Below, in pieces: positions 1 to 64,000 of a stretch of DNA of 64,000 bases. Origin of the DNA: Chryseolinea lacunae (GTDB taxonomy: Bacteria > Bacteroidota > Bacteroidia > Cytophagales > Cyclobacteriaceae). The notes beneath the pieces were generated by a model. It saw nothing but the letters and a program-made list of their open reading frames with translations. It did no database searches and had not been told where the DNA came from. The stretch is taken from assembly GCF_016735595.1 (NCBI RefSeq), contig NZ_JAERRB010000004.1:434001-498000 (forward strand), in the 5' to 3' direction. Positions within the stretch are counted from its first letter, which is position 1. Each line of letters begins with the position of its first letter. The translations under genes and the position numbers were made by a program.

Positions 1-884
1 TGCAGATCCACAAACACAAGGCCGTTGAAGTTCAGTTTGCCTTTCAGCCACTCGCCCGTAAAAAACAGCGAAAGGGTGGAGGCGTCGAAGTTGTTTTTGC
101 GGGCCAGGTTTTTACTTTCATAAAACAACGGAAACGTGGAGGCCGCGGGCATCACACCCGCCAGGTTGCTTTCGAAGAGTTTTATATAGGGATAGGCCTT
201 CACCGAGTCGAGTGTGGGTTTGATAGTGGGAATGTCATTCTTCACATCCAGCACGGTCAGCCCTTTCACGGTGAAATGTTTGGCGCAGGCCAGCACACCG
301 TGGTCCTGCAAGCCACGCATAAACGCGGTGGCCTTCGCGGCAACATTCACCTTGTCTTCACCAAATGACCGGTAGCTCACCAGTGGATCTTGCGGGTTGC
401 TGCTCACGTCGGCTGTGGGACCAAAATTTAAATTCACACCCAACACTTTCATCTGTCGCGCCACTTCCCGGCCGGCCAGGTAAACCATCGAATCGTTTTT
501 GATGGCACCCAACACCAACGGTCGCGGCAGGCTCAGCGTGCTGTCGACCGATTGGCCCAGTCCCCACTCGGCGTCCTGGCCAATAAACAGCGGGATGCGC
601 GATGCGGCTTGAAAGCTGTTGGTGGCTTGCGCCTGATGCGTGGGGGTTTCGTATTGAAAAATCACGCCGCCCACATCATGGTTTTCGATGGCGTCGTTCA
701 CGGCGTGAAGCTCGTCTTTGTTGGCGTTGGGGGGCACGGTCACCATGAACAGCTGACCGATCTTTTCTTCCACGGTCAATGCGTGGAACACGCTGTCGAC
801 CCAATGATTTTTTCGCGTTTGTGCATGAGCCACGGCAAGTCCGCAGCCGAGGAATAGAAATGAGAGGAAAACTTTCTTTACCAT
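1..884 (-). CDS. GH3 family beta-N-acetylhexosaminidase-like protein, partial (C-terminus outside window)
   Basis: The reading frame is open from an ATG at 882-884 to the window edge, giving 294 visible residues. A signal peptide (MVKKVFLSFLFLGC..., cleavage near AHAQ) is followed by the start of a GH3 TIM barrel (LTVEEKIGQLFMV, IPLFIGQDAEWG, GREVARQMKVLGVNLNFGPTADV). These match NagZ-type enzymes that remove N-acetylglucosamine from peptidoglycan fragments. Bacteroidota homologues usually continue into a second GH3 and a beta-lactamase-like domain, which would lie outside. The nucleophile-type Asp is present at residue 293 (GLVFVD). The loop that normally reads KHFPGHGDT..DSH reads KHFTVKGLTVLDVK at residues 202-215, so both conserved histidines after KH are lysines. 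The family call is firm; activity is doubtful. It is divergent from mutL. Confidence 0.85.
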   Translation of the reverse strand, partial: MVKKVFLSFLFLGCGLAVAHAQTRKNHWVDSVFHALTVEEKIGQLFMVTVPPNANKDELHAVNDAIENHDVGGVIFQYETPTHQAQATNSFQAASRIPLFIGQDAEWGLGQSVDSTLSLPRPLVLGAIKNDSMVYLAGREVARQMKVLGVNLNFGPTADVSSNPQDPLVSYRSFGEDKVNVAAKATAFMRGLQDHGVLACAKHFTVKGLTVLDVKNDIPTIKPTLDSVKAYPYIKLFESNLAGVMPAASTFPLFYESKNLARKNNFDASTLSLFFTGEWLKGKLNFNGLVFVDL

Positions 885-1184
885 CAGGCCTTCAGGTTAA
901 AAATGAAAAGGTTCGAAAAAAATTGTGTAAAGCTCCAGCCTATAAAATTAGCGAATTGAAAGGGCTATTTAAACATTCCGGTCACCGAAGATGTTGAACG
1001 GCAAGACGAACGCAGGACCTGCCCGGTCAATGGACGTCATCGGTGACTAACGCTCGATCACATTTTTCGATATCGCCCGACCCTTAAATAACTCCGCGCA
1101 AGCCGCGAATGTTCTTTCACATTTGTCTTTAGAATACAACCGGAATGCCACATTTTTGTGACCGGTTACCCCTATATTCATTGC
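885..1184. other. Intergenic region between divergent GH3 gene and mutL
   Basis: About 300 bases without a convincing gene. It must carry the promoters for the leftward GH3 gene and the rightward mutL. The half next to the GH3 gene is AT-rich. I see no exact TAnnTTTG element, no strong hairpin and no small ORF with coding character. Confidence 0.5.
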
Positions 1185-2990
1185 ATGCCTGACATCATCC
1201 AGCTTTTGCCCGACTCCATCGCCAACCAGATTGCCGCCGGCGAGGTGGTGCAGCGACCGGCGTCGGCAGTGAAAGAGCTGATGGAAAACTCCATCGACGC
1301 CGACGCCACCCACATCAAACTCATCCTGAAGGAAGCGGGCAAAACCCTGCTCCAGGTGATCGACGATGGCAAGGGCATGTCGGAGACCGATGCACGCATG
1401 AGCCTCGAACGGCACGCCACCTCCAAGATCCGCTCGGCCGAAGACCTCTTCACCCTCCACACCATGGGGTTCCGCGGCGAAGCCCTTGCGTCGCTGGCGG
1501 CCGTGTCGCAGATGGAGCTGAAGACGCGCCCAGCCGAACAGGAACTGGGCACGCTGCTGGTAGTGGAAGGCTCGGACGTGAAACGTCAGGAACCCGTGGC
1601 CTGCGACAAGGGCACGAGCATCAGCGTAAAAAATCTTTTCTATAACATTCCCGCGCGTCGGAATTTTCTGAAGTCGAACGCAAACGAGTACCAACACATC
1701 GTGGACGAGTTTCAGCGGCTGGCGTTGGCCCATCCCGACGTGGCGTTTCAGCTCATCGAAACCGACACGATCGAATACGACCTGCACCCCGGCAAGCTGA
1801 GTCAACGCATCGTCAGCATCTTTGGCAAATCCTACCAGGAACAACTGGCCGCCTGTCAGGAAGAAACGGCACTGGTGAAAATGACCGGCTATCTGGGCAA
1901 ACCCCATTCGGCCAAGAAAAAACGCGGCGAGCAATTTTTGTTTGTTAACAAACGATTCATCCGCAGCGCCTACCTCAACCACGCCGTGATGAGTGCCTAC
2001 GAAGGGCTGCTCCCCGAAAACACGTTTCCGTTCTATGTGCTCTTCATCGAGATCGATCCCAAACACATCGACGTGAACGTGCACCCCACCAAAACCGAAA
2101 TCAAGTTCGACGACGAACGGGCGGTCTATGCGGTGGTGCTGTCGGCTGCGCGCCAGGCCCTGGGCGCCCATAACCTCATGCCCGCCATCGACTTCGATGC
2201 CGATGTGAACATCATCTCCAAACTCTCGGGCGACCCCACGCAATCGCGGGAAGTATATTTCGAAGAACGGTTCAGCACGGCCCTGCACCGCGGCAACAAA
2301 GAGAATTGGGAAAAAATCTACGAAGGCGACGCGCCCACGCCGCGGTTCACGGTGCCGGCGGAGCAACCGCCCGTGCAAACCCTGCGTTTCGAGAGCGCCC
2401 TAAACCAGGGGCCAGACGCCGCGCAGGAACAAAAAACATGTTTCCAACTTCATAACCGCTATATCGTTAAACAGGTGAAATCGGGGATGATGGTGGTGGA
2501 TCAACAGGCGGCACACGAGCGCATTTTGTACGAAAAGTTTCTGGCGCAGGCCAAAAACAAATCGGCGCAAAGCCAGCAGAGCCTGTTCCCTCAGGCCATC
2601 ACGTTCAACGCCGCCGACTTTGCCCTGGTGCTGGAGATGCAACAGGAAATAGAGGCGTTGGGCTTCCGCATCGAAGTGTTTGGCAAAAACACCTTGCTGG
2701 TGAACGGTGTGCCCGGTAATATTCCGGCCAGCCGCGAAAAGGAATTGTTTGAAGGGCTCATCGAGCAGTTCAAGATCAACCAATCCGAACTTTCCCTGCC
2801 ATTGCGCGAAAACCTGGCCCGCGCCCTGGCCCGCCGCGCCGCCCTCAAAAGCGGACAGGTGATGGCACGCGAGGAAATGCAGGCCCTGATCGACAATTTG
2901 TTTGTGTGCACCACGCCCAACTATGCGCCGGACGGGAAGCCCACATTTTTTATTTTTGAGTTGAATAAAATAGAAGCTTACTTTCGATAG
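1185..2990 (+). CDS. mutL: DNA mismatch repair protein MutL
   Basis: MutL couples mismatch recognition by MutS to strand incision and excision. The 601-residue protein starts at the ATG that gives MPDIIQLLPDSIANQIAAGEVV, the family's usual N-terminus; an upstream in-frame ATG at 1158 adds only non-conserved residues. GHKL ATPase motifs are intact: catalytic E31 and N35 in KELMENSIDADA, then DDGKGM, RHATSKI and GFRGEALASL. The transducer region has the KRFIRSAYLNHAV and HPTKTEIKF motifs. The C-terminal dimerisation domain carries DQQAAHERILYE, matching the metal-binding endonuclease motif DQHA-x2-E-x4-E except that His is Gln. It stands alone on this strand, followed by the rhomboid genes after about 30 bases. 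Confidence 0.97.
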   Translation: MPDIIQLLPDSIANQIAAGEVVQRPASAVKELMENSIDADATHIKLILKEAGKTLLQVIDDGKGMSETDARMSLERHATSKIRSAEDLFTLHTMGFRGEALASLAAVSQMELKTRPAEQELGTLLVVEGSDVKRQEPVACDKGTSISVKNLFYNIPARRNFLKSNANEYQHIVDEFQRLALAHPDVAFQLIETDTIEYDLHPGKLSQRIVSIFGKSYQEQLAACQEETALVKMTGYLGKPHSAKKKRGEQFLFVNKRFIRSAYLNHAVMSAYEGLLPENTFPFYVLFIEIDPKHIDVNVHPTKTEIKFDDERAVYAVVLSAARQALGAHNLMPAIDFDADVNIISKLSGDPTQSREVYFEERFSTALHRGNKENWEKIYEGDAPTPRFTVPAEQPPVQTLRFESALNQGPDAAQEQKTCFQLHNRYIVKQVKSGMMVVDQQAAHERILYEKFLAQAKNKSAQSQQSLFPQAITFNAADFALVLEMQQEIEALGFRIEVFGKNTLLVNGVPGNIPASREKELFEGLIEQFKINQSELSLPLRENLARALARRAALKSGQVMAREEMQALIDNLFVCTTPNYAPDGKPTFFIFELNKIEAYFR

Positions 2991-3019
2991 ACTATAGAGT
3001 TAGTAATTAAACCACCCTT

Positions 3020-3664
3020 ATGCTGAGACTTACGCCGGTTGTACGAAGTTTAATCATGATCAACGTCATTGTGTTTGTGGCCGCCTTCCTCGCGGGAAGC
3101 ATTATGCCGCAAGTTGACATCGGCTACTGTTTCGGCATGCCCGGCGCTGGTTCCGACGACCTGATTCACGCTTACCTCTCGTTGTTCAACGTGAAAACAG
3201 ATTGTTTTAAGCCCTACCAGCTTTTCACGTATATGTTTGTGCACGGCGGCTTCATGCACATCTTTTTCAACATGCTGAGCCTTGCCTTCATGGGTCCCAT
3301 TCTCGAAACCTATTGGGGCACAAAACGCTTCACGATATTCTACCTCGTCTGTGGCATCGGTGCCGGTATATTTAATATTTTTATAGACCAGTTTCTGGGG
3401 CTGGGATCATTCAGCAGAATGGTGGGGGCCTCGGGCGCTATCTACGGCATTTTGATGGGCTTCGGCATGATGTTTCCCAACATGGAAGTGCAACTGCTGA
3501 TTCCCCCCATACCTGTCAAAGCAAAATATCTGGTGTTTATACTAGGAGCGTTGAATTATATGATGGATCCAAGCGGTAACACGGCGCACTTTGCCCACTT
3601 GGGAGGAGTTGTTTTTGCATACTTCCTCGTCACTGCGTGGAAACGTGAAGGAGGAAATTACTAG
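3020..3664 (+). CDS. Rhomboid family intramembrane serine protease (first of tandem pair)
   Basis: A 214-residue polytopic membrane protein of the rhomboid family, which cleaves transmembrane helices within the bilayer. The catalytic dyad is visible as S138 in GASG (136-139) and H193 in AHFAHLGG. The conserved HGGFMHIFFNM motif of helix 2 (residues 75-85) supplies the oxyanion His/Asn. About six hydrophobic segments can be counted. The next gene, 14 bases downstream, is a second rhomboid, so the two are probably co-transcribed. Substrates cannot be predicted. Confidence 0.93.
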   Translation: MLRLTPVVRSLIMINVIVFVAAFLAGSIMPQVDIGYCFGMPGAGSDDLIHAYLSLFNVKTDCFKPYQLFTYMFVHGGFMHIFFNMLSLAFMGPILETYWGTKRFTIFYLVCGIGAGIFNIFIDQFLGLGSFSRMVGASGAIYGILMGFGMMFPNMEVQLLIPPIPVKAKYLVFILGALNYMMDPSGNTAHFAHLGGVVFAYFLVTAWKREGGNY

Positions 3665-3678
3665 GAACAGAGGCTTAT

Positions 3679-4575
3679 ATGTTCGAAGACTTTAAAAACG
3701 CATTTCACCGCTACAACAATGCACACGTGCAGATGATCATCATTAACGTGGTGATTTTTTTGGCCATGTCCGTCATCTTCGTGGTCAGCGATCTGTCGGG
3801 CGCGTCGTGGTTTGGTGATTTTATTGAGAGGCAGTTTGCCATTCCTTCTGCCCTTCCGGAATTGCTTGTACGTCCCTGGACGTTGGTGACGTATATGTTT
3901 GCGCATGGCCGGCTGGATGTTATGCACATCCTGTTCAACATGCTGGCGTTGTATTGGTTCGGCAGCCTCTTCGTGGAGTATCTGGGCAGCGACAAGATGA
4001 TTGCGCTGTATGTTATGGGTGGACTTGCCGGTGCGTTGATCTATCTGGTGATGTTCAACACCGTGCCATTTTATATCGAAAGAACACACGGCATGTCGTC
4101 GTATATGGTTGGCGCCTCGGCCGCCATCTACGCCATTGTGGTGGGCGTGGCGACGCTGTTGCCCGACTACACATTTTTCATGTTGTTTCTGGGGCCGGTG
4201 CGCATCAAATACATTGCGGGCTTCTATGTTGTGTTGTCATTCCTCGGCACAACCCAGGCCAACGCCGGTGGCAACCTTGCACACCTTGGAGGCGCGCTCA
4301 TGGGCTTTGTCTACATCAAGCAATTGCAGAGCGGGAATAACCTGGGGGGCTGGGTCACCTTCATCATTCAAAGTGTGAAAAAATTACTGGCGCCCAGGCA
4401 AAACGTTAAAGTGACCTACCGCAAGGAAGCGTCATCGGCGGCGCGCAAGGCGACGAAAGGCTCCAACATCTCTCAGGCGGAAATAGATGCCATACTCGAT
4501 AAAATTTCTGATGGCGGCTATGAAAGCCTCACCAAAGAAGAAAAAGACAAGCTCTTTCACGCCAGTAAAAAATAA
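3679..4575 (+). CDS. Rhomboid family intramembrane serine protease with cytoplasmic DUF6576-like tail
   Basis: 298 residues. The rhomboid core has HGRLDVMHILFNM, the nucleophile S147 in GASA (not GASG) and H202 in GNLAHLGG. A hydrophilic tail of about 80 residues follows the last helix and ends in SQAEIDAILDKISDGGYESL, which looks like the short DUF6576 module of Bacteroidota rhomboids. The tail may dock or regulate the protease (inference). It lies 14 bases after the first rhomboid. Transcription probably ends at the strong hairpin that begins in the stop codon. Confidence 0.92.
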   Translation: MFEDFKNAFHRYNNAHVQMIIINVVIFLAMSVIFVVSDLSGASWFGDFIERQFAIPSALPELLVRPWTLVTYMFAHGRLDVMHILFNMLALYWFGSLFVEYLGSDKMIALYVMGGLAGALIYLVMFNTVPFYIERTHGMSSYMVGASAAIYAIVVGVATLLPDYTFFMLFLGPVRIKYIAGFYVVLSFLGTTQANAGGNLAHLGGALMGFVYIKQLQSGNNLGGWVTFIIQSVKKLLAPRQNVKVTYRKEASSAARKATKGSNISQAEIDAILDKISDGGYESLTKEEKDKLFHASKK

Positions 4576-4602
4576 CACGCCTCGTAGTTAAAGGCGTGTT
4601 AT
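4572..4602. terminator. Bidirectional hairpin terminator between convergent genes
   Basis: A perfect 10-bp stem, ATAACACGCC (4572-4581) pairing with GGCGTGTTAT (4593-4602), with an 11-base loop. It lies between the rhomboid stop and the stop of the leftward hydrolase gene at 4607. A-rich and T-rich flanks on both sides suit termination of both transcripts. Confidence 0.8.
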
Positions 4603-4606
4603 AAAA

Positions 4607-5476
4607 TTATCGAGTCGTTAAAAACGTGCGAATGCCGGCGGCCATCGCTTCCGGTTTTTCTTCCTGCACAAAATGCCCGGCATCGTCGAAGGCGATATAC
4701 TGTGCATAGGGCAACTTCAATTTCCAGTGATTCAATTCAGCAGGCAACACAAACGAATCTTTCATTCCCCAAAAGAATAAAAACGGTTTGTCGCGCACGG
4801 TATCAAGCCGTTCCCACAAGCCCTGCCACCATTCGTTAGCGTGCGACATCTCCAGTCCGAAACCATATGGGCCTTTGCGGCTTCCGCGTGGCAAAGCATG
4901 TTTGTAGTGCTGATGATTTTGTTTCGTGAGTTTTTTCTTGTCGCCATAGGCGGCCGGCATAATGGTGTTGACGGGTGCGTTGAGCGTGACATACAGAAAT
5001 TTCCCCAGCAACGTACGGATCAATCGCGCAGGCCGTGCATAGTGTGGTTCGTTTTTCAGCGAACGCATCCACGTGTTGGAGAGAACAATCCGGTTAATGT
5101 TTTCGGGATGGTCCAGCACATAGCGCATGGCAATGCTTCCTCCAAAGTCGTTGGCCACGATGGTGATGTTTTTGAGGTCGAGTTGTTGTATGAATTTCTC
5201 CAAGCGTTGGGAGTGCGCGGCGCACGTATAGAACTCGCCCGGCGCCTTGTCAGACAAACCAAACCCCAGCAGGTCGATGGCCACACAGCGAAAACTATCG
5301 CGCAGTGCCTTCACCACGTCGCGATAGGCAAACGACCATTCCGGCGTGCCGTGCACAAACAAAATCACATCGCCTTTGCCTTCGTCGATGTAGTGAAGTT
5401 CGTTATCGTCTATAGTGAGCCAGCGCGAAGTGAACGGGTAGCGTTGGCGGTCTACCCAGGCGGGAGCGGTTTTCAT
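4607..5476 (-). CDS. Alpha/beta hydrolase, haloalkane dehalogenase-like
   Basis: 289 residues with an alpha/beta hydrolase fold: oxyanion motif HGTPEW (42-47), nucleophile elbow ANDFGG with Asp110 as nucleophile, acid candidate D240 in GMKDSF, and catalytic H268 in DAGHFVQEE. An Asp nucleophile and HGTPEW place it near haloalkane dehalogenases and epoxide hydrolases rather than serine esterases. The Trp that follows the Asp in true dehalogenases (DWGG) is Phe here, so dehalogenation is uncertain. No signal peptide. It is separated by about 38 bases from the upstream regulatory-like-domain gene on the same strand. Confidence 0.85.
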   Translation of the reverse strand: MKTAPAWVDRQRYPFTSRWLTIDDNELHYIDEGKGDVILFVHGTPEWSFAYRDVVKALRDSFRCVAIDLLGFGLSDKAPGEFYTCAAHSQRLEKFIQQLDLKNITIVANDFGGSIAMRYVLDHPENINRIVLSNTWMRSLKNEPHYARPARLIRTLLGKFLYVTLNAPVNTIMPAAYGDKKKLTKQNHQHYKHALPRGSRKGPYGFGLEMSHANEWWQGLWERLDTVRDKPFLFFWGMKDSFVLPAELNHWKLKLPYAQYIAFDDAGHFVQEEKPEAMAAGIRTFLTTR

Positions 5477-5514
5477 GCATACGGGGTTTAGTTACCTATA
5501 CGACGGAGCGTTCG

Positions 5515-6207
5515 CTAATGATACGCGCGCTCAAAGAAAGATCGCAGCGACGACACAATTTCTTCGGGATCGGTCGAGTAGAGCACCGGGCGACTTTGCT
5601 GGTTAAATTTTGCCAGCGTGCTGTAATACTCCGTTTCCGAAATCTCCAGCTCCTGCATGATGGTTTCCCGCAGCGTGGCATCGTTGATCACCTGGATGTA
5701 GGTTTTGATGCGGTCGTTTTCGTTGATGAGCTTCACCACCTTGCGTCGTTCTTTCTGGCCCCGCGAAAAATATTCCCACGGACTTGAGAACGCGTCGGCT
5801 GTGGTCATCTTGCGCGGCTTGGCATGTTCGGTGCGGGTCACTTCATTCTCGGCAATGCGCGCGCCGGTCACCGTAATTTCCTTCAGCATCTTCACACGCT
5901 CGCCCATGCGGATGAGAATGTCGTCTTCTTCAAACAACAACGGAATTTCGACGGTGCGATAACCCAGGTACGAGAGCACCAGGGTGTCGGTAGGCGCGGT
6001 CACCACCGTGAACACGCCGTTGGCGTCGGTGAGCGTGCCCCGGTGTTTGCCCTTCACCACCACGTGCACGCGGGCAAGGGCCGACATGGCGATGGAGTCT
6101 ACCACAATGCCCCGCGTTCGCTTTTGGGGCGCGGTCTGTGCCCAACCTGAACCTACTACTAAGACCAGCAGTCCCACCAACCATCCTATTTTTTTCCAGC
6201 GCATCAT
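5515..6207 (-). CDS. Exported carboxypeptidase-like regulatory domain protein
   Basis: About 230 residues from the MMRWKK start (an ORF extension to 6258 precedes the signal peptide and is unlikely). A signal peptide (WLVGLLVLVVGSGWAQ) is followed by one carboxypeptidase-D regulatory-like beta-sandwich: RGIVVDS, GTLTDANGVFTV, DTLVLSYLGYRTVEI. This is the plug-like domain also found at the front of SusC/TonB receptors. The C-terminal 100 residues are charged and helical, with no recognised fold. Probably a periplasmic or outer-membrane-associated protein of unknown role. It is transcribed toward the hydrolase gene and follows rlmN. Confidence 0.75.
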   Translation of the reverse strand: MMRWKKIGWLVGLLVLVVGSGWAQTAPQKRTRGIVVDSIAMSALARVHVVVKGKHRGTLTDANGVFTVVTAPTDTLVLSYLGYRTVEIPLLFEEDDILIRMGERVKMLKEITVTGARIAENEVTRTEHAKPRKMTTADAFSSPWEYFSRGQKERRKVVKLINENDRIKTYIQVINDATLRETIMQELEISETEYYSTLAKFNQQSRPVLYSTDPEEIVSSLRSFFERAYH

Positions 6208-6268
6208 GCCTATCCCGTTCTTGAAACCGAAAGTTTTTTTGTCTGGACTAGGATGCACGAAACGGTCA

Positions 6269-7315
6269 TTAAGTTTTATTGGCCAGCTGTCCGCAGGCGG
6301 CGTCGATGTCTTTGCCCCGGCTTTTGCGGATGCGGGTAGTGATGCCGTTCCGTTCCAGCAGGTCCATATACATGTTCAGCGAGTCTTCCGAAGCCTGCTG
6401 AAACTCGCCGTCGTCGATGGGGTTGTATTCGATGAGGTTTACTTTGGAGGGAATGATCTTGCAGAATTTGAGCAACGCCCGGGCATGTTCTTCGGAGTCG
6501 TTAATGCCTCTCCACACCACATACTCGTAGGTGACCTTGCGTTTGGTCTTGGCATACCAATAGCGCAGCGATTCGCCCAACTCGTCGAGGGGATTGGTGT
6601 CGTTGATGGGCATGATGGACGAACGCGTTTTGTCGAGCGCGGCGTGCAGCGACACCGCCAGGTTGAACTTCACACCGTCGTCGGCCATTTTCTGGATCAT
6701 TTTGGCAATGCCCACGGTGCTCACGGTGATGCGCTTCGATGCCATGTTCAGGCCTTTTTGTGCTGTGATCTTTTCGATGGCCGTCATCACGTTGGCATAG
6801 TTCAGCAACGGTTCGCCCATGCCCATAAACACGATGTTGGTGAGGGGGCGGTTAAAAAACAGCTCGGCTTGTTCCTTGATGGCCACCACCTGGTCATAGA
6901 TTTCGTCGGGACTGAGGTTGCGCTGGCGTTTGAGACGAGCCGTAGCACAAAATTTACAGGCCAGGCTGCAGCCCACCTGCGACGAAACACAGGCCGTGAT
7001 GCGTTTTTCGGTAGGGATCAAAACCGACTCCACCACCATGCCGTCGAACAGCGTCACGGCGTTCTTGATGGTGCCGTCGGCGCTCCGCTGCATGTGGTCT
7101 ACCTTGATGTGGTTGATGGTGAAATGCGTTTTCAGCATGTCGCGCAGGCCAATTGACAAATTGGTCATCTGGTCAAAATCCTTGGCCGACTTGTTCCACA
7201 GCCATTCATAGACCTGCTGTGCCCGAAAAGCCTTCTCTCCATGCTCCACAAAAAACGCCTTCAGCTCGTCGAGCTTCAGCTTTCGAATATCACGCTTGGC
7301 CGTCGTTTCTACCAT
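6269..7315 (-). CDS. rlmN: 23S rRNA (adenine2503-C2)-methyltransferase RlmN
   Basis: A 348-residue radical-SAM enzyme that methylates A2503 of 23S rRNA (and A37 of some tRNAs). The 4Fe-4S cluster cysteines are C116, C120 and C123 in CSLACKFC. The two mechanistic cysteines of RlmN/Cfr are visible as C109 (ACVSSQVGC) and C341 (DAACGQLA). Motifs GMGEPLLNY, TVSTVG and SLHAALD are all present. Length and start agree with the family. It may share a transcript with the regulatory-domain protein gene downstream. Confidence 0.97.
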   Translation of the reverse strand: MVETTAKRDIRKLKLDELKAFFVEHGEKAFRAQQVYEWLWNKSAKDFDQMTNLSIGLRDMLKTHFTINHIKVDHMQRSADGTIKNAVTLFDGMVVESVLIPTEKRITACVSSQVGCSLACKFCATARLKRQRNLSPDEIYDQVVAIKEQAELFFNRPLTNIVFMGMGEPLLNYANVMTAIEKITAQKGLNMASKRITVSTVGIAKMIQKMADDGVKFNLAVSLHAALDKTRSSIMPINDTNPLDELGESLRYWYAKTKRKVTYEYVVWRGINDSEEHARALLKFCKIIPSKVNLIEYNPIDDGEFQQASEDSLNMYMDLLERNGITTRIRKSRGKDIDAACGQLANKT

Positions 7316-7377
7316 GCGGCAAAGGTAGGGAAAATGAAGGACGTAGGGGCGACTCGGGGAGTCTCAAATTTCGGACG

Positions 7378-7809
7378 CTATTTGACCCGCAGAAAAATCT
7401 TGGTCTCGCACACCCGGCTGCTGTTGGTGATGATGAGCGAGTCGGCGTCGAATTTTTCCACAGAAAAGCCTTCGATGATGGTTTGCGATTTTTTGTCGAG
7501 GATGTAAAGACCCTCGCCGTTGAATTTGTAGAGGAAGCTCTTGGAGTTATAGGCCTTTTTGCGACTGATGATTTTGGTGCTTTCCTGCCCCGTGTTGTTG
7601 CTTTTGAATTCCAGGATCTGGGCCAGCCCACCGGCCGACGACATGCCTTTCATGTCTTCCACCAGCGCATCCGTGTCGGTGTCCTGATCGGGAAGGTCGT
7701 CTTCCACACAATTGCTTTGTTTCACCAGCTGCCATTTGCCTACGATGGATTGGGCTGGACTATGCACGCAGTACACTACGGATACGATCAGAAGCAGCAG
7801 GGTTTTCAT
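7378..7809 (-). CDS. Small exported protein, lipocalin-like, unknown function
   Basis: 143 residues from the ATG at 7807-7809, which directly starts the signal peptide MKTLLLLIVSVVYCVHSPAQ; an upstream in-frame ATG at 7827 only adds a non-signal prefix. The mature part begins SIVGKWQLVKQ, the opening strand of lipocalin-like DUFs of Bacteroidota, and continues with several short beta-strand-like stretches. Two cysteines remain after the signal region. No enzyme motif is seen. It lies 62 bases upstream of rlmN on the same strand. Confidence 0.65.
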   Translation of the reverse strand: MKTLLLLIVSVVYCVHSPAQSIVGKWQLVKQSNCVEDDLPDQDTDTDALVEDMKGMSSAGGLAQILEFKSNNTGQESTKIISRKKAYNSKSFLYKFNGEGLYILDKKSQTIIEGFSVEKFDADSLIITNSSRVCETKIFLRVK

Positions 7810-8019
7810 GGCGTGAGGTTTAACCAAATTTAACCAAAATTCAGGCCATTGAATGGACCCTTCGCATAATTTTGCCGCCCATCAGCGCCATGTGTTCCCG
7901 TTTTGTTCGCAGCTGGCGGCGGGTCATTCACAAACCCGATATAAATCCATGCACGGCCTGCGTGTTTGTTTGAAAACTCGCTTTAATAGCCGAAATTTTC
8001 ACCCTTCAAAACTTAGCGC

Positions 8020-9096
8020 ATGGAGAAAAGTAATGCAATTGTCATCACAGGAGGATACCTGGCCAGCAGCAATGCCAAAACCGCCCATGGACTGATCCGC
8101 GGCACGGATCGTTTCAATATTGTGGGCTTTGTCGATTCAAAAAGTTTTGGCAAAGACGCCGGCGAAGTGCTCGATGGAAAAAACAGAAACATCCCCATCT
8201 ATGCCACCCTGGAAGATTTTCTGAAGTCGGGCAAAAAAGCAACCTATTGCATCGTGGGCGTGGCCACCAAAGGCGGCGTCATTCCCGATTCGCTGCGGGC
8301 CGAATTAAAAGAAGCCTTGCAAAACGGCTTTCATCTTGTGAACGGTTTGCACGAATACGTTTCCGACATCCCCGAACTGGCCGCGCTGGCCCAACAAAAA
8401 GGGCTGGAAATAATCGACGTGCGCAAGCCTAAAAAATTTAAAGACCTTCACTTCTGGTCGGGCAAAATCAAAGAGGCAAAGTGCCCCAAGATCGCCGTGC
8501 TGGGCACAGACTGCGCCCTGGGCAAACGCACCACCACACGCTTCCTCGTAGAGGCCATGCGCAAAGCCGGCTACAAAGCCGAGATGATCTACACCGGCCA
8601 AACCGGCTGGATGCAGGGCGCCAAATACGGTTTTGTGTTCGACTCCACCCTCAACGATTTTATTTCAGGCGAAATGGAACATGCCGTGGTGACGTGCTAT
8701 AACGAAGCCAAACCCGACATCATTTTCATTGAAGGCCAATCGGCGCTGCGCAACCCCAGCGGCCCCGCCGGCGCAGAGTGGATTGTGTCGGCCGATGCCG
8801 ACGGCGTGGTGCTGCAGCACAACCCCGCGCGCAAACAATACAAGGACATGGAATATTATCCGGCCTACCTGCCCACATTGAAAGATGAAGTGGCGCTCAT
8901 CAAAATCTATGGTGCCCCCACGGTGGCCATCACCATCAACTCGGCAAAAATGTCGGAACAAGATGCGCGCGAATCGGCGAAAAATTATCAGGCCGAACTG
9001 AACATACCCACTGTGCTTCCCCTCGAAGACGGCGTAGATAGCCTGGTGCCCGTGTTTGAAGCCATGATCAAAAAAAGCCTCGCACACGCTGACTAA
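8020..9096 (+). CDS. DUF1611 family P-loop protein, DgcN-like (putative D-glutamate N-acetyltransferase)
   Basis: 358 residues. An N-terminal Rossmann-like half (IVITGGYLASSNAKTAHGL) is followed by a P-loop half with GTDCALGKRTT (162-172), QTGWMQGAKYG and EGQSALRNPSGPAG, the signature of DUF1611. Members were long of unknown function. In Pseudoalteromonas and halophilic archaea the homologue DgcN is reported to act with a dipeptide-epimerase-like partner (DgcA) in D-glutamate catabolism by N-acetylation followed by epimerisation. The same pairing occurs here, with the epimerase 54 bases downstream. The family is certain; the D-glutamate role is inferred from family and neighbour. Confidence 0.85.
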   Translation: MEKSNAIVITGGYLASSNAKTAHGLIRGTDRFNIVGFVDSKSFGKDAGEVLDGKNRNIPIYATLEDFLKSGKKATYCIVGVATKGGVIPDSLRAELKEALQNGFHLVNGLHEYVSDIPELAALAQQKGLEIIDVRKPKKFKDLHFWSGKIKEAKCPKIAVLGTDCALGKRTTTRFLVEAMRKAGYKAEMIYTGQTGWMQGAKYGFVFDSTLNDFISGEMEHAVVTCYNEAKPDIIFIEGQSALRNPSGPAGAEWIVSADADGVVLQHNPARKQYKDMEYYPAYLPTLKDEVALIKIYGAPTVAITINSAKMSEQDARESAKNYQAELNIPTVLPLEDGVDSLVPVFEAMIKKSLAHAD

Positions 9097-9150
9097 AAAA
9101 CACACGGAACAACGATAATCATCAATCTAAACCACTGAGAAATTTTTCCG

Positions 9151-10218
9151 ATGAAGATAAAAGACATAAAAGTATGGAGCGTTGACCTGGGCAACACCAA
9201 ACCCTACACCATCGCGTTCAAAACAGTAGACGAAGTGAAGAACGCGTTTGTTGAAATCACCCTCGACAACGGCCTCACCGGCATTGGCGCCGGAAACCCC
9301 AGCGAATACGTTGTGGGCGAAACACTCGATCAGTGCCTCGATGCCTTGCAAGAAAAAAACATCGAGTTCCTCATCGGTCGCGACATCCGCGAAATCAACC
9401 AGCTGACCTTTGAAGTGTGGAAGCGCCTGCCGGAAAATCCTTCTGCCCGCGCCGCCCTCGATATTGCACTCTACGATGTGTTCACCAAATTTCTGGATGT
9501 GCCCCTCGTGAAATTTCTGGGACAAAAAATCAAGAAGCTGCCCACGTCAAACACCATTGGTATCAAGAACGTGGAAGAGACGTTGAAAGAAGCCGAAGAC
9601 TATATCAAACGTGGCTTCCGTGTGCTGAAAGTGAAGCTGGGCCGCGACCTCATGGAAGACGTGGAGCGCATCATGAAGCTGCGCGAAAAATTTGGTCCAG
9701 GCATCGTTATCCGCATCGACGCCAACCAGGGCTATACCGTGGAGCAGACCATTCAGTTCTATGGTCGCACCTATGACCTGGATGTTGAACTTATCGAACA
9801 ACCGTTGCCCGCGAAAGCAATTTCTGAAATGAAAAGCCTGCCGTCGGAAGTGCGCCAGAAAGTGGCCGCCGACGAATCGCTCATCACACCCGCCGATGCC
9901 ATCGAACTGCTGAAGCCACCCAAGGCCGCAAAAATTTTCAACATCAAGCTGATGAAATGCGGCGGCGTGAGCCAGGCCTTGAAAATTGCCGACATCGGTC
10001 TGCACGAAGACATCGACTTGTTCTGGGGCTGCAACGACGAAAGCATCGTGAGCATCACGGCCGCGCTACACACTGCGTTTGCCTGCTCCAACACCAAATA
10101 CATCGACCTCGACGGCAGCCTCGACCTGGCCCGCGACGTGGTGAAAGGAGGATTTATTTTGAAAGACGGCTACATGACCTGTTCCGACAAACCGGGACTT
10201 GGCGTGGAGAGAATCTAA
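9151..10218 (+). CDS. Enolase-superfamily epimerase (dipeptide epimerase / DgcA-like N-acetyl-glutamate racemase)
   Basis: 355 residues of the muconate-lactonising subgroup. The catalytic base pair is on the KxK motif (K160, K162 in VLKVKLG) with the opposing lysine K266 in NIKLMKCGG. Metal ligands are D190 (RIDANQGY), E216 (ELIEQPL) and D241 (AADES). Close families epimerise L-Ala-D/L-Glu during murein-peptide recycling. The neighbouring DUF1611 gene makes an N-acetyl-D-glutamate racemase role (DgcA) equally plausible. The gene ends three bases before a perfect 24-bp inverted repeat. Confidence 0.88.
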   Translation: MKIKDIKVWSVDLGNTKPYTIAFKTVDEVKNAFVEITLDNGLTGIGAGNPSEYVVGETLDQCLDALQEKNIEFLIGRDIREINQLTFEVWKRLPENPSARAALDIALYDVFTKFLDVPLVKFLGQKIKKLPTSNTIGIKNVEETLKEAEDYIKRGFRVLKVKLGRDLMEDVERIMKLREKFGPGIVIRIDANQGYTVEQTIQFYGRTYDLDVELIEQPLPAKAISEMKSLPSEVRQKVAADESLITPADAIELLKPPKAAKIFNIKLMKCGGVSQALKIADIGLHEDIDLFWGCNDESIVSITAALHTAFACSNTKYIDLDGSLDLARDVVKGGFILKDGYMTCSDKPGLGVERI

Positions 10219-10221
10219 AAA

Positions 10222-10283
10222 AGTATTAAGTATTGAGTCCTTAGTCTTGAGTACTAAATACTAAGGACTCAATACTTAATACT
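10222..10283. repeat. Perfect 24-bp inverted repeat between convergent genes
   Basis: The left arm, 10222-10245, begins AGTATTAAGTATTGAG and pairs without mismatch with 10260-10283 around a 14-base loop. The stem starts three bases after the epimerase stop. It ends inside the stop codon (CTA, 10282-10284) of the leftward M56 gene. Arms and loop share the AGTA/TTGAGT words, as if built from a short repeated unit. It can serve as a bidirectional terminator. Its length and low GC (about one third) differ from the GC-rich terminators elsewhere in the window, so a small mobile or REP-like origin is possible. Confidence 0.85.
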
Positions 10284-12282
10284 AATTTTCGGAATAATGA
10301 AAGGTGCCGCCGTTGAAATATTTCTGATGAATGGCTTCGTATTTCTTTTTGTCTGATTCTTTCACGGTTTTTCCGTTCACCTTCAGATCGCCGGGGTGTG
10401 ACCAGTCGATGGAGTTGATGTTTTCGTCTTTGCCGAGGTAGCCATCTTTCACGAGCATTTCCTTCAGATCTTTTTTCATGGCGTTCATGGTGTCGCGGTG
10501 TTTGCGGGCCATTTCTTCGTGGCGTTTGGCAAGCTCGACATGCTTCTCGGATTGTGCTCTGAATAATTCGGCTTGTCGCTCGGCGTGAGCCTTTGTTCGT
10601 TCGGCCTGCCGCCGGGCAACAGCAGCTTGTTTTTCGGCCTCGCTATGCACTGCCGCTCCCTGGCGCTCGGCTTGTGCGGCCATGCGTTCTCCCTGACGTG
10701 TGGCAAAATCGGCGTGACGTTCGGCCAGGGCTTCCATTTTGTGGGCAAAGGCTTCGGTGTCCCAACTTTCTTTCATGTTTTTTTCCAGCTCGTCCATCAT
10801 GGCCTTCATCTTCTCACCGTTCTTGCTGTAGAAGTCGCCAAACTGCTCTTTGAATTTTTGTTCGAAGGCTTCGTTGAAGGCACCCCAATCTTTGTTGTCG
10901 TTCCACTGAAAGTTTATGGGCGGGAGGGGCGCGACGGGCTCAAGAGGTTCGATGGGTTCCATGTCGGGCATGGGGGGCATGAGCGGTATGGGAGGAATGT
11001 GGATGTCAAAGTCCATGTCCATGTCGTCCATGGCGGCCTCCATATCCATGTTGTGGATTTCAATTTCTTCATGATCAACCTCCGGTGCCGTTTCCACTTC
11101 TTCGGTCACCTCCGTCATCTCTGTTGTGACGGTTGGTGTGGTAGTGATTTTTCGCAGTCCTTTGTGCGATGGTTTTTTCTTTTTCGCCGTGTCGGCAGCC
11201 ATCGCGATGGGAGCGATGGCCGAATGATCGAGGGTCAGATCTTTTTCTGTGCGTGAGGTGTGCACCGTGAGCCACGAAGCACACATGAGGCCAATGACCA
11301 GCAGCACCGCCGGAGCCATGCGCTCGCGGAGGGAATAATTTTTTACAGACTTTTCCATGATGCGTTTTATTCGGTTCAACAATTGGTTTTTATTTTCCGC
11401 CAGCGACAACGCCAGGCCCGCCCGCGACAGCCGCACTTCTTCGAGAGATGCCAGCGCATGCGCATACGCTAGGGCATTTCCCTGGTGAAGCACCACGGCA
11501 TCGTCGCAGCAATGTTCGCGTTCCTGCCGCAGGATGCCCGATATCATCCAGGCAAACGGGTTGAAGAAGAACAATGCTTCCACGATAGATTGAAGCAGGT
11601 TGAGCAGATAGTCGTTTCTGCGGATGTGAATGAGTTCGTGTATAAAAATGCTTTCGAGCTGCGCGGTGGAAAGACCTGCACACATGCCGGTGGGAATGAG
11701 AATGATGGGCTTGAGATAACCAATCACCACCGGCGCGTGAATAAAGGCGGACTCGGCTAACGTGACGGCGCGCTTCAATTCAAATTGCCCGGCCAGTTCG
11801 GCGATGCGAAACGACCAAGTGTTTGTTAACGGAAGGGCTGTGTGCTTCAACCGTGCCGTGAACCACCATCCACCAAAAAGGCGGAGCAGAAACAAGATCG
11901 ACCCGGCCACCCACGCCAGCACCACAAAGGGAATCGTGCTGTGCAGAAAGTTCGACACGGTGGCGAGCCAGTCCGTGAAGGACGCTTGCGCCAATAAAGA
12001 AGTAGGAGCTTCACCCGTTTGCCCGATGCCTGACAAAAGTTCTTCTCTCACAGTAGGCACAGGGCTGTACAATAGAAAGAACGTGACCGCGGCAGAGCAG
12101 AAGATGAGCACCATGCCCGCGCCGGCAACGCTATAACGCAAACCCGAAAGCCGGGAGGGCACACAACGCAAAATGCCCACCACCATCATGAAGATGATTA
12201 ACCCCTGCCAAAGAGAATGCAGCACGGTGAAACCCAGCGCCTGCGCCCACGTGCCTTGCACAAATTCGAGGATTGTGTTCAT
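10282..12282 (-). CDS. BlaR1/MecR1-type membrane peptidase M56 with long charged C-terminal region
   Basis: 666 residues from the ATG at 12280-12282, which overlaps the stop of the BlaI-like gene as ATGA; a longer ORF to 12609 runs through that gene and is rejected. The N-terminal half has about four membrane helices and the zinc-peptidase motif HELIH at 215-219 (FIHELIHIRRND), as in sensors that cleave a cognate BlaI repressor. Instead of a penicillin-binding domain, the C-terminal half contains a Pro/Met/Glu-rich stretch (IPPIPLMPPMPDMEPIEP). A long Ala/Glu/Arg/His/Gln-rich helical repeat (AERQAELFRAQSEKHVELA type) follows, ending in a small globular tail. Such proteins are common in Bacteroidota; their signal is unknown. 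Confidence 0.9.
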   Translation of the reverse strand: MNTILEFVQGTWAQALGFTVLHSLWQGLIIFMMVVGILRCVPSRLSGLRYSVAGAGMVLIFCSAAVTFFLLYSPVPTVREELLSGIGQTGEAPTSLLAQASFTDWLATVSNFLHSTIPFVVLAWVAGSILFLLRLFGGWWFTARLKHTALPLTNTWSFRIAELAGQFELKRAVTLAESAFIHAPVVIGYLKPIILIPTGMCAGLSTAQLESIFIHELIHIRRNDYLLNLLQSIVEALFFFNPFAWMISGILRQEREHCCDDAVVLHQGNALAYAHALASLEEVRLSRAGLALSLAENKNQLLNRIKRIMEKSVKNYSLRERMAPAVLLVIGLMCASWLTVHTSRTEKDLTLDHSAIAPIAMAADTAKKKKPSHKGLRKITTTPTVTTEMTEVTEEVETAPEVDHEEIEIHNMDMEAAMDDMDMDFDIHIPPIPLMPPMPDMEPIEPLEPVAPLPPINFQWNDNKDWGAFNEAFEQKFKEQFGDFYSKNGEKMKAMMDELEKNMKESWDTEAFAHKMEALAERHADFATRQGERMAAQAERQGAAVHSEAEKQAAVARRQAERTKAHAERQAELFRAQSEKHVELAKRHEEMARKHRDTMNAMKKDLKEMLVKDGYLGKDENINSIDWSHPGDLKVNGKTVKESDKKKYEAIHQKYFNGGTFHYSEN

Positions 12283-12665
12283 GATGCGCCTCCTTCCAGT
12301 TTTTCGAGATACTTTTTGATTTCCAGAAGCTCTTCTTTCGAAGAGGTGTTGGTGCCCAGCGCACTCAGCACTAACTGAGCAGCCGAACCCTGAAACACGG
12401 TGTTGATCATCTTGTCCAGCATTTGCTGCCGTGTGTTTTCCAGCGAGGGCACGGCTGTATAGAGATGCAGCTTGCCGCTTTTTTGGCGTGTCACCAATCC
12501 TTTTTCGTGCATGATCTGCATCAGTTTCAGAATGGTGGTGTAGCCGTTCGCATCGTCGCCGCCCAGGGCTTCGTGAACGTCTTTCACGGATACAGCCTCC
12601 TTTTCCCACACGATTTGCAGGATTTCAAGCTCTTTTTCCGTTGGTTTTACAGGGGGATTGCTCAT
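12279..12665 (-). CDS. BlaI/MecI/CopY family transcriptional repressor
   Basis: 128 residues with the winged-helix signature: TEKELEILQIVWEKEAVSVKDV, then GYTTILKLMQIMHEKGLV and the wing TRQKSGKLHLYTA. The C-terminal helices (NTRQQMLDKMINTVFQGS) form the dimerisation part cleaved by the M56 partner in the Bla system. Translation is coupled to the M56 gene through an ATGA overlap at 12279-12282. Two identical palindromes bracket its predicted promoter, so autorepression is likely. No beta-lactamase gene lies nearby. Confidence 0.93.
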   Translation of the reverse strand: MSNPPVKPTEKELEILQIVWEKEAVSVKDVHEALGGDDANGYTTILKLMQIMHEKGLVTRQKSGKLHLYTAVPSLENTRQQMLDKMINTVFQGSAAQLVLSALGTNTSSKEELLEIKKYLEKLEGGAS

Positions 12666-12668
12666 AAT

Positions 12669-12684
12669 TACGAATTTGTTCGTA
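12669..12684. promoter_or_regulatory. Proximal BlaI-type operator palindrome
   Basis: TACGAA-TTTG-TTCGTA is a perfect 6-bp dyad with a 4-base spacer, four bases upstream of the repressor start codon. It lies just downstream of the predicted -7 element, where the transcription start should fall. The same half-sites recur at 12725-12740. Binding by the BlaI-like repressor is inferred from position and symmetry. Confidence 0.75.
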
Positions 12685-12687
12685 CTA

Positions 12688-12718
12688 CAATGTTAAAACG
12701 CCGTCGCCAGACTTCAAA
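12688..12718 (-). promoter_or_regulatory. Predicted promoter of the repressor-M56 operon
   Basis: Read on the minus strand: TTTG (12715-12718), 19 bases, then TAACATTG (12688-12695). This differs from the Bacteroidota form TTTG-N19..21-TAnnTTTG by one base. The two palindromes lie immediately on either side, as expected for a repressed promoter. Confidence 0.55.
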
Positions 12719-12724
12719 GCTTTT

Positions 12725-12740
12725 TACGAATTATTTCGTA
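12725..12740. promoter_or_regulatory. Distal BlaI-type operator palindrome
   Basis: TACGAA-TTAT-TTCGTA has the same half-sites as the proximal site; one further base on each side also pairs (T12724 with A12741). Centre-to-centre distance to the proximal site is 56 bases. It sits just upstream of the predicted -33 element. Confidence 0.75.
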
Positions 12741-12871
12741 AGTGGGTTTCAACGTTCCTTGGGCGATTGTTTTGTCAGATCGCTTCATGGCCTTAAAATC
12801 TTAGAGCCTGTTTGGTTTTTTTAAACCGAACGCGCCGAACCGACTGCGGCGAATACAATCCCTGAAAAATC

Positions 12872-12907
12872 AAAAAGGGAAACGCTGATTGTGCAGCGTC
12901 TCCCTTT
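12872..12907 (-). terminator. Hairpin terminator of the IPT/NHL lipoprotein gene
   Basis: AAAGGGA-A-ACGCTG (12874-12887) pairs with CAGCGT-C-TCCCTTT (12894-12907), one internal mismatch. It lies 23 bases past the stop codon at 12931. The A-run on the plus strand beside the stem gives a U-tract in the leftward transcript. Confidence 0.7.
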
Positions 12908-12930
12908 GTGAATGGTTGTATGACAATGAA

Positions 12931-14781
12931 CTAGTGAAACGTGATTTTTCGGATACGCCCGTTGTTCTGATCGCTCACCAGCAGATTCCCGTCTTTGTCT
13001 ACCACAATGCCATAGGGTTCACTAAACGTGGCGGTGCTCCCATCGCCATCGGCATAACCTTCCATGGAGCCGGCGATGATGGTCTTGTTGCCGGCCAGGT
13101 CAATTTTATAAATCACATGCTGCGTGAAGCTGGTGGCATACAGGCTTTCCTTGCCGTCCCACGCCAGTCCATAAACAAATCCTACGCCGGTGGCGAACGT
13201 GGTCACGTTGCCGTCGAGGTCAATTTTGCGAATGGTGCCATTGAAACAATCGCCCACATAAAGATTGTTGCTGTTGTCGACAGCCAATGCTGACGGATAG
13301 TTGAAGCGTGCGGCGGAACCCTGGCCATCGGCGGAGCCGCCCTGCGACGCCTCTCCTGCAAAGGTGGTCACTTGTGCCGACGCATCTATTCTGCGGATCA
13401 CGTGTGTCATGTAGTCTGTCACGAACCACGCGTCGAAGTTGATCGATTTCACAATGCCGGTGGGAAAGAAGAACCCTGCCGCTGCGCTGTTCGGCAAGCC
13501 TGCGCCGCTGCCGTTGTTGGTGCCCGGCGTGCCGTTCGAAAAGCCGGCCCACGTCGATACCATGGTGGGCACAACGGTGGGATCAATTTTGCGGATCACG
13601 TTGTTCATCTGTTCCGCTACATATACGAAGCCCGTTGCCCGATCTACCGAGATGCCTGTGGGGCCATTGAACTGCGCCGAAGCAAACGGCCCGTCAACCG
13701 GTCCCGTCTGCGCCCGCACGCCGCTGCCGGCATAGAGCGAAAGGCCGCTGCTGTTGTATTTCATGATGCGATGGTTGATCTGGTCGGCAATCAGCAGGTC
13801 GCCGTTCACATTAAAGGCAAGGCCCGCGGGTCGCAAGGTGTTTATCAATCCATCACCGGCCACCGTCGACACCGTTATCCTTCCTGTTGTGGAGTTCACA
13901 ATAAAGATACCGCCTTCTGCCACTGTGCCGTCTATCGCTACCGTTAGTTGTCCGGTAGTTGCGCCATTGGGTACGATAACTTCCAGCATGGTTGGCGTGG
14001 CCGACACCACCGTGGCAACAACACCACTGAATTTAACAACATTGGCCGCCAGCGTGATGTTGAATCCTAAACCTTGAAGCGTCACCTTCGTGCCAGCACC
14101 ACCCGACGTTGGCGCGAACGACGTGATGCTCAGCGTGGGCGTGACGGTGAAGAGCATGCCCGCTGAATTTTTCCCACCGGTTGTCACAACCAGGTTGCCG
14201 GTGGTGGCGCCTGTCGGCACCGTTGTTTTCAGTTCGGTTGCCGACGCCTGGGTGATGGTGGCCGTTGTGCCGTTGAACGTGACGGCATTTTGAGACGCGT
14301 TTGTATCGAACCCGCTTCCCGCGATAATCACCTGTGTGCCAACCGGGCCGGCACGCGGTGTGATGTTAGTGACGACCGGCCCGGGGCCCAACACAGCCTC
14401 AACCGTAAACACGGGACCCGTGGCCTCTCTGCCGTCGACCGTCACATTCACAACACCAGAGGTCGCCGTCGCAGGCACGGTCGCTACCAGCTGGTTTTCG
14501 GTGGCTGACGTCACCGTGGCTGGGGTGCCGTTGAAGGTGACAACATTCGAAAGCGGCATTGTGCTAAAGCCTGATCCCGCAACGGTCACCCGTGTGCCCG
14601 CCGGTCCGTGCGTGGGCGAGAGGCTTGTGATGTGAAGAGCCGGTACAGGAACTTCATTTTCTTTCGCGCAAAAACTTAACAGCAGCAACAGGACGATCAC
14701 AAACGGATGCCGGCGACGCGCCGTCTGCCTGCCGTGCTGGAAAAATGTGGAGATGATTTTTTTTGAGTACATAAATGCCAT
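12931..14781 (-). CDS. IPT/TIG and NHL-repeat lipoprotein
   Basis: About 616 residues from the ATG at 14779-14781 (another possible start is at 14772). The N-terminus has a hydrophobic run ending in a lipobox (LLLLSFCAKE). Three IPT/TIG immunoglobulin-like domains follow, each opening with a phrase like ITSLSPTHGPAGT or ITSFAPTSGGAGT. After about residue 310 comes a beta-propeller of NHL-type repeats (GLAFNVNGDLLIADQINHRIMK, ALAVDNSNNLYVGDCFNGTI, GIVVDKDGNLLVSDQNNGRI). This is a common cell-surface design in Bacteroidota for binding carbohydrate or protein; the ligand is unknown. It is divergent from the RCC1 cargo gene, with 253 bases between them. Confidence 0.88.
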   Translation of the reverse strand: MAFMYSKKIISTFFQHGRQTARRRHPFVIVLLLLLSFCAKENEVPVPALHITSLSPTHGPAGTRVTVAGSGFSTMPLSNVVTFNGTPATVTSATENQLVATVPATATSGVVNVTVDGREATGPVFTVEAVLGPGPVVTNITPRAGPVGTQVIIAGSGFDTNASQNAVTFNGTTATITQASATELKTTVPTGATTGNLVVTTGGKNSAGMLFTVTPTLSITSFAPTSGGAGTKVTLQGLGFNITLAANVVKFSGVVATVVSATPTMLEVIVPNGATTGQLTVAIDGTVAEGGIFIVNSTTGRITVSTVAGDGLINTLRPAGLAFNVNGDLLIADQINHRIMKYNSSGLSLYAGSGVRAQTGPVDGPFASAQFNGPTGISVDRATGFVYVAEQMNNVIRKIDPTVVPTMVSTWAGFSNGTPGTNNGSGAGLPNSAAAGFFFPTGIVKSINFDAWFVTDYMTHVIRRIDASAQVTTFAGEASQGGSADGQGSAARFNYPSALAVDNSNNLYVGDCFNGTIRKIDLDGNVTTFATGVGFVYGLAWDGKESLYATSFTQHVIYKIDLAGNKTIIAGSMEGYADGDGSTATFSEPYGIVVDKDGNLLVSDQNNGRIRKITFH

Positions 14782-15034
14782 GGTTTGATGCAAGACTAGC
14801 GTCGCGCACTGCAAGAATTTTGCAGTAGTTTTCAGGCTCGTCAAAACGCGGCGCAGGGATGATTGGTGTTATTTAGAATCGACAAACGGTTGAAAGATGT
14901 TGTAGGGTTTTGAAGCGCGATGGCGTTGTGTGGCAAACCGATCATGGGATGGAGTACAAAATCTTTTCACTGAAAATAAAACTGCAATCCCGTTGCAGTC
15001 TGTCGCAGTAGGTTAGCGGCCAAATTCTATCGCT

Positions 15035-18004
15035 ATGACGACGATGCTCAAAAAAAAACTGGTTTGGCTTTGCCTGATTTTTATACTGCCATCGGCCACC
15101 GTCTGCGCGCAGCAGTTCCAGAGCTGGGGCGACAACACAGACGGCCAACGAAATGCCCCGACAGGTCTCTATGACATCACTGCGCTGGCTGCAGGCGACC
15201 GCCACACGCTTGCCCTGCACGCCGACGGCACGGTGGAAGGGTGGGGCGCAAATGATCTGGGTCAGATTTCTATTCCAACGCTCAAACCTGTCACGGCCAT
15301 TGCAGCGGCCGGCAATCAGTCGTGGGCCTTGCAGCAAGATGGCACGTTGGTAGGGTGGGGCGATCGCACGCTGGGCAGTTTGCAGGCGGTGCCCGCATTG
15401 CAAAATGTGTTGTCGGTGAAGGCCGGCGATTCGTTTGCCATGGCATTGTTAAGCAACGGCACCGTGCGTGTTTGGGGCGATGCCGCGATGTTGCCGCCCG
15501 TGCTGCCTGCCGTGAAGGCCATTGCTGCCGGTCGTCGTCATGCCCTGGCCCTGTTGCTGGATGGAACCGTGGTGGCGTGGGGCGAGAATTCAAAAGGACA
15601 AAGCGCGGTGCCGGCAGGCTTGAATAACGTGTGGGCTATTGACGCTGGCGCCGGCCACTCGGTGGTTTTGCTTGCCAATGGCACGGCCGTGGCCTGGGGC
15701 GACAATGCCAAAGGGCAAACTGTCACGTCAGGACTCTCGCAACTGAAGGCCGTGGCCTGCGGCGCAGAACACACGCTATACCTGCACGCCAATGGCACGG
15801 TGACGGCACGCGGCACCAACACGCACAACGAAGCAACACCGCCGGCGAGCCTGGCATCGGTTGCCACGATCGCAGCGGGTGCACGCCATAGTCTCGCGCT
15901 GACCACGGCAACCCGGTGGCTGAGGGCATGGGGAAATAATCTCCAAGGTCAAAGCACGGTGCCCGATGGGATGGGCGAAAACGTCATTTCCATGTCGGCT
16001 ACGGCTCTGCACACGGTTGTGCTTCTTGCCGATGGCACCGTGTCGTGCTGGGGCAGCAATGCCAGTCGTCAGTTGGAGGTGCCGCCCGGTCTTGCCAACG
16101 TGAAGGAAGTGTTCGCCTCCGAAAACCGCACGATGGCGTTAAAGGCCGACGGCACTGTGGTGGCGTGGGGCCTTAACACCTCGGGCCAATCTACCGTGCC
16201 CGCAGGATTGTCGAACGTTATCGCCATAAGCGGTGGGCGATTTCCTTCTGTTGCGTTGTTGGCAAACGGCACGATGGTGGGCTGGGGACAAGGCTCCCCG
16301 TCCTACGCGCAGGCACCGCTGGTGAAAGAAGTTTCCCAGGGGTATATCCATACGCTGGCACTGGCAGGCAACGGCGCGGCGATAGGCTTTGGCAACAATG
16401 CCTTCAATCAACTCGACCTACCTCCTGGAGTGAGCGACGTCAGCAGCGTCACCTGTGGCTATTTTTCGAGCTTCGTGATCACGGCATCAGTGGCGGCATC
16501 GAGCTATGGAAATCAATCCATTGACTATGGGCAGCTTCAGATTCCAGCCGGCCTCACCGGAATACGGCAAATCAGTTCCGCGCTTGTGCACACGCTGGCG
16601 CTACTTGCCGACGGCACGGTGCGCGCCTGGGGAAGGAATCCCTATGGACAAACCACGATTCCGGCACAGCTGTCGCATGTCATGAAGGTGTTTGCCAGTG
16701 AGCACCACAGTCTCGCGCTCACATTCCTCGCGCGGCCAATCAATGTGCCACCCTCTTTCACCAAGGGCAATGATGTGTCGGTGCCTGAAGACAGCGGGCC
16801 ACAACGCCTGTTGAATTGGGCCACCGCCATCAACGCCGGCGATCCTGGCCAGACGGTTCATTTTGAAATCGTTCAGGACTATGACGCGTCGCTGTTTGCC
16901 GCGGGTCCGCAAATAGACGGCACCGGAACATTAACGTTCACACCAGCGCCAAACGCGTCTGGGCAAACCGTTGTAACGGTCTATGCGGTCGACGACGGCG
17001 GCGGTACTCCGGCGCAGCATAATAGTGCATCACAAAGTTTCAACATCACGATCACACCGGTCAACGATCCGCCAACCTTTCGTGGGGGCACTGATGTGAC
17101 GGTGTTGGAAGACAGTCCCGCTTTGTCATTGTTGTGGGCCGATAACATGTCAGCGGGCCCGGGTGAATCAACCCAACGCGTTTCCTTTCATGTCAACGGC
17201 TATGACCCAGCCTTGTTCCATCACCCTCCGGCCATCGATGCCAACGGACTTCTCACTTTTACGCCCGCGCACAATGCCAACGGCACCACGTCGATGACCG
17301 TGACGATAGAAGACGATGGAGGAGGGCAAAGCGCGGGAACAACAGCATCGCTCACCATCATCATCGCGCCGGTGAATGATGCGCCGACGATTGATCCGGT
17401 GGCGTCGCTCATCATTCCGGTGAACAGCCGTCCACGCAAAATCATCATCACAGGTTTTTCGCCGGGGCCACCCAATGAGCAAAGCCAAACGCTGTCCGCT
17501 ACGGCATCGTTTGGCAATGTGGCTCTGATCAATACTTTTTCGCTCAACTATTCATCGGGCACGCAGGCGACGCTTGAGTTTTTGCCAAACACATTTCTCA
17601 CGGGCAGCACCGATATTGACATCATAATTAAGGACAATGGAGGCACGGCAAACGGTGGCATAGATGAAACTCGCTATACCTTCAAAGCGACCATTGAAGA
17701 TGCCATCCAGGAAATTTTTGTGCCGACTGTTTTTTCACCCAACAACGACCAGGTGAACGATGTGTTTCGCGTTCGTGGCGCGGGCATTCAATCGCTGGAG
17801 CTTGCTGTGTATGATGTGAGTGGACGGGAGGTTTTCCGTACAAACAGTGTTGATGAGGCCATTCAACAGGGATGGAACGGCATGAAAAACGGAACTGCGC
17901 TTCCGGTGGGCAGCTACACCTGGGTGCTGAACGGACATTATCTCGACGGCACTGACATTGCCTATCACGGAAAACGATATGGGCAGGTGTTGTTGATGCA
18001 CTGA
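15035..18004 (+). CDS. RCC1-repeat, cadherin-like type IX secretion cargo
   Basis: 989 residues. A signal peptide (LVWLCLIFILPSATVCAQ) precedes about a dozen RCC1-type repeats (roughly residues 26-560) with the recurring phrase HxxALxxDGTVxxWGxNxxGQ. Three or so modules of about 100 residues follow, beginning like SFTKGNDVSVPEDSGPQ and ending in ITPVNDPP, the cadherin/tandem-95 type. The last 95 residues are a gliding-motility / type IX sorting domain (VPTVFSPNNDQVNDVF ... LPVGSYTWVLNG ... GQVLLMH), so export across the outer membrane is expected. A second start (MLKKKL) lies at 15044. A larger paralogue with the same domain order is at 36534-40268. Confidence 0.9.
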   Translation: MTTMLKKKLVWLCLIFILPSATVCAQQFQSWGDNTDGQRNAPTGLYDITALAAGDRHTLALHADGTVEGWGANDLGQISIPTLKPVTAIAAAGNQSWALQQDGTLVGWGDRTLGSLQAVPALQNVLSVKAGDSFAMALLSNGTVRVWGDAAMLPPVLPAVKAIAAGRRHALALLLDGTVVAWGENSKGQSAVPAGLNNVWAIDAGAGHSVVLLANGTAVAWGDNAKGQTVTSGLSQLKAVACGAEHTLYLHANGTVTARGTNTHNEATPPASLASVATIAAGARHSLALTTATRWLRAWGNNLQGQSTVPDGMGENVISMSATALHTVVLLADGTVSCWGSNASRQLEVPPGLANVKEVFASENRTMALKADGTVVAWGLNTSGQSTVPAGLSNVIAISGGRFPSVALLANGTMVGWGQGSPSYAQAPLVKEVSQGYIHTLALAGNGAAIGFGNNAFNQLDLPPGVSDVSSVTCGYFSSFVITASVAASSYGNQSIDYGQLQIPAGLTGIRQISSALVHTLALLADGTVRAWGRNPYGQTTIPAQLSHVMKVFASEHHSLALTFLARPINVPPSFTKGNDVSVPEDSGPQRLLNWATAINAGDPGQTVHFEIVQDYDASLFAAGPQIDGTGTLTFTPAPNASGQTVVTVYAVDDGGGTPAQHNSASQSFNITITPVNDPPTFRGGTDVTVLEDSPALSLLWADNMSAGPGESTQRVSFHVNGYDPALFHHPPAIDANGLLTFTPAHNANGTTSMTVTIEDDGGGQSAGTTASLTIIIAPVNDAPTIDPVASLIIPVNSRPRKIIITGFSPGPPNEQSQTLSATASFGNVALINTFSLNYSSGTQATLEFLPNTFLTGSTDIDIIIKDNGGTANGGIDETRYTFKATIEDAIQEIFVPTVFSPNNDQVNDVFRVRGAGIQSLELAVYDVSGREVFRTNSVDEAIQQGWNGMKNGTALPVGSYTWVLNGHYLDGTDIAYHGKRYGQVLLMH

Positions 18005-18011
18005 AAAAAAT

Positions 18012-18037
18012 AAGCCCCGGGAACCACCCCGGGGCTT
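18012..18037. terminator. GC-rich hairpin terminator between convergent genes
   Basis: AAGCCCCGGG (18012-18021) pairs perfectly with CCCGGGGCTT (18028-18037) around a 6-base loop. It lies between the RCC1 cargo stop and the leftward clpB stop. The A-run on the 5' side gives clpB transcripts a U-tract. Confidence 0.8.
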
Positions 18038-18108
18038 CAAACCAAACCCCTCAACCAACACATCCGACCCGACCGAAGCCGGGAGGGAATCACCAATCCT
18101 TAAACCAA

Positions 18109-20724
18109 TTACTTAACAACTTCAGCCTCTTCAAGGTTCTCGAAAATGAAATCTGTTTCATTTTTCAGGTCAATAAAAATGACCGAGTCTTTTTGAACCT
18201 TGCCGGCCAATATTTGTTTAGACAGCTCGTTCAGCAATTCACGCTGCAACACCCGTTTGAGGGGCCGTGCGCCATATTGCGGGTCGAAGCCCAGTTTGGC
18301 CAGCCTGTCGCGGGCACTGTCTGAAATATCTATTTTCACACCCACCTCGTCCAACCGTTTGCGGACGCCTTCCACCTGGATGTCGACAATTTTGCGAATG
18401 TCTTTCTGACTCAGCGGGCGGAACATGATGATCTCGTCGATCCGGTTCACAAACTCTGGTCGCACAGACTTTCGTAACAACGTCAGCACTTCGTCTTTTG
18501 TATTCTCGAGCACGTCGAAATAATTTTCGTCCGTGATCTTTTCAAAATTCTCCTGAATCAGCTGCGAGCCGATGTTCGTGGTCATGATGATGATGGTGTT
18601 CTTGAAGTTGGCCACACGTCCTTTGTTGTCGGTGAGCCTTCCTTCATCCAAAACCTGCAACAAAATGTTGAACACGTCGGGGTGCGCTTTTTCAATTTCA
18701 TCGAGCAACACCACCGAATAGGGTTTGCGTCGCACGGATTCCGTCAGTTGCCCGCCTTCATCGTAGCCCACATAGCCTGGAGGCGCGCCAATGAGGCGGC
18801 TCACGCTGTGGCGCTCCTGGTATTCGCTCATGTCGATGCGCACCATGGCGGTGTCATCGTTAAAGAGGTAGTCGGCCAGGGCCTTCGATAACTCGGTCTT
18901 GCCCACGCCGGTGGTTCCCATGAAAATGAACGAACCGATGGGCCGTTTCGGATCTTGCAATCCGGCACGACTGCGTCGCACAGCGTCGCTCAAGGCGGTG
19001 ATAGCTTCTTCCTGTCCGGCCACGCGCTTGCCGAGCTCGGCTTCGAGGTGCAGCAGTTTTTCGCGTTCGCTCTGTAGCATTTTCGAAACGGGGATGCCCG
19101 TCCACTTGGCCACCACTTCGGCGATGTCTTCGCTGTCTACCTCTTCCTTCAACAAGGATTTTTCGCCTTGCATGTTTTTCATTTGCGCCTGAATGTCGTT
19201 GAGGCGTTTCTCGGCTTCGGTAATTTTTCCGTAGCGTATTTCGGCCACCTTGCCGTAGTCGCCAGCCTTCTCGGCCTGGTCGGCTTCCAGCTTCAGTTTG
19301 TCGATCGTTTCTTTTTCTTTCTGGATGCCGTGCACCACTTCCTTTTCGCTTTCCCATTTGGCTTTTAGCGAATTGCGCGCTTCCGACAGTTCGGCAATGT
19401 CCTTGCTGAGCAAGTGTTCCTTGTCTTTGTCTTTTTCGCGGCGGATGGCTTCGCGTTCAATTTCGAGTTGCATGATCTTGCGATTCAGCTCGTCGAGCTC
19501 TTCGGGCATCGAATCCATTTCCAGCCTGAGCTTTGCTGCCGCTTCGTCCATCAGGTCAATGGCTTTGTCGGGCAGGAAGCGATCGCTGATGTAGCGGCTC
19601 GACAACTCTACCGAGGCAATCACGGCGTCGTCTTTGATGCGCACGCCATGGTGCAGCTCATATTTGTCCTTGATGCCGCGCAGGATCGAGATGGAATCTT
19701 CCACAGAAGGTTCGTCCACAATCACCGCCTGAAAGCGGCGTTCGAGGGCTTTGTCTTTTTCGATGTACTTCTGATATTCTTTCAGCGTGGTGGCACCAAT
19801 GGCATGGAGCTCACCACGGGCCAGGGCCGGCTTCAACAGGTTGGCCGCGTCCATCGCGCCTTCGCCACCGCCTGCACCAATGAGGGTGTGAATCTCGTCG
19901 ATGAAGAGGATGATCTCGCCTTGTGCGTCGGTCACTTCTTTGATGACGGCCTTCAGACGTTCTTCAAACTCGCCTTTGTATTTCGCGCCGGCCACCAGTA
20001 AACCCATGTCGAGCGACACGAGAATTTTGCTTTTCAGGTTTTCGGGCACGTCGCCGTCAACAATGCGTTGGGCCATGCCTTCCACGATAGCGGTTTTGCC
20101 CACACCGGGTTCTCCCAACAGGATTGGGTTGTTCTTTGTGCGCCGGGAAAGGATCTGCAACACACGGCGAATTTCTTCGTCGCGGCCAATCACCGGGTCG
20201 ATCTTGCCCTTCTTGGCCAGATCGTTCAGGTTTTTGGAATAGCGTTCGAGCGACTTGTATTTGGCTTCCGCATTCTGATCGGTCACCGTGGCTCCCCCGC
20301 GCAATTCCTTAATAGCTTTGATGAGCGGCGAGCGTTCCAGCCCGGCATCTTTCAGCACGCTCGATACTTTGTCTTTCGAGGCCAGCAAGGCCAGCAACAA
20401 ATGTTCGACGGCGATAAATTCGTCTTTAAATTCGCGCAGTTCTTTTTCGGCGTGCTGCAACACGGTGTTGCTAGCCGACGAAAGGTAGGCCTGGCCCCCC
20501 GAAACATGGGGGTAGGATGTCAACAGGTCCTCAAGCTTGTTTTGCAGGATGACTTCGTTGACGTTTAATTTTTTAAACAGGTAATTGGAAACGTTTTCAT
20601 CCGTTTCCAGAATGGCTTTCAAAAGATGCCCGGGCTCGATGGCCTGCTGCTGCTTCGCCATGGCAATCTCCGCAGACTTTTGCAGAGCTTCCTGGGACTT
20701 TATGGTAAATTTTTCGAAGTTCAT
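18109..20724 (-). CDS. clpB: ATP-dependent disaggregase ClpB
   Basis: 871 residues, the usual ClpB length. The Clp N-domain (1-145) is followed by AAA+ domain 1 with Walker A GEPGVGKT (204-211) and [22 protein letters not shown]. The long coiled-coil M-domain (about 410-530) distinguishes ClpB from ClpA/ClpC. AAA+ domain 2 has [27 protein letters not shown] and a D2 C-terminal domain. ClpB rescues aggregated proteins with DnaK. No ClpP-binding loop is seen. It is divergent from the glycogen synthase gene with 125 bases between; no heat-shock operator was recognised. Confidence 0.97.
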
Positions 20725-20849
20725 AGTAGTAAGGTCTCCTGCTGCATTAACAAATTACTATCCATATAAATGATATACCCCTATTTCGGAAATTTTGACA
20801 TTTAATTAATAGCTTTAATCGCAGGAAATCGGCCATCCTGACCACTATA

Positions 20850-22682
20850 ATGTCAAAACGTTCCATTGCATTAGCCAACCATTTTCCTGCCGCGTGCATC
20901 GCGGAAGTTGCCTGGGAGGTTTGCAACCAGGTGGGTGGCATCTACACCGTCATTCGTTCGAAGGCGCCTGCCATGGTGAAGAATGCCAATGGCCCCTATT
21001 GCATGGTGGGCCCGTATGTCAACAAAAATATCCACGCCGAACTGGAACCCCTGGACGATTCGCAGGATGTGTTTGGTCAGGCAGCGGCCATTCTCCGCAA
21101 GAAAGGCTTTGATGTGATCTATGCCGAATGGCTCGTGACCGGTAAGCCCCGCGTGGTGTTGCTGAACCCCAATGCGGTGCAGGACAAAACACTTAGTGTT
21201 GTGAAATATCTGCTGTGGAAAAACCATGGCATCAGCACACCGCCCGACAATGCCCTTATCAACCAGGTGATTTTGTTTGGCTATCTCGTAAAACTTTTTT
21301 TTGATGAGCTGGTGAAGCTGGTCGATAAAGATCATCCCATCATTGCGCACTTTCACGAATGGATGGCAGGGCTTCCCATTCTCGACATCAAGAAAGAAGG
21401 GATGCCCATCAAGACCGTGTTCACCACACACGCCACGCAACTGGGGCGGCACCTCGCGATCAACTCGCCGTTGTTTTATGCGCACCTTCCATTCTTTAAA
21501 TGGGAAGACGAGGCGAAGCGCTTTGGCATTGAGACCGAGGCGAAGATTGAAGTGAGCTGCGCACAGCAAGCCGATGTGTTGAGCACCGTGAGTGAAGTAA
21601 CGGCCCGCGAATGCAGACACCTGCTGCACCGGAAACCCGAAGTGGTGGTGCCCAACGGCCTCAACATCGAACGGTTTGAAGCCCTGCACGAATTCCAGAA
21701 CCAGCACGTGATGAACAAGGAAGAAATCCATCGCTTTGTGATGGCCCATTTCTTTCAGTCGTATTCTTTCGATCTTCAGAAAACGCTTTATTTCTTCACA
21801 TCGGGTCGCTACGAATTCAAGAACAAGGGATTCGACCTCACCATCGAAGCCCTGCACCGGTTAAACGCGCGATTGAAAAAAGAAAAATCGGACCTCACCG
21901 TGGTGATGTTTTTTGTGACCAAGCGCGACTTCCTCAACATCCGCCCCGAAGTGTTGCAGTCTAAGGCCATGATGCAGGAAATTTTTCAAACCACGGCCGC
22001 CATTCAGCAACAAGTGGGTAAGCGCCTGTTTTATCAAAGCACCATTCAGGACGACAATCACCTGCCGGACCTCAACACGTTTGTGGACGAATACTGGAAA
22101 CTGCGCTACCGCCGCACGCTGCAGGCCTGGAAGACAAAAAAGAACCCGCTGATTGTGACGCACCGCCTGGTGAACGAGGACCAGGATGAGGTGCTGCAGG
22201 CGTTGCAGGCCAAAAAACTGCTGAACAATGCCGACGACCCGGTGAAGGTGGTCTATCACCCCGACTTCATCAATGTGAGCAGCCCGCTGTTTGGCATGGA
22301 CTACAACCAATTTGTGCGCGGATGTCACTTGGGCATTTTTCCAAGCTACTATGAACCCTGGGGCTACACACCGCTGGAGTGTATGGCCAGCGGCATTCCG
22401 TCGGTGACCAGCGACCTTTCAGGTTTTGGCGACTACATTCTGCACCACATTGAAGACCCGGAGAAATACGGTCTGTTTGTGATTGAACGTGGCAAGCGCA
22501 CTTTCGATTGGTCGGCCGGTCAACTGGCGGATGTGATGTACGGTTTCCTGATGCAGTCCATGCGCGAGCGCATCATGCAGCGCAACAATGTTGAAAACAA
22601 TTCATCCATTTTCGACTGGACCAACCTGATCCGGCACTATAAAGAAGCCTACATGCTGGCCATGAAGAGCCCGAACCCGTAG
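20850..22682 (+). CDS. Glycogen synthase, GT3 family (eukaryotic type)
   Basis: 610 residues, matching animal/fungal GYS rather than bacterial GlgA. The N-terminus has AEVAWEVCNQVGGIYTVIRSKA, the GT3 glucosyl-donor loop. HFHEWMAGLPILD, FTTHATQLGRHLA, PNGLNIERF, TSGRYEFKNKGFDL and the C-terminal active-site segment YYEPWGYTPLECMASGIPSVTSD, with its EPWG glutamate, are all present. GT3 enzymes use UDP-glucose to extend alpha-1,4-glucan. Many Bacteroidota carry this form. The C-terminal phosphorylation tail of animal enzymes is absent. Isolated from other glycogen genes in this window. Confidence 0.93.
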   Translation: MSKRSIALANHFPAACIAEVAWEVCNQVGGIYTVIRSKAPAMVKNANGPYCMVGPYVNKNIHAELEPLDDSQDVFGQAAAILRKKGFDVIYAEWLVTGKPRVVLLNPNAVQDKTLSVVKYLLWKNHGISTPPDNALINQVILFGYLVKLFFDELVKLVDKDHPIIAHFHEWMAGLPILDIKKEGMPIKTVFTTHATQLGRHLAINSPLFYAHLPFFKWEDEAKRFGIETEAKIEVSCAQQADVLSTVSEVTARECRHLLHRKPEVVVPNGLNIERFEALHEFQNQHVMNKEEIHRFVMAHFFQSYSFDLQKTLYFFTSGRYEFKNKGFDLTIEALHRLNARLKKEKSDLTVVMFFVTKRDFLNIRPEVLQSKAMMQEIFQTTAAIQQQVGKRLFYQSTIQDDNHLPDLNTFVDEYWKLRYRRTLQAWKTKKNPLIVTHRLVNEDQDEVLQALQAKKLLNNADDPVKVVYHPDFINVSSPLFGMDYNQFVRGCHLGIFPSYYEPWGYTPLECMASGIPSVTSDLSGFGDYILHHIEDPEKYGLFVIERGKRTFDWSAGQLADVMYGFLMQSMRERIMQRNNVENNSSIFDWTNLIRHYKEAYMLAMKSPNP

Positions 22683-22687
22683 CGATT

Positions 22688-23671
22688 CTATTTCGCGATC
22701 GTCAATTCGCGGTTATACTTATTCCTGTAATCGACAGGCGACACACCAGCCACTTTTTTGAACACGTCGCGGAAAGCTTTTGAGTCGGTATAGCCCACAT
22801 CATACATCACCTCGTTCACGGTTTTTCTTCCGGACTCCAGTTGTTTTTTAGAGGCTTCGATCTTCACACGCTGGATGTATTCCACCACGGTGTTGTTGGT
22901 GGCTTTTTTGAAGCGACGTTCCAGTGTTCTTCTGCCGATGCCAAACTCTTCGGAGAGCTGGTCGATGGAAATTTTTTCGGGCACATGGCCTTCAATGAAC
23001 TCCTGCACCTTCACGATCTCGGGGTCGTCGTGAATTTTTTGCCCTTTGAAAATGCTGAATGGCGATTGTGTGTCGCGGCCGATGTCGAGCACAAAGAACT
23101 TCGACGCCAGGATGGCCATGTCGCGGTTTGTATATTTTTCGATGAGGTGGAGCAACAGGTTCCAGTAAGAGTTGGCGCCGCCGCTGGAATACAGTCCATT
23201 TTGTTCGGTGATGATTTTGCTGTCGACCAACGTTATGTCTGGAAACATCGCGCGAAATTCGTTTGCATATAGCCAGTGCGTAGAACATTGTTTGCCGTCG
23301 AGCAGCCCGGTGGATGCGAGAAGGAAAGCGCCGATGCAGAGGCTGGCCACTTCGGCGCCGTTCTTGTATTGCTGCACGATCCACGGAATGAAGTCGCGAT
23401 TCATCTTAATAGCATTGGCGATGTTTCCGCTGATGGCCGGCACGATGATGAGGTCGGCATGCTTCACCGTTTTGAGCGTGGCATCAGTGTGAATGGAGAT
23501 GAGGCCATCGCTCAGCTTCACTTCTTTAGTGAGCCCCACCAGTTGCACGTTGAAAAGCGGTGGCTGGCCCGCACTTTTGATGAACTCGTTCACGGCGGTG
23601 AACATATAGCGTGGGTCGACAATGGCGGCGGAGACAGCGGTTTCGGGAACCAGAATAATGACATTTTTCAT
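22688..23671 (-). CDS. GlxA-type regulator: DJ-1/PfpI-like domain plus AraC HTH
   Basis: 327 residues from the ATG at 23669-23671, which opens the first beta strand (MKNVIILVPETAV); an ORF extension to 23977 overlaps the VOC gene start and lacks the family fold. The N-terminal DJ-1/PfpI-like domain has ASLCIGAFLLASTGLLDGK, with a Cys at the nucleophile elbow (LCIGAF). The C-terminal AraC/XylS double HTH has SIDQLSEEFGIGRRTLERRFKKA and VMYDVGYTDSKAFRDVFKKVAGVSP. Such proteins activate nearby or distant genes; the ligand is unknown. It is divergent from the VOC gene with 296 bases between. Confidence 0.92.
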   Translation of the reverse strand: MKNVIILVPETAVSAAIVDPRYMFTAVNEFIKSAGQPPLFNVQLVGLTKEVKLSDGLISIHTDATLKTVKHADLIIVPAISGNIANAIKMNRDFIPWIVQQYKNGAEVASLCIGAFLLASTGLLDGKQCSTHWLYANEFRAMFPDITLVDSKIITEQNGLYSSGGANSYWNLLLHLIEKYTNRDMAILASKFFVLDIGRDTQSPFSIFKGQKIHDDPEIVKVQEFIEGHVPEKISIDQLSEEFGIGRRTLERRFKKATNNTVVEYIQRVKIEASKKQLESGRKTVNEVMYDVGYTDSKAFRDVFKKVAGVSPVDYRNKYNRELTIAK

Positions 23672-23928
23672 CCTGTGGTCGTTTTGGGTTAGGGAGGAAC
23701 CAGTAATGTTTAGACCAAAGGTAAAAGATGGACCTGTCGCAATCAACCCTTCAGATTGACGTATTCGCACCATCTTTTGACTTCTTTTCGTGGATTGATC
23801 ATTTGTGCCGGAATGGTTTTGCCGCAAGGAGGGTGAATGTGAAATTGATACGTGTTTGAAAAACGTGCTGACGCAAACGGCACTATAGATTGTCGTGTTC
23901 ACACTAAAGAGCATCCGTGTTCCGTGGC

Positions 23929-23936
23929 TAGGTTTG
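23929..23936 (+). promoter_or_regulatory. Possible -7 element before the VOC gene
   Basis: TAGGTTTG matches the Bacteroidota -7 form TAnnTTTG exactly and lies 31 bases before the ATG of the VOC gene. No TTG at the right distance upstream was found, so it is weak; an activator such as the divergent AraC-type protein could compensate. The rest of 23672-23967 shows no gene or strong hairpin. Confidence 0.3.
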
Positions 23937-23967
23937 TTGTGTTGGCATAGCCTAAAAAAAACACAAC

Positions 23968-24378
23968 ATGAAAACACAAATCAATGCTTATCTGAACTTC
24001 AACGGCAGCTGCCGCGAAGCGATGACGTTCTATCACGACTGCTTTGGCGGCGAACTCACGTTGCAGAAAATTTCCGAATCGCCCATGGCTGCACAAATGC
24101 CTTCGGAAGAAGGTGCAAAAATTTTGCACGGACTGCTTTCCAACAACGACATCCAGCTGATGGGCTCCGACATGATGGGGGCTTCGCTGGTGAATGGAAA
24201 TGTGGTGAGCCTTTGTTTGAACTGTAGCAGCGACGAAGAGATCAACACCTTCTTCACAAAACTATCGGCTGGCGGCAAAGTGAAAACGCCCGTGCACCAA
24301 TCGTTTTGGGGCGCACTCTATGGAGAACTCACCGACCGATACGGCATGAACTGGATGTTGAACTACAGTAAGAACTAG
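23968..24378 (+). CDS. VOC family protein, PhnB-like
   Basis: 136 residues of the glyoxalase/bleomycin-resistance fold in its PhnB/DUF-type form: QINAYLNFNGSCREAMTFYHDCFGGEL at the N-terminus, MGSDMMGA in the middle and WGALYGELTDRYGMNWMLNY at the end. Such proteins are small metal-dependent or metal-free enzymes and binding proteins with very diverse roles. The divergent GlxA-type gene suggests joint control (inference). Confidence 0.88.
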   Translation: MKTQINAYLNFNGSCREAMTFYHDCFGGELTLQKISESPMAAQMPSEEGAKILHGLLSNNDIQLMGSDMMGASLVNGNVVSLCLNCSSDEEINTFFTKLSAGGKVKTPVHQSFWGALYGELTDRYGMNWMLNYSKN

Positions 24379-24509
24379 GATGGACGATATGCAGGTGTCT
24401 GGCGTGTATTGAAATGTACCCGCAAATTATTGTTTTGGCACTTGATTTTACGGAGCAGAAGTTTCTACATTGACGAATAAAAATATGTTTAACATAAACA
24501 AACGTTAGT

Positions 24510-25088
24510 GTGAACAACGAGCTGCGCCAACCCCTGCCAAAAGTATTCAACGCGATTGAAGCCGCCACCAAAGAGTCCGGTTTCACAATGGCTTCCGATA
24601 TTCTCACCGGCTCGCTGCTTCGAACACTCGCGGCATCAAAGCCCGGTGGAAAGTTTCTGGAGATGGGAACCGGCACCGGTCTTTCGGCGTCGTGGATTTT
24701 GGAGGGAATGAATGCGCAGGCGTCACTCATTTCGGTTGACTATGATCCGAAATACATGGAGATCGCCGAGCGATTTCTCGGTGCGGACAAACGCCTCTCG
24801 TTGGTCACGTCCGATGGCGGCGAATGGCTTGCGTCCAACCCACACCTGCGTTTTGATTTTATTTTTGCCGACACCTGGCATGGCAAATACCTGCTGCTCG
24901 ACGAAGCGCTGGCCATGCTGAACCCCGGTGGTCTCTATGTGATCGACGACATGTTGCGACAACCCAACTGGCCCGAAGGTCATGCGGAAAAGGCAGAGAA
25001 GCTTGTGGCGGCACTGGAGGCACGAACAGATCTGTGGTTCACCAAACAAGTGTGGTCCACGGGCATCATGATCGGGGTGAAGAAGTAG
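24510..25088 (+). CDS. Class I SAM-dependent O-methyltransferase-like protein (GTG start)
   Basis: 192 residues with a Rossmann methyltransferase core: FLEMGTGTGLSASWIL (motif I), LISVDYDPKYMEIAERFL (motif II), FDFIFADTWHGKYLLLDEAL and GGLYVIDDMLRQPNW. This resembles catechol-type O-methyltransferase family 3. The start is GTG at 24510; an in-frame stop at 24495 excludes any upstream ATG. The substrate is unknown. The NUDIX gene follows after 42 bases on the same strand. Confidence 0.85.
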   Translation: MNNELRQPLPKVFNAIEAATKESGFTMASDILTGSLLRTLAASKPGGKFLEMGTGTGLSASWILEGMNAQASLISVDYDPKYMEIAERFLGADKRLSLVTSDGGEWLASNPHLRFDFIFADTWHGKYLLLDEALAMLNPGGLYVIDDMLRQPNWPEGHAEKAEKLVAALEARTDLWFTKQVWSTGIMIGVKK

Positions 25089-25130
25089 TACGCCTCGACC
25101 CAAACGGTTTTCTTTTTTTTTACCTTCCGG

Positions 25131-25793
25131 ATGTTTCATACCTTGAGCGCATACGCAAACCCTGCACGTATGCCGCACGACGCTATTCTCACGCTGGTAG
25201 AAAGAATTAAATCCATCGCCGATGTTGGCTTGCTCTATGCAAAAGATCCCTACGATCGCGAACGCTACAGCGAGCTTCAGGAAATAACACACGCGTTCCA
25301 CCACACGCTAACGGGTGTGGACATCGACACGCTGAAGCAACTTTACGTTCCTGCAAAAGACTACCCCACAGCAAAAGTGGACATACGCGGTTTGTTATTG
25401 GCGCCCGACAACAAAGTGTTGCTGGTGAAAGAAAGCGCCGATGGCAAATGGTCATTGCCCGGCGGCTGGGCCGATGTGGGCTACAGTCCCCGCGAAGTGA
25501 TCGTGAAAGAATTTAAGGAAGAAACAGGACTGGATGTGAGTGCCGAACGTTTGCTGGCATTGTTCGATAAAAAAATGCATCCCCATCCTGTGCAGCCTTT
25601 TTATGTTTATAAGGTGGCGTTTCTCTGTCGCGCACTGTCGCACGAAATTCAGAAAGGATTTGATGTGCTGGATGTGCAATATTTCGACATGCAAAACCTG
25701 CCCGAACTTTCGAGCGACCGCATCCTGAAATCGCAGCTGGAAATTCTTTTTAAGCATGCCATGGCGACAAACACCAGTCCTTACTTTGATTAA
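25131..25793 (+). CDS. NUDIX hydrolase with NUDIX_N domain (ADP-ribose pyrophosphatase-like)
   Basis: 220 residues. The N-terminal helical part (LTLVERIKSIADVGLLYAKDPYDRERY) is the NUDIX_N module. The catalytic domain carries the Nudix box GYSPREVIVKEFKEETGL after LPGGWADV, with the metal-binding REfKEE core intact. Relatives hydrolyse ADP-ribose or nucleoside-diphosphate sugars. A later start at 25170 (MPHDAIL) would better match the usual N-terminus and cannot be excluded. It is nine bases upstream of the alpha/beta hydrolase gene, so the two are co-transcribed. Confidence 0.9.
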   Translation: MFHTLSAYANPARMPHDAILTLVERIKSIADVGLLYAKDPYDRERYSELQEITHAFHHTLTGVDIDTLKQLYVPAKDYPTAKVDIRGLLLAPDNKVLLVKESADGKWSLPGGWADVGYSPREVIVKEFKEETGLDVSAERLLALFDKKMHPHPVQPFYVYKVAFLCRALSHEIQKGFDVLDVQYFDMQNLPELSSDRILKSQLEILFKHAMATNTSPYFD

Positions 25794-25802
25794 GCTGTCC
25801 GC

Positions 25803-26435
25803 ATGAAGGAACTGTATTTGCTAAGCGGCCTTGGTGCCGACAAACGGGTGTATGATTTTCTGGACCTCCGCGATTATAAGGTTCATCACATCGACTGGAT
25901 CGCGCACCACGACCATGAAACACTCGAAGACTATGCCGGCCGGTTGGCGCAACAGATTCAAGCACCCAACCCAATCCTCATGGGCGTTTCGTTTGGAGGC
26001 ATGATTGCCGTGGAGATCGCGAAGCAACGCGCGGTCGAAAAAGTGATTCTGATTTCCTCGGCCAAAACACGCGACGACATTCCGACACAGTTCAGCTTTT
26101 TCAAGCCACTACGGCTCCATCGGTTTATTCCCGCCAGGGCCTTAAGACATCCGAACGCGCTTGTGTTCTGGTTCTTTGGTGTAGACAAGACCTATGAAAA
26201 GGATTTGCTCCGCGCCATCATGCGCGACACCGATGTAGTGTTTTTCCGGTGGGCCATCGGCAAGATTGTGAACTGGAAAAACGAAACCATTCTCCCCCAT
26301 GCCATCCATATACACGGCACAAACGACCGATTGATTCCCTTTACCACGGCCGACTATCGCATTGAAGGTGGTGGACATCTCATGATCATAAACCGGGCGA
26401 AGGAAATTGATGCCCTGGTGAAGGAGATTATCTGA
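25803..26435 (+). CDS. Small alpha/beta hydrolase
   Basis: 210 residues. The nucleophile elbow GVSFGGM contains the catalytic Ser, the acid is in HGTNDRLIP, and the catalytic His is in GGGHLMI near the C-terminus. The cap is small. This matches short serine hydrolases of Bacteroidota of unknown substrate. It follows the NUDIX gene by nine bases and is closed by a hairpin at 26445-26489. Confidence 0.85.
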   Translation: MKELYLLSGLGADKRVYDFLDLRDYKVHHIDWIAHHDHETLEDYAGRLAQQIQAPNPILMGVSFGGMIAVEIAKQRAVEKVILISSAKTRDDIPTQFSFFKPLRLHRFIPARALRHPNALVFWFFGVDKTYEKDLLRAIMRDTDVVFFRWAIGKIVNWKNETILPHAIHIHGTNDRLIPFTTADYRIEGGGHLMIINRAKEIDALVKEII

Positions 26436-26444
26436 GAAATAAAA

Positions 26445-26489
26445 CGTCCCGCGTCGTTGCAAGAATTTCAAATGCAAAGACGCAGGACG
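26445..26489. terminator. Hairpin between convergent genes
   Basis: CGTCCCGCGTC (26445-26455) pairs with GACGCAGGACG (26479-26489), one C/A mismatch. An inner TTGCA/TGCAA pairing extends the stem. It lies ten bases after the hydrolase stop and upstream of the leftward Dabb stop at 26511, so it can end both transcripts. Confidence 0.65.
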
Positions 26490-26510
26490 AAGAATGGAAA
26501 AAGAGATGCC

Positions 26511-26903
26511 TTACTTAGTAGACCAATAGTCTACCACCGTAACTTTATCCAGGTAAGGGCCCAGTAATTTGCCAAACGCAGCGTGATCGGGATGCACCAG
26601 GTAGGCATCGCGATCTTTGTCGCTGTTGAACGTGAGGAAGAAGCAATGGGTGAGGCCCTGGTTCAGACCTTCGGGGCTGGAGTTTTTGCCCCATTCATAA
26701 CTCTTGATGGTTTTGATTTTTGTGGGCAGCGCGCGAAACGCGTCTTCCACTTTTTTTACATCGGCTTCGGAGGCGTCGTCTTTAAATTTAAATAACACCA
26801 CGTGGCGCAGCACGCTGCCGCCTTTGGTTTGGGCTGAAGTGTCGGTAGTGGAAAGTGTTGCCATAAGTGCGATGCCAAGGATCAGTGCGAGTATTTTCTT
26901 CAT
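26511..26903 (-). CDS. Exported Dabb (stress-responsive A/B barrel) domain protein
   Basis: 130 residues from the ATG at 26901-26903, which starts the signal peptide MKKILALILGIALMATL; an in-frame ATG at 26933 would overlap the upstream gene and is rejected. The mature part has the dimeric alpha-beta-barrel signature LRHVVLFKFKDDASEADVKK, followed by FFLTFNSDKDRDAYLVHPDH. Periplasmic Dabb proteins of Bacteroidota often sit beside sugar isomerase-like genes, as here, but their reaction is unknown. The TIM-barrel gene lies 17 bases upstream, suggesting one operon. Confidence 0.88.
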   Translation of the reverse strand: MKKILALILGIALMATLSTTDTSAQTKGGSVLRHVVLFKFKDDASEADVKKVEDAFRALPTKIKTIKSYEWGKNSSPEGLNQGLTHCFFLTFNSDKDRDAYLVHPDHAAFGKLLGPYLDKVTVVDYWSTK

Positions 26904-26920
26904 AGTTGTTTCGTTTATAA

Positions 26921-27829
26921 TTAATAGCCCCATTTTTTCATCACGGCCAGGTCTTCCTTGATGGAGTCGAGCGGCGTTTTGCCCTGATACGATTCCTGCT
27001 CGATGATGAACAGCGTGGTGCCTCCCGACTTGCGCCCCAGGTCAATCACTTCTTTCGGATTCACGATGCCTTTGCCAAGGATGGTGCTCTCGTATTTGTC
27101 GTGACCACCGGCCGGTGCCAGAATTTCATCTTTCACGTGCATGGATTCGAAGCGGCCGGGATATTGACGCACGATGTCGATGGCTTTCACACCGCCGTTG
27201 TAGAGGTTGCCGATGTCGAGCTGCTGCATCACCAGGGCAGGGTCGGTGTTTTGCAGAATGAGGTCGTAGACGCTTGTGCCATCGAGCTTTTGGCTGAATT
27301 CAAAATCGTGGTTATGATAGCCGAATTTCATGCCCGACTTCTGACACAGCGCACCCGATTTGTTGAACACTTCCATGTAGCGCTTCAGGTCGTCGGCGTT
27401 CTGGCGAAGGCTTTCTTCGAGCGAGGGGCTGATCACATATTTTTGTCCCACTATGGCGGCATCTTCCACGGTGTAGCGCCACACATCGGTGAAATCCTTT
27501 TTGGCATCGTCCCAATGTTTTTTGCCCATCACGGTGTGGCCACTTGGCATTTTCAAGCCCAGGTCGTCGAGCACTTTTTTGAAGTCTTTGGCCGCATAGC
27601 CATAGAATTTGCGGTCGACATAGTTGGCGTGTTCCACATATTTGTAGCCCTGCGCCGCCACTTGCTTGAGGGTGGCCAGCGGGTCGCTTTTCATTTGCTC
27701 GCGCACGGAGTAGAGCTGCACGCCCGTCATCTCGGATTTTGCCTTGGCAAACAATACATTGGAAATCATCGAAGTGGCCGCCAGCGAGAGGGCGCCCTTC
27801 TTGATAAAATCGCGTCGTGAAGTGTTCAT
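26921..27829 (-). CDS. Tat-exported sugar phosphate isomerase/epimerase-like TIM-barrel protein
   Basis: 302 residues of the xylose-isomerase-like TIM-barrel (AP endonuclease 2) superfamily. A twin-arginine signal (SRRDFIKKGALSLAATS) predicts export to the periplasm after folding. Metal-site-type motifs FGYHNHDFEF, QLDIGNLYNGG, SMHVKDE and the Glu in FIIEQESY are present. Exported members in Bacteroidota frequently accompany DUF1080 proteins and GMC or Gfo/Idh oxidoreductases in 3-keto-sugar degradation; relatives of both occur elsewhere in this window. Probably co-transcribed with the Dabb gene. Confidence 0.88.
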   Translation of the reverse strand: MNTSRRDFIKKGALSLAATSMISNVLFAKAKSEMTGVQLYSVREQMKSDPLATLKQVAAQGYKYVEHANYVDRKFYGYAAKDFKKVLDDLGLKMPSGHTVMGKKHWDDAKKDFTDVWRYTVEDAAIVGQKYVISPSLEESLRQNADDLKRYMEVFNKSGALCQKSGMKFGYHNHDFEFSQKLDGTSVYDLILQNTDPALVMQQLDIGNLYNGGVKAIDIVRQYPGRFESMHVKDEILAPAGGHDKYESTILGKGIVNPKEVIDLGRKSGGTTLFIIEQESYQGKTPLDSIKEDLAVMKKWGY

Positions 27830-28398
27830 ATTCCTATGGGGTGTTTAAAGTTGATAGAAAGGAAAGGTAATGTTTTTATCGAAGAAAATGATAAAAAAAT
27901 GGTGAGTGGAAAGGGCGTCCTCACAGGCGGATCGGGGCCGTGTTTGTCGTGGCAGGACTTGGCTGTTGAGTATTAGTTGTTCAGGACGTGTGTTGATGTG
28001 CCGGTGATCGGCTCATGCGGGCAACTCCAAATAGAATCGGTAGAATCGTGTTTGGTATGTTTTTCAACGCGCATACAATTCGCTGCTAACGTCATGGGTA
28101 CTTGCAGTGTCGCATATAAATTTTATTGTTCTTTTATGTGAATGAGATAGAAGGTTGATAACACAGATGCCGTATGTGATTCATGTACTTCTTTTCATGC
28201 CAATGAAACATCACTTTAGAAATCCACATCCGTCAGAAGACTTTCTTCTGATTTGACGCGAGCTCACCCGTGGCGGGGTATCTACCTCGTCAGGCCGCCC
28301 AAACTCACATTGGTTTTTTGCCACTCTCATAAATCCCGTTTTATGTCCTTATCTTCATTGACCATATTACTTGCCGTAACATCCTAATCCGCAACCCT
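27830..28398. other. Long intergenic region with one hairpin
   Basis: About 570 bases between divergent genes with no ORF of coding character. It contains an 8-bp hairpin, TCAGAAGA-ctt-TCTTCTGA (28233-28251), flanked by CGTC/GACG that could extend the pairing. A GGCGG/CCGCC pair lies just after it. The rest is AT-rich and featureless to me. It must hold the promoters for the TIM-barrel gene (minus) and the permease gene (plus). Confidence 0.5.
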
Positions 28399-30801
28399 AT
28401 GTTTCGAAACTACATAACCATCGGCCTTCGCAACCTGGTGAAGAATAAGGTCTACACCTTCATCAACATTTCGGGTCTGGCCATCGGGCTCGCCTGCTTC
28501 ATTCTTATCGCGTTATACATCCGCGACGAAACGGGCTACGATACAGGCTATGCCAATGCCGACAACATCTATCGCATCAACACACATGTTGACGTGAACG
28601 GCGTGTCAAACAACTATCCCACGGCACACTACCCGGCCGCGTTCGACATGGTGCAGGACTATCCCGAAGCTGTGAATGCCACCACACTCTACCGGATGTT
28701 TTACCTTTCGAACGTTTTGCCCAAGGTGCGCTATGGCGAAGCACAGTTCGAAGAGAGCAAATTTTTTCTGGCCGACTCCAGCTTCTTCACCGTGTTCGAT
28801 TTCGACTTCAAATACGGCAACGCCGCCAAAGCCTTCGAGAACACAAACTCTGTGGTGCTGACCGAGGCCATGTCCAAAAAATATTTTGGCGACACCAACC
28901 CACTGGGCAAGCTGTTGCAATTGCAGGACACCGTGGCGCTGAAAGTGACAGGCGTGTTGCAACCCCGTAAAGGAAAGTCTCACCTTGAATTTGATTTCCT
29001 GGCACACGCCAAGCCGCTACTTAATCAACTCATCGGCTTTCGTGTTGACAATGCCTATGTGGGCCTTTGGTATTATAGCTATGTAGTGCTTCAGCCCGGC
29101 AGTTCACCGGCTGCGCTGGAAGCCAAGCTTCCCGCGTTTGTGAAAAAATATTATCCGCCGCGCTACACCGAAAACAATGCGAAGCTCACCGTTCAGAACA
29201 TAAAAGACATTCACCTTCATTCAAACTTCTCTACCGGCGACATGTCGGTGAACGGCAACATTCAATATGTGTATACGCTTGGTTCCATTGCCGTGCTGGT
29301 CCTGATCATAGCCTGCATCAACTTCATGAACCTTTCTATTGCCCGGTTCTCCAACCGCGGCAAGGAAGTGGGTGTGCGAAAGGTGATGGGTGCGGAAAGA
29401 CAAAACCTCATCTTTCAATTCCTGGGCGAATCGATTTTGATTGCGATGATGTCGGGATTGGTTTCGCTGGCGCTGGTGCGTTTGGCGATGCCGTTGTTCA
29501 ACCGGTTGGCCTCTGTGCAACTCGATCCTATGGCCATCATCGCGCCCCAAAACCTGTTGGCCATTGTTGTGATCGTTTTGTTCACGGGTCTTCTGGCGGG
29601 TCTTTACCCATCGCTGGTGATGGCGGCGTTTCATCCCGTGAAGGTGTTGAAGGGTTTGCACAAGGCGGCCAATCAGAAAATGAGCTTGCGCAAAGTGCTG
29701 GTCATCGCACAGTTCACGGTGTCGCTCATTTTGCTTATCGGCACGCTGGTCATTTCGCAGCAGCTGTCGTTCATGCGCAGCAAGGATATGGGCTTCGACA
29801 AAGACCAGGTGATGATGATTCCCGTGGGGGGCACCACCATGGCGCGCGATTTTCCGGCGTTCAAAAATAAACTGAAACAGTTGGAAGCCGTGGCGTCGGT
29901 CACGCACGTGTCGCACAACCTGGGCCAGGAAACGCTGCCCTATCTGCCCATGATTGTGGAAGGAAAAGAAGACGAGCAGATGTTGCCCATCATGTCGGTG
30001 GGCTATGACTTTGTGGAAACATTTAACATCGACGTGGTGAGCGGTCGGTTCTTTGACCAGGGGCACAACAGCGACAGCACGCTCGCCTTTGTCATCAACG
30101 AGTCGGCGGCGCGCGCACTCAACTGGACCGATCCCATCGGACGCAAGATGTCGTATGGCGTGGGCGGAAGTCCAAACAGCCAGGTGATTGGCGTGGTGAA
30201 AGATTTTAATTTTGATCCGCTGCGCAACAAGGTGGGGCCGCTTGTGATGTATTTCTCGCCCGTGCAAGGCAACGTGGCTGTGAAGGTGAAACCGGGCAGC
30301 TATCAGCAGACCATTGCGTCGGTGGAGAAAGCGTGGGGTGAACAGATCACCGACAAACCATTCAGTTTCTATTTTCTCGAGGAAGGTCTGGCCGAAACCT
30401 ATGCGGCCGAAGAGAACCTGGCAAACGTGTTCAAATATTTTTGTGGCCTTGCCATCTTCGTGGCCTCGCTTGGGTTGTTTGCGCTGGCCTCGTTCAGTGC
30501 CGAACGACGCATGAAAGAAATTGGTGTGCGCAAAGTGCTGGGTGCGTCCGAAGCAGGTCTGGTGGCGTTGCTCTACAAGGAATTTCTGGTGTTGATTCTC
30601 ATCTCGTTTGTCATTGCGAGTCCATTGGCCTACTATTTCTTTGATCAATGGCTCAACGAGTTTGCCTATCGCATCAACATCGGCGTGGTGCCCTATCTCA
30701 TCGCGGTGGTGTTCATCACCTTCATTGCGTTGATCACGGTGGGCTATCAATCCATTTCGGCCGCGCGCAGAAATCCCGTGAAGGTGCTGCGAAGCGAATG
30801 A
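28399..30801 (+). CDS. FtsX/MacB-like ABC transporter permease (standalone)
   Basis: 800 residues with duplicated topology. Helix 1 (about 20-41, VYTFINISGLAIGLACFILIALY) is followed by a MacB-type periplasmic domain, a first FtsX block (IAVLVLIIACINFMNLSIARFSNRGKEVGVRKVMGA), a second periplasmic domain and a last FtsX block (ASLGLFALASFSAERRMKEIGVRKVLGA). The repeated GVRKVLGA signature is diagnostic. No ATPase gene is adjacent, as is usual for this Bacteroidota family. A role in efflux, lipoprotein traffic or envelope stress is possible; the substrate is unknown. A second member on the opposite strand lies 0.7 kb downstream. Confidence 0.92.
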   Translation: MFRNYITIGLRNLVKNKVYTFINISGLAIGLACFILIALYIRDETGYDTGYANADNIYRINTHVDVNGVSNNYPTAHYPAAFDMVQDYPEAVNATTLYRMFYLSNVLPKVRYGEAQFEESKFFLADSSFFTVFDFDFKYGNAAKAFENTNSVVLTEAMSKKYFGDTNPLGKLLQLQDTVALKVTGVLQPRKGKSHLEFDFLAHAKPLLNQLIGFRVDNAYVGLWYYSYVVLQPGSSPAALEAKLPAFVKKYYPPRYTENNAKLTVQNIKDIHLHSNFSTGDMSVNGNIQYVYTLGSIAVLVLIIACINFMNLSIARFSNRGKEVGVRKVMGAERQNLIFQFLGESILIAMMSGLVSLALVRLAMPLFNRLASVQLDPMAIIAPQNLLAIVVIVLFTGLLAGLYPSLVMAAFHPVKVLKGLHKAANQKMSLRKVLVIAQFTVSLILLIGTLVISQQLSFMRSKDMGFDKDQVMMIPVGGTTMARDFPAFKNKLKQLEAVASVTHVSHNLGQETLPYLPMIVEGKEDEQMLPIMSVGYDFVETFNIDVVSGRFFDQGHNSDSTLAFVINESAARALNWTDPIGRKMSYGVGGSPNSQVIGVVKDFNFDPLRNKVGPLVMYFSPVQGNVAVKVKPGSYQQTIASVEKAWGEQITDKPFSFYFLEEGLAETYAAEENLANVFKYFCGLAIFVASLGLFALASFSAERRMKEIGVRKVLGASEAGLVALLYKEFLVLILISFVIASPLAYYFFDQWLNEFAYRINIGVVPYLIAVVFITFIALITVGYQSISAARRNPVKVLRSE

Positions 30802-30831
30802 TGATAAAATGATTTGTAATGGAATTTTAAT

Positions 30832-30863
30832 GTGAAGAGCCGTTTTTTCGAACGGCTTTTCAC
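30832..30863. terminator. Hairpin terminator between convergent genes
   Basis: GTGAAGAGCCGTT (30832-30844) pairs with AACGGCTTTTCAC (30851-30863) through one G-T pair around a 6-base loop. The left-hand gene ends at 30801 and the leftward TonB-C gene ends at 30876, so the hairpin serves both. Confidence 0.75.
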
Positions 30864-30875
30864 ATTTGTTAAAGC

Positions 30876-31292
30876 TCACAACGTGAACGCAATGGGAACA
30901 AGTTGTCGTGCTTTGATGGGTTTGCCCAGGTGTGTGGCGGGTTTCCAATCGGGCATTAGTCTGATGAGGCGCAACGCTTCCTTGTCGCACGTGGGGCAAA
31001 GGCCGCGCTCCACGTGTTCGTCAACAATTTTTCCGTTGGTATCTACCCAGAATTCAACAAAGGCCTTTCCTACCACCACGTTGTGAGGCTGCTTCCACTT
31101 GAAATTTTTCTTGATAAATTTATTCATGGCGTTGGGGCCGCCGGGAAACTCGGCCGGTGTGTCCCCTGCCACGTAAATGACTTTGGTGACCGTGTCGGTG
31201 CGGACAATAACTTTTTGTTTAACCGTGTCAGTGGCTTGTCCGTAGGCACTGAGCATGGCGAAGAAAAAAACTGCGGTGATCGATGCTTTCAT
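30876..31292 (-). CDS. Exported TonB C-terminal domain protein
   Basis: 138 residues: a signal peptide (MKASITAVFFFAMLSAYGQ) followed directly by a TonB-C-like fold (VVVGKAFVEFWVDTNGKIVDEHVERG, then ALRLIRLMPDWKPATHLGKP and VPIAFTL). There is no membrane anchor, proline-rich spacer or ExbB/ExbD partner, so it cannot energise receptors in the usual way. Free periplasmic TonB-C proteins of this kind are numerous in Bacteroidota and of unknown function. Cysteines in GLCPTCD form a CxxC pair. It lies between two FtsX-type permease genes. Confidence 0.88.
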   Translation of the reverse strand: MKASITAVFFFAMLSAYGQATDTVKQKVIVRTDTVTKVIYVAGDTPAEFPGGPNAMNKFIKKNFKWKQPHNVVVGKAFVEFWVDTNGKIVDEHVERGLCPTCDKEALRLIRLMPDWKPATHLGKPIKARQLVPIAFTL

Positions 31293-31471
31293 GTTGTGGG
31301 CTGGTGCTGTTTGGATCTTTTTCGGGATCGCGCATCACAAACCTAACAAAAATTGACGAAGCATCAACGACCCAAAACCTTCGCGAAAAAATCCGGGGCA
31401 CAGGCAATTTTAAGGATTGCTGACGTTTGCAGGGGCCGGCCATCCCAGTTCAGCCATGCGTCTTCAAAACC

Positions 31472-33949
31472 TCATTCACTTCGCAGTGACTTCACCGGGT
31501 TGGCGCGCGCCGCCTTCCAGGTTTCATAGCTGATGGTGAGCAGGGTCACAACCAAAAGACCCAACAGGCTTGCACCAAACACCAGCAAACTGAGGGGCGC
31601 GCGATAGGTGAACCCGTCGAGCCAGTAGCGCGCAATGAAGTAGGCCGCCGGCACAGCAATGAGGCTGGCCACCAGGAATATTTTCACAAACACCCACACA
31701 AACAACCCTACCACTTGCTTCACCACGGCACCCAGCACCTTGCGTATGCCCACTTCCTTGGTCTTCTGCTCGGCCGTGTACGACGCCAACCCAAACACAC
31801 CCATCACCGTGATGAGCATGGCCAACACAGCAAAACTTTTCGCCAACGACGATATTCTACTTTCTGACTGATACATGCGATTAAACTCGTCGCTCAAAAA
31901 CCAATAGTCAAACCCCACGCCGGGGAATATTTCTTTCCAGGTCTTTTCGATCGACTTGATCTTCTCCTGAAATTTTCCGGGTGGCAGTTTGATGTAGGCA
32001 ATGCGGTCGATAAAATGAACGCGCGGGTTCAGCATGAGCGGTTCGATGACTTGATGCATAGACCGGAAGGGAAAGTCTTTCACCACGCCAATCACCTTGA
32101 AGAGCCGGTTGTTGTCGCTCACGTGCGTGACGGAGGCGCCGATAATTTTTTCGATGGGCCGATTCAACGCTTTCACTGCGGATTCATTCAGGATGAGCGC
32201 CGAAGAGTCGTTGAGGTTGCTGGCGTCGAAGTCGCGGCCGGCCACAAATTCGAGGTCGTATGTTTTGGGGAAATCGAAATCCACGTTCAGCTGGTTCCAA
32301 CGCAGGTCGTCGTCGTGCAGGTCTGGAAACTTTACGTTGGCGCCAATGAAACCGAAGTAGTTAAGTCGTGGAAGGTGGTTGGCCATCGTCACGTGTTCGA
32401 TGTCTTTGTCTTGAAGCACTGCCTGCTTGAAAGCGGCGAACTTATCTTGTGGCGCGTTGCCGCCATAGCGGATAGAAAGCAACTGGCTCCCCTGCTCGTT
32501 CAGCTTGGTGTTTTGCATGAAGCTCATTTGCCGGATCACCGTGATCGTGCAGATGATGAGCACCAGCGACACAGCATATTGAATGGTGACCAGGCTCTTG
32601 CGAAACAATTCGGCACCTTGCCCTTTCACCACCTGCCCCTTCAACACTTCCGATGGACGAAAGGCCGACAGGTAAAGCGCCGGATAGCTGCCGGAAAGAA
32701 ACGCCATGAACACCACCACCATCAACACAATCAGAAGCATGTAGGGATTGAGCAGCGAGGCTACCGTAAAAGTTTTATGTGCCAGTTGATTGAAAGGTTG
32801 CAGAAAAATAATCACCAGCACAAGCGCCAGCAGCAGGGCGCCCAGTGTCATAAGACCTGATTCGTAGAAGAACTGTTTGGCAATCTCGCCGCGTTTGCTG
32901 CCCAGCGATTTGCGCAGGCCCACTTCCTTTGCACGGCGGGCCGACCGCGCGGTGGCCAGGTTCATGTAGTTGATGCAGGCAATGAGCAGAATCAGGAAGG
33001 CCACCGAGCTGAAAATGGCCAACGATTTTTTGTCGCCTTGCGTGTTGTCTTCTTCCCATAGATTTTTTTGATCGAAATGCATGTCTTCCATTTTGATGAG
33101 GAAGGGATCGAGTTTGAAACCGTTGGCCACAAAGCTTGAATCGGATTGTGAAAGTTCCTTGGCCATGGTTTGCAGACTGGCTTCAATGGGCTTGATGTCG
33201 GCGCCGGGTTTCAGCACGAGGTAGTTCTCGAAAAATTCGATGCCGTTCGAAAAGTTGGTGCCGAACCGGGTGCCTTCCATGTAGGTGTCAAAATTTTCGA
33301 GCACGCTTCGCAGGGCGTTCACGTTGAGGATGTATTTTGGTTTGAAGTGCGAGTTGGCGGGATAGTCGCGAAACACGCCGGTCACCATCACATCGATCTC
33401 CTTGCCCTGTGTAGCAAAGTTGTGCTTCACCGTCACAATCTGGCCGATGGGATCGTCGTCGCCAAACAAGCGCCGCGCACCGGTTTCGCTGACGACAAAC
33501 GTGTTGTGATCGTTAAATATTTTTTCGCGGTTTCCTTTCACTAGGTGAAAATCCAGAACGTCGTCGAAGTGCGGTTCGGCCCAGCGGATTTCTTCGGTGA
33601 GAATAATTTTGTCTTTGGCTTTGTGGTGCAGCGATGTGGGATAGCCGATGTAGTCGATGCGCACGCCGTTCACCACCTCACTGCGTGTTTCTTTCAATCG
33701 CTTCAGCCAGAACCCGGGCGATGTGGTGTTGTCGAACACCTGGCCTTCCCGGTTGGTGAAGCGTGAGCCGATGCGATAGGTGTTTTTGTAGTAGGGATGC
33801 ATCACGTCATATTGCAGCTCGTCGCTCACATACAGAAAAATGAGGATGGCGCTGGCCAATCCAAGGGCGAGGCCAAACATGTTGAGCAAGGCGAACAATT
33901 TCTGACGCTGAAAATTGCGGAGGGCTATGGTGAGGTAGTTGCGCAGCAT
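31472..33949 (-). CDS. FtsX/MacB-like ABC transporter permease (standalone)
   Basis: 825 residues from MLRNYLTIALRNFQRQKLF at 33949, the family's standard N-terminus; an ORF extension to 33988 is not conserved-looking. Same architecture as the permease at 28399: helix 1, MacB-type periplasmic domain, FtsX block (CINYMNLATARSARRAKEVGLRKSLGS), second periplasmic domain and last FtsX block (VFGLASYTAEQKTKEVGIRKVLGA). No ATPase is adjacent. It is divergent from the GMC oxidoreductase gene, with 185 bases between the starts. Confidence 0.92.
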   Translation of the reverse strand: MLRNYLTIALRNFQRQKLFALLNMFGLALGLASAILIFLYVSDELQYDVMHPYYKNTYRIGSRFTNREGQVFDNTTSPGFWLKRLKETRSEVVNGVRIDYIGYPTSLHHKAKDKIILTEEIRWAEPHFDDVLDFHLVKGNREKIFNDHNTFVVSETGARRLFGDDDPIGQIVTVKHNFATQGKEIDVMVTGVFRDYPANSHFKPKYILNVNALRSVLENFDTYMEGTRFGTNFSNGIEFFENYLVLKPGADIKPIEASLQTMAKELSQSDSSFVANGFKLDPFLIKMEDMHFDQKNLWEEDNTQGDKKSLAIFSSVAFLILLIACINYMNLATARSARRAKEVGLRKSLGSKRGEIAKQFFYESGLMTLGALLLALVLVIIFLQPFNQLAHKTFTVASLLNPYMLLIVLMVVVFMAFLSGSYPALYLSAFRPSEVLKGQVVKGQGAELFRKSLVTIQYAVSLVLIICTITVIRQMSFMQNTKLNEQGSQLLSIRYGGNAPQDKFAAFKQAVLQDKDIEHVTMANHLPRLNYFGFIGANVKFPDLHDDDLRWNQLNVDFDFPKTYDLEFVAGRDFDASNLNDSSALILNESAVKALNRPIEKIIGASVTHVSDNNRLFKVIGVVKDFPFRSMHQVIEPLMLNPRVHFIDRIAYIKLPPGKFQEKIKSIEKTWKEIFPGVGFDYWFLSDEFNRMYQSESRISSLAKSFAVLAMLITVMGVFGLASYTAEQKTKEVGIRKVLGAVVKQVVGLFVWVFVKIFLVASLIAVPAAYFIARYWLDGFTYRAPLSLLVFGASLLGLLVVTLLTISYETWKAARANPVKSLRSE

Positions 33950-34134
33950 AGTGGGTGGGGTTGGTATGTTAAAGTACGAACAAAGCACCCAATGAAGTTA
34001 TCCCCCACGACGCCTGATTTTTCGAACGGGTCATTCCCGCTTACAACGATTGAAATCATAAGAAAAACCGTTTTCAGCTTGGAAATGGCAGGCGCGGGCG
34101 GTAAGTTGACTATTCTAAATTTTACACCGACAAC

Positions 34135-35844
34135 ATGAATCTGAACATTGACGCCGAGAAGCAACAAACCTTCGATGCCATTGTGGTGGGCACGGGCATC
34201 AGCGGTGGCTGGGCCGCCAAAGAGCTGACAGAAAAAGGACTGAAGACACTCGTGCTGGAACGCGGCCACGATGTGAAACACGTGGTAGACTATCCCACCA
34301 TGACCAAAGATCCCTGGCAGCTGCCGCACGCCAACCGGCTGTCGGACGAAGAGCTGAAATTTTATCCCGTGCAATCCCGCACCAACTGGGTAACCCAGGC
34401 CAACAAACACTGGTGGGTGAAGGACACGGAAAATCCATACACCGAAGTGAAACCGTTCGACTGGATTCGCGGCTATCACACCGGCGGTCGCTCCATCATG
34501 TGGGGCAAACAAACCTATCGCCTCTCGGATCTCGACTTCACGGCCAATGCCAAAGACGGCGTAGGAGTTGACTGGCCCGTCCGCTATGCCGACCTCGCGC
34601 CATGGTACGACTACGTGGAGTCCTACATCGGTGTGAGCGGTCGTGCCGAAGGGCTCGCACATTTGCCCGACGGAAAATTTCTGCCACCCATGGACCTCAA
34701 CTGTGTGGAAGAAGCATTCCGCGACAAGGTGGCCGAGAAATTTGGTGGTCGCAAAATCACCATCGGTCGTGTGGCGCACCTCACCGCACCGCTTGCGCAC
34801 GACCCCAGCCGCGGGGTTTGTCAATCGCGCAACATGTGCGACCGGGGTTGTCCCTATGGTGCATACTTCAGCAGCAACGCGTCAACACTTCCGGCGGCAG
34901 CCAAAACCGGTAACATGACGTTGCGTCCAAACTCGATTGTGCACTCCGTCATCTACGACGAGAAGAAGGGAAAAGCCATTGGCGTGAAAGTGCTCGATGC
35001 CGAAACAAAGGAAGAGATTGATTTCTTTGCAAAGATCATTTTCCTGAACGCGTCCACCTTGGGCAGCACGTTCATTCTGCTCAACTCAACATCAAACCGT
35101 TTTCCCAACGGCCTTGGCAATGGCTCCGGCGAATTGGGTCACAACCTCATGGACCACCAATACCGCGCAGGCGCCGACGCGCGCGTGGAGGGATTCGAAG
35201 ACAAGTATTACATCGGTCGCCGTCCCAACGGCATCTACATTCCGCGCTTCCGCAACATTGGCAATGACAAACGAACCGACTACCTCCGTGGCTTTGGCTA
35301 TCAGGGTGCGGCCAGTCGGCAGGAATGGTCGCGTGGCGTGCGCGAGATGGCGTTTGGCGAAGCGTTGAAAGAATCGTTGATGGAACCCGGCGGGTGGGGC
35401 ATTGGCATCACCGGCTTTGGCGAATGCCTGCCGGATCATAAAAATCACGTCAGCATAAACAAAGATAAAAAAGATCGCTATGGCCTGCCCACACTGAACA
35501 TCGACGCCGAGTGGGGACCCAACGAAAAGGCTATGCGCAATGACATGAAAGTGAGCGCCGCCGAAATGCTGGAAGCCGCCGGCTTCAAAAACGTGAACAC
35601 CTACGACAATCCCGACAACATGGGCCTTGGCATTCACGAAATGGGAACAGCCCGCATGGGCAAAGATCCTAAAACATCAGTACTGAATAAATGGAACGCC
35701 GTGCACGAAGCACCTAACGTGTTTGTGACCGACGGAGCCGCCATGACCTCGTCGGCCTGCCAGAACCCGTCGCTCACCTACATGGCCCTGACCGCCCGCG
35801 CGGCCGAGTATGCGGTGAACGAATTGAAAAAAGGAAATCTTTAA
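34135..35844 (+). CDS. GMC family FAD-dependent oxidoreductase (sugar dehydrogenase catalytic subunit-like)
   Basis: 569 residues. The FAD-binding GxGxxG is at 19-24 (VVGTGISGGWAAKEL). A cysteine-containing segment CQSRNMCDRGCPYGAYFSS sits mid-protein. C-terminal GMC motifs are GIHEMGTARMG and NVFVTDGAAMTSSACQNPSLTYMALTARAAEYA, carrying the His/Asn active-site pair. Together with the small subunit 25 bases downstream it resembles gluconate 2-dehydrogenase or glucoside 3-dehydrogenase complexes that oxidise sugars at the periplasmic face. It has no signal of its own and may be exported with the Tat-signal partner (inference). Confidence 0.93.
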   Translation: MNLNIDAEKQQTFDAIVVGTGISGGWAAKELTEKGLKTLVLERGHDVKHVVDYPTMTKDPWQLPHANRLSDEELKFYPVQSRTNWVTQANKHWWVKDTENPYTEVKPFDWIRGYHTGGRSIMWGKQTYRLSDLDFTANAKDGVGVDWPVRYADLAPWYDYVESYIGVSGRAEGLAHLPDGKFLPPMDLNCVEEAFRDKVAEKFGGRKITIGRVAHLTAPLAHDPSRGVCQSRNMCDRGCPYGAYFSSNASTLPAAAKTGNMTLRPNSIVHSVIYDEKKGKAIGVKVLDAETKEEIDFFAKIIFLNASTLGSTFILLNSTSNRFPNGLGNGSGELGHNLMDHQYRAGADARVEGFEDKYYIGRRPNGIYIPRFRNIGNDKRTDYLRGFGYQGAASRQEWSRGVREMAFGEALKESLMEPGGWGIGITGFGECLPDHKNHVSINKDKKDRYGLPTLNIDAEWGPNEKAMRNDMKVSAAEMLEAAGFKNVNTYDNPDNMGLGIHEMGTARMGKDPKTSVLNKWNAVHEAPNVFVTDGAAMTSSACQNPSLTYMALTARAAEYAVNELKKGNL

Positions 35845-35869
35845 GAAACGACATAAACGCTTAACGACG

Positions 35870-36472
35870 ATGAACAGAAGAGAAGCGATTCAACGCACAG
35901 CCCTCGCCCTGGGCTATGCCATTTCGGCGCCGGCTCTGGCCGGTGTGCTGAACGGATGCAAAGCGCAACCCGAGCTGCCGTTCCAGCCCGTGTTTTTCTC
36001 GGTGCCCGAAGCGGCCACCGTGGCCGAGATGGCGGAAATTATTTTACCCAAGACCTCCACGCCCGGTGCGAAAGATGCCGGTGTGCCCGGCTTTATCGAC
36101 AGCATGCTCAAAGAAGTTTACAAGCCCCAAGCACAACAAAAATTTCTGGCCGACCTCAAAGCGTTTGACGACGATGCAGAGAAATCATACGGCGAACGTT
36201 TTGTGGATCTTGATCCCGAACAGCAACTGGCCCATTTCAAAAGGCATCACGATGCAGCGCTGGCTTCGGCCGGAACAGGCGGATCGACCGGTTGGTGGAA
36301 CGCAGGCAAAGGCGGCGACAAACCTTTTGTGCTGGTGGTGAAAGAACTGACGCTGCTGGGATTTTTCACCAGTCAGCCCGGCGCTACCGAAGTGTTGCAA
36401 TACAAACAAGTGCCCGGACCCTATCACGGCTGTGTTCCATTGAAAGAAGTGGGCAAGGCCTGGGCCACGTAG
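35870..36472 (+). CDS. Gluconate 2-dehydrogenase subunit 3 family protein (Tat signal)
   Basis: 200 residues. A twin-arginine signal starts at NRREAIQRTALALGY. A lipobox-like sequence (GVLNGC) around residues 25-30 could make it a Tat-exported lipoprotein. The mature part matches the small subunit of periplasmic flavin sugar dehydrogenases: VAEMAEIILPKTSTPGAKDAGVPGFID, then KELTLLGFFTSQPGATEVLQY and GPYHGCVPL. It probably carries the GMC partner through the membrane and stabilises it. It is terminated by the hairpin at 36500. Confidence 0.9.
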   Translation: MNRREAIQRTALALGYAISAPALAGVLNGCKAQPELPFQPVFFSVPEAATVAEMAEIILPKTSTPGAKDAGVPGFIDSMLKEVYKPQAQQKFLADLKAFDDDAEKSYGERFVDLDPEQQLAHFKRHHDAALASAGTGGSTGWWNAGKGGDKPFVLVVKELTLLGFFTSQPGATEVLQYKQVPGPYHGCVPLKEVGKAWAT

Positions 36473-36499
36473 TTTTAGCAGAAGGAAGATCGAAGTATA

Positions 36500-36533
36500 A
36501 AAGCACGGTGTCGCATGCGCCGTGCTTTCTTTT
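36500..36533 (+). terminator. Rho-independent terminator of the GMC/subunit-3 operon
   Basis: AAAGCACGG (36500-36508) pairs with CCGTGCTTT (36520-36528), followed by CTTTTTT. It ends one base before the stop codon of the leftward RCC1 cargo gene at 36534. Confidence 0.85.
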
Positions 36534-39500
36534 TTAACGAATCAGAAGAACCTGTCCGGACTTCGCGCCCCGAAACGACAGCGGGCGGCCGTCGGCGAGT
36601 GAACCGCTCAGCACCCACACGTAGGTGCCCGTGGGAACTTCCTCACCTTTCCACGTGCCGTTCCATCCGGTTTGTGTGGCGGTGTTCACATCTTCGGTCG
36701 AAAAAATTTTGTAACCATTAGTGGTGTACACGGCAAAGTGCACGTCCGCGATGCGCGCGCTCCTTAAACGAAACACATCGTTGACGCCGTCGTTGTTTGG
36801 ACTGAAGGTGGTGGGGACGTATACATCCTCTTCGTTGAACACCGTGACGTTGAAGGTGTAGTCGCGTTGACTCGTACCACCCGATGCGTCGTTGTCGCGA
36901 ACGTGAACGGTGACCTGCACCGTTCCTGTAAAGCCTGGTGCGGGTGTGAACATGATCTCACCCGCTGTTCCTGACGCATACCGAACCACGGCCCCAAGAC
37001 CTTGCGATGGATTGACGGTGACCGTTAGCGTTACGGATTGGTCGCCTTCGTTGGGGCCGGCCGTGATACCATCCAGGTCTATTGGCGTGGACACCTCATC
37101 CGGTATGCTGACGTCGGCCGGTGGTGTCATGGAAGGCGCATCGTTCACCGGGGTGACCGTGATCATGAAATGCTGCGCCGTGCTTTCATCAACACCCCCC
37201 TGACTGGTTCCGCCGTTATCTTTCAAGATAACCGTCACGTTTGCCACACCGTGGGCGTCGGGCGCGGTTGTAAAGGAAAGAATACCTTGTAATGAAAGCG
37301 CAGGCCCTGCAGAAAAAAGTGCAGGGTTGTCGGTGTTGACGATGAACGCCACCGTCTGATTCTTCTCCCATGTCGGTCCAGCCGAAAGTTGCGTAGCCCA
37401 GCCGTTGAATTCCTGTGGCCCGCCATCTTCCGGCACTGTCACATCAGCTCCCTTGGTGAACGAGGGCGGCTGGTTGGGTTGGATGGTGATGGTGAACATA
37501 AACGGAGTGCTGGTGTCCAGTCCACCGTTGGCCGTAAGTCCGTTGTCGCGCAGCAACAACGTTACCTGAGAAACACCGGCGTTCTGACCCGCGGTGAAGG
37601 TGAGTGTGCCATCGGGCGCTACGGCGGGACCCACGGCAAACAAGTTAGCGTTGGTGATGCCGGCGATGGAGAATGTCAACGTCTGGCTGGCCTCGTCAGG
37701 CGGGCCCGGCGAAATCTGCGAAGCCCACCCGGCGAACGTTTCTGACTGCGACAGCGTGGTCACAACATCCGATGCGGTGAACGTTGGTGCATCGTTCACG
37801 GGCAGCACGGTGATGGTGAACGTATGCTCCGCGCGATCGATGCCTCCATGCGCTGTTCCTCCGTTGTCAGACAACGCCGCCGTGACGTGGGCCACCCCGT
37901 TGGCATTGTCGGCAAGCTTGAACGAAAGCGTTCCACTCGCGGGATCGATAGATGGTGGTGTGGCGAACAACGCCGGGTTGTCGTTCGATAAGTTGAACGT
38001 GAGTGTTTGATTTTTTTCACGCGCGGGCCCTGCCGACATGGCCGTGGCCCACGCGGCAAAAGTTTGTTGAATAAGCGGCGCATCTTCCAGTAATGTAATG
38101 TCGCTGCCTTTCACAAACGAAGGCGCGTGGTTTGTGGCGATAAGATGAATGCGCAGGATGGCAGCAGCACTCAATCCCAGTCCGTCGTCAACATTCACGC
38201 TGATGGTGTGAACGGAACCCCAGTTGTTGCCGCGATACTGGTAGCCGAGGTTCGACAAGATGTTTTGATAGACGGACGCTGAGGCTTCTCCGGAAAGAAG
38301 CAAGGTGCCCGTTCTGTTATTGCGGATCAACGAAATGCACGGCGGGGTGCGACAGGGCGCTCCAAGCGCGAGGCTCCCCGGCCAGTATGTGAGGTCGAGC
38401 GGATCGGATAGTTGCAGCACCATGGACGTGATGATGTTGCCGGAAATCGTTAAGGGTGGATTGAGCGGCGGAGGTGGCCATGCCTGGGGCGTCAACGATT
38501 CGTAGACGTCCACATCGGCAACAAGCGGTGTCACGGCCGCGGGCATCTCTGCGGTGATGATGCCCAGGTCGCGGGTACCGGTGGCCACTGCATAGATTTT
38601 TTTCGCCCACGGCAGCATCAGCAGTTCGTCGCCCATTGGTGTGCCCAGGCCCACGGTGCTGCCGTCGAGCAACACTGCCACGAGCAGGTCAAAGCCTCCT
38701 TCAAGGCTTCGGGCATCTGCGCCCGTTAGCGGTGTTGTCACGGTTGAGCCTAAGTTTCCCCACACCAGAAATGTTCCATCGGCGCGCAGCGCAGCGCTGA
38801 ACATGTGCCCGCCGGCAACGGCAATCACGTTGGTGAGTGTGTCGATACCGTTGAGCTGACCGTTGGTGTTTAGTCCGAAACCTCGCACGGTGCCGTTCGC
38901 ATAAACGACCAGCGTATGGTTTGCACCGGATGCGATGGAGCGGATCGAACGATTATAAGCCACAGGAATATGATACCGCCCGGTGGGTCCCTGGCCCCAC
39001 ACCGTCACCGTACCGTCGGCAAACAGAGCCATCGTTTGGGGGGCGATGTTGTGGCTGGCCAGTGCTTTTATGTTTTGCAAGCCTGGTGGAACGGCGGTCT
39101 GAAAAAAGCCTGTTGTGTTTTCGCCCCACGCCCGCGCGGTGCCGTTGGCGAGCAACGCGGCGGTGTGCTGCGTGCCGTTCGTGATTTGTTTCACGTCCAC
39201 AACATTGGTGGGCACGTTGGCGCGTGGCGTCCGGCCGGTTGCCTGCACGGTGCCGTTGCTTAGCAACACCGTTGTGAAATCCAGGCCCTGGCGAATGTCT
39301 TTCACCGAACGCAACGTCGAGGGCAGACTGTTGCTGTTGAAGGCATTCGTTCCCCAGGCGCGCACCGCCAGCCGGTCGGAGGTGATGGCCAATCCAAACC
39401 CCGTTCCTGCAGCCACGCCAATGAGTCCTCCCTGGGAGGGAAGATTCAGTTGGCCGTGTGTGTTGTCGCCCCAGCCGATCAACGTTCCATCGCTTCGCAG

Positions 39501-40268
39501 CGCAAGGGAGTAGCCGCCTTTTGCCGCGATGGCAATGACATGATCGGCGCCAGCAGGTAGTGAGAGTTGGTCGCCGTCGGCCGGATCATTGTCGCCCCAC
39601 ACCACCAGCGTGCCGTTGGCCAGCAATGCCACAGTGTGATTGCTTCCGGCGGCTACTGCAATCACGTGGGTTAGTCCCGCCGGAACGTCCAGCTGGTGAT
39701 GTGTGTTGTCGCCCCAGGCCTGCACGGTGCCGTTGGCCAGTAGGGCCACCGTGTGATGATCGCCCGCGGTTATGCCGATGACATCGTGAAGTCCTGCAGG
39801 CACTTGCCAGTGTGTTTGCCCGGCGCTTCCCCAGGCCACCACCGTGCCGTTGGCTTTCAGGGCAACGGAGTGGCGTGCACCTGCGGCAATGGCAAATACC
39901 TGTCGCAGCGTGGAAGGCGGTGTGATCACATCCGCATCCGATCCTCCCCAGCACACCACGCGCCCGTTGCCCATAAGCGCAACGTTGTGCACGTCGCCCG
40001 CAGCAATGGCCCTCACGTTGCTCAGCCCCGTGGGAATCGTCAGCTGCTGAGCGGCATTGTCGCCCCAGGCTATCAGTTGGCCGTTGGTAAGCAGTGCCAC
40101 GGCGTGGCGCGAGCCTGCAGCCACACTCAGCGTCATGTTGGTGCCCGCCGGAACAGCGTTCAACCCATTGGCCGTGGCGCCCCAGGTGACGACGTTCTGA
40201 CCAAACGTGGTCATACTGCCCAGCACACCTGTGCTCCATGCAATAAATAGAATTGAAAGTGGTCTCAT
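36534..40268 (-). CDS. Giant RCC1-repeat, cadherin-like type IX secretion cargo
   Basis: 1244 residues from the ATG at 40266-40268 (MRPLSILFIAW, signal peptide ending near FGQ); an upstream in-frame ATG at 40292 is less likely. About a dozen RCC1-type repeats fill the first 570 residues (SVALKANGTVVAWGSAG, HTVALLANGTVQAWGDN). A region of about 130 residues follows, then four cadherin/tandem-95-like modules (SFVKGSDITLLEDAP ... ITVLPVNDAP). The C-terminal type IX/gliding domain reads VPTTFSPNNDGVNDVFRLRS ... VPTGTYVWVLSG ... GQVLLIR. It is a paralogue of the 15035-18004 protein with the same order of domains but an extra module. Confidence 0.9.
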   Translation of the reverse strand: MRPLSILFIAWSTGVLGSMTTFGQNVVTWGATANGLNAVPAGTNMTLSVAAGSRHAVALLTNGQLIAWGDNAAQQLTIPTGLSNVRAIAAGDVHNVALMGNGRVVCWGGSDADVITPPSTLRQVFAIAAGARHSVALKANGTVVAWGSAGQTHWQVPAGLHDVIGITAGDHHTVALLANGTVQAWGDNTHHQLDVPAGLTHVIAVAAGSNHTVALLANGTLVVWGDNDPADGDQLSLPAGADHVIAIAAKGGYSLALRSDGTLIGWGDNTHGQLNLPSQGGLIGVAAGTGFGLAITSDRLAVRAWGTNAFNSNSLPSTLRSVKDIRQGLDFTTVLLSNGTVQATGRTPRANVPTNVVDVKQITNGTQHTAALLANGTARAWGENTTGFFQTAVPPGLQNIKALASHNIAPQTMALFADGTVTVWGQGPTGRYHIPVAYNRSIRSIASGANHTLVVYANGTVRGFGLNTNGQLNGIDTLTNVIAVAGGHMFSAALRADGTFLVWGNLGSTVTTPLTGADARSLEGGFDLLVAVLLDGSTVGLGTPMGDELLMLPWAKKIYAVATGTRDLGIITAEMPAAVTPLVADVDVYESLTPQAWPPPPLNPPLTISGNIITSMVLQLSDPLDLTYWPGSLALGAPCRTPPCISLIRNNRTGTLLLSGEASASVYQNILSNLGYQYRGNNWGSVHTISVNVDDGLGLSAAAILRIHLIATNHAPSFVKGSDITLLEDAPLIQQTFAAWATAMSAGPAREKNQTLTFNLSNDNPALFATPPSIDPASGTLSFKLADNANGVAHVTAALSDNGGTAHGGIDRAEHTFTITVLPVNDAPTFTASDVVTTLSQSETFAGWASQISPGPPDEASQTLTFSIAGITNANLFAVGPAVAPDGTLTFTAGQNAGVSQVTLLLRDNGLTANGGLDTSTPFMFTITIQPNQPPSFTKGADVTVPEDGGPQEFNGWATQLSAGPTWEKNQTVAFIVNTDNPALFSAGPALSLQGILSFTTAPDAHGVANVTVILKDNGGTSQGGVDESTAQHFMITVTPVNDAPSMTPPADVSIPDEVSTPIDLDGITAGPNEGDQSVTLTVTVNPSQGLGAVVRYASGTAGEIMFTPAPGFTGTVQVTVHVRDNDASGGTSQRDYTFNVTVFNEEDVYVPTTFSPNNDGVNDVFRLRSARIADVHFAVYTTNGYKIFSTEDVNTATQTGWNGTWKGEEVPTGTYVWVLSGSLADGRPLSFRGAKSGQVLLIR

Positions 40269-40353
40269 ATGCCTTTTTGGTTTGCGCCACACCGGGGCGA
40301 ATCAAGGCAATGGTACTGTTGCACACTGAAATGTTTTTGCAGTGGCAGATATT

Positions 40354-40387
40354 CTGAGCCATCAACGGGCAAGCCGTTGATGTTCAG
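40354..40387. other. Hairpin upstream of the RCC1 cargo gene
   Basis: CATCAACGG (40360-40368) pairs with CCGTTGATG (40374-40382); CTGA (40354-40357) and TCAG (40384-40387) extend it. A run of seven T follows within ten bases on the plus strand, where no gene is transcribed into it. It might end leftward TldE transcripts or antisense ones. Confidence 0.4.
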
Positions 40388-40478
40388 ATTCTTTTTTTAA
40401 AGCGAGTGGTTTTCAGACGCGCACAACGCCTGCGTTAGGTAACAGAACGGATAACGCGTGGGCGCGCGATCGCATCTG

Positions 40479-42149
40479 TTAATTCAATGGACTGGGAATG
40501 TAGTCTTTGTCTTCTTCCTGATAGGGAATGCGCAGCGGCGCAATGTCCATGTTGTCGAGCAGCAATGCATCGGGCACGATGTAGGAAACGAGGTTGTTGC
40601 CACCCGTTTGCAGTGTGATCACCTGTTTTTCTTTGCCGGTGGCGGCCACGCGTTTCAGGTTTTTTAATCCAAGCGAACTAAGCCGCGCTGAGCGCAACAA
40701 GGTTTCGGTCCCGGTTTCCAGGTTCACTTTATACACTTCGGAAATGCCATCGCCACCGGGTGCGATTTTGCGCACGATGATGGCAAACGACAACCCTTCT
40801 TTTTTTGCCGATGCGATCAGCTGTTGTTTCATGGCCTGCACAGCAGAACCTTTTTCTACCGACACTTCCACTACGCCCGGGCCGGATGCATGGCCGTTGG
40901 CCATCTGACCGGTTTTGGTGAGCGAGCGGTCGTTCAGTTGATTTTTCAGGATGCCTTTTTCCACCAGCACGAGGTCGTCCTGGGGCACCACGCCTTCGTC
41001 GTCTACTTCATAGGCGCCGATCAGTGGAATGTTGTTGTAGGTTTTGAGGCGTGTGCGCGCGGTCACGGTGAGTGTATTGTCAACAACAGGCTTTCCAATT
41101 TTGGAATCCAGCGAACCGTTGCTTTCCGAACGATAGTCCATCGTGCTGGCCAGGGTGTTGGATGCCGTCAGGTTTTCGCGATAGGCAAACAGCGCCGACA
41201 AAAACGCTTCGGCCACGGCTGTGCCCTGAAACAACACCGGGCCGTTGTAGTCTTCTTCCAGCACCGGATTGTCTTTTGACGTAGTAAGTTTTTTGGCCAT
41301 GGCGTTCACCTGGGCTTTCATGTCGGCCAGCGATGGCAGACCTTCGGGTGTGCGCGCGTAACGCACCAGGTTGTCGAACAGGGGTTCACCTTTTTCCGTT
41401 TTCATGATGGCGCCGCATTGCAGAAACGCAATGGTGAGGGGTTTCACAATGGTGGTGCCTTCGCTGTTCACAAAATATTCCTCACCATAGGTGAAGCTCA
41501 TCGCCACCGCCGAATTTTCGATGACGGGATAGGCTTTGAAGAGCGCCGAAAGCTCCTTGCAATAGTGATTCCATTTTTCCTTGTCGAGCGCATAGGGTTT
41601 AGGTTGCTCCAGCAGCGTCACCACGGGCACGGTGGCAAATTCGCGATGGGGCATGTCGGCCAGTTTTTTGTTTTCTTCTTTCAGCGTGCTCTGGTGCTTC
41701 TTGTATTTCTGCGCGGCCCCTTTGTAGACCACATCGGTCGATGCCCACAAGGCCCGGCGAATGCCAAAGTAGTCATCGTCAAGCGGCACTTGCAGATCGT
41801 TGGCGTTGGGTGGGCTGGTGAGGTTGTTGTCGAGGCTTTCGTCGTTAAAAACATAGTTGCCCACCAGCAGACGAACCGATTTGTTCCGGTCGCGAAAAAC
41901 GTCCGAGCGCACCAGTCCACCCAGGGTGGCGTTGGCGGTGAACACGTTCAGGTCGGTAATGCCATAGCTGATGTAGAACGGTTTGTCGTGGCCTTCGTAT
42001 TGCGCCTCGGCAAGCGTGCGTTTCATTTCATCCTTCATGGCTTTGAGGATCACCGACTCCTGCTCTTGCGCGTTGACCGTGACCGTGCCGGCAAGCAGGG
42101 TTGAAGCGAGAAGCAGGGCGCTGGTTTTTAATATCGTGATGTGACGCAT
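40479..42149 (-). CDS. Exported TldE/PmbA-like protein (non-catalytic partner of TldD-like peptidase)
   Basis: 556 residues from the ATG at 42147-42149, giving a signal peptide (ILKTSALLLASTLLAGTVTVNAQ); the longer ORF to 42254 overlaps the next gene. The fold is TldD/PmbA-like: DKPFYISYGITDLNVFTANATLGGLVRSD near the start, NGPVLFQGTAVAEAFLSALFA in the middle where TldD has HEXXXH, then DNTLTVTARTRLKTYNNIPLIGAYEVDDEGV. The zinc motif is missing, as in TldE/PmbA subunits. It follows the TldD-like gene by 13 bases, so the two probably form a heteromer, here outside the cytoplasm. Confidence 0.87.
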   Translation of the reverse strand: MRHITILKTSALLLASTLLAGTVTVNAQEQESVILKAMKDEMKRTLAEAQYEGHDKPFYISYGITDLNVFTANATLGGLVRSDVFRDRNKSVRLLVGNYVFNDESLDNNLTSPPNANDLQVPLDDDYFGIRRALWASTDVVYKGAAQKYKKHQSTLKEENKKLADMPHREFATVPVVTLLEQPKPYALDKEKWNHYCKELSALFKAYPVIENSAVAMSFTYGEEYFVNSEGTTIVKPLTIAFLQCGAIMKTEKGEPLFDNLVRYARTPEGLPSLADMKAQVNAMAKKLTTSKDNPVLEEDYNGPVLFQGTAVAEAFLSALFAYRENLTASNTLASTMDYRSESNGSLDSKIGKPVVDNTLTVTARTRLKTYNNIPLIGAYEVDDEGVVPQDDLVLVEKGILKNQLNDRSLTKTGQMANGHASGPGVVEVSVEKGSAVQAMKQQLIASAKKEGLSFAIIVRKIAPGGDGISEVYKVNLETGTETLLRSARLSSLGLKNLKRVAATGKEKQVITLQTGGNNLVSYIVPDALLLDNMDIAPLRIPYQEEDKDYIPSPLN

Positions 42150-42162
42150 AGTGTCGGGAGTG

Positions 42163-43881
42163 TCAGGGATGTGGTTGAATGGTTCCGGGGCGGGCCAGCA
42201 GTGTGGCTTCCTGGTGTTGCTTCGGTTTCTTTTGTGTTTCGATGCGGCGCACAAACAGCGATGGCGATGCCGCGCTCACGGGCACATAGCCTGATTCGGC
42301 GCCACAAAATCCGATGAAGGTGTCGCGATCATTTCCGGTGGCCTGAATTTCGGCAAACATGGCCAGCGGCGTTCCGATCAGGTCCACGCCGCGCACCAGT
42401 TCGTCGGCGCGTCCGTCGGCATAGATGCGATAGACCACGGTGGGAAAAATGTTGAATGCATTGGGGTTGTAGCGATCGGTGATGGTGAAACCACCCACCA
42501 CATCGCGAAACAGATAGCCATAGGGTTTGCCCTGGCGCTTGCATTCCTTCACCAGCATTTTGCGGAGCTCATCCATCGAAACGCCTTTTGTGGTTTCTAC
42601 GATCAGGTTCGATTGTCGCGACACCGGCTCCATGCCCAGCGACGCGCGGCCGTGGCCGTTGGAGTGCGACAGGTTTTCGAGCGGCGTGCGCGACATCAGA
42701 AATGTTTTCAGCATGCCTTTGTCCACCACCGTCACACGCTGGCTTTTGATGCCTTCGTCGTCGTATTTAAATCCGCCGTTCAGCGGCTTGCCGTCTATTT
42801 CCGAAAGTGTGGGATCGAAATACACCTGCAAGGTTTTGGGTAAAACATATTCGTTGATCTTGGCTTTGAACGTGTGGCCATCGTATTCCTTCTTCATGCG
42901 ATGACCTTCCACGCGGTGGCCAAAGATCTCATGAAAAAAAACACCGGCCGCCGGTGCCAGCAATATGGCCGGTCCGCTGTAGGGTTCTGCCAATGGCGCG
43001 GTTTTTAATTTTTCGAGTGTGGCAATCATCTTTTCGATGTCGCTCATAATTTTTTCATCCGAAGGAAAACCCGCGGGCGTCACGGCGTAGTATGAAATGT
43101 GAAGGGGAATGATGTCGCCGTCGGTTGCGCGAACACTGCTGTTCACATAGATGTAGGCCGAGGTGTTGTTCTGAACGATGTGCGTGTTTTCGGTGGTCAG
43201 AAAATATTTGCGCTGCGACGTGAATTGCAGGCTCACGTCGCCTTCGAGCAGGTCGGTGTTTTTCAGGAAGAGCGCGGAATATTTTTTCAGCTTCTCGGTC
43301 CACACCGCAGTCTCGAAACGCGAGGCCAGGCTGGGTTGAGGAGGTTCGTAGTAGGTGGTGGGTTGTTCCTGCGAAAAATCGTCGGTGGTCGATGGGGGTT
43401 GAGAGGTGATGCGTTCCTTTGCCTGGCGCGCAGCCTTGAATCCGCGAAGCGCCTGTTTGTATTCCGACTGTGTTGTAGACCACAGCGCCATGCGAACGGC
43501 CACTGGATTGTTTTCATACGTGAGGTCCGACGGACCCGAGCCACCGCGAAAATCGTCCATGTCGTCTATGGAAAGGGGATGGGTGTTGTCGAACTGGTAG
43601 GTGCCCACTTTCACGCGCGACACCAGCACGCGGCTTTTGTCGCTGCCCGAACGCACGAGGCTTCCGAACGATGTTTTGAGTTGTGCGTGCTCAACATCAT
43701 CTACGCGGTAGTCGATGTAGTAGGCGGGAACGGGTGCTTTTTTCAAGGCTTCGAAACTGCGTTGCAGTTCGCCTTGCAGGATCGTCATCAACGAATCCTG
43801 TGCCAGCAGGGGAAGAGACAGATGAACCAACAACAAGCCCAGGCCCAGCGGTTTGATTATCTTACGGATCACGATTTTCAC
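42163..43881 (-). CDS. Exported TldD-like metallopeptidase (catalytic subunit)
   Basis: 572 residues. A signal peptide (PLGLGLLLVHLSLPLLAQ) precedes a TldD/PmbA fold. The zinc motif HEIFGH is at 317-322 (FFHEIFGHRVEGH), and the C-terminal Cys ligand is in GFCGAESG. Cytoplasmic TldD/TldE of Proteobacteria degrades unfolded peptides through a narrow tunnel and matures microcin B17 and CcdA. Both genes here encode exported proteins, which suggests a periplasmic peptide-trimming role. First gene of the pair; the promoter region carries the 43977 terminator of the gene upstream. Confidence 0.9.
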   Translation of the reverse strand: MKIVIRKIIKPLGLGLLLVHLSLPLLAQDSLMTILQGELQRSFEALKKAPVPAYYIDYRVDDVEHAQLKTSFGSLVRSGSDKSRVLVSRVKVGTYQFDNTHPLSIDDMDDFRGGSGPSDLTYENNPVAVRMALWSTTQSEYKQALRGFKAARQAKERITSQPPSTTDDFSQEQPTTYYEPPQPSLASRFETAVWTEKLKKYSALFLKNTDLLEGDVSLQFTSQRKYFLTTENTHIVQNNTSAYIYVNSSVRATDGDIIPLHISYYAVTPAGFPSDEKIMSDIEKMIATLEKLKTAPLAEPYSGPAILLAPAAGVFFHEIFGHRVEGHRMKKEYDGHTFKAKINEYVLPKTLQVYFDPTLSEIDGKPLNGGFKYDDEGIKSQRVTVVDKGMLKTFLMSRTPLENLSHSNGHGRASLGMEPVSRQSNLIVETTKGVSMDELRKMLVKECKRQGKPYGYLFRDVVGGFTITDRYNPNAFNIFPTVVYRIYADGRADELVRGVDLIGTPLAMFAEIQATGNDRDTFIGFCGAESGYVPVSAASPSLFVRRIETQKKPKQHQEATLLARPGTIQPHP

Positions 43882-43976
43882 AATTCAGAAGTTAGAAACG
43901 GTGCTTATTTAATCCACCGCATGTATAAAGTAACGGTAAAGTATCGCAAAAAATGCATGAAGGCAAGAGAAGAAAA

Positions 43977-44013
43977 AACGCCGGGAGAAATGCGAACGAT
44001 TTCTTCCGGCGTT
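43977..44013. terminator. Strong hairpin terminator downstream of the Ada-like gene
   Basis: A 15-bp stem (43977-43991 with 43999-44013, one G-T pair, 7-base loop) begins AACGCCGG and ends CCGGCGTT. It is flanked by A-run and T-run, so it works on either strand. It lies 26 bases after the leftward Ada-like stop. Confidence 0.85.
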
Positions 44014-44038
44014 TTTTTGATAGGCGTTGGTGTGGGGT

Positions 44039-44902
44039 TCAGGGCTGTTTCACCTTTGCCATCTCCCACCCGATAATGCTTTTCTTTCGCACGGGGTCCC
44101 AGCGGTATTCGCCCAGAATGCCGTCTTTGCGAATGACGCGATGGCAGGGAATGAGGTAGGCAATGTGGTTGGAGCCCACCGCCGACCCCACGGCCTGCAG
44201 CGCATTGGGGTTTTGAATTTTCTCCGCGATGCCCTGATAGGTCAGCACGTTGCCCATCGGAATTTTCAGCAGCGCTTCCCACACTTTCAGCTGAAAATTT
44301 GTGCCTTTCACAAACACATGCAGGCGTCCCGTTTGCGAGGAGGCCACGGGGTTGAATATCCGTTCCACAAACGTGGCGGTGAGCGTTTGGTCCTGGTGGA
44401 AAACAGAATTGTGCCAGTGTTCTTTCATGGCCTCGATTTGCGTTTTCGGATCTTCGTCGGTGGCCAGAAACGAAAGCCAGCAGATGCCCCGTTCGGTTGT
44501 GCCCAACAGGCAAATGCCAAACGGTGTTTCATGAAGTCCATAGCGGACGTGAATGCCCGTGCCGTGCAGCTTGTACTCCTGGGGGGTCACCCCTTCGAGG
44601 GTAGTAAACAGGTCGTAGACCCGCGACTGGCTGGAGAGGCCCGCGGCTTCGGCGGCTTCCACGAGGTTGCGCGATTGTTCGAGTTTTGTTTTCAGAAAAT
44701 CAACCGTAAGAAATTGCAGGAAGCGTTTGGGACTGATGCCCGCCCACTCGGTGAAGATGCGCTGAAAGTGAAACGGCGAGAGGTGCACCTTTTCGGCAAT
44801 CTCGTCCAGCTCGGGCTGGCGTTGAAAATTTTTCTCCAGGTATTGAATGGCTTCTTCAATGCGCTGGTAGTTGATATGGTTTTCGTTTTCGGTCAAGAGC
44901 AT
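44039..44902 (-). CDS. Ada-like AraC-type regulator fused to methylated-DNA-protein-cysteine methyltransferase
   Basis: 287 residues from the ATG at 44900-44902 (MLLTENENHINYQRIEEAIQ); an ORF extension to 45034 has no domain. Residues 1-115 form an AraC double HTH (DEIAEKVHLSPFHFQRIFTEWAGISP). Residues 120-287 are an O6-alkylguanine methyltransferase with active C253 in IPCHRVI and the helix VGSAVGSNHIAYL. The N-terminal zinc/methylphosphotriester domain of E. coli Ada is missing, so the alkylation signal would have to come from C253 or elsewhere. It removes methyl groups from O6-methylguanine and probably controls repair genes. Divergent from the metallo-beta-lactamase-fold gene. Confidence 0.93.
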   Translation of the reverse strand: MLLTENENHINYQRIEEAIQYLEKNFQRQPELDEIAEKVHLSPFHFQRIFTEWAGISPKRFLQFLTVDFLKTKLEQSRNLVEAAEAAGLSSQSRVYDLFTTLEGVTPQEYKLHGTGIHVRYGLHETPFGICLLGTTERGICWLSFLATDEDPKTQIEAMKEHWHNSVFHQDQTLTATFVERIFNPVASSQTGRLHVFVKGTNFQLKVWEALLKIPMGNVLTYQGIAEKIQNPNALQAVGSAVGSNHIAYLIPCHRVIRKDGILGEYRWDPVRKKSIIGWEMAKVKQP

Positions 44903-45043
44903 AAAGCTATCATTTTTTGTTGAGACAAAATTGCCACCGCCGGGGCGGCATCTCAACCTGTTTCTTGCGGACTTCGCGTAGCCGGCAGGCATCGCATTTT
45001 TGTGGTTTTCCATTATCTTTATCGATACACCCAAACCGACTCT

Positions 45044-45946
45044 ATGAAACCCTCACTACTCTCCTTTTTGTTCCTGGCGCTGGCCTTCACCACACTGCGG
45101 GCGCAAACCAACTTCGACACCGTGAAGATCCGGCCCGTGCAGGTGGCCGGCAACCTCTACATGCTGAAGGGCTCCGGCGGGAACATCGGTGTGCTCATTG
45201 GCGACGACGGCACGTTGATGGTAGACGATCAGTTCGCGCCCCTGTCCAACAAAATCAACGGCGCAATTAAAACGCTGAGCCCGGGCGACATTAAATTTCT
45301 GATCAACACCCACGTGCATGGCGACCACAGCGGTGGCAACGAAAATTTTAAACGCATGGGCGTCACCATCGTGGCGCAGGACCAGGTGCGCGAACGCATG
45401 TCGAAAGAACAGGTGAACCGGATGAACATGAAAGTGCCACCCCGCGAAAAAGACGCGCTGCCGGTAGTGACATTTGCCGACAAGCTGAACATTCACTTCA
45501 ACGACGAAGACATTGAGCTGGTGCACTTCGACCCGGCGCACACCGACGGCGACGTGGCCGTGCATTTCAAGAAAGCAAACGTCTATCATATGGGTGACAT
45601 GTTTGTGACCTATGGCTATCCGTTCATCGACATCTCCAGCGGCGGCTCCATCAATGGCATCATCTCGTCGCTCGACAAGGTGCTGGGCATGATGGACGAT
45701 CAATCGAAAGTGATTCCCGGCCACGGTGAGCTGAGCACCAAAGCCGACGTGAAAAAATTCCGCGACCGCCTCGCCGACATCCGCGACCAGGTTGCCGCCG
45801 CGTTGAAGAAAGGCAAAAAGAAAGAAGACATCCCCGGCCTGGGCATCACCGACAAGTATGAAGAAGAATGGGGGAAAGGATTTTTGAAAGGAAAAGATTT
45901 TGTGTTGATGATTGCCGACAGTTTGAAAATGGCATCGGCGAAATAG
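45044..45946 (+). CDS. Exported metallo-beta-lactamase-fold hydrolase
   Basis: 300 residues from the ATG at 45044 that starts the signal peptide MKPSLLSFLFLALAFTTLRAQ. The zinc motif THVHGDH gives H90, H92, D94 and H95; further ligands are in FDPAHTDGDV (His/Asp) and VIPGHGEL (His). This resembles periplasmic class-B-like MBL-fold hydrolases of the SoxH/quinoprotein-relay type. The C-terminal 60 residues are lysine-rich and helical. Substrate unknown; a true beta-lactamase is possible but not indicated. Terminated by the hairpin at 45969. Confidence 0.9.
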   Translation: MKPSLLSFLFLALAFTTLRAQTNFDTVKIRPVQVAGNLYMLKGSGGNIGVLIGDDGTLMVDDQFAPLSNKINGAIKTLSPGDIKFLINTHVHGDHSGGNENFKRMGVTIVAQDQVRERMSKEQVNRMNMKVPPREKDALPVVTFADKLNIHFNDEDIELVHFDPAHTDGDVAVHFKKANVYHMGDMFVTYGYPFIDISSGGSINGIISSLDKVLGMMDDQSKVIPGHGELSTKADVKKFRDRLADIRDQVAAALKKGKKKEDIPGLGITDKYEEEWGKGFLKGKDFVLMIADSLKMASAK

Positions 45947-45968
45947 GAGGGTATCCCAATCATTAAGA

Positions 45969-46001
45969 AAAGAGACGTGGAGGTTTACTTCACGTCTTTT
46001 T
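45969..46001. terminator. Hairpin terminator between convergent genes
   Basis: AAAGAGACGTG (45969-45979) pairs with CACGTCTTTTT (45991-46001) through one G-T pair. It lies 22 bases after the MBL stop and 20 bases before the leftward oxygenase stop, with a T-rich 3' side. Confidence 0.75.
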
Positions 46002-46020
46002 CCTTTTGGAACATGTTGGA

Positions 46021-46746
46021 TTATGCGGCGTCGTGAAAAATGATTCCCAGCGAATAGCGCACACCCGATTTCACCTCGCTCACGCCGTGTTTCATGGTGG
46101 CGCGATAGTAGCCGCGCGAGCCTTTCACCGGGCGGAAGTTGGTGGTGAAGATGAGCGCATCGCCCTGGTTGGGTTGCAGCACTTCGGCTTTGGATTGTGC
46201 ACGGGGCACCTGCTCCGTCAGCACAAACTCGCCACCTTCGTGGTCTTTGCCCGCCTGGCTCAACACAAACACAACCTGAAATGGAAAGTAGACGGCGCCA
46301 TACAAATCCTGGTGCAGTGTGTTGAAGCCACCGGCTTCATAGCGCAGGATGAGCGGCGTTGGTCTTGGTTGGGCGTGTGCGTGGCAATGGTCCACCAGCG
46401 CCTTGTGTTGCAACGGGTAGTCCACACCCGTTCCCAGTTTTTGCATCCACGTGTTGGCCAATTTGGCCAGCGGGGCATACAGCATCTCGCGCAACACCTG
46501 GATGGTGGGCGGGAGCGGGTAGTTGAAGTAGCGGTATTCGCCCTTGCCAAACCGGTAGCGTTGCATGTTGATGGTGCTGCGATAGAGCGGGTCGTCGGGA
46601 TACAACCCCGACAGGTGACGGCACTCGTTGGCCGAGAGCACGCCGGGCAGCAGCGCATAGCCTTTTTCGTTCAGTGCGGTATAGATGGAATCCCAGTTCA
46701 TAGCCGAAATGTCTTGCATGTTTATTTTTTGGTAAAGGTCATACAC
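46021..46746 (-). CDS. 2OG-Fe(II) oxygenase, PF09859-like
   Basis: 241 residues; a second start at 46719 (MQDISAMNW) is possible. The double-stranded beta-helix shows the facial triad H145, D147 (NTLHQDLYG) and H220 (TMKHGVSEV), with R230 for 2-oxoglutarate (RYSLG). EKGYALLPGVLSANECRHL and YRYFNYPLPP match the Oxygenase-NA (formerly DUF2086) family, which has been proposed to act on alkylated DNA. It lies between an Ada-like gene and an AlkA-like gene, which supports a nucleic-acid repair role, but the substrate is not proven. Divergent from the DUF1080 gene. Confidence 0.85.
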   Translation of the reverse strand: MYDLYQKINMQDISAMNWDSIYTALNEKGYALLPGVLSANECRHLSGLYPDDPLYRSTINMQRYRFGKGEYRYFNYPLPPTIQVLREMLYAPLAKLANTWMQKLGTGVDYPLQHKALVDHCHAHAQPRPTPLILRYEAGGFNTLHQDLYGAVYFPFQVVFVLSQAGKDHEGGEFVLTEQVPRAQSKAEVLQPNQGDALIFTTNFRPVKGSRGYYRATMKHGVSEVKSGVRYSLGIIFHDAA

Positions 46747-46868
46747 AGCATCAGGGTGCTCAACCCGAAACTTGCTGTTCGTGTACGTTTGTTGCCGCTT
46801 TCGCGTAAAGATTTTCCTGCCCTAATTTTTCTTTCAAAACTTTTCACGATTTCACTACCTTTCGCGCC

Positions 46869-47774
46869 ATGAAAAAACTTACTACCCTCCTCTATGGCCT
46901 TGCGCTCGCGTTTGTGATGGCCGCGTGTGCCGAAAAACCGAACGCAGATTCGTCGGCCGAAGAATGGATTCCCCTGTTCAACAACAAAGACCTCACCGGG
47001 TGGGACATCAAGATTGCCCATCACGATCTGAACGACAACTTCAAGAATACCTTTCATGTGGAGGACAGTATTTTGAAAATCGACTACACGGGCTATGATA
47101 AATTTGAAGGTGAGTTTGGTCACCTCTATTATCAGCAACCCTTTTCATACTATCGGGTTCGCTTGCAGTATCGCTTTGGTAAAAAACAACTGCAGGGTGG
47201 TCCCGACTATGCCTACCTCAACAGTGGGGTGATGCTGCATTCGCAATCGGCGGCCAGCCTTTCCAAGCACCAGTCGTTTCCGGTGTCGCTCGAAATGCAG
47301 TTCCTGGGCAGCAACGATTCCATACAACAACACACAGGCAACTTGTGCACACCCGGCACAGAAGTGTTTCAGCACGGAGAAATTGTTACGGCACATTGCA
47401 CGGACTCCAAGTCGCGAAACTACAACGAGAACGAATGGGTAACCATTGAAGCGGTTGTGCTGGGCGACTCCATCATCCATCACATTCTGGGAAGCGACAC
47501 CGTGCTCACCTATGAACACCTGCGCGTGGGTGGCGGTTTTGTGAATACAGAAATGAACTGGACCACCGGTGGTTTTGCCGCCGACTCCACACAGTGGATT
47601 GCCAAACAAGGTGCGCCACTCATGGAAGGCTACATCGCGTTGCAAGCCGAAAGCCATCCATTGGAATTCAGAAAAGTTGAACTCCTGAACCTGAAAGGCT
47701 GCACCGACCCCAAGGCCCTCAACTACAAATCGTATTTTGTGAAATCCGACAATTCGAAGTGTCGGTATAAATGA
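46869..47774 (+). CDS. DUF1080 lipoprotein (3-keto-disaccharide hydrolase-like)
   Basis: 301 residues. A lipobox at LAFVMAACAE gives a lipidated Cys near residue 20. The beta-sandwich has EEWIPLFNNKDLTGWDIKI, NSGVMLHSQ, SLEMQFLGSNDS, NEWVTIEAVVLGDSIIHHILG and EGYIALQAESHPLEFRKVEL, all typical of DUF1080. Relatives cleave 3-keto-glycosides by an elimination route. The short C-terminal tail GCTDPKALNYKSYFVKSDNS-KC recurs in Bacteroidota surface lipoproteins. The stop overlaps the start of the AlkA-like gene by four bases (ATGA), so the two are translationally coupled. Confidence 0.92.
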   Translation: MKKLTTLLYGLALAFVMAACAEKPNADSSAEEWIPLFNNKDLTGWDIKIAHHDLNDNFKNTFHVEDSILKIDYTGYDKFEGEFGHLYYQQPFSYYRVRLQYRFGKKQLQGGPDYAYLNSGVMLHSQSAASLSKHQSFPVSLEMQFLGSNDSIQQHTGNLCTPGTEVFQHGEIVTAHCTDSKSRNYNENEWVTIEAVVLGDSIIHHILGSDTVLTYEHLRVGGGFVNTEMNWTTGGFAADSTQWIAKQGAPLMEGYIALQAESHPLEFRKVELLNLKGCTDPKALNYKSYFVKSDNSKCRYK

Positions 47775-48652
47775 GCGCGATCACTGTTCCTGTTCCAAAA
47801 GAATTTAGCTTCGACGAGGCGTTAACGTTCCTGAAACGTTCGCCGCGCGAACTGCTTCATCGTGTCGAGAACGAAACCGTGAGCAAGGCCATTCGCGTGG
47901 GCAACACTACGGCCGCCTTCACCGTGACATTCGAGAAAAACAAGCTGCACGTTCGCCTGCTCACCGACGGCCTCACCCCAGGCCAGCAATACGAGGTGGT
48001 GGCCTACATCCGCGAATGGTTCGACCTCGACACCGACCTTAAGCCATTCTATGCCCTGGCGGACAAAGACAAGTTGTTAAAGGACCTGGTGAAGCAACAC
48101 TACGGCTACCGCATCGTGGGGCAACCGGATTTATACGAGTCGCTCACCTGGGCCATGCTGGGGCAACAAATCAATGTGGCCTTCGCCTACACGTTGAAGC
48201 AACACTTTGTGGAGAACTTCGGCGCCACGTTGCAGCACGGCGATCAGAAATATTTTCTATTCCCCGAGCCCGCCACGGTGGCCGTGTTGACGACCGATCA
48301 ATTGTTGCCGCTTCAATTCTCGCGGCAGAAAGCAACCTACGCCGTCACCATAGCCGAGGCGTTTGCCAACGGAAACGTGTCGAAAGAAAGCCTTCAGGGA
48401 TTGCCCCTGCAGGAGGCCAAAGAGCGCCTCATCAAAATAAAGGGCGTAGGCAACTGGACGGCCAACTATGCCCTCATGAAAACCTTTCGCTACCCCGACG
48501 CCTTTCCCCTGGAAGACGCAGGCCTCTATAACGTTGTGAAGAAATATAAAAAGCTCGACCGCAAGCCCACCGCCGACGAAATGAAAAAGGTGTTTAAAAA
48601 ATATAAGGGATGGGAAGCATATGCTACCTTGTACTTATGGAAAAGCGCCTAG
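47771..48652 (+). CDS. 3-methyladenine DNA glycosylase II (AlkA-like)
   Basis: 293 residues of the HhH-GPD superfamily. An N-terminal beta domain is followed by helices with WAMLGQQINVAFAYTLKQHFVENFG. The helix-hairpin-helix is at 224-236 (KGVGNWTANYALM) and the catalytic Asp is D249 (FPLEDAGLY). AlkA excises alkylated purines, opening base-excision repair. Four-base overlap with the DUF1080 gene. The nearby Ada-like and 2OG-oxygenase genes make an alkylation-repair cluster. Confidence 0.93.
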   Translation: MSAITVPVPKEFSFDEALTFLKRSPRELLHRVENETVSKAIRVGNTTAAFTVTFEKNKLHVRLLTDGLTPGQQYEVVAYIREWFDLDTDLKPFYALADKDKLLKDLVKQHYGYRIVGQPDLYESLTWAMLGQQINVAFAYTLKQHFVENFGATLQHGDQKYFLFPEPATVAVLTTDQLLPLQFSRQKATYAVTIAEAFANGNVSKESLQGLPLQEAKERLIKIKGVGNWTANYALMKTFRYPDAFPLEDAGLYNVVKKYKKLDRKPTADEMKKVFKKYKGWEAYATLYLWKSA

Positions 48653-48694
48653 CGCCTGCACCGACCTCACCCTACATTTGATTTTCTTGACACC

Positions 48695-49126
48695 ATGGCA
48701 CGTATTCAACTTCAGCTTCCGGATAAATTTTTATATGAGACCGAGATCGCCATTCGCATCTCCGACCTGAACTATGGTGGCCACCTGGGCCACGACACGC
48801 TGCTGACCCTGTTGCAGGAAACCCGCGTGAATTTCTATCGCACCCTGGGCATCAAAGACGAGTTGTCGTTGGAAGGCACGGTGGGGCAGGTCATTGCCGA
48901 TGTGGGTGTGCAATATAAATCGGAAGTGTTTTTTGGCGACACGCTCATGGTTCAACTGGGCGTGGCGGACATCCATAAATTTGGATTCGATATGGTATAT
49001 CGCGTCACCCAAAAAACTTCAGGCAAAGATGTAGCCATCGCCAAGACGGGCATTGTTTGTTTCGACTATGCCACGCGCAAGATCGCCCCGGTGCCCGCGT
49101 CGCTGTTTTCAAAAATAAATCCGTAG
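48695..49126 (+). CDS. Acyl-CoA thioesterase, hotdog fold (4HBT-like)
   Basis: 143 residues: FLYETEIAIRISDLNYGGHLGHDTLLTLLQETRVNFYRTLG contains the central helix of the hotdog fold with the D..N/GGHLGHD active-site segment. VGVQYKSEVFFGDTLMVQLGV and the Lys-rich end follow. The family hydrolyses acyl-CoA thioesters. It lies 42 bases downstream of the AlkA-like gene and 24 bases upstream of the MazG gene, so it may be part of a longer transcript. Confidence 0.9.
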   Translation: MARIQLQLPDKFLYETEIAIRISDLNYGGHLGHDTLLTLLQETRVNFYRTLGIKDELSLEGTVGQVIADVGVQYKSEVFFGDTLMVQLGVADIHKFGFDMVYRVTQKTSGKDVAIAKTGIVCFDYATRKIAPVPASLFSKINP

Positions 49127-49150
49127 ACCAACGCAAATATTGATAAGATC

Positions 49151-49477
49151 ATGACTCTGGAAAATGCGCAGCAACAGGTGGACGCGTGGATCAAAACAAA
49201 CGGCGTTCGCTATTTCAATGAGCTCACCAACATGGCGATGCTCACCGAAGAAGTGGGAGAAGTGGCGCGCATCATTGCCCGTCGTTATGGCGAACAATCG
49301 GAGAAAGAATCGGACAAGAACAAAGACCTGGGCGACGAGATGGCCGACGTGCTGTGGGTGTTGATTTGCCTCGCCAACCAAACCGGCGTGAACCTGACGG
49401 AAGCGTTTGCCAAAAATATGGACAAGAAAACGCAACGTGACAAAGACCGCCATCACCAAAACCCCAAGCTAAAATGA
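49151..49477 (+). CDS. MazG-type nucleotide pyrophosphohydrolase
   Basis: 108 residues, a single-domain MazG-like protein with the metal-binding pattern ExxE...ExxD: LTEEVGEVARI and DLGDEMADVLWVLICLANQTG. The enzyme hydrolyses non-canonical or regulatory nucleoside triphosphates. The stop overlaps the start of the amidohydrolase gene by four bases (ATGA at 49474-49477). Confidence 0.93.
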   Translation: MTLENAQQQVDAWIKTNGVRYFNELTNMAMLTEEVGEVARIIARRYGEQSEKESDKNKDLGDEMADVLWVLICLANQTGVNLTEAFAKNMDKKTQRDKDRHHQNPKLK

Positions 49478-51114
49478 AATCCTTCTTCCTGCTGCCAGCA
49501 CTTGCTGCGCTCCTGTTTTCGTGCGCGCAACATCCTGCCGCCGACAAAGTTTTTCTGGGACGCACCTGGACGGCCAACGCCACCAAGCCCTGGGCCGAAG
49601 GGGTCGCCATCGTGAGCGACACGCTGGTGGCGGTGGGCACCGAAGAAGAGATACGCAAGTGGATCGGAAAAAATACGGAAGTGACCACATTGCCCAAAGG
49701 ACAGTTGCTCACGCCCGGCTTCATCGATTGTCATACGCATTTTATTGATGGGGGCTTTGCCCTCTCGGCCGTGCAACTTCGCGATGCAAAATCGCCGGCG
49801 GAGTTTATACAGCGCATCAAAGCCTATGCGCAAACACTGCCGCCCGGCGCGTGGATCACGGCGGGCGACTGGGATCACGAAAACTGGGGCGGCGAACTAC
49901 CCACCCGGGCATGGGTCGACTCGGTGACGATGGATCACCCATTGTGGATCAACCGTCTCGACGGCCACATGTGCCTGGCCAACAGTGCGGCCCTGAAGGC
50001 AGCAAACATTCCCGACAACGTTAAGGATGTGGCAGGCGGCACCATTGTGCGCGACAAACAAGGAAAACTCACAGGCATCTTCAAAGACAACGCCATGAAT
50101 ATGCTCTACAAAGTCGTGCCACCGCCCACCACAGACCAGGAAGACAAAGCGCTGGCCACCGCCATGGCCTATGTGGCCGCGCGGGGTGTCACGTCGGTGC
50201 ACAACATGAGCGGCTTCCAGGAAGTGTTTGAGCGCGCTCACGATGCAGGCAAGCTAACGACCCGCATATACGCCGGCATGATGCTGAGTGACTGGCGGCA
50301 GTTGAACGAGAAGGTGAAGCAGAAAGGACACGGCGACGCATGGCTTCGCATTGGGGGACTAAAAGAATTTGTGGACGGATCGCTGGGTTCGCACACGGCA
50401 GCATTTTTCAAACCGTTTAACGACACTCCAAAAGATTCAGGCTTCTTTGTGATTGCCCAGGCCGACCTGCACCGCCGCATCAAATCGGCCGACAGCGCTG
50501 GTCTGCAAGTGATGGTGCACGCCATTGGCGACAAAGCCATCAACACCCTGCTGAATACTTTTGCAACGATTGAAAAAGAAAACGGCGTGCGCGATCGCCG
50601 CTTTCGTATTGAACATGCCCAGCACATTGCGCCGGCCGACATCAAACGGTTTGCCGAGCAGCACATAATCGCCAGCATGCAGCCCTACCACGCCATAGAC
50701 GACGGTCGCTGGGCCGAGAAAGTGATTGGCCACGAGCGGTCCATGACCACCTATGCGTTTCGTTCGCTGCTCGACGCAGGCGCCACGCTGGCGTTTGGAA
50801 GCGACTGGTTTGTGGCACCACCCACACCACTCGAAGGAATTTATGCCGCCGTGACGCGCCGCACACGCGACGACAAAAACGAGGGCGGTTGGATACCCGA
50901 ACAAAAAATTTCCGTAGAAGAAGCGCTGAAAGCCTACACCATTTCTGCGGCCTATGCATCGTTTGAAGAAAACATCAAGGGCTCGCTCGAACCGGGCAAA
51001 GTGGCCGACATGGTGTTGCTGGAAGAAGACATCACCGTCGTGGCACCGCCGCACATCAAAGATGTGAACGTGCTCATGACCATGGTGGGCGGCAAGGTGG
51101 TGTACACAAAATAA
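49474..51114 (+). CDS. YtcJ-like amidohydrolase lipoprotein
   Basis: 546 residues. A lipobox at LAALLFSCAQ gives lipidated C17. The amidohydrolase-3 fold has the metal motif DCHTHF (H87, H89), EFVDGSLGSHTAAF, QVMVHAIGDKAINTLL, RFRIEHAQHI and FGSDWFVAPPTPLEGIYAAVTR. Members deacylate or hydrolyse small amide/ester substrates; the substrate is unknown. As a lipoprotein it would act in the periplasm or at the cell surface. It is translationally coupled to the MazG gene. Confidence 0.92.
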   Translation: MKSFFLLPALAALLFSCAQHPAADKVFLGRTWTANATKPWAEGVAIVSDTLVAVGTEEEIRKWIGKNTEVTTLPKGQLLTPGFIDCHTHFIDGGFALSAVQLRDAKSPAEFIQRIKAYAQTLPPGAWITAGDWDHENWGGELPTRAWVDSVTMDHPLWINRLDGHMCLANSAALKAANIPDNVKDVAGGTIVRDKQGKLTGIFKDNAMNMLYKVVPPPTTDQEDKALATAMAYVAARGVTSVHNMSGFQEVFERAHDAGKLTTRIYAGMMLSDWRQLNEKVKQKGHGDAWLRIGGLKEFVDGSLGSHTAAFFKPFNDTPKDSGFFVIAQADLHRRIKSADSAGLQVMVHAIGDKAINTLLNTFATIEKENGVRDRRFRIEHAQHIAPADIKRFAEQHIIASMQPYHAIDDGRWAEKVIGHERSMTTYAFRSLLDAGATLAFGSDWFVAPPTPLEGIYAAVTRRTRDDKNEGGWIPEQKISVEEALKAYTISAAYASFEENIKGSLEPGKVADMVLLEEDITVVAPPHIKDVNVLMTMVGGKVVYTK

Positions 51115-51204
51115 AAGCCTGTTAAAAAATCTTCGGCAGGTGTGCGCCGTGTGGCTTGCACTGGTGAAAAAAATCCGTGAGCTTTCAGCCAAATCCCGAA
51201 TGGC

Positions 51205-52323
51205 ATGGCCGAAAATCAACGCTACCTATCCCTCGACGTTTTCCGGGGAATGACTGTGTGTTTCATGATCATCGTAAACTCAGGCGGAGGCGACGTGTCG
51301 TATGCGCCCCTGTTGCACGCGTCGTGGCATGGGTTCACGCCCACCGATCTGGTGTTTCCGTCGTTCTTGTTTGCCGTGGGAAATGCCATGGCGTTTTCGC
51401 TGCACAAATATGAACTGCAAGGCGAGAGCGTGTTTTGGAGAAAGACGTTGAAGCGCACGTTCATCATTTTTCTGCTGGGCTTTCTGATGTACTGGTTCCC
51501 ATTCGTTGCGCCGGATGCAAATGGCGACCTGGCCATGCGGCCGTTTGCCGAAACGCGTGTGCTGGGTGTGTTGCAGCGCATTGCCCTCTGCTATTTCTTT
51601 GCCTCCATCATTCTTCACTATGGATCGAAACGATTTGCTTTTTGGTGTGCAGCATTCTTTCTGGTGCTGTATTGGTTTTTGAGCTACACGTTTGGCGATG
51701 CCAACGATCCCTACAGCCTTGCCGGCAATGCTGCACAGAAATTTGATCTGTGGTTGTTTGGCGACAAACATTTGTATCACGGCGAAGGCATCGCGTTCGA
51801 TCCCGAAGGATTGCTGAGCACGCTGCCCGCTATTGTGAACGTGATCTTCGGCTACCTGGCCGGCGACTTCATTAAACGCCACGGCAACAAATATGAAACC
51901 ATCGCCAAGCTGATGCTGGCCGGGGCTCTATTGGTATTGGTGGCCCTCACGTGGGACATGGTGTTTCCCATCAACAAAAAAATATGGACCAGTTCATTTG
52001 TGCTTCTCACGGTGGGCATCGACCTCGTGGTGTTGTCGGCATTGATCTATGTGATCGAACTCCTGCACAAACAGAAGTGGACGCCCTTCTTCCTGGTGTT
52101 TGGAAGAAATCCGTTGTTCATTTATTTACTGTCGGAACTGTTGCTGATCACACTATACCTCATTCCGGTTGGCGATCGTCATCTGCAACACTCAATCTAT
52201 AACGGGCTGGCGAGTTTTATGAGTCCAATCAACGCGTCGTTCGCCTTTGCGTTTTTATTGATGATGACGTGCTGGGCGGTGGGTTTTGTGTTGGATAAAA
52301 AGAAGATCTATATCCGCGTGTAG
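51205..52323 (+). CDS. Membrane acyltransferase, DUF5009/HGSNAT-like
   Basis: 372 residues with about ten hydrophobic helices. The N-terminus RYLSLDVFRGMTVCFMIIVN and HASWHGFTPTDLVFPSFLFAVGNAM match the heparan-alpha-glucosaminide N-acetyltransferase-like family, with the catalytic-type His in HGFTPTDLVFP. In this family, acetyl-CoA is used across the membrane to acetylate amino sugars. In bacteria the acceptor is unknown. Alone on its strand, followed convergently by comB. Confidence 0.9.
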   Translation: MAENQRYLSLDVFRGMTVCFMIIVNSGGGDVSYAPLLHASWHGFTPTDLVFPSFLFAVGNAMAFSLHKYELQGESVFWRKTLKRTFIIFLLGFLMYWFPFVAPDANGDLAMRPFAETRVLGVLQRIALCYFFASIILHYGSKRFAFWCAAFFLVLYWFLSYTFGDANDPYSLAGNAAQKFDLWLFGDKHLYHGEGIAFDPEGLLSTLPAIVNVIFGYLAGDFIKRHGNKYETIAKLMLAGALLVLVALTWDMVFPINKKIWTSSFVLLTVGIDLVVLSALIYVIELLHKQKWTPFFLVFGRNPLFIYLLSELLLITLYLIPVGDRHLQHSIYNGLASFMSPINASFAFAFLLMMTCWAVGFVLDKKKIYIRV

Positions 52324-52380
52324 AATATCGCGAATGGGAAACGTGATTTGGTTTGTTGAAGCGCCTTTGCAGATGTGCAC

Positions 52381-53091
52381 TTACATCCGGTGGGGAATCA
52401 GTACGTTGTTTTTGAGCACAGGGATCACGTTGTATTGATCGGGTGTGAGACAAAACGAAATGTCCTTATATACATTCAGCTTGGCCAGACGCTTCACGTG
52501 GCTGGCATTTTTCAGAAATCCCGCGAGGTCGCTTTTGGCCATGTTGTAGAGATGTTGTGCAGCAATGGGCGCGTCGCAGTCGGGCTCGGTGTGGTCTTTC
52601 AGGAGTTCCACTAGTGCACCGGCAAACAAGGTGTCTTCGAGGTTCACTTTTCCTTTCCAGCCTGCGCACACGACAAGCACGCTGTTGTTGCCTTGCAGCA
52701 GATAGTTGGCCACGGCCGACAAATTGAGGAACGATCCGATAATGATTTCTTTCGCACCTTCCGATTTGGCAATGGCCTGTGTGCCGTTGGTGGTGGTGAA
52801 TGCAATTTTTTGTCCTTTGAGATGGTCGGCCATGTATTCAAACGGCGAGTTGCCCAGGTCGAAACCATCCACTTTTTTTCCGTCGCGCTCGCCGGCGGTA
52901 TAATAGCCACTGTCTTTCATGGCGCGACAGTCGTCGAGGGATGCAAAGGGTTTGATGCTGTCGATGCCATAGGCCAAGGCGGTGGTCATGCACGAGGTGG
53001 CCCTGAAAATGTCGACCACCACCACGGTGCGGTCTTGCACCGAATACAGGTGCATCAGGTCCGGGCTCAGGCAAACGTCTATGGTCTTCAT
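52381..53091 (-). CDS. comB: 2-phosphosulfolactate phosphatase-like protein
   Basis: 236 residues with ComB motifs: VVVVDIFRATSCMTTALAYG, GERDGKKVDGFDLGNSPFEYM, AFTTTNGTQAI, IIIGSFLNLSAV, VVCAGWKGKVNLEDTLFAG and the Asp/Lys-rich C-terminal part. In archaea the enzyme makes sulfolactate for coenzyme M. In Bacteroidota it has no known cofactor partner; sulfolactate or sulfonate metabolism is an open possibility. It lies 12 bases after gcvT on the same strand. Confidence 0.9.
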   Translation of the reverse strand: MKTIDVCLSPDLMHLYSVQDRTVVVVDIFRATSCMTTALAYGIDSIKPFASLDDCRAMKDSGYYTAGERDGKKVDGFDLGNSPFEYMADHLKGQKIAFTTTNGTQAIAKSEGAKEIIIGSFLNLSAVANYLLQGNNSVLVVCAGWKGKVNLEDTLFAGALVELLKDHTEPDCDAPIAAQHLYNMAKSDLAGFLKNASHVKRLAKLNVYKDISFCLTPDQYNVIPVLKNNVLIPHRM

Positions 53092-53103
53092 GTTGTGAAC
53101 GTC

Positions 53104-54189
53104 TTAGCCGATCAGCGGTGTTTTGCTCACTTGCGCTTTCAACGCACGACCGCGCACATCGATAAAAATCTCTGTGCCAACGCCGGCGTTGGGTGTGGTC
53201 ACATAGCCCATGCCGATGCCAATGCCCAGCAACGGCGACATGGTGCCCGACGTCACTTTGCCGATGGTGGCGCCGCTTGCGTCTTTAATAACATAGTCGT
53301 GACGGGGAATGCCCTTGTCGATCATTTTGAAGCCGACAAGCTTGCGGGTCACTCCTTCTTCTTTTTGTTTCTTGAGCGCGGCAGCGTTGGTAAAGTCTTT
53401 TTTGAATTTGGTGATCCAACCCAATCCACCTTCCAGTGGCGACGTGGTGTCGTCGATGTCGTTGCCATAGAGACAGAAGCCCATTTCGAGGCGCAGCGTG
53501 TCGCGGGCACCCAGGCCGATGGGTTTGATGTCGAATTCTTTGCCGGCTTCGAAGATGGCGTTCCACACCTTCTCGGCGTATTGGTTCTTTACATAAATTT
53601 CAAATCCACCCGCGCCGGTGTAGCCGGTGTTCGAGATGACGGCGTCTTTCACGCCCGCAATTTCGCCGATGGCAAAATGATAATATTTGATGTCGCCCAG
53701 GTTTGTGCTGGTCAGTTTCTGGAGGGAGGCAACGGCTTTCGGGCCTTGCACGGCAAAGAGACACGTGTCGTCCGAAATGTTTTTCATGTCCACGCCCTTG
53801 GTGTTGAACTTGCTGATCCACGCCCAGTCTTTGTCGATGTTGGAGGCGTTCACCACCAGCATGTAATCATTGTCTTTTATTTTATACACAATGAGGTCGT
53901 CCACGATGCCGCCGGTTTCGTTGGGCAGGCACGAATATTGGGCCTGGCCGTCAATGAGGGTTGAGGCATCGTTGCTGGTCACGCGCTGGATCAGGTCGAG
54001 CGCTTCGGGGCCTTTTAGCAGAAACTCGCCCATGTGCGACACGTCGAACACCCCCACGCCGTTGCGCACCGTCATGTGCTCTTCGATGTCGGACGAATAG
54101 CGGACGGGCATGTTGTATCCTGCGAAGTCAACAATCTTGCCGCCCAGTGAAACGTGAAGCTGGTGAAGGGGTATGTTCTTAGGTTCCAT
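53104..54189 (-). CDS. gcvT: Aminomethyltransferase, glycine cleavage T protein
   Basis: 361 residues from the ATG at 54187-54189, giving the standard [31 protein letters not shown]. The folate-binding domain motifs are [45 protein letters not shown] and [13 protein letters not shown]; the C-terminal barrel has [22 protein letters not shown]. The protein transfers the methylene group of glycine to tetrahydrofolate. Other glycine-cleavage genes are not in the window. The phosphosulfolactate phosphatase gene follows at 12 bases. Confidence 0.97.
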
Positions 54190-54282
54190 AGCAATTTTTT
54201 TGGTGCACAAAGGTAAGAGATTTCCCAAAAGCAGAAACCTGAACCCCGGAGTTTGGAAATAAAAGAACAAATGCCCCGGCCG

Positions 54283-57036
54283 TCACTCCACAACGTGCAC
54301 CCAACCGTTCACCACCCGGTGGCCGGCTTCGGGGTCGCGCATCTCGAAATAGACATCGGCCGAATAATAATACACACCCGGGCTCACCTTCCTGCCCTCC
54401 GAGCTTAGCCCGTTCCAAAAGGTGTAGTTGGTTTCTTCCCACGACGTGGCATCGAGCGCATACACCTCTTTGCCCCAGCGGTCGTAGATTTTCAAGCCCA
54501 CCGACTTCACAAACCTTGGACAGGTAGAAGCATCGTTGTCGTTGTGAAACACCTCGAAACGATCGTTGCGTCCGTCGTGATTATAGGGTGTGATGACGTT
54601 GGCAAACGCAATGGTGCCGCAGTTGTCGTTGCACACGGCGTCGCTCAACGCACTCTCGTTGCCCGACAGATCAATCGCCGACACGGCATAGCAATGTGCC
54701 AGCGATGCCAGCCCAGTGTGCACAAACGAATTTTCGGTCACAACAGCCAGCAGTGTGAACGTTCCGGAATTGTCGTCGCGAATAAAAACTTTGTAGGTAA
54801 CGGCATCGTCGCATCCGGCGGGAGCTTGCCAGCTGAGGATGTTATGGTAGACGTTGCCTTTGCACGCAAAGGTGTTGCAGCGCGGTTGTTCCAGCACGAC
54901 CATGGGCACACAGGGCGCCAGCGTGTCGAGTTTCGCGATGGCCACCTGTGAAAAGTTCTCGAGTGGCTGCGGGAGATCCGGGTTGCCATAGGAGCCGCGG
55001 GTGAGCACCTTGTAATAGTAGGTCTTGTTGTAGGCCACGTGGCTATCCATGAAATGAAAACCGTTCTCATTCACATCCACACTGTCAATCAACGCAAACG
55101 GATCTTCGGGTCCCGTTTCGTTGCGATAGATCCGGTGATAGGGAAAGGCCTGAACATAGTTAGACCACGGCGTGCGTCCATCCCAATCCAGAACAATTCC
55201 GCTCGGCGAAGACTTTGCCTTGAGAAAAACTGACGACGCTGCTGCGGAGGTATCTACAGGCGCGCCGGTTAGCGACGGCACATACAATTCGATCTTGTAG
55301 CGATGGGGCGTGTCTTCATTGTTCAGCACATCGGCGAACACGGTGTCGGTCTGCGGACCGTGAACCTGCACATAGGTGTTGCCGACAAAGCCCTCACTTC
55401 TATAAATCACATAGGCGTAGGGCGGGGGATACTGTGCTTTATCAAGGGCGAACGGCGACGTCCATGTCACCACGGTGGTGCCATTGGCCGCGCGCGAACG
55501 TTCAACCGAAACCTGCGTCACCACGGGGGCCTCGGGCGGTTTTGGGATAAGACAGGTGTCTATTGAAATCCGTCCCGGGGTTTTGGCCGCACCGACCCGG
55601 GCCACCACCCGGTAACAATATTGTGCACCCACATCGATGGCGCGGTCCACATAGGATGTGGCATCGGCGGGCAATTCGGCCAGCAGGGTGTAGTGAAGGT
55701 TTTTGGGCATGCCCGTATCGCACGAGGAAGGTGTATAGGTATAGCGCGCTACGCGGCGCCATACCTGAAGGGCGGTTGTGTTTTCACAGGCGGGTGGTTG
55801 CCATTGCAGCGTAATGATTTTGCTGACGGGATTTACGCTCACGCTTTTAAACACTGGCGCCGGGGCCATCACCGTGATGCGAACAGTTTGAAACTGAACC
55901 AACGGTGTGCCCGCCGGTGGCCGGTCGGTGATTTTGAACACCACCGCATAGGGCTGGCTCCGCACCAGCGCACACGTGGTGTTCCACGCGAAGTCAATGG
56001 AGGCGGTGTCGGTTGGAGGAGTGGTAGACTGCACGATGCCCGAATCTGGCAACACGGTTGCTGCGTCCTGGTTTAGGGTGAAGATATCCGAGAACGCCTC
56101 GATCACCACATTGTGCCGGTCGGGGTCCGAGCCTTTCAGCGTGAAGTGCACCGTGGTGCCGGCCTCTACACAAAGGTCTTGCGCCGTCGTGAGAACCGGC
56201 CGTTGATTCACACAGTCGTCCACAACAATCTGCATGTCGCGGATAACATAGCCGGCAGCATACCAAGTGCTGTCGGCGTTGTTAAATTTCCATTGAGTGA
56301 TTTTGATCGCCACGCTATATTCTCCCAGCGATCCCGGCGCATCCCAGGTCAATAGTCCACTCTGTGCGTCGATGGCGAAGGTGGGTTTGCCGTTGTGAGC
56401 TTCGTTTGCCTGATCGTAGTGCATGGCGGCATAGAAGGCGATGGCGTTGGGAAGGGAATAGTTTTTTAATTCTTCGCTCGCCTGCGAACGCGGTGTGGTG
56501 AGTTGATACGAGAGACTATCGCCATCCGGATCGACCGCGCCCACCACATGATAGAACGCCAGGCCGCGACACGCGTGATCGATGGGCGGCACCGTTAACA
56601 CCGGCGACGAATTGCAAAGGCCAAAGCCAATCCGCACGGCAGTCTCGGTGTAGTAGGGCGAGTTGACCGAGCCCGGAACATTCAGAACACCCTCGTTGCG
56701 ATTGGCTTCGCGGTAGGAGATGATGAAAGTTCCTTCGCGGACAAAAGTGTGCGTGGTTTCGAATTGAATTTTGCCAACCTTCAGCAAAGGGTCAATTATT
56801 TCCTGTGTTGCCAGTTCGGGGATTTCGATAGAGAAGCCATCGCCAAAATCAAGCCTGTCGTCTGTTCCGCCAAAAGCGACGGTGCTCCCGTAGTTGGTAT
56901 AGGCAATGACGGTGATGCGATAGGTGAGGGATGCGCAGTTGATCTGTTCGGCTTGTATTTGCACCGAGCGGATGTGTGATGCAATGGCGGACATGCCCGC
57001 GAACATCAGGCAAAGACTGACAATAACGGTTTTCAT
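54283..57036 (-). CDS. Gliding-motility C-terminal domain protein with fibronectin-like modules
   Basis: 917 residues. A signal peptide (VIVSLCLMFAGMSAIA) is followed by a Bacteroidota-typical N-terminal region (RITVIAYTNYGSTVAFGGTDDRLDFGDG), a cadherin/PKD-like part (GLAFYHVVGAVDPDGDSLSYQL) and several fibronectin-III-like modules (SVNPVSKIITLQWQPPACENTTALQVWRR). The type IX / gliding C-terminal domain (ANVITPYNHDGRNDRFEV ... IYDRWGKEVY ... FWNG ... VSPGVYYYSADV ... GWVHVVE) predicts secretion across the outer membrane. A surface or released adhesin is likely. Alone between gcvT and the small lipoprotein. Confidence 0.9.
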   Translation of the reverse strand: MKTVIVSLCLMFAGMSAIASHIRSVQIQAEQINCASLTYRITVIAYTNYGSTVAFGGTDDRLDFGDGFSIEIPELATQEIIDPLLKVGKIQFETTHTFVREGTFIISYREANRNEGVLNVPGSVNSPYYTETAVRIGFGLCNSSPVLTVPPIDHACRGLAFYHVVGAVDPDGDSLSYQLTTPRSQASEELKNYSLPNAIAFYAAMHYDQANEAHNGKPTFAIDAQSGLLTWDAPGSLGEYSVAIKITQWKFNNADSTWYAAGYVIRDMQIVVDDCVNQRPVLTTAQDLCVEAGTTVHFTLKGSDPDRHNVVIEAFSDIFTLNQDAATVLPDSGIVQSTTPPTDTASIDFAWNTTCALVRSQPYAVVFKITDRPPAGTPLVQFQTVRITVMAPAPVFKSVSVNPVSKIITLQWQPPACENTTALQVWRRVARYTYTPSSCDTGMPKNLHYTLLAELPADATSYVDRAIDVGAQYCYRVVARVGAAKTPGRISIDTCLIPKPPEAPVVTQVSVERSRAANGTTVVTWTSPFALDKAQYPPPYAYVIYRSEGFVGNTYVQVHGPQTDTVFADVLNNEDTPHRYKIELYVPSLTGAPVDTSAAASSVFLKAKSSPSGIVLDWDGRTPWSNYVQAFPYHRIYRNETGPEDPFALIDSVDVNENGFHFMDSHVAYNKTYYYKVLTRGSYGNPDLPQPLENFSQVAIAKLDTLAPCVPMVVLEQPRCNTFACKGNVYHNILSWQAPAGCDDAVTYKVFIRDDNSGTFTLLAVVTENSFVHTGLASLAHCYAVSAIDLSGNESALSDAVCNDNCGTIAFANVITPYNHDGRNDRFEVFHNDNDASTCPRFVKSVGLKIYDRWGKEVYALDATSWEETNYTFWNGLSSEGRKVSPGVYYYSADVYFEMRDPEAGHRVVNGWVHVVE

Positions 57037-57133
57037 GGCAGGAGGTGTTAGGGTAGTTTTACAACGGACTCCCGCCTCGTCTTAGTATCTGCCGTCTTGT
57101 CTTCCTGCGGAAATACAGGGTCAACATAAAAAA

Positions 57134-57160
57134 AGCCCCCGCGTCATGTGCACGGGGGCT
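57134..57160 (-). terminator. GC-rich hairpin terminator of the small lipoprotein gene
   Basis: AGCCCCCG (57134-57141) pairs with CGGGGGCT (57153-57160). The A-run immediately left gives a U-tract in the leftward transcript. It sits about 50 bases after the stop at 57209. Confidence 0.75.
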
Positions 57161-57208
57161 CTTGGAAATAACACCGCTGTGCGCGAAGCATCGGCGCCTG
57201 TTGAAGAT

Positions 57209-57661
57209 TTAGTTCTCCATGGTTGCTTTTTCGATCGACTCCAGGATGTCGGCTTTCACTTTCTGCACTTTTTCCATCTCCGATTCCAGATATTCTCTTG
57301 CCTTTTCTTCACCGAGGCTGTCGGGCGGAGGGTTGAACTTGCGCATCCACACCATCATGTTTTCGCTGGCCGAGTCCAGTTGGGAAATGGTGAGGTCTAT
57401 TTCTTTTTTCTGGGCATCAGACAAAGACGGTGTGTTGGCAATTTTATTTTTCAGTTTCTCCTTGAGCGAATAGATGTCGTCGAGCTTGGGCATCACTTCA
57501 TTGTGCACTTTCATCACTTTGTCGTAGAGCAACCGGTTGCCGCTGCTGCTGTCGGCATCCGAAATCATTTCGCCATGGCCTTCGTTTTCGTGCGTCTTTC
57601 CGCCGCAGGCAAACAACACCACACACACCAGGAGGGTCATCAACAGATTTGTGTTTTTCAT
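57209..57661 (-). CDS. Small helical lipoprotein of unknown function
   Basis: 150 residues from the ATG at 57659-57661 that starts the signal (NLLMTLLVCVVLFACGG); the lipobox LFACGG gives a lipidated Cys near residue 19, and a longer ORF to 57694 is rejected. The mature part is charged and helical (KVMKVHNEVMPKLDDIYSLKEKLKNK, then KAREYLESEMEKVQKVKADIL), probably a coiled coil. No known domain. Such viral-A-type-like small lipoproteins are frequent in Bacteroidota. Confidence 0.8.
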   Translation of the reverse strand: MKNTNLLMTLLVCVVLFACGGKTHENEGHGEMISDADSSSGNRLLYDKVMKVHNEVMPKLDDIYSLKEKLKNKIANTPSLSDAQKKEIDLTISQLDSASENMMVWMRKFNPPPDSLGEEKAREYLESEMEKVQKVKADILESIEKATMEN

Positions 57662-57719
57662 GTGTACAAGTTTTGAATCAAAAGTAGAGAACAATGCTCA
57701 ATAAACAGCACGACAGGTT

Positions 57720-58016
57720 TCAGTCAGTGTGATGAGGCACGATCTTTTCGTAGATACCGTTTTTGTTTCTTTCCGTCTCCAGGTCGAACCGTGTCTGCAA
57801 GTTGAGCCAGAACTCCGGCGAGGTGCCAAAGAATCGTCCCAATCGCAGCGCGGTGTCGGCCGACATGTTGCGCGTGCCTTTGATCAACTGACTGATGCGG
57901 GTCTGGTCCACGCCAATGGCCTTGGCCAGGGCATAGGGCGTTACGTTGAGCGCGTCCAGGAAGTCTTCCTTCAGGATTTCACCGGGGTGAACATTTTCAA
58001 GTTTCTTCACACTCAT
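57720..58016 (-). CDS. higA: HigA-type antitoxin (XRE HTH)
   Basis: 98 residues: PGEILKEDFLDALNVTPYALAKAIGVDQTRISQLIKGTRNMSADTALRLGRFFGTSPEFWLNLQ is the standard HigA/VapI helix-turn-helix with its dimerisation tail. It neutralises HigB and represses the operon. It follows the toxin gene by ten bases, the toxin-first order typical of higBA. Confidence 0.93.
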   Translation of the reverse strand: MSVKKLENVHPGEILKEDFLDALNVTPYALAKAIGVDQTRISQLIKGTRNMSADTALRLGRFFGTSPEFWLNLQTRFDLETERNKNGIYEKIVPHHTD

Positions 58017-58026
58017 ATCCTATGGG

Positions 58027-58308
58027 CTAGTGGTAGTCGACAATGGCCACTTCAAACGCATTTCCATTGTGCCAGCGGAAAATGATGCGCCAATGATCGT
58101 TGATGCGCACGCCATAAAAGTCTTTTAACGTGCCTTCGAGCTTTTCGAGTTTGTTGCCCGGCGACGTTCGCAGGTCGTTGATGGCGGCAGCAGCATGCAG
58201 TTGCACCAGCTTGCGCCGGGCGGTGGGCTGAATGAAGAAAGGAAAGGTGGTAGACACGGCACCTTCCCAGATCATTTCGGTTTCGCGCGATGAAAAGGAT
58301 TGAATCAC
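58027..58308 (-). CDS. higB: HigB-type RelE-family mRNA interferase toxin
   Basis: 93 residues with the RelE/HigB fold: RKLVQLHAAAAINDLRTSPGNKLEKLEGTLKDFYGVRINDHWRIIFRWHNGNAFEVAIVDYH. HigB cuts mRNA on the ribosome. The gene is toxin-first with higA ten bases downstream. The pair lies about 220 bases upstream of, and divergent from, the aromatic leader. Confidence 0.92.
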   Translation of the reverse strand: MIQSFSSRETEMIWEGAVSTTFPFFIQPTARRKLVQLHAAAAINDLRTSPGNKLEKLEGTLKDFYGVRINDHWRIIFRWHNGNAFEVAIVDYH

Positions 58309-58481
58309 AGTTGTTGTTTCAGAATGACAAGGTAACAGGAATAATAGTGTTTCGCAATACTATCGTGATTTGCTAGTAATGACGAACGGCCAAATTAGCC
58401 TGAAAATGGCGTTTCGCTCTTGCTGACCACTAACAAGCATTAGTTTCTTGTAAATATATTTTTGAAAGATGTGTTGCAAAC

Positions 58482-58513
58482 TTGCATCTCAGAAAGAAAA
58501 CCCTCTATATTTG
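58482..58513 (+). promoter_or_regulatory. Promoter of the aromatic (Phe/Tyr) operon
   Basis: TTG (58482-58484), 21 bases, then TATATTTG (58506-58513), an exact match to the Bacteroidota TTG-N-TAnnTTTG form. A start near 58518-58521 would leave a leader of about 165 bases before pheA, beginning just ahead of the leader peptide ATG at 58533. Confidence 0.75.
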
Positions 58514-58532
58514 AACACGTTCAACACGAGAT

Positions 58533-58598
58533 ATGAAAATCAACAACACATCAGTTTACTTTTATTACTTCTTTTTTAGTGCCCAGGCGGGACTTTAA
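58533..58598 (+). CDS. Aromatic leader peptide of a Phe/Tyr attenuator
   Basis: A 21-codon ORF (ATG 58533, TAA 58596-58598), too short for ordinary gene calling. Residues 9-15 read YFYYFFF: seven aromatic codons in a row (three Tyr, four Phe), the two end products of the operon downstream. The stop codon overlaps the last base of the 5' arm of the antiterminator (58588-58596). A ribosome that finishes the peptide therefore covers this arm, while one stalled on the early aromatic codons leaves it free. Upstream bases are A/G-rich. The peptide presumably acts only through being translated. Confidence 0.88.
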   Translation: MKINNTSVYFYYFFFSAQAGL

Positions 58599-58662
58599 AG
58601 AGGTGTGTTGTTGAATAACGATAACGAAACTCAGAAAAGTCCCGGAAACCCCGGGACTTTTT
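58588..58662 (+). promoter_or_regulatory. Antiterminator / terminator switch of the aromatic operon
   Basis: Terminator: AAAAGTCCCGG (58635-58645) pairs with CCGGGACTTTT (58651-58661), 11 bp, 5-base loop, ending in a T-run. Antiterminator: CGGGACTTT at the end of the leader ORF (58588-58596) is complementary over 9 bp to AAAGTCCCG (58636-58644), the 5' half of the terminator stem. The two pairings exclude each other. A third pairing, CAACAACACA (58541-58550) with TGTGTTGTTG (58604-58613), encloses the aromatic codons and may shape the untranslated state. The terminator ends 22 bases before the pheA ATG. Confidence 0.85.
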
Positions 58663-58684
58663 GCTTTATGGACCTAGTGTAAAA

Positions 58685-59527
58685 ATGGCAAAGAAGAAAA
58701 AACTCAATATTGCAATTCAAGGCATCGCCAGCAGCTTTCACGAGATCGCGGCGCAGACGTATTTCGATCAACCCATTGAGACCATCGAGTGTTTGTCGTT
58801 TCATCGCCTGTGCGAAAGTTTGAAGACGGGCGAAGCCGACTATGCGGTGATGGCCATCGAGAACTCCATTGCCGGCAGCATTTTGCCCAACTACTTCTTG
58901 TTGCAGGAATATCACTTCAGCATCATCGGTGAGCTCTACCTGCCCATTCACATGCACTTGCTGGCGTTGCCCGGCGTGAAGCTGAGCGACATCACTTCCA
59001 TCGAATCGCACCCCATGGCCATTCGCCAGTGTGCCGAGTTTCTCTATGCGCTCAAAGGCGTGGAGATCCGCGAAAGCGACGACACGGCTCTTTCGGCCAA
59101 GCGCGTGAAAGAACTGAAACTGAAAAACACAGCGGCCATTGCCAACGAATATGCCGCCAAGAAATACGGGTTGCAGATTCTGGAGAAGCGCATCGAAACA
59201 CACAAAAAGAATTTCACACGCTTCCTCATCCTCACCAAACGAAGCAACGAAAAGAAGGAAAGCAACAAAGCGTCGCTCTACTTTGAAGTGGCCAACGAGG
59301 TGGGTAGCCTGGCCGATGCCCTGATGTCGTTCAAAAGCAACAGCATCAACCTCACCAAGATCCAGTCTATTCCCATCATTGGCAGGCCCAGCGAATACAG
59401 CATCCACATCGATGTGGAATGGAAACGTCGCAAGAACTACGACGACGCCATGCACCAGGTGTTGCGTCAGGTGAAAAACCTCAACGTGCTGGGGGAATAC
59501 AAGAAAGCAAAGATCGAATACAAATAA
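58685..59527 (+). CDS. pheA: Prephenate dehydratase
   Basis: 280 residues from the ATG at 58685 (MAKKKKLNIAIQG); an in-frame TTG at 58661 lies inside the terminator and is rejected. The enzyme decarboxylates and dehydrates prephenate to phenylpyruvate. The catalytic TRF motif is T178-R179-F180 (KKNFTRFLIL). The C-terminal ACT domain (about 200-280) has ANEVGSLADALMSFKSNSINLTKIQSIPI for phenylalanine feedback. No chorismate mutase domain is attached; that activity is fused to the DAHP synthase at the operon's end. First gene after the attenuator. Confidence 0.96.
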   Translation: MAKKKKLNIAIQGIASSFHEIAAQTYFDQPIETIECLSFHRLCESLKTGEADYAVMAIENSIAGSILPNYFLLQEYHFSIIGELYLPIHMHLLALPGVKLSDITSIESHPMAIRQCAEFLYALKGVEIRESDDTALSAKRVKELKLKNTAAIANEYAAKKYGLQILEKRIETHKKNFTRFLILTKRSNEKKESNKASLYFEVANEVGSLADALMSFKSNSINLTKIQSIPIIGRPSEYSIHIDVEWKRRKNYDDAMHQVLRQVKNLNVLGEYKKAKIEYK

Positions 59528-59548
59528 CGAAGTCAACGACAACGCGTC

Positions 59549-60748
59549 ATGATAACAACCGCCAACAGAATTGCACAGGTAGAAGAATACTACTTCAGCC
59601 GTAAGCTGGCCGAAGTGCGCGGCCTCGACACGCCCGAACTTCGCGTCATCAACCTGGGCATCGGCAGCCCCGACCAGGCACCGTCTGCCGCGACGATCGA
59701 CGCGCTCATTGCGTCAGCAAAAAATCCGGCGAACCACGGCTACCAGAACTACAAGGGCATTCCCCAACTGCGCAACGCGATTGCCGACTTCTATAAAAAC
59801 ATCTACAACGTTTCGCTGAACGCCGAAACGATGATCCTTCCCCTCATGGGTTCCAAAGAAGGCATCATGCACATTGCCATGGCGTTTGTGAACGAAGGCG
59901 ACGAAGTGCTTATTCCCAACCCGGGCTATCCAACGTATTCGTCGGTGGCCAACCTGGTGGGCGCAAAGCTCAGTCCCTATGCCCTCCGCGAAGACTCCAA
60001 CTGGGGTATCGACATGGAGGCATTGAAGAAGCGCGACCTCTCGAAGGTGAAGATCATGTGGGTGAACTTTCCGCACATGCCCACCGGTCGCACAGCATCG
60101 CGCGAAGAATTGAAAGAACTGGTGGACCTGGCGCGGAAGAATCAATTCCTGATTGTGAACGACAATCCCTATAGCCTCATCCTGAACGACGAGCCCATGA
60201 GCATCCTCTCCATTGAAGGAGCCGACGAAGTGGCGCTCGAACTGAACTCGCTCAGCAAGTCGCACAACATGGCGGGCTGGCGCATTGGCTGGGTGGCCGG
60301 CCGCAAGGAATATATCGAAGCCGTGTTGAAAGTGAAAAGCAACATGGACTCGGGCATGTTTCTCGGGTTGCAACATGCCGCCGTGGAAGCGTTGAAGAAC
60401 GGCCCCGAATGGTTCACCGCACTCAACGGCGTGTATGCCCACCGTAAACGCGTGGCCACAGACCTGCTGAACCTGCTGGGATGCACCTACTCCGAAAAAC
60501 AATCGGGCTTGTTTGTGTGGGCCAAAGCGCCCGACCACATTCAGGACGTGGAGAAGTGGATCGACGAAATTCTGTACGGCACAAAAGTGTTCATCACACC
60601 CGGTTTCATATTTGGTGAAGCCGGCCGCCGATACATTCGCATTTCACTATGCTGCACCGTCACCATGTTGACGGAAGCGGTGAAACGTATTGAAACATTC
60701 TTAGGAGACAAAGCCGCGACAAAAAACAAGGCTTCCATAAACGCATAA
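59549..60748 (+). CDS. PLP-dependent class I/II aminotransferase (aromatic/prephenate type)
   Basis: 399 residues of fold type I. LGIGSPDQAPSAATIDALI, the GSKEGIMHIAMAFVNEGDEVLIPNPGYPTY cofactor region and Schiff-base K237 (NSLSKSHNMAGWRIGW) followed by MFLGLQHAAVEAL are visible. Placed between prephenate dehydratase and dehydrogenase, it probably aminates phenylpyruvate and 4-hydroxyphenylpyruvate (or prephenate). Twenty-one bases separate it from pheA and eight from tyrA. Confidence 0.93.
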   Translation: MITTANRIAQVEEYYFSRKLAEVRGLDTPELRVINLGIGSPDQAPSAATIDALIASAKNPANHGYQNYKGIPQLRNAIADFYKNIYNVSLNAETMILPLMGSKEGIMHIAMAFVNEGDEVLIPNPGYPTYSSVANLVGAKLSPYALREDSNWGIDMEALKKRDLSKVKIMWVNFPHMPTGRTASREELKELVDLARKNQFLIVNDNPYSLILNDEPMSILSIEGADEVALELNSLSKSHNMAGWRIGWVAGRKEYIEAVLKVKSNMDSGMFLGLQHAAVEALKNGPEWFTALNGVYAHRKRVATDLLNLLGCTYSEKQSGLFVWAKAPDHIQDVEKWIDEILYGTKVFITPGFIFGEAGRRYIRISLCCTVTMLTEAVKRIETFLGDKAATKNKASINA

Positions 60749-60756
60749 GCAACACC

Positions 60757-61638
60757 ATGAAAGCAACGGTAATCGGTTTGGGATTGATTGGCGGCTCCAT
60801 CGCACTGGACCTGAAGAAGGCCGGGGTGGTGACGGAGGTGGTGGGCCTCGATCAAAACAAGGAACATGCCGACAAAGCCTTGGCGCTGGGGTTGGTGGAC
60901 CGCATTGGCGAACAACAGGAAGCCCTGGCAACATCCGACCTGATTGTGCTGGCCATTCCCGTGAACGCGCTGGGCAAATTGCTGCCTGCGGTGCTGGACA
61001 CCATTCACAAAGATGCTGTGGTGATGGATGCCGGGTCGACAAAAAGTTTGATCTGCCGCGCCATTGCCAACCACCCGAAGCGCGAACAATTTGTGGCGGC
61101 GCACCCCATTGCCGGAACGGAAAACTCCGGCCCCGAAGCGGCCTTCGAAGGATTGTTCCGGAACAAGACCAACATCATCTGCGAACGCGAAAAATCATCG
61201 GCGCATGCCCTTGACGTGGTGGGACAGGTGTTTGATGCACTGGGCATGAACACCATCTTCATGGAACCCGAAGAACACGACAAACACGTGGCCTATGTGT
61301 CGCACCTGTCGCACGTGAGCTCGTTTCTGTTGGGACAAACCGTGCTGGACATTGAGCGCGACGAAAAGAATATCTTCGCGCTGGCGGGCAGCGGTTTTGC
61401 ATCGACCGTTCGTCTGGCAAAAAGTTCGCCCGACATGTGGGCGCCGATCTTCGAACAAAACGCGGAGTATCTTAGCCAGGCCTTGCTGGAATACATCATG
61501 CACCTGCAGAAGTTTCAGTATTACTTAATGAAGCGCGACGCCAAAGAGCTTCATCGCATCATGGCCGATGCCAACCGGATCAGAGAGATATTAAATGGTA
61601 TAGAGCATAAACAAACAAAACAGCAAATCGCAAAATAA
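60757..61638 (+). CDS. tyrA: Prephenate dehydrogenase
   Basis: 293 residues. The NAD(P)-binding motif is G7-L-G9-L-I-G12-G-S. LIVLAIPVNALGKLLPAVLDTI, DAGSTKSLI and AAHPIAGTENSGPEAA, then HDKHVAYVSHLSHVSSFLLGQ, are the catalytic and prephenate-binding segments. It converts prephenate to 4-hydroxyphenylpyruvate for tyrosine. No ACT domain. Eight bases after the aminotransferase gene; the DAHP synthase gene follows after 12 bases. Confidence 0.96.
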   Translation: MKATVIGLGLIGGSIALDLKKAGVVTEVVGLDQNKEHADKALALGLVDRIGEQQEALATSDLIVLAIPVNALGKLLPAVLDTIHKDAVVMDAGSTKSLICRAIANHPKREQFVAAHPIAGTENSGPEAAFEGLFRNKTNIICEREKSSAHALDVVGQVFDALGMNTIFMEPEEHDKHVAYVSHLSHVSSFLLGQTVLDIERDEKNIFALAGSGFASTVRLAKSSPDMWAPIFEQNAEYLSQALLEYIMHLQKFQYYLMKRDAKELHRIMADANRIREILNGIEHKQTKQQIAK

Positions 61639-61650
61639 ACGTCAAGGCAT

Positions 61651-62754
61651 ATGAAGAAGACATTGCAACTGGAATCTATTTCGAAATGGCTGCCCACAGC
61701 CAGCAAGCCCATCATCATCAGCGGACCGTGCAGCGCGGAAACCGAAGACCAGATGGTGACCACCGCCAAGCAACTTGCCGCCACCGGCAAAGTGCACGCC
61801 CTGCGCGCCGGTATCTGGAAACCCCGCACACGCCCCGGCCAATATGAAGGCGCCGGCGAAGAGGGGTTGAAGTGGCTGGTACAGGCCAAGAAAGAAACCG
61901 GCCTGCCCGTGACCACCGAAGTGGCCAACGCCGCCCACGTAGACGCCTGCCTGAAAGCCGGTGTCGACATTCTGTGGATCGGTGCCCGCACCACCGTGAA
62001 CCCTTTCTCGGTACAGGAAATTGCCGACGCCCTCAAAGGTGTTGACATCCCCGTGATGGTGAAGAACCCTATCAACCCCGACCTCGAGTTGTGGATCGGC
62101 GCCCTCGAACGCCTCAACAAAGCCGGCCTCACCAAACTGGCGGCCATTCACCGCGGCTTCTCGTCGTTCGAAAAAGGTCCCTTCCGCAATGCGCCGATGT
62201 GGGACATGGGCATCGAGTTGAAAACCCGCATTCCCGAGCTGGACATACTCTGCGATCCCAGCCACATTGCCGGCAACCGCGAGCTGATCTCGTTCATCTC
62301 CCAAAAAGCGCTTGACCTCGACATGGCCGGTCTCATGATCGAAGCCCACATCAACCCCGATGCTGCGTGGAGCGATGCCAAACAACAGGTAACGCCCGCC
62401 AACCTTGCCAAAATCATCGACGGCCTGGTGGTGCGCACCGTGTCGTCAGACAACAAGACGTTCAAGGATACCCTCAGCATCCTGCGCGAGCAGATCGACC
62501 AGCTCGACGACGAAATCATGTCGAAGATGGCGGCTCGTATGAAAATATCGGAGAAGATCGGCCAGTACAAAAAAGAAAACGGCGTCACCATTTTGCAGGT
62601 GAACCGCTGGGAAGAGATCATCCAAACCCGCATCACGCTGGGCAAGGCCATGGGCCTCAACCCCGACTTCACCACCGATTTGTTGAAACTCATTCACCAG
62701 GAGTCCATCCAAATCCAGACCAAGGTGATGAACAAAGTGGAAGAGCGCGTTTAA
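61651..62754 (+). CDS. Bifunctional DAHP synthase / chorismate mutase
   Basis: 367 residues. The N-terminal part (1-265) is a type I-beta DAHP synthase, with IISGPCSAET (G25-P-C27-S), LRAGIWKPRTRPGQYEGAG, TTEVANAAHVDACLKAGVDILWIGART, CDPSHIAGNRE and MIEAHINPDAAWSDAKQQ. The C-terminal part (about 270-367) is an AroQ-type chorismate mutase (LSILREQIDQLDDEIMSKM, ISEKIGQYKKENGVTI). In related fusions the mutase domain binds prephenate and makes the synthase feedback-sensitive. Last gene of the operon, closed by a strong terminator. Confidence 0.96.
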   Translation: MKKTLQLESISKWLPTASKPIIISGPCSAETEDQMVTTAKQLAATGKVHALRAGIWKPRTRPGQYEGAGEEGLKWLVQAKKETGLPVTTEVANAAHVDACLKAGVDILWIGARTTVNPFSVQEIADALKGVDIPVMVKNPINPDLELWIGALERLNKAGLTKLAAIHRGFSSFEKGPFRNAPMWDMGIELKTRIPELDILCDPSHIAGNRELISFISQKALDLDMAGLMIEAHINPDAAWSDAKQQVTPANLAKIIDGLVVRTVSSDNKTFKDTLSILREQIDQLDDEIMSKMAARMKISEKIGQYKKENGVTILQVNRWEEIIQTRITLGKAMGLNPDFTTDLLKLIHQESIQIQTKVMNKVEERV

Positions 62755-62783
62755 TCTCCGACACCGACATTCGTTTTAAAACA

Positions 62784-62820
62784 AAAACCCCTCTTTTCTT
62801 ACAGAGGGGTTTTATTTTTT
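62784..62820 (+). terminator. Rho-independent terminator of the aromatic operon
   Basis: AAAACCCCTCT (62784-62794) pairs perfectly with AGAGGGGTTTT (62803-62813), 8-base loop, followed by ATTTTTT. It lies 30 bases after the DAHP synthase stop. Confidence 0.92.
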
Positions 62821-62879
62821 AGTTCGGGTGCCAAAAGCATGAGACTATTTTTTTTACTTTCGGTACGCTAATACGTTAT

Positions 62880-62984
62880 ATGAATCGTTTCTTGTTGTCG
62901 ATCGCCGGCCTTCTGATCGGTTTCACCATTCTCCGGGCATCACCGTCGGCAACGTTTCGTTTTAACAGAGCCAAACATGACTAG
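62880..62984 (+). CDS. Possible small hydrophobic protein
   Basis: A 34-codon ORF with a signal-like core (MNRFLLSIAGLLIGFTILRASPSA), overlapping the start of the next gene by eight bases. It could be a real micro-protein, a coupling leader, or chance. No other support is visible. Confidence 0.3.
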   Translation: MNRFLLSIAGLLIGFTILRASPSATFRFNRAKHD

Positions 62985-64000
62985 AACAATCTTTGCCAGT
63001 TTCACTATCGCCGTGTGTGTGGTTGCTTCGGCAAGCGCGCAAAATTCGGATCTCTATAAAAGCCTGAAGGAAAAATTTCCCGACGACCCCGCCGTGTTTG
63101 TGACGCGCGAAGAAACCGTGACCCTGCAACTGAAAGAAGACTCGCTGCTGGTGTTTTCGGATGTGTCGGAAGATATTTTGCACCTGAAAGAACAAAGCGA
63201 AGTCTACTCGTCGGGCCGTGTCTACGGTTCACACTTCAACCAGGTGAAAGACATCAAAGCCAAAACGCTGGTGTGGGACAGAAGCCGCTACAAGGAAATG
63301 AACGTGTCGGATTTCAAAAAGAACAGCGACCGCGATGCCGGTGTGTTTTATGACGACTCCTACTATTATTCCTTCAACTATCCGTCGGTGTCGAATGGAA
63401 ACCGCACCCAGCTGCAATACCGCTCCACGCTGAAGGATGTTAAATTTCTGCCGGGTTTTATTTTCTCCACCTACCTGCCACAAGGAAAAACAGCGTATGT
63501 GATCAAGACCAGCCCGCAGGTAGATTTGTTCTACGAAGTATTGAATGATGCGGCGGGTCTCATAAAATTCAGAAAGTACGACAAGGGCGGATTTCGTTAT
63601 TATGAGTGGACCGCCACCAACCTGCCGGCCCGTCGCAGCGAAGACAGTAGCCCGTCCGTGCGCTATTATGCCCCGCACCTCGTCACCTATGTGAAGTCGT
63701 ATGAGACGAAGAAAGGCAAAGTGAATGTGCTCGGCAATCTCGACGATCTTTATCATTGGTACTATAGTTTTGTGAAGGACCTCAATGCCGACACATCGCC
63801 CGAGCTGGTGGCTGTGGTGGAGAAGATCAAAGCACAAAGCAAGACGGAGAAAGACGTGGTGCGCGGCGTGTTCTATTGGGTGCAGGACAACATTCAATAC
63901 ATCGCGTTCGAGGAAGGCATGCGCGGCCTCATTCCGCACCACGCCAACTATGTGTGCGACAAACGCTACGGCGATTGCAAAGACATGGCCAACCTCATTG
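62977..64000 (+). CDS. Exported DUF3857/transglutaminase-like protein, partial (C-terminus outside window)
   Basis: Open from the ATG at 62977 to the window edge, 341 codons visible. A signal peptide (RTIFASFTIAVCVVASASAQ) precedes a DUF3857-like beta region (YYYSFNYPSVSNGNRTQLQYRS, QGKTAYVIKT) and then the start of a transglutaminase-like domain (KTEKDVVRGVFYWVQDNIQYIAFEEGMRGLIPHHANYV). The catalytic-type Cys is in YGDCKDMANLI near the cut end. Such proteins are abundant in Bacteroidota and act in the periplasm; their role is unknown. Confidence 0.88.
   Translation, partial: MTRTIFASFTIAVCVVASASAQNSDLYKSLKEKFPDDPAVFVTREETVTLQLKEDSLLVFSDVSEDILHLKEQSEVYSSGRVYGSHFNQVKDIKAKTLVWDRSRYKEMNVSDFKKNSDRDAGVFYDDSYYYSFNYPSVSNGNRTQLQYRSTLKDVKFLPGFIFSTYLPQGKTAYVIKTSPQVDLFYEVLNDAAGLIKFRKYDKGGFRYYEWTATNLPARRSEDSSPSVRYYAPHLVTYVKSYETKKGKVNVLGNLDDLYHWYYSFVKDLNADTSPELVAVVEKIKAQSKTEKDVVRGVFYWVQDNIQYIAFEEGMRGLIPHHANYVCDKRYGDCKDMANLI

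Follow-up and report, generated by a model that had tools for sequence, protein, structure and literature searches.

Ahead of pheA in the window (the whole stretch of Chryseolinea lacunae DNA that was analysed, 64,000 nucleotides), we found a leader that is very probably a ribosome-mediated transcription attenuator, which would sense charged tRNA-Phe and tRNA-Tyr and control the pheA-aminotransferase-tyrA-DAHP synthase/chorismate mutase operon. Phe and Tyr are the two amino acids made by this operon according to the Pfam and NCBIfam gene calls. The anatomy is that of an attenuator: a leader ORF with codons for the products, a terminator before the first gene and a mutually exclusive antiterminator, each with a predicted function. 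The region had been interpreted as a classical Phe/Tyr attenuator from its letters alone (hereafter the sequence-only reading), and this interpretation is strongly supported by the conserved anatomy and by arms that change in step. The features are collected in Table 1. On the other side of the leader, immediately upstream and divergent from it, a HigB-like toxin gene and an HTH antitoxin-like gene occupy 57720-58308 of the minus strand.

Table 1. Features of the pheA leader and of the operon that follows it (positions in the window)
Feature	Position	Strand	Evidence
Promoter-like pair: TTG (58482-58484), 21 nt, TATATTTG (58506-58513)	58482..58513	+	Sequence; pattern TTG-N17-23-TAnnTTTG
Putative leader peptide ORF MKINNTSVYFYYFFFSAQAGL and stop; 21 codons, ATG at 58533, TAA at 58596-58598	58533..58598	+	Sequence; intact in 79 of 80 related loci
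Putative regulatory codons: seven consecutive Tyr/Phe codons (9-15)	58557..58577	+	Sequence; 114 leaders compared: Phe/Tyr exchange, synonymous changes
Segment 1, forms a predicted helix with 58602-58614 unless a ribosome covers it	58540..58552	+	Folds; covariation in relatives mixed by measure
Segment 2, predicted to pair with segment 1; some of it also lies in the antiterminator	58602..58614	+	Folds; covariation of the equivalent helix
Arm A CGGGACTTT, candidate antiterminator 5ʹ arm at the end of the leader ORF	58588..58596	+	Sequence
Inner antiterminator: GAG/CUC (58600-58602/58630-58632) and hairpin (58606-58613/58619-58626)	58600..58632	+	Folds of the RNA freed by a stalled ribosome
Terminator 5ʹ arm (T5); 58636-58644, AAAGTCCCG, alternatively pairs with arm A	58634..58645	+	Folds; covariation
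Terminator 3ʹ arm (T3) and T run	58651..58664	+	Sequence; fold; covariation
pheA, prephenate dehydratase, first structural gene	58685..59527	+	Pfam PDT, E 5e-57
Class I/II aminotransferase	59549..60748	+	Pfam
tyrA, prephenate dehydrogenase	60757..61638	+	Pfam PDH_N/PDH_C; NCBIfam NF006307 above cut-off
DAHP synthase fused to chorismate mutase	61651..62754	+	Pfam DAHP_synth_1 and CM_2

The positions that the sequence-only reading had assigned to the promoter match, the ORF, the aromatic codons, arm A and its complement hold on direct reading. Arm A is the exact complement of 58636-58644, and in the window it shares one base with the leader stop codon. The predicted terminator stem comprises 12 bp (58634-58645 with 58651-58662) and is followed by the T's; the 11 bp counted earlier are right if the outermost pair, a G-U, is left out. 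Folding of the 138-nt leader gave a z of -5.0, and the terminator part alone gave -5.5. Parts added beyond the earlier reading are the predicted helix 58540-58552/58602-58614 (the 1:2 helix) and a longer antiterminator. A small CCC/GGG hairpin, perhaps closing arm A, was also seen in folds and was rejected when covariation gave no support; the structure tested was out of register, and slid versions of it were 75-78% paired.

Among ATG mini-ORFs of 10-40 codons on both strands of the 64 kb, the leader ORF is the sole one with seven, or even five, consecutive Phe/Tyr codons, and no seven-codon Phe/Tyr run appeared in mini-ORFs of 60 Markov-1 random sequences of 64 kb. These counts stand against the explanation that the hairpin only terminates an upstream gene and the ORF arose by chance. 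Intergenic terminators are common and the promoter pattern occurs at chance frequency, as such an explanation would have it, but the two family-matched ORFs just upstream lie on the other strand, and the mini-ORF, arm A and the hairpin recur together in relatives. Being contradicted by this conservation, the chance explanation is vanishingly unlikely.

The pattern TTG-N17-23-TAnnTTTG had two matches on the leader strand of the window against 1.65 expected, which is chance frequency and makes the promoter match weak by itself. The pattern stood ahead of the leader in 10 of 80 relatives, and a looser -7-like box was located at most 45 nt from the leader start at 41 of 81 loci. The sequence-only reading had named a start of pheA transcription past the terminator as an argument against itself; the pattern scan gave no TAnnTTTG box between 58515 and 58720, and hence none downstream of the terminator. 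The Bacteroidota promoter box is placed at -12 to -5 in the available text of PMC9723704, and from this position +1 would lie near 58518, leaving a 5ʹ UTR of about 15 nt. Shine-Dalgarno sequences are scarcely used by Bacteroidia ribosomes, as stated in the accessible parts of PMC6847099 and PMC9976891. An SD-like four-base word at -20 to -5 was found in one of 81 leaders, and the base at -3 upstream of the leader start was A in 23 of 81, which is no strong signal.

A PheA scan of the named genomes yielded 171 relatives, of which the best 80 were kept and all 80 upstream regions examined. With at least six Phe/Tyr in eight residues as the threshold, the aromatic mini-ORF was intact in 79 of these best 80 of the 171 related pheA loci, three of which start with GTG or TTG. 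In the sole exception (L091), the frame was broken by a one-base difference from L092 in a T run, which may be a sequencing error or a real loss. The terminator hairpin was scored in 79 of the 80; that of L083 lies beyond the cut of the scan and is present in the alignment. In five hairpin-bearing close relatives (L044, L076, L080, L104 and L107), the T run measured only 3. The mini-ORF is therefore as conserved as the sequence-only reading anticipated, and we found in close relatives no general loss of the aromatic codons or of arm complementarity, which would have counted against it. One part of the earlier geometry has a narrower reach: the overlap of the leader stop with arm A holds in the window and its own subclade, to which it is limited; many relatives have a later stop, ending 18-24 nt past arm A.

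Covariation in close relatives was evaluated on 79 distinct rows of 81 in comparison with 500 shuffles. In the terminator, 98.8% of cells were paired, 8 of 12 pairs had changed on both sides, above all 500 shuffles, and the two-sided cells numbered 67 compared to 15.8 in shuffles, none of the 500 reaching this value. The A:T5 helix was 92.5% paired in close kin, with 10 two-sided cells against 3.0 (reached by 1 of 500 shuffles) and a covariation score exceeding the shuffles. Its two-sided changes were found in only 2 of 8 pairs, a number reached by 383 of 500 shuffles, and its pair types were not above shuffles either; with only two such pairs in close kin, support for this helix comes from the distant comparison. 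For the 1:2 helix, 74.6% of cells were paired in close kin, with 83 two-sided cells against 43 (0 of 500 shuffles). Cells, score and pairing exceeded all shuffles for this helix, that is, three of five measures; in close kin, the number of changed pairs (483 of 500 shuffles) and that of pair types (413 of 500) were not above shuffles. The alignment of the 1:2 helix was out of register for the window's own subclade.

Farther away, the family set contained 139 genomes with pheA, from which 60 upstream regions were fetched; PheA was approximately 38-50% identical for 50 of them and more distant for the other 10. At 15 of the 60 loci, a terminator-bearing aromatic leader was located within 600 nt of pheA, and the covariance model found all 15; no leader was present within 600 nt at the other 45. 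The script had picked 17 of 60; L172 and L189 were dropped, having no matching terminator. At two of the 45 leaderless loci (L388 and L389, in G086 and G133 of one genus), an aromatic leader lies about 3.6 kb upstream of pheA. This position suggests that the operon was rearranged and that its attenuator stayed at what is possibly the head.

The covariance model R1, run on 395 class genomes, had matches in 272 of them, a tally that is not a prevalence, as many of the weaker matches are probably plain terminators. In the genome of the window, the true site scored 111.6 bits and the next match 35.8. When 26 R1 loci outside the family (L208-L233) were inspected, 18 had an aromatic leader before a pheA recognized by eye, and the other 8, scoring 47-50 bits, had no aromatic leader before pheA. 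A class sample was also chosen by PheA family alone, in which 35 of 129 genomes matched and 30 upstream regions were fetched; as for the remaining five, two (G000 and G069) are members of the close set, two (G086 and G133) carry the far-upstream leader, and G549 was outside the fetched set. In 20 of the 30 regions, a mini-ORF had six or more aromatic residues in a stretch of ten, two further regions had five, and eight had none convincing.

In many distant leaders, though not in all, the terminator and arm A appear to have been replaced together by unrelated sequences. The replaced cores were CGAGGCTTT/AAAGCCTCG in L230, GGGAGGCC/GGCCTCCC in L162, GAATCGG/CCGATTC in L388 and L389, and GGCAGGA/TCCTGCC in L382; the rewritten terminator arms, which include AGTCCCGG, AGCCCCG, GGCCTCCC, AAAGCCTCG, TCCTGCC and CCGATTC, each have a matching arm A. 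Among 28 leaders lacking the common AGTCCC arm, 20 had an own A:T5 pairing better than their mean pairing with common T5 arms, and in 8, L186 included, the own pairing was not better than that with the common T5. The arm test on the class sample comprised 24 leaders (two from G086 and G133), 23 of them with a terminator, with 100 shuffles each. The mean A:T5 energy was -12.3 kcal/mol with the own T5, -8.2 with the T5 of other genomes and -6.3 with shuffled arm A. The own pairing reached p <= 0.05 against shuffles in 18 of 23 and beat at least 90% of arm swaps in 12 of 23; five of 23 missed p <= 0.05, and L376 paired worse than swapped arms. In 18 class-wide leaders, the 1:2 helix showed no gain over arm swapping (-7.4 both). 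Compensatory changes of the arms, which the sequence-only reading had proposed to look for, were found for the terminator in close relatives and for the terminator and arm A together across the class.

These changes also bear on the possibility that the leader peptide acts on pheA translation, on RNA decay or on Rho-dependent termination, with an incidental hairpin. Other modes of control may exist in this genome, since the scan found no intrinsic terminator for its thrA leader, which has Thr/Ile codons. At pheA, a terminator-like hairpin is present in 80 of 80 close relatives (with a T run measured as only 3 in five), and the terminator arms co-vary, farther away also with arm A, which makes control at another level very unlikely here.

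The distance between the codons and arm A was similarly kept. In 112 of 114 leaders, arm A starts 7-15 nt past the end of the aromatic run, in a search that allowed any position up to the terminator and weighted G-C pairs; the arms are 5-10 bp long, 11 of the 114 being only 5-6 bp. With an assumed ribosome footprint of 12-14 nt, counted from the beginning of the A-site codon, the ribosome edge at codon 15 falls at 58587-58589 in the window, compared to the arm A start at 58588. Arm A would therefore start about where the leading edge of a ribosome stalled at the final aromatic codon lies.

Upon comparing the aromatic codons of 114 leaders, we found 0.55 differences per site at position 2, where T/A corresponds to Phe/Tyr, 0.47 at position 3, where changes are synonymous, and 0.14 at position 1, a low value that is partly a matter of construction because the runs were picked for aromatic content. 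The eight-residue runs of these leaders included 61 distinct ones, each with at least one Tyr and at least two Phe. Of the 912 codons, 25 were Trp, perhaps reflecting a contribution of the operon to the common pathway as well. The exchange of Phe and Tyr, the synonymous changes and the number of distinct runs indicate that aromatic codons are kept in frame and not one peptide. This pattern argues for translation of the leader and against nascent-peptide arrest, in which the aromatic peptide itself would stall the ribosome and the signal would be other than tRNA charging. Peptides that stall the ribosome include TnaC and SecM, and an unusual aromatic stretch kept at a similar distance to arm A would be in agreement with such arrest. 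However, the runs vary as described and their ends differ, the residues match the operon products, and His, Trp and Val/Leu leaders stand before matching genes; we consider arrest by the peptide very improbable. As Phe and Tyr codons exchange freely, both end products seem to be sensed by the leader, and the device probably reads Phe and Tyr together.

From the parts, their spacing, their conservation and their co-change, all obtained by sequence comparison, we infer the transcription start site, transcription of the genes as an operon, translation of the leader, its coupling to transcription, stalling, and termination with its relief. When Phe and Tyr are plentiful, the ribosome following RNA polymerase would pass the aromatic codons to the stop, where its leading edge would hide arm A and part of segment 2, so that the terminator folds and transcription ends before pheA. 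When Phe or Tyr is scarce, the ribosome would halt on one of the seven aromatic codons with its edge reaching no farther than the first base of arm A. The body of the stalled ribosome would block the pairing of segment 1, and arm A would pair with T5 as T5 emerges, letting the polymerase read on. If no ribosome starts, the 1:2 helix would enclose arm A and the terminator would be favored, giving a basal off state.

In folds of the leader in the window, a ribosome on any of codons 9-15 leaves arm A free. The RNA from 58588, with T5 made and T3 not yet, was predicted to fold into one long antiterminator of -24.7 kcal/mol, consisting of nine A:T5 pairs, three GAG/CUC pairs and the inner hairpin. 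For a ribosome that has reached the stop codon, the RNA from 58609 retained the terminator (-19.6), and the whole leader without a ribosome gave the helix 58540-58552/58602-58614 around arm A together with the terminator (-43.7). In the ribosome-free growing transcript, the 1:2 fold was best at 58615-58640 and again from 58655, and the antiterminator was slightly better at 58644 and 58647 (-27.3 compared to -26.6 at 58647); because of this, the basal off state would need the 1:2 helix to form first and to hold. In the finished RNA, the terminator (-28.9) was more stable than the antiterminator (-24.7), and antitermination must therefore be kinetic, set by the order of synthesis. Such dependence on the order of synthesis is also found in known attenuators.

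A structured 5ʹ leader with a terminator might also be expected of a riboswitch, a T-box-like element or a protein-binding leader that senses Phe or Tyr directly. Against direct sensing, the gathering score was reached by no Rfam family in the window or in 12 related leader loci (his, trp and ilv leaders included), and the aromatic run varies as codons do; we regard it as extremely unlikely. The best Rfam score in the window was that of RF01859 Phe_leader (26.3 bits, E 0.043), far below its gathering score of 55.

Other amino-acid genes of the same genome have leaders matched to their products. hisG (L259) is preceded by MRNTINIGIHHHHHVKHIVRGNAVS and trpE (L334) by MIRFTNIAWWWHRSELDM, each with a terminator; the His-rich and the Trp-rich leader were each present in 6 of 6 genus genomes, and most of the trpE loci shown had a terminator. 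A Val/Leu-rich leader, MNVLSVLVLVVVVILKPAGAMVI (L357), with a terminator read directly, precedes an ilvE recognized by eye, upstream of ilvD. In his (n=4) and ilv (n=5) leaders, the terminator has a complementary arm past the codon run, and the ilv arms have changed in step among relatives; no convincing arm A was found in trp leaders (n=4). The fused thrA gene (L343) is preceded by MQATFTIPFCGSFITKAAVACPFIITISIITIITG, a Thr/Ile-rich mini-ORF ending in IITG, and a small hairpin seems to lie over its stop codon. This leader was present in 5 of 5 genus genomes fetched (L341, L342, L343, L345 and L346), and the scan found no intrinsic terminator in the thrA leaders.

We consider it likely that Bacteroidia, which make little use of Shine-Dalgarno sequences, have a general and widespread set of amino-acid-matched attenuators (Phe/Tyr, His, Trp, Val/Leu/Ile and possibly Thr/Ile), the pheA version sensing two amino acids through interchangeable Phe/Tyr codons. 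In the window, the ATG of the pheA leader may lie only about 15 nt from the 5ʹ end of the transcript. With so short a 5ʹ UTR, initiation and coupling of the ribosome to RNA polymerase would be needed while the transcript is no more than some tens of nucleotides long. The reach of transcription-translation coupling beyond Proteobacteria is a current question; in a 2026 study, phyla are divided into those with runaway and those with coupled transcription, and its available text does not name Bacteroidota among the runaway phyla (PMC13323073). A conserved attenuator, if true, would supply genetic evidence from nature that RNA polymerase does not outrun the leading ribosome in Bacteroidia, and the pheA leader would be a ready reporter for testing coupling in Bacteroidota. 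It would also assign a function to leaders that, at the loci tested, have no Rfam family, and provide an example of a leader translated in the absence of Shine-Dalgarno signals.

The pheL attenuator of enterobacterial pheA has an aromatic ORF with Phe-only codons, alternative RNA pairings and an intrinsic terminator. The leader described here resembles it in the aromatic ORF before pheA, the alternative pairings and the terminator; in contrast to pheL, Phe and Tyr codons are mixed and interchangeable, the promoter-like pair is of the Bacteroidota type, an SD-like word is rare, and arm A is located at the end of the ORF. Attenuators were reportedly also predicted in Bacteroidetes/Chlorobi by Vitreschak et al. 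in 2004 (FEMS Microbiol Lett). The attenuators of Proteobacteria and Actinobacteria, as the available text of PMC1262725 presents them, are alike in anatomy, with product codons in the leader and a terminator and antiterminator sharing complementary segments, and differ in lineage and in initiation signals. According to a 2010 study (PMC2965389, accessible portion), no leader peptides from groups other than Proteobacteria and Actinobacteria had been demonstrated before it, and short ORFs reminiscent of leader peptides are mentioned for Bacteroides thetaiotaomicron in the available text of PMC7366714.

The closest likeness is in the same phylum. For the Flavobacterium psychrophilum transcriptome, strong hints of leader-peptide attenuation ahead of amino-acid operons were reported, with structured 5ʹ elements before pheA and hisG that are present in other Flavobacteriaceae and have no Rfam hits (PMC9723704, in the text available). 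Such leaders, which the sequence-only reading took to be scarcely described in Bacteroidota, are therefore not unknown there. The elements precede the same genes as here and are likened to the present leaders by description; their arms, their codon specificity and their spread beyond the family do not figure in that available text. A full-text literature search, outside which most subscription journals and supplements lay, found no description of the present arms, of the Phe/Tyr specificity or of the class-wide spread. The mechanism proposed here is classical, as known from E. coli, and was already suspected before flavobacterial amino-acid operons (PMC9723704, same portion); to the sequence-only reading, the comparison adds a predicted further helix, probable sensing of both Phe and Tyr, and a wide distribution.
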